A stretch of 20,382 nt of DNA from a virus. This document shows, one piece after another, positions 1 through 20,382 of the stretch. The stretch covers positions 1-20,382 of the IMG/VR virus record IMGVR_UViG_3300027754_000532, one strand, 5' to 3'. A model generated the notes under the pieces. It was given only the letters and a program-made list of their open reading frames with translations. It made no database searches and was not told where the DNA came from. The stretch's first letter is position 1; each line of letters opens with the position of its first letter. Made by a program: the position numbers and the translations under genes.

Positions 1-318
1 ATCTGATTCGAACACACCCACAGGGTTACCGTCAAGCTCGATGGATGCAGGATTGTTTACCACAAAGTCAAACTGCCATGTACGTTGCCCGTCTTGTTCA
101 ACACACTTTGACGGAACAATCTCCTCTGGCAGGGTACGCAACGATATAACCTGGTTTACAGTTTCCCAATTGCGTTGTTGATTCCTGGCACGGTGCCAAC
201 CGGCCACATCTTCAATCAGCCGGCCAGTTGCATCAGTGAACGGGATTCTGTCTTTGTGGAAGTTGTGTTTAACCTCAGTCCGGGTGATGTCAAAAAAGGC
301 TTGGCAACGTATACGCAT
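1..318 (-). CDS. Conserved phage protein, partial (C-terminus beyond left edge)
   Basis: An open minus-strand frame starts at ATG 318 and reads 106 codons to the left edge without a stop, so the C-terminus is missing. The product begins MRIRCQAFFD and has a Trp- and Arg-rich stretch (GWHRARNQQRNWETV, about residues 40-54). From memory, this N-terminal pattern resembles a protein conserved in T4-like marine phages; I cannot assign a function. The start follows the terminator of the upstream gene by only about 20 bases. There is no clear Shine-Dalgarno, but CTTAAATA (333-326) is a 6/8 match to the late-promoter octamer. The frame is supported by its uninterrupted length and by the lack of a competing gene on the other strand: the plus-strand frame at 175-399 reads through a terminator and has no recognisable motif. 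Confidence 0.75.
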   Translation of the reverse strand, partial: MRIRCQAFFDITRTEVKHNFHKDRIPFTDATGRLIEDVAGWHRARNQQRNWETVNQVISLRTLPEEIVPSKCVEQDGQRTWQFDFVVNNPASIELDGNPVGVFESD

Positions 319-339
319 ACCGGGGTATTTAAGGCCAAG

Positions 340-364
340 AAAAAACCCCGGATAATAACCGGGG
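340..364 (-). terminator. Intrinsic terminator after the small virion-like gene
   Basis: On the minus strand a perfect 6-bp GC stem (CCCCGG / CCGGGG) with a 7-base loop is followed directly by six T residues (345-340). It lies just past the stop of the 847-386 gene and before the start of the next gene at 318, so it separates two transcription units. Confidence 0.9.
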
Positions 365-385
365 TCTGTGATAACACAAAAACTA

Positions 386-847
386 TTAAGCCAGTTTGAA
401 CCCTGCTGTGGTAACGTCTGAACCAGACACGTTAACGCCAGTCACTGTACCATTGCTGGCTGTGATCTGAACGTTGCCCAGTGCACGGATAGCAACTTGC
501 AAATCAGCAGCGGTCCAGGCAGCGTTCGGGTATACAGCGATGCTGATTTGACCCGAACTGTCGGCTTCGACCTGATACATAGCAATCGTGGCCTTCAACT
601 GAATGCACTGATTGATTTGGTTAACAACACCCGGTGTAAACACGCCGGCTGTAACATTACCTAACTCGTTAGTCAGGTCGATGTTTGATTGCGAACCATC
701 TTGAATGATAATCTTGAAGAAGTCAAGCTTGGGGCCTGCCATCTGAACAAGAGCGGGAGAACTAATATCACCTGTTTGGGCGCCATTGTTAATATCTAAC
801 GCGAATACCGGTTGTGAATCACCATTTGCTGGGGGGAAATATGCCAT
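386..847 (-). CDS. Small probable virion structural protein (153 aa)
   Basis: The 153-residue product begins MAYFPPANGDSQPVFALDINN and contains GDISSP, a GPKLDFFKIII segment and VEADSSGQISIAVYP. It has no membrane segment or signal peptide. It is rich in Ala, Thr, Val and Asn, as phage capsid or tail surface proteins often are. I recall similar proteins in T4-like marine phages, but no proven role. The start at 847 is fixed by a strong Shine-Dalgarno (AGGAG, 859-855) 7 bases upstream. The gene has its own late-type promoter (894-887), a leader hairpin and an intrinsic terminator: a self-contained late unit that fits a highly expressed structural protein. Assignment as virion protein is inference. 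Confidence 0.8.
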   Translation of the reverse strand: MAYFPPANGDSQPVFALDINNGAQTGDISSPALVQMAGPKLDFFKIIIQDGSQSNIDLTNELGNVTAGVFTPGVVNQINQCIQLKATIAMYQVEADSSGQISIAVYPNAAWTAADLQVAIRALGNVQITASNGTVTGVNVSGSDVTTAGFKLA

Positions 848-866
848 TTTAAAGCTCCTAATGTAT

Positions 867-880
867 GGGAATCGAATCCC
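867..880 (-). other. Leader hairpin at the 5' end of the late mRNA
   Basis: The 14-base near-palindrome GGGATTCGATTCCC (minus strand) can fold as GGGA/TCCC around a 6-base loop. It lies immediately downstream of the late-promoter octamer, so the transcript would start at or within a base or two of the stem. The Shine-Dalgarno and ATG follow. A 5' stem can protect an mRNA from decay; that role is inference. Confidence 0.5.
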
Positions 881-886
881 TAAACT

Positions 887-894
887 TATTTATA
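887..894 (-). promoter_or_regulatory. T4-type late promoter, TATAAATA
   Basis: The minus strand carries an exact TATAAATA octamer 40 bases upstream of the ATG at 847. In T4 this octamer is the -10 element read by the gp55 late sigma factor. The intergenic position, and the strong ribosome binding site and terminator of the gene below it, support the call. Confidence 0.7.
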
Positions 895-915
895 CAAGAT
901 GATAAAAAATGGCGA

Positions 916-2844
916 TCACGCAGTTGGATTGTTGTGTGCGCGATTCTGTGCAGCAAATGCATCTGGGTTAAAGCGACCCACTGCCTTGGCATAGCCGGAA
1001 GGGGTAGCCATGACCCATCCTTCTTGTCCAGGATGTTGTGCATCTAACTGTGCACGGATATTCTCTTTGATGTTGTGCAGCAGCAAGAACGCCTGGAATG
1101 CAGCAGCCATGCCCGACAAGTTGCCCGGCTTGCTCTTAAGATAAGTCACAATGTTATTGAACTTCTGCGGAGATACTTTGCTTTGCAGCCACTTGCCAAA
1201 GTCAGCCACTAGTGTCCGAGCATCGGGTAGGGCTTGTCCCACCTTGGTGTTAACAAAGTCCACACAGAGTCTAGCAAGGTCAGTGATCTTGTTTGCTCTC
1301 AAATCATCAGGATTGAACAAGCCTGTGATGTTTGCACCTTGTGTCTTGATAATTTGCTGTAGTGCTGCTGCTGATTTTGAATCCGGGGTGATTTGTTCCG
1401 GGACACTTGTGCCGGGGTCAACCAGCAGCAATCCCTGCACCGGCTTGAATTTGATGTTGCCCAGTGGCTCTCGAGGTGCACCCACATCATCATATCGGGT
1501 GTGCATAGCAACGCCCATCTGACTTTTTGAGATCTTTTGTCCTAATGCGCTATTTGCCGGAATACGGTATGTCACAGTGTTGGGTGTGAATACATAATTA
1601 CCACCTTCGATCGGAGGCTGGCTCATGTACAGCAAGTCTCCCTTGACATAACCACGAAAGTTATCCGGCAGAGCAGCTTCTAGTGCAGGAAACAGCTTGG
1701 CATAGATGTTGATCAGCTCTGTGCGGTCACCTTTGCGCATGTTCTGGATCTGTGCCATCATCTCGGGACTAGTGGCTAAACCATCGTATCCCTTTGCTTC
1801 AAATCCGGATCCGTCTGTGAGCACAAACTCGCCTGTGGCCGGCTTACGGCCAAATATAACAGCCGGTTTGCCGTCCCACTTGACTGTGGTAGTTTTACCC
1901 GGGGCGGCTGCTGCTGCATTGACAATGTCCAGGGCGCGTTGAATGCCCGGTGTTCCAAAACGAAACACATAATCTTCCAGATGCTCAATACCCTTGGCCT
2001 TGCCGCCGATGCCGGCTTCTTCGGCTTCGTTGATTGCAGATTCAATCAAGGGCTGCATGCCCTGCACCATGATCCGGTCACGCAGTCGTGCCATCCAGTC
2101 CACATCTGTGTAGTTAACATTCTCATCTAGCGGAGTGCCGGACTTGAGCATGAACTCACGGAAGTCCGATAACTTGGCATTCTTCTTGGGGTCGTTCTTG
2201 AGTGCAGCAATAATACGCTCTACACTGTACATGTCTTCTGTGGTGGCTTGCGGAGTCAGGAGTATTTTAGCAACAGTTTCGGTATTGTCTCCTCCGGGAA
2301 CCAATTGGTTAGTGGTACGATCTACTAGACCAATGTTGGAGTTGATTTTATATCCCAGGGCCTTGGCCACAGAACTCAGCAAGATGTTTCGACTCATGCC
2401 CTTGTATGCCGACGCCGGATCACTGCTCAAGAAGAACACTGTCCAGGCTGGGTTTGCAGTAAACATAAAGTCTGTTTGTACAAATCCATGACCTGGGTCG
2501 CCATCAATGGCTGTGAAAAAATGCACCGAGATGCCGGTTTTTTTGATGTACTGTTTAGGATCTACACGCTGGGATACGCACCAGGCTTGTAGCTTGGCAG
2601 CAAGCTGCTCTTTGCTGATGTCGGCGTCGTGCACCAGCAGGTCTAGGTCACCCGATGTGGCCTTGCGACCGGTACTGCCCAGCCACTTGGCCGGCTTGCC
2701 GTCTGCAGCTTTGTCTTGTGTAAAATCAACACCTGTGATCTGTTCTAACCACTGCACTGTAGGCATGACATCGGCCTGATTGATACGCTGTGTTAAAATT
2801 GTACCATCGGCACCTTTGAATACGTTTCCACCTTCAGTTAGCAT
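916..2844 (-). CDS. Two-domain nucleotidyltransferase: Pol-beta-like domain plus KxDG ligase-like domain (642 aa)
   Basis: The N-terminal part has a polymerase-beta superfamily signature: G56-S57 followed by GDLDLLV with D66 and D68, and a candidate third metal-binding Asp at D125 (QTDFMF). The second half has K322-W-D-G (a KxDG motif I, the lysine that takes AMP or GMP in ligases and capping enzymes), GYVKGDLLY (398-406, like motif III of RNA ligases), and near the C-terminus EGWVM (608-612) with K620 and R624, resembling motifs IV and V. About 200 residues separate the motif III and IV candidates, longer than in typical ligases. The function could be nucleic-acid end repair or protein nucleotidylylation; neither is proven. 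Start: ATG 2844 with Shine-Dalgarno GAGGAG five bases upstream. It overlaps the upstream 85-aa gene by 11 bases and so shares its late promoter. The motif calls are by eye. Confidence 0.8.
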   Translation of the reverse strand: MLTEGGNVFKGADGTILTQRINQADVMPTVQWLEQITGVDFTQDKAADGKPAKWLGSTGRKATSGDLDLLVHDADISKEQLAAKLQAWCVSQRVDPKQYIKKTGISVHFFTAIDGDPGHGFVQTDFMFTANPAWTVFFLSSDPASAYKGMSRNILLSSVAKALGYKINSNIGLVDRTTNQLVPGGDNTETVAKILLTPQATTEDMYSVERIIAALKNDPKKNAKLSDFREFMLKSGTPLDENVNYTDVDWMARLRDRIMVQGMQPLIESAINEAEEAGIGGKAKGIEHLEDYVFRFGTPGIQRALDIVNAAAAAPGKTTTVKWDGKPAVIFGRKPATGEFVLTDGSGFEAKGYDGLATSPEMMAQIQNMRKGDRTELINIYAKLFPALEAALPDNFRGYVKGDLLYMSQPPIEGGNYVFTPNTVTYRIPANSALGQKISKSQMGVAMHTRYDDVGAPREPLGNIKFKPVQGLLLVDPGTSVPEQITPDSKSAAALQQIIKTQGANITGLFNPDDLRANKITDLARLCVDFVNTKVGQALPDARTLVADFGKWLQSKVSPQKFNNIVTYLKSKPGNLSGMAAAFQAFLLLHNIKENIRAQLDAQHPGQEGWVMATPSGYAKAVGRFNPDAFAAQNRAHNNPTA

Positions 2845-3091
2845 CGGTTCTCCTCATTGTTCGTGTAAATTTACTTTGATCCTTGGTGCGTATTGCATTA
2901 AACAACTTGCGAACCAGATTATCTGCCTGTTCCGGGGTGTAGCTGGACTCAATCTGTTCCACCAGCCGGATGGCACTGGCAATCACATTAGCTGCACGAG
3001 ATTCAATGATGTATCGGCGATCCTGATCAGAATGCTTTTCTTGATACAGCGTGTCTAATTCTTCTAATATGCTGCGTGTCTTTTTTTGCAT
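2834..3091 (-). CDS. Small conserved hypothetical protein (85 aa)
   Basis: This 85-residue, mainly helical, charged protein begins MQKKTRSILEELDTLYQEKH. It has a central SRAANVIASAIRLVEQIE helix and a basic C-terminus (KFTRTMRRTDAN). No catalytic motif is visible. It is the first gene after the late promoter at 3121-3114, and its last codons overlap the start of the large nucleotidyltransferase-like gene, so the two are probably co-translated. No strong Shine-Dalgarno is visible before ATG 3091. It may be a partner or adaptor for the larger protein (inference from coupling only). Confidence 0.75.
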   Translation of the reverse strand: MQKKTRSILEELDTLYQEKHSDQDRRYIIESRAANVIASAIRLVEQIESSYTPEQADNLVRKLFNAIRTKDQSKFTRTMRRTDAN

Positions 3092-3113
3092 TTGGGTGTT
3101 AGAACCTTTTTAT

Positions 3114-3121
3114 TATTTATA
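3114..3121 (-). promoter_or_regulatory. T4-type late promoter, TATAAATA
   Basis: An exact TATAAATA octamer on the minus strand lies 23 bases upstream of ATG 3091, in the AT-rich gap before a divergent plus-strand gene. It would drive the 85-aa gene and the overlapping 642-aa gene. Confidence 0.65.
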
Positions 3122-3150
3122 ATATTAAAGCTTACAGTGGTGTTAAATAG

Positions 3151-4224
3151 ATGATGGATACTTTTTGTGTGTTGCCCTTTTTTAGTTTTGAATTACCACA
3201 GAATAGTGATAAAAATATTTTCTGTTGCCAGTTACCAACTTGGGCAAACATTAATGAAATACGCAACGATATTGTTGCAGGACAACGCAATTCTGCATGT
3301 AGTAGCTGTTGGAAGATGGAAGATCAAAATCTACCCAGCGAGCGGCAATTGCATAATCGAACATTCGATTATTATCGAGATCGAGATATTGAGTTGATCC
3401 AACAAGATGCAGTATCTGGGAATTTTAATGCACAAATTGTAAAACTTGCCACAAGTAATATCTGTAATAGTGCATGCGTGACATGCGGAAGTTTTTCAAG
3501 CTCATTATGGGCTAGTGTGGAAAAATCCAAGCAAAAGTCTTGGCGCATAAATCAGAACACCATCAATGCAATCGAGTGGAAAAATGTTGCACAGTTGAGT
3601 TTTGTAGGAGGAGAGCCATTGCTAGAAAAAGCCAATCTAGACATTCTACAACATCTAATAGATATTGGTAATACAAAATGTTTTGTAAGCATTGTTACCA
3701 ATGGTAGTATTGGTGTATCATCGACTCAATTGAAAATACTATCTAAATTTTCTAATCTTAATATATGTGTAAGCATTGATGGAATAGAGTCGGGATTTGA
3801 GTACGCTAGGTGGCCGTTGCAATGGGAGAAGATACTTGTTAACCTTGATCATCTTAATCAAACTGCAAAGTATGTGAGTATAAGTTGCATGGTTAGCAAC
3901 TTTACTATATCTAGACTAGATGATCTGATTGATTTTTTTAAGTCGCACAATCTACCGTATCTCTGTAAGGCAATCGAAGATCCAAGCTATTTTGCACCAG
4001 GTAATTTGCCCGATAAAGTCAAGCAGTCGATCAAACAGTCACAGTTAAAATATCCCAATGAAGTATTACCGTTTTTGTCTTATGGAAAATATACTGCTGC
4101 TGCATTTAATGACTGTTGGAGAGAGATCTATCGTCAAGACCAACTGAAGAAAATTTCAATTGACAACTACCTTCCCGAGTTTGCTGCTACAAAAATTTAT
4201 TGTACAGATCTGCCAATTCAGTGA
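3151..4224 (+). CDS. Radical SAM protein with N-terminal Cys-rich (twitch-like) region
   Basis: The 357-residue product has the radical SAM cluster motif CxxxCxxC at C105, C109 and C112, followed by GGEP (153-156) and VSIDG, the usual SAM-binding landmarks. Upstream are further cysteines (C6, C25-C26, C50 and C53 in ACSSCW) that could bind an auxiliary Fe-S cluster, as in SPASM/twitch enzymes. The substrate is unknown. It is an isolated plus-strand gene among minus-strand genes and meets a second, related radical SAM gene tail to tail, overlapping it by 38 bases. No Shine-Dalgarno precedes ATG 3151 or the adjacent ATG 3154; TTAAATA ends one base before the start, so a very short or absent leader is possible. 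Such proteins often act on peptides, but nothing here shows a precursor peptide. Confidence 0.85.
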   Translation: MMDTFCVLPFFSFELPQNSDKNIFCCQLPTWANINEIRNDIVAGQRNSACSSCWKMEDQNLPSERQLHNRTFDYYRDRDIELIQQDAVSGNFNAQIVKLATSNICNSACVTCGSFSSSLWASVEKSKQKSWRINQNTINAIEWKNVAQLSFVGGEPLLEKANLDILQHLIDIGNTKCFVSIVTNGSIGVSSTQLKILSKFSNLNICVSIDGIESGFEYARWPLQWEKILVNLDHLNQTAKYVSISCMVSNFTISRLDDLIDFFKSHNLPYLCKAIEDPSYFAPGNLPDKVKQSIKQSQLKYPNEVLPFLSYGKYTAAAFNDCWREIYRQDQLKKISIDNYLPEFAATKIYCTDLPIQ

Positions 4225-5302
4225 ACGTGCTAGAAAACTTTTGATCACGCAGTTGATCAAATTTCTCTATTTCACCAAGCATTAATTTAATAGCTTCTGG
4301 GTTTTCTTTCCAAGTCTCGGGCAAGAGATTTTTAGATGTAGTTTTGGCTATATAATCCATATATGCCCGACTGCAATTTGCAACGTCAAATATACCATTA
4401 GCCATATGTCGTGTGTGATTTACTACATCGCCTTCTCGATTTTGAGTGAAATTTTGTTGAATCCATGCCTCAAGTTCCGAAATGTAATACAGATTAAAAA
4501 TAGATATAGTTTCTTCAATCAAAAACATCACGTTACTTGGCGCGACAGTCCGCAACATCATTATATTGTCGACTACTTGGGACCAACTTGCAGGCCAACG
4601 CAGGTATTCAAATCTTTTCCCAACACCATCAAGACTAATATGTAATTTAACCAAGTGCGCTCGGCCAATGATCGAAAAGTATTTTTCGTCAATTGGTTGA
4701 GTGCCATTGGTCTGAAATGCCAATGTAAGTTGATTTTGTGCATTAGGGACATTTGAAACCAACCAGTCAGCCACTTGCCAATATTCTTGCCCTAGCAGTG
4801 TTTCCCCGCCACAAAACACAACTTGCCGTAAATTTGACAAGTCCAGGTTTGACAATGCCTGTATTACATCTGTCTTGCGTTTGGGAGAAACAACAGGTTG
4901 ATTCCATAATCCATGCGAGCTCAAATGTTTTTGCCAAAAAGTACTATGGGTTACTCCACAAGTTCTGCATGCCAAATTACAACTAATATCAAACATAAGA
5001 TCAATACGGGCTGGCCCTTTAATATCAGTTTGTTGATAAATTTCAAGGCCGTCATTCATTCCTTGCCTCATGCTGCGCATTTGGCTTTGTTCAAGTACTT
5101 GACAGTTTGCGCATCCTGGGTCCCAGACACCTTGGGCATTTTGTTGTCGTAGTGTAGCAAATGAACGATCATTCCAGAAATTTGATCCGATGTCAACTGG
5201 GTGCAAGTTGTCTCTAAGGCAGCAATGTTGGGCCCTGGGTTCTAAGGTTTTAAGATCTAACATCAATCCACCGTGGATCATCGAACAGTATTCATTGTTC
5301 AT
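4187..5302 (-). CDS. Radical SAM protein, second twitch-like copy (371 aa)
   Basis: CxxxCxxC is at C108, C112 and C115 (CNLACRTCG), with GGE at 165-167 and an SLDG segment. N-terminal cysteines C6, C27-C28, C64 and C67 parallel those of the convergent neighbour. Both proteins share the stretch FEY-x-RWP-x-x-W after (I/L)DG, so they are related but well diverged. ATG 5302 overlaps the stop of the gp41-like helicase gene (ATGA), so it is translated from the same minus-strand message, while its relative is transcribed from the other strand. The enzyme class is firm; substrate and role in infection are unknown. Confidence 0.87.
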   Translation of the reverse strand: MNNEYCSMIHGGLMLDLKTLEPRAQHCCLRDNLHPVDIGSNFWNDRSFATLRQQNAQGVWDPGCANCQVLEQSQMRSMRQGMNDGLEIYQQTDIKGPARIDLMFDISCNLACRTCGVTHSTFWQKHLSSHGLWNQPVVSPKRKTDVIQALSNLDLSNLRQVVFCGGETLLGQEYWQVADWLVSNVPNAQNQLTLAFQTNGTQPIDEKYFSIIGRAHLVKLHISLDGVGKRFEYLRWPASWSQVVDNIMMLRTVAPSNVMFLIEETISIFNLYYISELEAWIQQNFTQNREGDVVNHTRHMANGIFDVANCSRAYMDYIAKTTSKNLLPETWKENPEAIKLMLGEIEKFDQLRDQKFSSTFTELADLYNKFL

Positions 5303-6726
5303 GATTTCTTAATTTGCCCCAGTAACTGCTTGAGCTTGGTTGATTGAATTTCAGCCGAGATCTTTGGTATGTCGTCGGCTCTAGGTGCACGTTCAAACTT
5401 TACAGTGTCGCTGCTTTCAAGCTTGTCGGCCGCTTGTGCTTGACTACGGGTCTTGATCGCATCCATAATTGAACTAGTTGGCCGGTCGCCGGCACTATCC
5501 CCGCCCTCGTCAGTAATACGCATAGTTTCGATGTTGTACTCAAGATCGATCTTTTGTCCCACCCCGGTTGAACTGCGCGACTTCATGCACTGGATCTGAT
5601 ACTTGCCTCGCTCGCGCATGGCGCGACTAGTGAAGATACCAAACACGTTGTCTGCTGTGTTGATTTTACTAATGCCCCCGCTAATGTGACTATGATCAAA
5701 CTCATTCTGTTCCACAGCACTACGGTTCAACTGACTTGCAGTCACCATCAGTACACCCAGTTCCTTGGCCAAGTTACGCAGTTCTTCACTTACATACTTG
5801 TCCTTGACAAACAAGTCATTGGGGCTAACCTTAGCACTAACCGGCATCAACAAGTCCAAGTAATCAATCATGACAAAGTCCACACGCTTGTTAGTTTGGA
5901 TCTGATACTCTTTTAAGAAACTACGAATGTCGTTAATGTTACTTTGTGCTGGCAGTCCTTTGACCTGATAGTTGCCAGATTTTTTGCCTATCATTTTGAC
6001 TCTGAGCTCAGTTGTACCGATATCCTTGCGAATGTCCTTGGTACTCATGCTGGTCAGCATGGCATCTGTACGCAAGCTGGTCAGCTCTTCACTAAGCTCC
6101 AGTGTGACATACACTCCACTAAGTCCGGCCTGTACCCAGCTCAGTGCAATGTTCATCATGACCAAGCTCTTGCCTGAGCCTGAACCACCTGCAAAGATGT
6201 TCAGCTCCCCTCGACTAAACCCACCGTACAGCAATCTATCCATCTGTGGCCAACCTGTACTGACCTGTCCGCCGCTGTTAAAGTACTTGTTGATCCGTGC
6301 AGCCGGGTCTGCAAAGTAATCTGTGCCTAAGTCTTTGGTCAAGCTGATTTGCACCGCGTCCTTGATCAGCTTCTCAACTGGATCATAATCGCCCTTTTCC
6401 AACAAGTCTGCTGCTTTTAAAATTGCCCGCTCAAGTTCTTGCCGCCTGGTAAACGACTCAAACTCCTCCATGAACCATTCAAAGTGTCCCTCATTCAAGT
6501 CCGGCACTGCTTGTAGCCGGATGCCTGTTGTGGCAGAGATCTGCATGCGATCTGGCATGGTCTTGTGTTTGTCGCTGTGCTCCTTGATGAACACAGCAGC
6601 AGGCCGTAGACTCTTATCAAAGTTTTCTGGATTGTAGATGTTTTGAACGCGAACATAGCTTGATGCATCCTCCAGCATCATCTCCAGGAACAAGCGTTGT
6701 ACATCGATTCCGTATTCTTTAAGCAT
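5299..6726 (-). CDS. 41: Replicative DNA helicase, DnaB/gp41-like
   Basis: This 475-residue RecA-fold helicase has Walker A GGSGSGKS (180-187), a following LELSEEL segment (209-215), Walker B VMIDYLD (285-291), the glutamine motif TASQLNR (329-335) and a basic KSRSS segment (382-386) near the expected arginine finger. The first about 130 residues form a helical N-terminal domain as in DnaB-type proteins. It should unwind DNA at the phage replication fork together with the primase encoded two genes upstream. The C-terminal tail after about residue 400 is Ser/Lys-rich and may bind partners. The ATG at 6726 lacks a good Shine-Dalgarno. A 32-codon frame begins 50 bases upstream and overlaps it. 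Confidence 0.93.
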   Translation of the reverse strand: MLKEYGIDVQRLFLEMMLEDASSYVRVQNIYNPENFDKSLRPAAVFIKEHSDKHKTMPDRMQISATTGIRLQAVPDLNEGHFEWFMEEFESFTRRQELERAILKAADLLEKGDYDPVEKLIKDAVQISLTKDLGTDYFADPAARINKYFNSGGQVSTGWPQMDRLLYGGFSRGELNIFAGGSGSGKSLVMMNIALSWVQAGLSGVYVTLELSEELTSLRTDAMLTSMSTKDIRKDIGTTELRVKMIGKKSGNYQVKGLPAQSNINDIRSFLKEYQIQTNKRVDFVMIDYLDLLMPVSAKVSPNDLFVKDKYVSEELRNLAKELGVLMVTASQLNRSAVEQNEFDHSHISGGISKINTADNVFGIFTSRAMRERGKYQIQCMKSRSSTGVGQKIDLEYNIETMRITDEGGDSAGDRPTSSIMDAIKTRSQAQAADKLESSDTVKFERAPRADDIPKISAEIQSTKLKQLLGQIKKS

Positions 6727-6785
6727 ATTTTTTTAAACTCGTTATCAAAATTTTGTATCCAATCTTGCAAATTCATCAAAGTCTC

Positions 6786-7589
6786 TTAACAAGATTTATC
6801 CTTAAAGATCGTGTAGTTTTTTTCATTCTTTAACAAAAACTCAATACTGCCTGTTACGGTCGTCGGTAGGTCATCAATGCTCCAAAGTCTATTTCTGTCT
6901 ACGGTGTTATGATTCTTCTCGTAAATATAAATTAATGTTGCTAGATCAAACTTGTCTTGCGGATTAACATGATTTATAATCTCTTGAAGATTGAACGACG
7001 AGCAATCATCTAACGGGGAAAATTGCTTATCAATGTATTGTCTTGCAAACTCTAGCGACTCGTCTGATGGCAGCCGATGATTAATAGAAGTATACAACTC
7101 CACTAGGTAATCCATGTTGTACATTTGACCAAAATCCACAATTAAATTATCAGGTAGGTCTTGGTCTAATTTGAGCTGGGTGTAAAAATCATGTATATGC
7201 ATAAGATGTATGTCTACCTGCATTGTGAAATCTGCACTAGAATAGTCTATAGTTTCTACTAGCTGTTTTTTGTAAAACACATTCTTGATCCACCCAAATA
7301 TATTTGTTTTAGGATATATTTTATATAACTGTGGCTTACTTTTGTGAGATCGAAGCTTACTAACTTCCAGAAAGTGACTCACTAAAGTAAGGTGCATGCC
7401 ACTATCCAATTCATTCACAATGTCTTCGTATGTCTTGCAAAATTTAGAAACACTGCTAAAACTCTGATTAAAGTCAAGTCTAAATTCTGGATGTATTGAA
7501 CTTGGATCAGCACACAGAAAACTGGCTAAAAAATGTCCGCTGGCGCCAGCAGGAAATAATATAACTTTTTTAACGTAGGTGCTTGACAA
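6786..7589 (-). CDS. P-loop/sulfotransferase-like protein, copy 1 (267 aa)
   Basis: After a hydrophobic strand the N-terminus reads LFPAGASGHFLASFL (11-25), a glycine-rich turn followed by a helix, as in P-loop or sulfotransferase-like folds. A later segment (YLVELYTSINHRLP) resembles the C-terminal part of the relative at 14426-13554. The start is a TTG at 7589, preceded by AAGGA; a stop lies just upstream in frame and there is no ATG choice nearby. The start overlaps the end of the primase gene by 20 bases. It sits between primase and helicase, so it is an accessory insertion in a replication operon. Base composition is more AT-rich than its neighbours, which would fit recent acquisition. 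Activity is unproven. Confidence 0.75.
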   Translation of the reverse strand: MSSTYVKKVILFPAGASGHFLASFLCADPSSIHPEFRLDFNQSFSSVSKFCKTYEDIVNELDSGMHLTLVSHFLEVSKLRSHKSKPQLYKIYPKTNIFGWIKNVFYKKQLVETIDYSSADFTMQVDIHLMHIHDFYTQLKLDQDLPDNLIVDFGQMYNMDYLVELYTSINHRLPSDESLEFARQYIDKQFSPLDDCSSFNLQEIINHVNPQDKFDLATLIYIYEKNHNTVDRNRLWSIDDLPTTVTGSIEFLLKNEKNYTIFKDKSC

Positions 7590-8553
7590 GACTCTTTTTC
7601 CTTAATTCTAGTTTGATTCGACTAGTTTCCCTAGCCTGCATTATAGTTAGCAGTGTGGCCAGGCGGCCAAATTTGACCACTGCATCGTTAATATCTTTGA
7701 TGCCCGGGGGCCAATCGGGCATGCTCACGGCCCAGCCTAGTTCCACGGCGCGGTCAACTAGGGCCATTCCCGCACTGTCATGGTCGGGCACTACTGTAAT
7801 TTCTTTCCCTAGGTTTCGTATCAGTCTAGCCTGTGCATCGTTAATGTCATTATGCAACACCGCAACACCTCCAATGCAGATTGCATCAAATATGCCTTCC
7901 ATGACCAGCACATGTTGCCAGTTATCATCCTGCAAATCTGTACCGAATACGTAGCCAGGCTGGGTATCGTTTATGAACTTTGGTTGTTTGTTATCTATGA
8001 ACCTGCAAGCGTAGCCCACAATCTTGTTGTCATGTGTAAACGGCACAATCACATGCGGCCTTGTCCAATGGACACCATCATTGCGTATCTGAGTCATTAA
8101 GGGAAAGTCTTCGGGCACACATCTCTTACGAGCATACTGCCAAAACTCACCATGCTCGGGTGTAACTAATTCGGCTGCTGGCGGCAGGTCGCGTTCTTTA
8201 AACTCAACACCCAGTAGCAGGTCAGCTGTTCGCTGCCGATCCTCGATGATCCCGTGTATGCTGCGATGTCGCAGGCTTTCAATATTGAGCATTTCAATAT
8301 CGTGTTCCGACACTCCGGCCCATCCCAAAAACTTACGGGCTTTGATGCTTAGATTGCGACCCAGTTGCCAGCTTGCGGTAAATCGGCAATTAAAGCAATG
8401 AAAGCTCCAGCTGTCTAATGTTGTTTTGAGTCCACCACGCTGTCTGCGATCAGCCGACTGCCCGTTGTGTACACAACAAGGTGCGTTGAAACTGAGCCAA
8501 CCCGAAGAGGTTTGTTTTCGGCGCGCCGGTAGATAAGCAAGTAGGTCTATCAC
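7570..8553 (-). CDS. 61: DNA primase, gp61-like (zinc site plus TOPRIM)
   Basis: The 327-residue product has a CHC2-type zinc site (C26, C27, H29, then C53 and C56 in FHCFNC). It also has a TOPRIM domain with VMEGIFDAI (E219) and VVPDHDSAG (D257, D259), followed by GIKDINDAV. This is the architecture of T4 gp61 and bacterial DnaG cores without a helicase-binding tail. It makes RNA primers for lagging-strand synthesis with the gp41-like helicase. The start is GTG 8553, overlapping the stop of the SGNH hydrolase gene (GTGA), which indicates translational coupling. Confidence 0.92.
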   Translation of the reverse strand: MIDLLAYLPARRKQTSSGWLSFNAPCCVHNGQSADRRQRGGLKTTLDSWSFHCFNCRFTASWQLGRNLSIKARKFLGWAGVSEHDIEMLNIESLRHRSIHGIIEDRQRTADLLLGVEFKERDLPPAAELVTPEHGEFWQYARKRCVPEDFPLMTQIRNDGVHWTRPHVIVPFTHDNKIVGYACRFIDNKQPKFINDTQPGYVFGTDLQDDNWQHVLVMEGIFDAICIGGVAVLHNDINDAQARLIRNLGKEITVVPDHDSAGMALVDRAVELGWAVSMPDWPPGIKDINDAVVKFGRLATLLTIMQARETSRIKLELRKKSLVKHLR

Positions 8554-9233
8554 TTCATAAGTTTAACAGATTTTATCCAGGAAGTCAATTTATTTGAAAT
8601 CAGTATGTGTCCTGATTCGGTGGGATGATTCCCTGGCGCACAATTATCGTCGATCCAATCTTTTGCACATTGGCCAGGCCAAACGTGATTTTGGCTATAA
8701 AAATTTGTTTGATTTCTATAGCAATCAAACTGCAACACTGGAATTTGATAACGGTGTGCAAGTGAATCAAAGAACATTACAGCCTGTTGCCGATTTTTTC
8801 GATTCAATTCCTGACTGTGACTGTTCTCTACATGTAGTTTTGTTATTGTGCGCCAGGGATCTTGTTGGGGGTTCCAACAAGAATGAATATGTGTGTTCCA
8901 AGGACGGACATTGTCGACCCGAGATGAATCATACCAACTAGTTCTAAGATCATTTGTTAAGCCAACAATAACAATACTGTTGCTCAAATCTATATTATCC
9001 ATGCACCAAGTAGCGGTCCAAACCATCGATTGCAAACTCATGCCATTGAATCCATAGTTTTCAAAATTTAAACCAAGCTCGCGAGCAACTAGTCCGCCCC
9101 AACAACGAGCCAATCGATATTCATCGTTTTCCGACATTGCACAATATGCATTTGGAAGCTGTGCTAGAGCTGAGTCAAACAACTCATCTCCAAAAGTCCA
9201 ACTATCACCAAAAGTAATTAACTTATGTGTCAC
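8550..9233 (-). CDS. SGNH/GDSL-family hydrolase (227 aa)
   Basis: Conserved blocks are in order: GDS at 9-11 (nucleophile S11), block II NYGFNG (59-64), block III GLTND (91-95), and a C-terminal HPTESGH (203-209) with H203 as the likely base. The usual Asp three residues before that His is not obvious. The family hydrolyses esters, often acetyl groups on polysaccharides or lipids. No signal peptide is visible, so it acts in the cell or as a virion part. GTG 9233 overlaps the stop of the upstream virion-like gene (GTGA), and its own stop overlaps the primase start. The link to a virion-like gene suggests host-glycan deacetylation during adsorption or glycan remodelling; this is inference. Confidence 0.82.
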   Translation of the reverse strand: MTHKLITFGDSWTFGDELFDSALAQLPNAYCAMSENDEYRLARCWGGLVARELGLNFENYGFNGMSLQSMVWTATWCMDNIDLSNSIVIVGLTNDLRTSWYDSSRVDNVRPWNTHIHSCWNPQQDPWRTITKLHVENSHSQELNRKNRQQAVMFFDSLAHRYQIPVLQFDCYRNQTNFYSQNHVWPGQCAKDWIDDNCAPGNHPTESGHILISNKLTSWIKSVKLMK

Positions 9234-10015
9234 CGGTAAACAATAGTTGGCAGTGCCCCTGATTCAATCTGTACTGCCAGGCGCAGTTGTGGATGGTATC
9301 CCACAACATCGAACCCTAACCGCTCTGTAGAGTTAGTAAACGATACTGAGTTAGCAATGTTTTCAGCCTTGAGGTCTTCAAATGCAATATTATACCACTC
9401 CACAGTGTTGGCCGTGCCGGCGTCACTGCCTTGCACAGTCAAGTTACCAGTGAGATCAACAGTGTCAACTTGGAATGTGGTCATGGCCCAGCCGTCGGTT
9501 GTCACGGTGCTGGAATAGAATACATTATTCTGGGGTGCCTGACTAGGGATAGTCAGTACTTGACTGGCAACAAAAGTTGGGAACACAGAATTAACAATAT
9601 CAATGTCTCCCCGGGCGTCTGAATATGCATCAACCAGCACAGCTTGATTTAGGTTACCCGAAGATATCTCCAGGCTCCAGCTTGCAGGTTGTGCCTGGAA
9701 ATACGCAGTGTCAGCAGCAGGAACTGTAACCTTAGCCCGACCCAGAGCAGTACTGAGTGCAACTAATTCAGTTGCATACAACAAGTCTTCGCCGTTCTGA
9801 CTGATAATGCGGAAAGTAAACGTGCAACCAGAAATGTTCACAGGTTTCTGATCTTGATTTTGGAATTGGAATAGGATCACGTTATCCACGCCCAAGTTGA
9901 GTTTTAAGTTCTTTGCATACACTGGTTGCCATCTCCGGTCAAAGTAAGCCCCACTGATATCAATCAATAAAACTGTTTGAATTTGCTGATATAAATAGGC
10001 TGTGGTTGCGTACAT
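9230..10015 (-). CDS. Probable virion/baseplate beta-rich protein (261 aa)
   Basis: The start is placed at ATG 10015 (MYATTAYLYQQIQ) because GGAG lies 7 bases upstream; the longer frame from 10057 would run into the divergent gene. After the N-terminus, FQFQNQDQKPVNISGCTFTF resembles the beta-sandwich of BppU-type baseplate proteins, followed by repeated Ser/Thr/Val-rich strands. There are no transmembrane segments. It heads the minus-strand train into the hydrolase, primase and helicase, with a 4-base overlap to the hydrolase. A structural role is inferred from composition and the BppU-like segment. Confidence 0.75.
   Translation of the reverse strand: MYATTAYLYQQIQTVLLIDISGAYFDRRWQPVYAKNLKLNLGVDNVILFQFQNQDQKPVNISGCTFTFRIISQNGEDLLYATELVALSTALGRAKVTVPAADTAYFQAQPASWSLEISSGNLNQAVLVDAYSDARGDIDIVNSVFPTFVASQVLTIPSQAPQNNVFYSSTVTTDGWAMTTFQVDTVDLTGNLTVQGSDAGTANTVEWYNIAFEDLKAENIANSVSFTNSTERLGFDVVGYHPQLRLAVQIESGALPTIVYR
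9990..9997 (+). promoter_or_regulatory. T4-type late promoter, TATAAATA, for the plus-strand pair
   Basis: An exact TATAAATA on the plus strand, 40 bases before ATG 10037, lies inside the 5' end of the opposite-strand virion-like gene. It would give a leader of about 34 bases. The plus-strand gene has no clear Shine-Dalgarno, so this is a candidate only. Confidence 0.5.
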
Positions 10016-10031
10016 TCGCTGTCTCCACTGA

Positions 10032-10039
10032 TATTTATG
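10032..10039 (-). promoter_or_regulatory. Candidate late promoter, CATAAATA, for the virion-like gene
   Basis: The minus-strand octamer CATAAATA matches the T4 late consensus at 7 of 8 positions. It lies 17 bases upstream of ATG 10015, just before the GGAG ribosome binding site. It overlaps the ATG of the divergent plus-strand gene. Confidence 0.4.
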
Positions 10040-10417
10040 GGTGAAAACATATTCCAAACTCTAACTTCTAAGTACCCGTTTATCACTTTGTGTTCATATG
10101 CAGGTGTGGAGTATGTCGGTATCATTCAAAATCGTGACGACGCTATCACTACTATTTACGACTTTGGCAACATACTAGACTCAGATCTCAAGCGAGTATT
10201 CATTGAGCTGGCCAATACCTGGTGGTGGGAAAGTAACCGTAGTATTCCCATAAATATCTTCCTCAAACACGAGTGGGACTTGTTCCGTCCCTATTTACGC
10301 ACCTTTAGTAACCGAGACCTTGAGATCATACACGGACCTGTGTGCAGCCTGAACGATCTTGGCCGGAAAAAAAGCAAGAGGAGAAGCATTATTTTAGTTC
10401 GTAAAGTTAGTCAATGA
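10037..10417 (+). CDS. Conserved phage protein of unknown function (126 aa)
   Basis: The 126-residue product contains GVEYVGIIQNRD, a Trp-rich ANTWWWESNRSIPINIFLKHEW segment and a Lys/Arg-rich tail (GRKKSKRRSI). I recall related proteins in T4-like marine phages but no function; the pattern could suit a small nucleic-acid-binding or regulatory factor. The gene is divergent from the virion-like gene, with only 21 bases between the two starts, and it overlaps the next plus-strand gene by ATGA. Confidence 0.75.
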   Translation: MGENIFQTLTSKYPFITLCSYAGVEYVGIIQNRDDAITTIYDFGNILDSDLKRVFIELANTWWWESNRSIPINIFLKHEWDLFRPYLRTFSNRDLEIIHGPVCSLNDLGRKKSKRRSIILVRKVSQ

Positions 10418-11148
10418 TCGAAATAAACAAAGTCACATTAGTATCAGGTCCAGGCGGTAGTAGAATTGATTTTGTTTCTGGTTGGTTAGGCACATTACCG
10501 TTATTTGTTGATAACGAGTGGGGCCTGGATCCACTGAGTGGTGCAAGCTACGGACAGATGAGATTTACTAAAGGGCTTGACTATAAAAATAGCGAAAGCT
10601 TCTCAGATTTTTGTAAAACCAATTTTATTATAAATCCCAAGTTGGATGTAGGGTATGTTGGATCTTTACACGGATTCCGGCTTGACCATATCGAACATAG
10701 TATTGTTGCAGGGCATGTTGAATTAATTTTTATCGATGTATCAACTGCCAGATACGGCTTGGTTCCTTGGGAATTTATAGTCAAAACCTATTTGACAAAA
10801 GTTAGAACCAATTATGCCTATTCAATCAAAACAAATTGGTTAATTGATTATCAAATTGATAAATCGGCAATAACAGACCAAGATCGAGTATGTGCAGTTA
10901 AAAACATGCTAAGAGATCTTAAAAATCAACCAGGTCGTACTCCCCCAGAAATTCCTCACACATTAGTAGAATATAATCTATTATTTCAGCCCGGCGGTAG
11001 TAAATATCTTTGTAACACACTATGTCTTCCTGATGTTAACGAGAGGTATCATAATTTCTGGGACCAACAGTTACTGCTATCAAAAAGTCCCGATTCTCTT
11101 GTTGTTTGGGGGGAGACCTGGAACAAAGCAGACTACTTTAGTAATTAA
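10414..11148 (+). CDS. P-loop/sulfotransferase-like protein, copy 2 (244 aa)
   Basis: The N-terminus reads VTLVSGPGGSRIDFVSGWLG (7-26), a strand, glycine-rich turn and helix like those of the proteins at 7589-6786 and 14426-13554. A C-terminal segment, VEYNLLFQPGGSKYL, echoes the others. It lacks the Lys-Ser/Thr pair of a classical Walker A. ATG 10414 overlaps the previous stop by 4 bases, so the two plus-strand genes form one unit. The 3' end overlaps the opposite-strand DnaE-like gene by 11 bases. Function is unknown; the sulfotransferase relationship is a guess from fold pattern. Confidence 0.7.
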   Translation: MIEINKVTLVSGPGGSRIDFVSGWLGTLPLFVDNEWGLDPLSGASYGQMRFTKGLDYKNSESFSDFCKTNFIINPKLDVGYVGSLHGFRLDHIEHSIVAGHVELIFIDVSTARYGLVPWEFIVKTYLTKVRTNYAYSIKTNWLIDYQIDKSAITDQDRVCAVKNMLRDLKNQPGRTPPEIPHTLVEYNLLFQPGGSKYLCNTLCLPDVNERYHNFWDQQLLLSKSPDSLVVWGETWNKADYFSN

Positions 11149-11701
11149 GCAAATTCATGTGTAGTGTTACTAGCATTGCGTATGAAAGTGCATGTGCCTT
11201 CTTAAAGGTGTAACCCCGGCTGTCATCACCGTCCCAAACTGATCCAAACACTTCTGCCCAGGGCCGTTGCTGCAAGTGCGCTTTGCCTGGACGAATAATT
11301 GAGATAAACGCAGCCATCTTGGGTATAGAGTCTGGACGCATTGACGCTAGCAAATTTGCATAGTTTCCCACGTGAACCAACTGCTTGGCCCAAGCTGTGT
11401 CATTCCAGATTCGATCCCACGGAGGGGCGGCTGCTAGCATAGTTGCGTAGTGATCAGGAGTTTGAATCAGCTGATATATGCTCATGTTCAAGAAGTCAAT
11501 CTTAAAATACCCTCGCTGGTCAGCCGAGGCATAATCAATTGCAGCACATCCATGTACAGGATCTACAGGAATATCTGTAACATATACGCCCGAGTTGTGC
11601 TTACGCACTGTGTTGTCTACTTGTTGCATAGCTGGGATATGATCAATCAGCTTTAGCACTAGTGATCGATCTGCAAAATCGATATCAATGTCTGCACTCA
11701 T
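11138..11701 (-). CDS. Miniature DnaE/PolIII-alpha-like protein (187 aa)
   Basis: The N-terminus has DIDIDFADR (4-12), matching the PDxDxDF catalytic motif of C-family polymerases such as bacterial DnaE. After that come HNSGVYVTD, then GYFKIDFLNMSIYQLI, which matches the DnaE segment K-x-D-x-L-G..., and near the C-terminus FKKAHALSYAMLVTLHM, matching the DnaE F-N-K-S-H-A-x-x-Y segment. The whole is under 200 residues against over 1000 in DnaE, so the PHP domain and most other domains are missing. It may be a degenerate polymerase used as a structural or regulatory piece rather than an enzyme. I recall similar short proteins in T4-like cyanophages. It is the last gene of the minus-strand run, 3 bases after the zinc-finger gene. 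Confidence 0.8.
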   Translation of the reverse strand: MSADIDIDFADRSLVLKLIDHIPAMQQVDNTVRKHNSGVYVTDIPVDPVHGCAAIDYASADQRGYFKIDFLNMSIYQLIQTPDHYATMLAAAPPWDRIWNDTAWAKQLVHVGNYANLLASMRPDSIPKMAAFISIIRPGKAHLQQRPWAEVFGSVWDGDDSRGYTFKKAHALSYAMLVTLHMNLLNY

Positions 11702-11704
11702 CTA

Positions 11705-12403
11705 TTACCAGCCTGCTTGTTTTAAAATTTCTCGTGCATAGTCACGATCTTCTGGGCGGTCACGAAGTCGTTGACTCCAGGCGTCGGTCTCGACCATGGG
11801 CCAAATCATAGTCAACTGCTCAGAATTAAGACGTGCCAGCAACTCATGTCCCGAATCTGAATTGTACACTGCCCAGGCCGATACCCGGCCAGTCGAGATC
11901 GCATAGCACAGTGCGTTAGCGTTGCCGTAACGGAGATAGTCATGCGCTGCGTTACCAGTTTTTTCCTGCCAGTCAATACTGGATTCAATTGATCGGGCTA
12001 ATGCGTCTCCTACAGATTCAGTGCGTAAGTACTCTATCAAGTATTCGTAGTATATAGATTCATGACACCAGTGATCAATCTTTTTATTTTTCTTGACCAC
12101 CCAGTTCACAAACTGCGGCACATTGACAGCACGTATCTCTTGGCAGTAACGTCCAAACTTAACAAATGCCCTGTAGTAGGGACTGGCAGAAAAATCTTTG
12201 AAAGTTTTGTTTTTTGCTGTGCCCTGGGTAATCTCGTAAAATCTCAAATACGCTCGGAGGGCAATCGTAACACCTACTTCGTCCCGTTCAAGGTAGCGAC
12301 GTTTAGATTCGCACACATGTGCGGCCAAACTTAGTTCCCGCTTGAACACACGGGCACAATGATTACAAGTGTATTCAGTCTTTGTCAGTGTGGCCGTGTT
12401 CAC
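11705..12403 (-). CDS. C2HC zinc-finger phage protein (232 aa)
   Basis: The first 31 residues form a zinc finger: C13-x2-C16-x12-H29-x-C31, followed by a basic stretch (ESKRR). The rest is helical and aromatic-rich, with AYLRFYEITQGT and SPYYRAFVKFGRY. The start is GTG 12403 with GAG seven bases upstream. It overlaps the upstream clamp-loader-like gene by 29 bases. I recall relatives in marine T4-like phages with no known role. The finger suggests DNA or RNA binding, possibly in replication or transcription given its neighbours. Confidence 0.82.
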   Translation of the reverse strand: MNTATLTKTEYTCNHCARVFKRELSLAAHVCESKRRYLERDEVGVTIALRAYLRFYEITQGTAKNKTFKDFSASPYYRAFVKFGRYCQEIRAVNVPQFVNWVVKKNKKIDHWCHESIYYEYLIEYLRTESVGDALARSIESSIDWQEKTGNAAHDYLRYGNANALCYAISTGRVSAWAVYNSDSGHELLARLNSEQLTMIWPMVETDAWSQRLRDRPEDRDYAREILKQAGW

Positions 12404-12794
12404 GCAAATACTCTTTCAAGTCTTTCTTGTTGATGAGTTTAGACAGTGTGTCAATGTCCGATAGCTTGGTAGTGGGCATAAGCTCCATGAGAGTTTTCTT
12501 GATCTCATTAGATCCTGCTTCCTTCTTCCTGGGCGAGATCCACTGATGCCGATGTGTTCCCATTCCTGGACTCACTGCTGTGGCGCACAACCACTGTAGC
12601 TTGGGGTGGCGGTTTATGGCAAAGAAGTGCTTGTTGAGTCGCTCGTTACACGAGATTAGATAAAACTCTTGCAGTTCTCGACTACCATGCACAGCCGATC
12701 CCCACCGTATCATAAGATAGTTGGAGAACTTTTTACGTTCCTCATCTGTAAGACTGTTATAAAACTCTCGATCCTTGAGATCGAATCGATTCAT
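12375..12794 (-). CDS. gp62-like clamp-loader small-subunit candidate (139 aa)
   Basis: The product begins MNRFDLKDREFYNSLTDEER (start ATG 12794; no better start is supported). It has MIRWGSAV, NERLNKHFF, HPKLQWL and a basic HRHQWISPRKK in that order. This order resembles the N-E-M-N, K-L-Q-x-x-x-L and K-R-x-x-K-W landmarks of T4-type clamp-loader small subunits (gp62). The likeness is weak, and no gp44 or gp45 gene is adjacent, so it may be a different conserved phage protein. It lies between a coiled-coil gene (20 bases upstream) and the zinc-finger gene (overlap 29 bases). Confidence 0.7.
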   Translation of the reverse strand: MNRFDLKDREFYNSLTDEERKKFSNYLMIRWGSAVHGSRELQEFYLISCNERLNKHFFAINRHPKLQWLCATAVSPGMGTHRHQWISPRKKEAGSNEIKKTLMELMPTTKLSDIDTLSKLINKKDLKEYLREHGHTDKD

Positions 12795-12813
12795 CTCATT
12801 TTGAATGCTAAGT

Positions 12814-13020
12814 TTATCCACGGCGTATGCTGTTGATTGCGCTGGTTGCTTCGTCAAGTTGATTTTGTATGCGGCGCATTTCACGTTGCATGATAGCAAT
12901 AGTGCGGGATTGATCTTGTAGCCGCTGATCTAACAAATCAATCTTTGATCCAACTTGTTTTTGTTCAAGTGCCTGTGGTGGGGCATCAACTTTGGGTCCA
13001 CTTTTTTCGTATTGTTCCAT
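12814..13020 (-). CDS. Small coiled-coil protein (68 aa)
   Basis: The start is ATG 13020 (MEQYEKSGPKVDAPP), which follows the stop of the previous gene after one base, so translation is probably coupled. Residues about 20-65 form a long amphipathic helix with heptad-like Leu/Ile spacing (KIDLLDQRLQDQSRTIAIM, MRRIQNQLDEAT), predicting a coiled coil. It is probably an oligomerisation or adaptor protein; no catalytic motif is present. Confidence 0.75.
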   Translation of the reverse strand: MEQYEKSGPKVDAPPQALEQKQVGSKIDLLDQRLQDQSRTIAIMQREMRRIQNQLDEATSAINSIRRG

Positions 13021-13021
13021 A

Positions 13022-13522
13022 CTACCATGCCTTGTCATATTGTACAACTTCACAATTTCGACTAATGTCTTTTACAAAGTACACGCATCGAGGTTTTGGG
13101 CCATCGTCGACTGGCACCGATAAAATTTGCCCATTTTTAAGCTTGGGAGCATACCAAGTTACTTCATGATACACATCTACAATTTCAATATCCGGAAAGC
13201 TGGGCCTAAAACTACTTAACGGGTTAAACTCAAACGCCTTGAACCCACGATCGTTGATACTGGTCAACGGGAGCATTTCTAAGTCACCTAGGTCAGGTTC
13301 TCCTATCAGGATCTGCCAGTCCACAGGCATTTTAATAGTTTTGTCCCCGATACGTAGTACTAGTGCAGGGGCGCTAAAACTTTCTAAAAAAATCAACGGG
13401 ATATAATAGTAGTCTGGACTGTTAGGGTCTGAATTATCTAGAATAGCAAAACGCATGTCGTCGACTTCATCCGGAAGCGTGTCCAAGTCGTAATGCTGAT
13501 TCTCAAGGGTTAGGATTCTCAT
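13022..13522 (-). CDS. Conserved phage protein of unknown function (166 aa)
   Basis: The start is placed at ATG 13522 (MRILTLENQHYDLDTLPDEVDD), just downstream of an excellent sigma70 promoter; the longer frame to 13654 would overlap the previous gene. The acidic, beta-rich protein contains VDWQILIGEPDLGDLEMLPL, NDRGFKAFEFNPLSSF and WYAPKLKNGQ. I recall it as conserved in T4-like marine phages, without a role. With the -10 hexamer only 6 bases before the ATG, transcription would begin at about the A of the start codon, so the mRNA is probably leaderless. It is the first gene of a run of five. Confidence 0.8.
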   Translation of the reverse strand: MRILTLENQHYDLDTLPDEVDDMRFAILDNSDPNSPDYYYIPLIFLESFSAPALVLRIGDKTIKMPVDWQILIGEPDLGDLEMLPLTSINDRGFKAFEFNPLSSFRPSFPDIEIVDVYHEVTWYAPKLKNGQILSVPVDDGPKPRCVYFVKDISRNCEVVQYDKAW

Positions 13523-13528
13523 ATTTTT

Positions 13529-13557
13529 ATTATACACACTTAGTAACAGGAAGTCAA
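13529..13557 (-). promoter_or_regulatory. Sigma70-type promoter with perfect 17-base spacing
   Basis: On the minus strand TTGACT (13557-13552) and TATAAT (13534-13529) are separated by exactly 17 bases. The TGA stop of the upstream gene (13556-13554) lies inside the -35 hexamer. It would be read by host RNA polymerase and start the five-gene run ending at 11138. Confidence 0.8.
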
Positions 13558-14426
13558 GACAATGTCCTAGTATATTGCAAGTGCCGCTGCAAGGCTGAAA
13601 TCCAGCTTGAGTAAATTTGTTGAATCTTAACGCTATCAAAGTCATCAAATCCAAGTATACTATAGAGATTTTCTAATTGATGTCGACACTGGTCAGGATC
13701 AAGATACCAAGCTGTGTCCCATGTTGCAATGCAATTATTCGGCCAAAGTCCTCGCTGGTATCCCATTGCCCCTTGCCATTCAATCATAAAAGGTTCTAGA
13801 TCTTTAAGATCTTTGGCAATTTTTTGATACTCCGGCAGTTGATATTCATCAACTGTGTACGGTGGATCAGTAGGCCAGTGGTGCTGGCGATTTTCTTTCC
13901 ACCAGGACTTAATGATTTCAATTTGCTTATTCAGCGGGAGTTGACGTTGCGGGTTGTTATCAAAAAACCATCGGTATTTCATTACAAAAGGTCGATGGTT
14001 AACAAGACGTATTATCCGAGCATTCGGCCATAACTGTAACGCACCAGGGATGTCGCTATCACGGTGTGCAACAATAAACAAGTATTTGCCTTGATCTATT
14101 AGAGTAGGGATTATATCATGATAATGAAATAACATGCGGGAAGCAACTGACTCCTGGATAGAGCTGTCACCAATTTGTCGATTTTGACCAAACAGCTCAC
14201 TACACCCTAATCCAATATCTCTCCATTTAACGTTTGTCGAATTGTACCGGTTGCATAGAATATTTAACTTTTGCATAGTATCGAGCTTGACCAGACCACG
14301 GTGTTGCAACACTGATTGTTGACTAAGTGACAAGCAGTTTATTAGGAATTTGCCGCCGGCAGCCATGGGATAGGTAACAATAATTAGCCGATCTGTGGCG
14401 AACTGAGCAGGAGTTAATATCGCCAT
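13554..14426 (-). CDS. P-loop/sulfotransferase-like protein, copy 3 (290 aa)
   Basis: The N-terminus has LIIVTYPMAAGGKFLINCLSL (14-34), a strand, glycine-rich loop and helix with G-G-K-F-L. Later come FIVAHRDSD and IIRLVNHRPFVMKYRW, and a C-terminal TWDTAWYLD...LENLYSILGFDDF segment typical of sulfotransferase-like helices. It looks related to copies 1 and 2. ATG 14426 overlaps the end of the uvsW-like gene by 13 bases. A possible job is modification of a glycan or small molecule; the donor and acceptor are unknown. Confidence 0.78.
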   Translation of the reverse strand: MAILTPAQFATDRLIIVTYPMAAGGKFLINCLSLSQQSVLQHRGLVKLDTMQKLNILCNRYNSTNVKWRDIGLGCSELFGQNRQIGDSSIQESVASRMLFHYHDIIPTLIDQGKYLFIVAHRDSDIPGALQLWPNARIIRLVNHRPFVMKYRWFFDNNPQRQLPLNKQIEIIKSWWKENRQHHWPTDPPYTVDEYQLPEYQKIAKDLKDLEPFMIEWQGAMGYQRGLWPNNCIATWDTAWYLDPDQCRHQLENLYSILGFDDFDSVKIQQIYSSWISALQRHLQYTRTLS

Positions 14427-15877
14427 TCTAGTTTTTCCTGAGTATATGGGTAGGTGGCCTCTTTATAAAATACTTTGCGTTTGGTCAGGTGTCGTTTAGC
14501 AAATTTGCATGTGGATGTTATGTCCCAGATCTGAACATGATCCTTGTCCTCGGCCTTACGTATACCACGGCCTATGCTCTGTATAACTCGAACAAAACTT
14601 TTGCCTGGCTCTAACATGACTAGATTAAAAATACGCGGAATATTAATACCCACAGCAGCAACTCCGTACGTGGCCACAATGATCTTGCCAGTAGCATCGG
14701 CTACTTCGTCGTACTCATCTTGACGATCTTTTGCCTTGGTTGCGCCCGATACAAATACAGCACTCTCTCCTAACCGTTCAACTAATGCTTTCCCGGCGGC
14801 CACACGGTCCACAAGTACCAAGGTATTGCCCGTCTCATTCACCCGAGTAATCAAGTTAGCAATTGTATCAAGTCTACCTGGTTCCTCTAGTAAGTATTTA
14901 AGCTCGGCTTGATATTCTTTAAACTCTACATGATCCACCAACTGTACTACGTTTACATGACATTGTGCTAGTACACCACGCTCCTGTAACTCGCTAGCTG
15001 CAAGACGACTCACTACAGGTCCTAGGCTTACATGCAGAGCTTGGAATTCAAATGCTTCCTTGGGAACGGTGCCTGTAAGCCCCCACCGAATCGGGATTTG
15101 ACTCATTACCCCTGTGAGCAAAGTCTTGAGTGCATCGGCTTTGGCCATATGTACTTCGTCTACCATGACACAAACCACGCCCTCAATAAAGTCTTGTATA
15201 GTACAGTCGGCAGTACCTGCACGTGTGTTTTTTAACAGAACATTAAGGCTTTGCCAGGTGCAGATAGTATGTTGGTGTCCAAATTCCTTTCGATCCCCAA
15301 AGTATACACCAACATCTAATCCAATATTGATATAATCCTTCTCAGTCTGTGTCACCAGGCTCTTGTTGGGCACAATAACAATGCTGCGGCCGTAAGGTCC
15401 AACCAGGCAACTTAGCGCAGCAGTCATGATAGTCTTACCGGCACCCGTAGCAACCTCTTGGATGCACTGTGGGTTACTAAGAAAGTTGTTGATGATCTCA
15501 ACTTGATAATCTCGTAGCTGAATCGGCACTCCTGCCTGTGGGTGCCCTTTGGGCCAACAACGATCCTTAAAGGTATCTTCTGTGGCTAGTACAAACTCAA
15601 AAGTTCTAGTGTACTCGCGACGATCGTCAAGTTCAATTTCATAATTGTAGTCGTCGAGTATGGGGAGAATCTCGGGTAGTAAATTAGTATAAGTGCTACC
15701 GCCAAGTTGGAAATAACTAACTTTGCCGTCCCATCGACCCAGTCTCACAGCTGGTAGATATCGTGCATACGGAACATCATATTTGAATTTTTTAACTAGA
15801 GCCTTGCGAGCATCAAGATCAAGTCCTTCAATTTTTATATTCACTTCGTCGCAAATAACTAGAGTAGCTTGTTTCAT
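14414..15877 (-). CDS. uvsW: UvsW-like SF2 DNA/RNA helicase
   Basis: This 487-residue superfamily 2 helicase has a Q-motif-like LRDYQ (121-125), Walker A ATGAGKT (143-149), DEVH box (240-243), TGT (268-270) and a C-terminal motif VI QSIGRGIRKAED. The about 110-residue N-terminal domain includes RLGRWDGKVSYF, the substrate-binding module seen in T4 UvsW. In T4 this enzyme unwinds branched DNA and R-loops and helps switch to recombination-dependent replication. It is first in the minus-strand run, with an AT-rich 5' region and no strong Shine-Dalgarno. Confidence 0.92.
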   Translation of the reverse strand: MKQATLVICDEVNIKIEGLDLDARKALVKKFKYDVPYARYLPAVRLGRWDGKVSYFQLGGSTYTNLLPEILPILDDYNYEIELDDRREYTRTFEFVLATEDTFKDRCWPKGHPQAGVPIQLRDYQVEIINNFLSNPQCIQEVATGAGKTIMTAALSCLVGPYGRSIVIVPNKSLVTQTEKDYINIGLDVGVYFGDRKEFGHQHTICTWQSLNVLLKNTRAGTADCTIQDFIEGVVCVMVDEVHMAKADALKTLLTGVMSQIPIRWGLTGTVPKEAFEFQALHVSLGPVVSRLAASELQERGVLAQCHVNVVQLVDHVEFKEYQAELKYLLEEPGRLDTIANLITRVNETGNTLVLVDRVAAGKALVERLGESAVFVSGATKAKDRQDEYDEVADATGKIIVATYGVAAVGINIPRIFNLVMLEPGKSFVRVIQSIGRGIRKAEDKDHVQIWDITSTCKFAKRHLTKRKVFYKEATYPYTQEKLEWRY

Positions 15878-15903
15878 TATATTATATATCCATGATGTAT
15901 TGA

Positions 15904-15929
15904 TCTATAGTAACATATGTATCAAGCAA
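15904..15929 (-). promoter_or_regulatory. Candidate T4 middle-type promoter for uvsW
   Basis: The minus strand has TTGCTTGA (15929-15922), close to the T4 MotA box, then 12 bases, then TATAGA (15909-15904). MotA boxes lie 11-13 bases from -10. A start near 15897 would leave a leader of about 20 bases to ATG 15877. No motA gene is in the window, so confidence is low. Confidence 0.3.
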
Positions 15930-15933
15930 AGTC

Positions 15934-15961
15934 AAAAAAAAGACACCGTTTTACGGGTGTC
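15934..15961 (-). terminator. Intrinsic terminator after the AAA+ ATPase gene
   Basis: On the minus strand the stem GACACC/GGTGTC (arms 61-56 and 47-42 of the 15900s) has a short loop and is followed by eight T residues (15941-15934). It closes the three-gene, three-promoter block to the right and lies in front of uvsW. Confidence 0.88.
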
Positions 15962-15997
15962 CCATAAAGGATTGCCCTGTAACAGGCAGTATGATGC

Positions 15998-17023
15998 TTA
16001 TTCGTTACGCATGCAAGTGCATTCAGCCAGCGACTTCCAGTTGCTTGGGGACACTTTGGTCAAGTCAGCAATCTTCAACGCCATGCGCAAACTCACTTCA
16101 CGCAGGCGCATGTGATTGTCAGTCATGAACTCAATGATCGCGTCGCCCAGTTCCGGGGTAAAATCATAGTCCTGAAACAGGCTGCCCCTACGAAAGATCT
16201 GTTTGATGCGCAGGATCTTATCACGCATAGTGTTCAGCGTAAGATCAAGAAAGTGACAACGACTCTGCAAAGCTTCCAAGTGGTCTTGCAGTCGCTTGCT
16301 CTTGAGGTGATCAAACTTCAAGTTGGTGATAAAGATCACAGAACCCTTGAAGTCAAACTGATCTGGCACTCCCTCGCGACGCAGCATGTTGCTGTCAGCA
16401 TTCCAATGTATGCGACGCTTCTTGCCCGAGTCCAGCGCAGCCTTGAGAATGTTCAGTGCAACATCATCAAGCAGGATGCTGTCGCAGTCGTCAAACACCA
16501 GCACGTTCTTGGCATCACTGTGTTTGTACAGAGTGCAGTACAGGCCAATTGGGGTCATTGCACCCTTGATGACTTCGTACTTGGGTTTGCGATTGCCCAC
16601 AACGTCAAACAGACCAGACTTCTCCAACTGATGCTCAACACCGTAGCTCTTGCCCACGCCCGGGGGACCCACCACGATCATAGCACGGATGTCGCCGGCA
16701 ATTGCAGCCAGTGTCATCTCATCCAGCATGTTAAACCGCGTTTCAATACGCGCCATGATCTCGTCGTCAGTTTCTTGCGACACTGCTGACATGGGAGTCA
16801 ATGTGGCCTGTGCCACAGGAGTAGCGGATCCGGTAATAATCACGTCTTCAATTCCGTTCACTTTAATACGCACAACATCAAAATCGGGACCAAAGTACCC
16901 GTTGCTCTTGACTGTAACAAACCCGCCGCGGGCGCCAACAGTAAAATCCTTGACCAGCTCAAACGATGCATTCTGCACCGGGGTATTACGATATGTACCT
17001 TTAATCACTTGAACTTGGGTCAT
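15998..17023 (-). CDS. AAA+ ATPase (341 aa)
   Basis: Walker A is GPPGVGKS (119-126), Walker B is VLVFDDCD (174-181), and sensor 1 is FITN (231-234). Arginines at 244 and 255 are candidate fingers. The first about 65 residues are beta-rich (GGFVTVKSNGYFGPDFDVVRIKV) and may form a small barrel for binding a partner. The family remodels proteins or nucleic acids with ATP; the target here is unknown. ATG 17023 has GGAG seven bases upstream and its own sigma70 promoter at 17081-17053. Small beta-barrel genes lie upstream with the same promoter type. Confidence 0.88.
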   Translation of the reverse strand: MTQVQVIKGTYRNTPVQNASFELVKDFTVGARGGFVTVKSNGYFGPDFDVVRIKVNGIEDVIITGSATPVAQATLTPMSAVSQETDDEIMARIETRFNMLDEMTLAAIAGDIRAMIVVGPPGVGKSYGVEHQLEKSGLFDVVGNRKPKYEVIKGAMTPIGLYCTLYKHSDAKNVLVFDDCDSILLDDVALNILKAALDSGKKRRIHWNADSNMLRREGVPDQFDFKGSVIFITNLKFDHLKSKRLQDHLEALQSRCHFLDLTLNTMRDKILRIKQIFRRGSLFQDYDFTPELGDAIIEFMTDNHMRLREVSLRMALKIADLTKVSPSNWKSLAECTCMRNE

Positions 17024-17052
17024 TTCTTGCTCCGTTTTGCTACAGTAAATAC

Positions 17053-17081
17053 ATTATAGCACAAGCTGATTTATTGGGCAA
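17053..17081 (-). promoter_or_regulatory. Sigma70 extended -10 promoter 1 of 3
   Basis: TTGCCC (17081-17076), 17 bases, then TATAAT (17058-17053) preceded by TGC (extended -10). The leader to ATG 17023 carries GGAG. The -35 overlaps the last codons of the upstream gene. Confidence 0.82.
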
Positions 17082-17340
17082 CCGCTTCGGTACCGCACAG
17101 CACCATGATTCGCCCGGGATAACGAGCGTCAAACATCATTGCCCCTTCCTGCACGGTGCTAAAGGGCTGATCAAATTTCTCACTCTTGCCGTCCCAAACC
17201 CGGCTAATGCCCCGGCACTTGATGACTTCGTTTTGCACTTCGGTTACCACGCCGATCATGTAGCAGTCGTACTGCCCGGCAAAATCCAGGGCCCGAATAA
17301 CATCGCCAACTTCGGCTACTTGAACTTTAGACTTCAGCAT
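17071..17340 (-). CDS. Small beta-rich phage protein (89 aa)
   Basis: The 89-residue protein contains VGDVIRALDFAG, YMIGVVTEVQNEVIKC and ISRVWDGKSEKFDQPF. The alternating hydrophobic pattern suggests an SH3-like or small barrel fold. The start ATG 17340 has AGGAG six bases upstream and its own promoter at 17401-17373. I recall similar small proteins in many myoviruses, function unknown. Shared promoter architecture suggests it is co-regulated with the AAA+ gene and the 65-aa gene. Confidence 0.78.
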   Translation of the reverse strand: MLKSKVQVAEVGDVIRALDFAGQYDCYMIGVVTEVQNEVIKCRGISRVWDGKSEKFDQPFSTVQEGAMMFDARYPGRIMVLCGTEAVAQ

Positions 17341-17372
17341 TTCCGACTCCTTGTTGCTAACTGTATAAAGCT

Positions 17373-17401
17373 ATTATAGCAGAACGGGAATTATTGGTCA
17401 A
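17373..17401 (-). promoter_or_regulatory. Sigma70 extended -10 promoter 2 of 3
   Basis: TTGACC (17401-17396), 17 bases, then TATAAT (17378-17373) with TGC before it. The TGA stop of the upstream 65-aa gene (17400-17398) is inside the -35 hexamer. Confidence 0.85.
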
Positions 17402-17595
17402 CCGACTTCGTCCTCGTCGATCAGCAAGCGATCAGCTGGCTCGGTGCGCCACCGCAGCTGGATGGGCCGGTCCAGAATCAGCAAGTGTTGAACCTTGCCT
17501 GCGCCGTACTTCACTCGGCTAGACTCCACAGTTCCGGTCACCTGCTGCCCTTGGTACATTGCAGTGATTTTCTCGCCTTGCTTATTCCAGTTCAT
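17398..17595 (-). CDS. Small beta-barrel-like phage protein (65 aa)
   Basis: The start is set at ATG 17595 (MNWNKQGEKITAMYQGQQVTG) because AAGGAG lies 6 bases upstream and the promoter follows the same pattern as its neighbours; the frame's earlier ATG lies at about the predicted transcription start. The sequence YQGQQVTGTVESSRVKYG and QHLLILDRPIQL suggests a short SH3/KOW-like barrel. It ends in an acidic tail (DEDEVG). No function is known to me. It is the first of three co-regulated genes. Confidence 0.78.
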   Translation of the reverse strand: MNWNKQGEKITAMYQGQQVTGTVESSRVKYGAGKVQHLLILDRPIQLRWRTEPADRLLIDEDEVG

Positions 17596-17627
17596 CGCTT
17601 GCTCCTTGTTCCTTACTGTATTCATAC

Positions 17628-17656
17628 ATTATAGCACGGGTGCCATTTCTGGTCAA
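17628..17656 (-). promoter_or_regulatory. Sigma70 extended -10 promoter 3 of 3
   Basis: TTGACC (17656-17651), 17 bases, then TATAAT (17633-17628) with TGC before it. It lies just downstream of a hairpin terminator and starts the block. Confidence 0.85.
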
Positions 17657-17663
17657 CCAAAGG

Positions 17664-17686
17664 AAAACCCACAGTGATGTGGGTTT
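17664..17686 (-). terminator. Hairpin terminator after the structural gene
   Basis: A perfect 9-bp stem (AAACCCACA / TGTGGGTTT) with a 4-base loop lies 22 bases after the stop of the 18211-17708 gene. On the minus strand it ends in only four T residues and then CC, so it is a weaker intrinsic terminator than the other two. Confidence 0.65.
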
Positions 17687-17707
17687 GTGATTAGGGCAAA
17701 GCCCGTA

Positions 17708-18211
17708 TCAAAATAATGGCAAAGGGGACTCGTACCCTGGCTCAATATTGATTGAACATGTAAATGTTGACCCGTCTTGAATTTGCCACCACCATTGTCC
17801 TCCAAAATCAAGCAGATTACGTTCATAAGATACACCATCAATAACAATATCGGTCAACGGATCAATAATAGGTGTTGCGTCGGCTGTAAATTCCCGATGG
17901 TATTCTAGATTACGAAAAATATCTGCAGTGGCATCAGATATTGAATAGTTACCCTTGGTCAATGATAATAGCAAGCAGCCGCCAGTGACAGTAATACTCA
18001 TTTGCTTGAGTCCGGTATAGTCTACATCTTCAGTAAATGAGAATAGTTCAGATTCTACTTTTAGTGCAGGTGATGGTTGGCTCGGCACTGCTGTGGTCAA
18101 CGTCGGCACAGGTCCGTTATACACTTGCACACCATCAATCATTGCAACTATACTCACTGTGCCTTGCTCGCTATACCCAGAACCAAATTGTTTAAAAGTA
18201 CGATTCGTCAT
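17708..18211 (-). CDS. Probable virion structural protein (167 aa)
   Basis: ATG 18211 (MTNRTFKQFGSGYSEQGTVS) is chosen because GGAG lies 6 bases upstream; the frame also has a TTG four codons earlier. The protein is beta-rich and Ser/Thr/Gly-rich (SIVAMIDGVQVYNG, LKQMSITVTGGCLLLSLTKG, WWWQIQDGSTF) and lacks catalytic motifs or membrane segments. It has a near-consensus late promoter and a terminator of its own. A structural role is inferred from composition and promoter type. Confidence 0.75.
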   Translation of the reverse strand: MTNRTFKQFGSGYSEQGTVSIVAMIDGVQVYNGPVPTLTTAVPSQPSPALKVESELFSFTEDVDYTGLKQMSITVTGGCLLLSLTKGNYSISDATADIFRNLEYHREFTADATPIIDPLTDIVIDGVSYERNLLDFGGQWWWQIQDGSTFTCSINIEPGYESPLPLF

Positions 18212-18228
18212 TGATTTCTCCAACTGTT

Positions 18229-18978
18229 TTATTTATCCCAACCTCGATTCCAATAATTGACAATAATTTTATCTGTTACTTCATGCGGTTTAGGGCTGCC
18301 GTGAAAAATCATCACACTGGTCTTGGGGTCTAGTACTGTGCCAGTATTGGGTCGGCGATAGGTACGTGTTTTTATATCGAGCCCGCCATCTTTGATTTGC
18401 CAACGCCAGCTTTGTACAGCATCACTATCAAAGAATCTACGGTCTTTAAAGTCAACTGCTACATTTAAAAAATCCTGATCGCCGTGGAATTGATTGGCAG
18501 TGTCAAGAATATTGCGACTCTGAAAGCTGGTCCAGATACGTTTCCACCGTTCTGTGTCCCAGTACATTATGCTGGAGTTTAAGCCGGTCCAGGAGGGTTT
18601 CCAAAGATGTCTAAAGTCCCGTACTGCCCAGAAGTGTCGAGGGCTTAGTCCCCAGATCCAATCAATACTGCCGGTGATCACCACGTCAAGATCCATGTAC
18701 AACAGGTTCCCAGGTACATGAGCCGGATCAAACATCTGCATCTTGTACCACCAGGCCTTTTTTGGACCACTGATACCAGGCCAGTCGACTAAGTCGTGCT
18801 TGATCATCGAGGCCGGCACCGATCTTGAAGGCTCAGTAAACACATGAAACTTTACGTTGTGCTGGGTGTTAACTTGCAGCATATTGTACAAGTTTTCAAC
18901 ATACCGCCAGTCATACATGTTTCCGTGTATCACGCAGGCAAAATTCTTTTGGTCAGCATGATTCTTATGTTTCTTCAT
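18229..18978 (-). CDS. GT-A-fold glycosyltransferase (249 aa)
   Basis: The DxD metal and nucleotide-sugar motif is LLYMDLDVV (D96, D98). It is preceded by KKAWWYKMQMF (73-83), a common helix in such enzymes, and followed near the C-terminus by IFHGSPKPHE, a His segment that often coordinates the metal. It would transfer a sugar from a nucleotide donor to a phage or host acceptor. There is no signal peptide, so it is cytosolic. It is divergent from the nucleotidyltransferase/cupin gene, with 39 bases between the starts. Sugar and acceptor are unknown. Confidence 0.85.
   Translation of the reverse strand: MKKHKNHADQKNFACVIHGNMYDWRYVENLYNMLQVNTQHNVKFHVFTEPSRSVPASMIKHDLVDWPGISGPKKAWWYKMQMFDPAHVPGNLLYMDLDVVITGSIDWIWGLSPRHFWAVRDFRHLWKPSWTGLNSSIMYWDTERWKRIWTSFQSRNILDTANQFHGDQDFLNVAVDFKDRRFFDSDAVQSWRWQIKDGGLDIKTRTYRRPNTGTVLDPKTSVMIFHGSPKPHEVTDKIIVNYWNRGWDK
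18230..18237 (-). promoter_or_regulatory. Candidate late promoter, GATAAATA
   Basis: The minus-strand octamer matches T4 late consensus at 7 of 8 positions and lies 19 bases upstream of ATG 18211, just before the GGAG site. It overlaps the stop codon of the glycosyltransferase gene. Confidence 0.5.
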
Positions 18979-19004
18979 TTTGTATTTACATCAAAAAGTA
19001 CACA

Positions 19005-19012
19005 TATAAATA
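19005..19012 (+). promoter_or_regulatory. T4-type late promoter, TATAAATA
   Basis: An exact plus-strand octamer whose last base is 6 bases before ATG 19018. With the usual spacing, the transcript would start at or near the ATG, giving a leaderless message; no Shine-Dalgarno is present. Confidence 0.6.
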
Positions 19013-19017
19013 GAACA

Positions 19018-19782
19018 ATGAAAACTATCGTTCTTGCAACCGGTGGATTTGATCCCATCCACTCGGGACACATTGCATATCTTAAGGCCGCACGTCAACT
19101 AGGGGACATTCTTGTAGTTGGTGTAAATTCAGATGAGTGGTTAGCTCGCAAAAAGGGACGAGCATTCATGCCAATCTTAGAACGCACTGAGATTGTGCAG
19201 AATATCAAAGGTGTAGATTTTGTAATCACATTTGATGATCGTAACGACAGTGTACGGCATGCCATTGAAATGGTGCGTCAGAGCTATCCACAGGACAAGA
19301 TTATCGTGGCCGATGGTAATCAGCGCACAGACAAAAATATGCCCGAGCTGAGATTAGCAGACACTAATTTAGAATTTAAGTTTAACGTGGGCGGCGTGAT
19401 TGAGAAAAACTCCAGCAGCTGGCTACTGGAAGAGTGGCGTGCTCCCAAAACACGCCGCATGTGGGGACATTATTGTGTAGTTCATGATTCACCCGGAGCC
19501 AAGGTCAAAGAACTCACAGTAGAGCCCGGGGCAGCGTTAAGTATGCAAAGACACCAGGATCGCGCCGAATTCTGGCTTGTGACCAAAGGCGAAGCTAGCG
19601 TATACACGCTTGATGCCAGTACCGATCTAGAACTGCAAGGACGGTATACTCAGCATCAATACTTGCATATTGGACTACACTGTTGGCATCAGTTGGTAAA
19701 CGAAACGTCAAGTCCATTAACTCTGATTGAGATTCAATACGGTAGTCGTTGTACCGAAGAAGATGTAGAAAGAAGACTATGA
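19018..19782 (+). CDS. Cytidylyltransferase/cupin fusion for sugar-nucleotide metabolism (254 aa)
   Basis: The N-terminal half has GGFDPIHSGHIAYLKAA (9-25) with the HxGH motif (H15, H18) of the TagD/RfaE-type nucleotidyltransferases, then VVGVNSDEWLARKKGR. The C-terminal half (from about residue 155) reads WGHYCVVHD and VEPGAALSMQRHQDRAEFWLV, which is the cupin pattern of type II mannose-6-phosphate isomerase (ManC C-terminal region). One protein could thus activate and isomerise a sugar phosphate. ATG 19018 is chosen because earlier in-frame codons run through the opposite-strand glycosyltransferase. Its stop overlaps the next glycosyltransferase start (ATGA), so the two act in one pathway. 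The reaction is inferred from families. Confidence 0.87.
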   Translation: MKTIVLATGGFDPIHSGHIAYLKAARQLGDILVVGVNSDEWLARKKGRAFMPILERTEIVQNIKGVDFVITFDDRNDSVRHAIEMVRQSYPQDKIIVADGNQRTDKNMPELRLADTNLEFKFNVGGVIEKNSSSWLLEEWRAPKTRRMWGHYCVVHDSPGAKVKELTVEPGAALSMQRHQDRAEFWLVTKGEASVYTLDASTDLELQGRYTQHQYLHIGLHCWHQLVNETSSPLTLIEIQYGSRCTEEDVERRL

Positions 19783-20382
19783 AACCCATTCCAATTTTCA
19801 TTGGGTATGACCCACGTGAAGCAATTGCATTCCACGTGTGTGCAAACTCTATCATTAGGCACGCAAGCAGACCGGTTGCCATCATCCCACTGGCTCTGAA
19901 CTTGTTCGACGACTACAAAGAAACACACACCGACGGCAGCAATCAATTTATCTACAGTAGATTCCTTGTGCCTCACCTTATGAACTTTCAGGGGCATGCA
20001 ATCTTTATTGATGGTGATATGATTGTGCGCGAGGATATTATCAAGTTATGGGACTTGCGTCGCTTGGATCTTGATGTACAAGTGGTCATGCACAACTACA
20101 AGACACGCATGACAGAGAAGTATCTAGGGGCTAAAAATGAGAACTATCCGCGCAAGAACTGGAGCTCGGTAATTTTATGGAACTGTAACAGTTTTCCTAA
20201 CCGTAAGCTTACGCCAGAGTTTATTCAAAAGTCTACCGGGGCCGAACTACATCGTTTTACCTGGCTGCAGGACGAACGAATTGGAGAGCTGCCCCCGGAG
20301 TGGAACTGGCTGCCTGACGAGTACGGCCTCAATGAGGATGCCAAACTGTTGCATTATACCCTAGGCACGCCTTGCTTCCACG
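19779..20382 (+). CDS. Glycosyltransferase, partial (C-terminus beyond right edge)
   Basis: This open frame starts with ATG 19779 and reads 201 codons to the right edge. It has FIDGDMIV with the DxD-type D78-G-D80, and residues about 190-196 read KLLHYTL, a His segment typical of GT-A enzymes related to family 8. It is translationally coupled (ATGA overlap) to the cytidylyltransferase/cupin gene. It probably adds a sugar made or activated by that enzyme; the acceptor is unknown. The opposite-strand frame at 19997-19734 is a shadow. Confidence 0.85.
   Translation, partial: MKPIPIFIGYDPREAIAFHVCANSIIRHASRPVAIIPLALNLFDDYKETHTDGSNQFIYSRFLVPHLMNFQGHAIFIDGDMIVREDIIKLWDLRRLDLDVQVVMHNYKTRMTEKYLGAKNENYPRKNWSSVILWNCNSFPNRKLTPEFIQKSTGAELHRFTWLQDERIGELPPEWNWLPDEYGLNEDAKLLHYTLGTPCFH

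Follow-up and report, generated by a model that had tools for sequence, protein, structure and literature searches.

A phage protein that joins a polymerase-beta-type nucleotidyltransferase to a DUF6267 ligase-like domain, a candidate enzyme for the repair of polynucleotide ends

The stretch of DNA analysed here (the window; 20,382 nt, positions 1 to 20,382 of the IMG/VR virus record IMGVR_UViG_3300027754_000532) is a piece of a tailed-phage genome that carries genes for a DnaB-like helicase, a primase and a UvsW-type helicase. No tRNA gene was found in it. An open reading frame of 642 codons, which runs on the minus strand from position 2844 down to 916, encodes the protein studied here (Table 1). 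The gene is flanked by structural-like genes, and its start is overlapped by 11 nt by the 3' end of an 85-aa gene, which is kept upstream of the enzyme gene across the lineage of phages with the fused protein (the fused lineage). Roughly 23 nt upstream of the 85-aa gene, we found the sequence TATAAATA, which resembles a T4 late promoter and was present in four exact copies in the window compared to 0.68 expected from shuffling. An exactly conserved TATAAATA was rejected as the late promoter; what relatives conserve is a TAAATAA-type box, with CTAAATAAT and TAAATAAAT variants at the matching upstream place. A preliminary description of this DNA had called the gene late-expressed; the promoter-like signal, which relatives carry in variant form, makes late expression of the enzyme gene plausible. 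Elsewhere in the window, two convergent radical-SAM genes (3151-4224, plus strand; 4187-5302, minus strand) overlap at their 3' ends by 38 bases, and a mannose-6-phosphate isomerase/cupin domain is fused to a CTP_transf_like domain (18844-19782, plus strand).

Table 1 Features of the enzyme gene and its upstream region, in window coordinates.
Feature	Position	Strand	Basis
Enzyme gene, 642 aa: NTase domain, disordered linker, DUF6267 ligase-like domain	916..2844	-	ORF and AF2 model
85-aa upstream gene, phrog_11854 (virion structural)	2834..3091	-	PHROGs, E 1.3e-13
T4-late-promoter-like TATAAATA upstream of the two-gene unit (85-aa gene and enzyme gene)	3114..3121	-	Motif scan
Pol-beta-superfamily nucleotidyltransferase domain, residues 5-240 (palm and thumb-like parts)	2125..2832	-	VIA-align, Foldseek
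NTase motif GSTGRKATSGDLD, residues 56-68, catalytic Asp candidates D66 and D68	2641..2679	-	G56, G59, D66, D68 invariant in 40 diverse members
VQTDFMF, residues 122-128, third catalytic Asp candidate D125	2461..2481	-	V122, Q123, D125, F128 invariant in 40 diverse members
Disordered linker between the domains, residues 243-284	1993..2118	-	pLDDT < 50 at 243-254 and 256-284
DUF6267 domain, predicted covalent nucleotidyltransferase (ligase) fold, residues 285-638	931..1992	-	Pfam and structure model
GIEHLED, residues 285-291, family-wide motif before ligase motif I	1972..1992	-	E287, H288, E290, D291 invariant (DUF6267 alignment)
Ligase motif I KWDG (K322-W-D324-G325), nucleophile candidate K322	1870..1881	-	K, D, G invariant (DUF6267 alignment)
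Motif III candidate GDLL (G402-D403), D403	1630..1641	-	D403 invariant (DUF6267 alignment)
PNTVTY, residues 421-426, common to split-type ligases (PN..Y)	1567..1584	-	P421, N422, Y426 invariant
Helical insert between motifs III and IV, residues 489-603	1036..1380	-	Six predicted helices
Motif IV EGWV (E608-V611)	1012..1023	-	E, G, V invariant
Motif V YAKAV, K620	979..993	-	K620 invariant

The full-length AlphaFold2 (AF2) model had a mean pLDDT of 83.5. VIA-align matched the N-terminal domain to Pol beta, lambda and mu with Z values of 9.5-10.1 over approximately 160 residues (rmsd 3.3-4.1 Å), although, as Pol X chains took up the match list obtained with the full-length model, the domain may belong to another subfamily of the Pol-beta superfamily. 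Foldseek likewise returned the Pol-beta fold with a probability of 1.00 and weak E-values. Translation placed the nucleotidyltransferase (NTase) motif at G56-S57...S64-G65-D66-L67-D68 and a third Asp at D125, so that the features characteristic of the Pol-beta superfamily (GS motif, DxD and a third Asp on a palm fold) were all found. The 8-kDa lyase domain of family X polymerases was absent from the NTase domain; the NTase domain begins at about residue 5 and most of its structural matches set in at residue 139 of Pol beta, so that there is no room for it. At the sequence level, the window protein itself did not match PF14792 or PF14791 (family X DNA polymerase), a subthreshold match to Pfam DNA_pol_B_palm was obtained for one of 40 NTase members (E 0.0017), and the thumb reached an E-value of 0.2 in members. 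The RlaP family (PF10127) gave no match among 16 or 40 NTases at E-values up to 10. Since Pfam, PHROGs and NCBIfam held no family that matched the domain above threshold, the NTase looks, judged by sequence, like an undescribed phage family.

The C-terminal half belongs to the functionally unassigned family DUF6267 (Pfam PF19782; residues 285-624, E 5.2e-31, 108.8 bits compared to a curated cut-off of 27), an assignment that extends the preliminary description; a full-text literature search found no paper naming DUF6267. Modelled alone, the domain reached a pLDDT of 88.5 and a pTM of 0.83, and its best 50 rows in VIA were all ligases (Z 6.3-8.9, 162-200 residues). The Naegleria RNA ligase scored 8.2-8.9, T4 Rnl1 7.6, T4 Rnl2 6.9, human DNA ligase 1 (Lig1) 6.8 and the fungal tRNA ligase 6.6, and no DNA ligase exceeded 6.8. 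Foldseek gave a weak E-value (0.09), and the assignment to a ligase fold therefore rests on the agreement between the fold and the invariant motif residues. The sequence and fold hallmarks of the ligase superfamily were found, namely the KxDG lysine, an acidic motif III, the EG of motif IV, the motif V lysine and the fold, the last with a moderate Z. By motif order, K322, D324, D403, E608 and K620 correspond to K170, D172, E227, E312 and K326, the residues mutated in Naegleria structures according to their PDB titles. DUF6267 has the nucleotidyltransferase-domain fold and motifs I, III, IV and V in common with the Naegleria gruberi RNA ligase, T4 Rnl1 and T4 Rnl2, whereas it differs in having no Rnl-specific C-terminal domain, in an Asp at motif III, where most ligases and the partner ligases described below have Glu (E98 in split-type ligases), and in an insert of approximately 115 residues between motifs III and IV. 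This helical insert occurs throughout the DUF6267 family and accounts for the spacing from D403 to E608 of 205 residues compared to 85 in the Naegleria enzyme. As 22 residues follow K620, there is no OB domain downstream of motif V.

Sequence comparisons did not connect DUF6267 itself to known ligases above threshold. Neither Rnl1 (PF09511) nor Rnl2 (PF09414) matched any DUF6267 member above the cut-off (one PF09511 match, E 0.017), and profile-profile comparisons against Rnl1, Rnl2 and T4-like DNA-ligase sets found nothing, being underpowered with 2-4 sequences per set. Searching PDB sequences with the protein or with four profiles produced nothing beyond chance matches, and PHROGs and NCBIfam yielded no function. 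Overall, the central claim of the preliminary description, a polymerase-beta-like nucleotidyltransferase fused to a KxDG ligase-like domain, was upheld by structure prediction and structural comparison: it was to be given up if neither fold was predicted, and the models gave a Pol-beta fold at the N-terminus and a ligase fold at the C-terminus. Its motif candidates (GS...GDLDLL with a third Asp; KWDG, GDLL and a C-terminal EGWV...K) were likewise located by translation, with invariant catalytic residues, and the gap of about 200 residues between motifs III and IV, which it considered unusual, is real.

Conservation was evaluated at three levels. An IMG/VR search with the protein gave about 600 matching stretches, 80 of which were fetched, and the window protein together with 78 IMG/VR homologues formed a fused set of 79 sequences; the closest homologue was approximately 94% identical to the window protein and most were 53-63% identical. 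Thirteen positions were invariant in all 79 (G56, D66, D68, D125, K322, W323, D324, G325, D403, E608, G609, V611 and K620), while position 57 was Ser in 75 and Thr in four. Across 36 diverse DUF6267 members (367 columns, pairwise identity down to 19%), all eight tested ligase positions fell within the 27 invariant columns (hypergeometric P 3e-10), and in an alignment of 40 fused and stand-alone NTase domains (244 columns) G56, D66, D68 and D125 made up four of only ten invariant columns (P 1.5e-6). The motifs are therefore conserved far beyond chance; variation at D66, D68 or K322 among homologues had been named as fatal to the proposal, and all three were invariant in the fused set and in the diverse members. 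No relatives were found in bacterial or archaeal species genomes.

The pairing of NTase and ligase recurs in several gene arrangements, a result beyond the scope of the preliminary description. A query with the NTase only returned 80 loci, or 46 after dereplication, and in 24 of these the NTase was fused or gene-adjacent to a ligase (nine fusions with DUF6267, one ligase-first fusion and 14 adjacent genes). Two more had a ligase within 1.0-1.6 kb and 20 had none nearby. In the jumbo phages Atu_ph07 and Phosso, the pair is encoded by two genes located downstream of those for primase and helicase, with the NTase gene overlapping the end of the ligase-like one, and locus L167 has the same overlapping pair. 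The ligase-first arrangement is represented by an 894-aa protein (L362, 2168-4849; also L363) with a diverged ligase, distantly related to DUF6267, followed by a Pol-beta-type NTase. An hhalign comparison showed homology between DUF6267 and the ligases of the split pairs (probability 97.5, E 7e-12 over 287 columns, against 2.3 or less for unrelated controls), and these ligases have an invariant set of KxDG, E, EGxV, K and PN, the last (P105, N106) being aligned by hhalign to the PN of DUF6267. The partner ligases of L362 and L406 also carry GITHIED or GITHVED, similar to GIEHLED. Six of ten partner ligases matched Pfam RNA_ligase (PF09414) at E-values of 0.001-0.008, below the cut-off, and through this homology and these weak matches the intermediate family ties DUF6267 to RNA ligases.

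These arrangements bear on whether the two domains act together at all. That two unrelated functions were fused by chance, for example because both are late or virion-associated, and share no pathway appears very improbable to us: the NTase can evidently work without a ligase, as the 20 loci without one indicate, and the fused gene lies between structural-like genes, but without a joint function it is difficult to account for fusions in both orders, for the involvement of two diverged families of ligases and for the overlapping pairs of genes seen in jumbo phages.

Most of the 333 phage records that matched the protein were cyanophages, whose DUF6267 members have no Pol-beta domain; instead, the DUF6267 gene overlaps, abuts or is fused with a gene for a CTP_transf_like (HIGH) nucleotidyltransferase (for example at L083, 4968-6730; L169, 3974-5749; L171, 3977-6258). 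In two fetched sets, 74 of 79 and 56 of 79 DUF6267 loci held a HIGH NTase gene, which in most cases overlapped or abutted the DUF6267 gene; fusions occurred in one more locus and in S-PM2, and phrog_455 contains both DUF6267 and the HIGH NTase. In the fused Pol-beta lineage, the same regex found no HIGH NTase. The HIGH-superfamily partner carries motifs resembling those of NMN-adenylyltransferase (GRFQPPTTGH, ISGTKMR). This partnership lends some weight to the view that the two sites do not repair polynucleotides and rather modify a protein or small molecule, by nucleotidylylation or by making or using a nucleotide cofactor. We consider this unlikely, given the invariance of all four ligase motifs (I, III, IV and V). 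To our knowledge, Pol-beta-type AMPylators of small molecules or proteins need no partner ligase, which also counts against it. A broader and rather unlikely proposal is that DUF6267 and its relatives form a separate phage ligase superfamily that works with an NTase, for which different phage lineages have recruited unrelated partners (a HIGH-type enzyme in cyanophages, a Pol-beta-type one elsewhere through fusion or an operon). This would imply an undescribed two-step end-chemistry pathway acting on phage nucleic acid late in infection.

The explanation that we tentatively prefer, with a probability of roughly 0.45, is that one polypeptide with two nucleotidyl-transfer sites repairs broken polynucleotide ends, RNA being the likelier substrate. 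The NTase domain, with D66, D68 and D125 binding two metals, would extend a 3' end by one or a few nucleotides, after which the DUF6267 domain would form lysyl-AMP at K322, activate the 5'-phosphate and seal the strand; the chemistry of each site, this order of action and RNA as substrate are our reading of the motifs, folds and gene arrangements. The RNA might be, for example, a tRNA cut in host defence, which would make the protein a fused analogue of the pairs of RlaP NTase and RNA ligase. The balance tips slightly towards RNA and away from DNA because the closest matches of the ligase half are RNA ligases, no OB domain follows motif V, and a separate T4-like DNA ligase is encoded in four genomes of the fused lineage. 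For these four genomes, the idea that the fused protein is the phage's only DNA ligase was rejected. The tRNA content of the lineage does not decide between the two substrates, as both tRNA-rich records (three, with 23-33 tRNAs) and tRNA-free records (three) occur.

Several observations speak against repair of RNA. The NTase is structurally nearest to family X DNA polymerases, the genes adjoin primase and replicative helicase genes, Atu_ph07 with its split pair already has an Rnl1, an Rnl2-like ligase and an RlaP, and the late promoter-like signal does not point to an early anti-defence role. DNA repair is a strong rival and quite possible: a minimal PolX-like gap-filling polymerase and a nick-sealing DNA ligase would act in base excision repair similar to that of PgVPolX or in LigD-like end joining, possibly to restore the phage genome prior to its packaging. 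The resemblance of the NTase to family X polymerases, including the thumb-like part and the subthreshold palm and thumb matches, the neighbouring replication genes, the late-promoter-like signal and the precedent of PgVPolX, which repairs DNA, all fit this explanation, whereas the missing 8-kDa domain, the lack of an OB domain after motif V, the closer similarity of the ligase half to RNA ligases and the separate DNA ligase in the same genomes do not.

The general kind of enzyme is already known from two systems. RlaP NTases are associated with phage RNA ligases, and the proposal made for them is that they put back lost nucleotides ahead of ligation (PMC7824862). Similar to these pairs, the present protein associates a Pol-beta-superfamily NTase with a KxDG ligase in phages, but here the two are one protein, the ligase is DUF6267 and the NTase does not match PF10127. 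A search of eight records of the fused lineage, fragments among them, did not find PF10127 either. The only characterised fusion with this layout, the Pol-beta/ligase protein PgVPolX of Phaeocystis globosa virus, has proven polymerase and ligase activity and repairs DNA (PMC5537341). It has 1093 aa, its ligase is a NAD+-dependent DNA ligase of the LigA type, and it includes an 8-kDa lyase domain, in contrast to the 642 aa of the present protein, which has neither such a domain nor such a ligase and whose ligase resembles RNA ligases. Within DUF6267, the C-terminal half is a member of the same family as phrog_455 (T4-GC 71 of cyanophage S-PM2), while the cyanophage members stand alone or carry a C-terminal HIGH-type NTase and lack the N-terminal Pol-beta NTase. 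As far as literature and libraries show, the novelty lies in the families, in the phage setting and in the combination. DUF6267, which occurs in hundreds of sequenced phages with no assigned function, thereby gains a likely activity that can be tested site by site. That the two domains are fused or paired again and again points to a compact fill-and-seal enzyme, which a one-tube assay could follow and which might serve as a tool enzyme.

The jumbo phage Atu_ph07 (L333, L344, L346) encodes Rnl1, the Rnl2-like ligase, RlaP and the NTase/ligase pair together, and because it carries all of them they are probably not redundant. HAD/NT5C-like phosphatases and Macro-domain proteins are among the classes listed with phage RNA repair (PMC7824862), and their genes near stand-alone NTases count in favour of the preferred explanation. 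At five loci (L361, 2615-3583; L370, 3420-3986; L386; L395; L396), a stand-alone NTase lies closely behind a HAD/NT5C-like nucleotidase (phosphatase) gene, which it abuts or overlaps in some of them, and at L402 (2929-3381) a Macro-domain gene (PF01661) is located shortly upstream of a stand-alone NTase.
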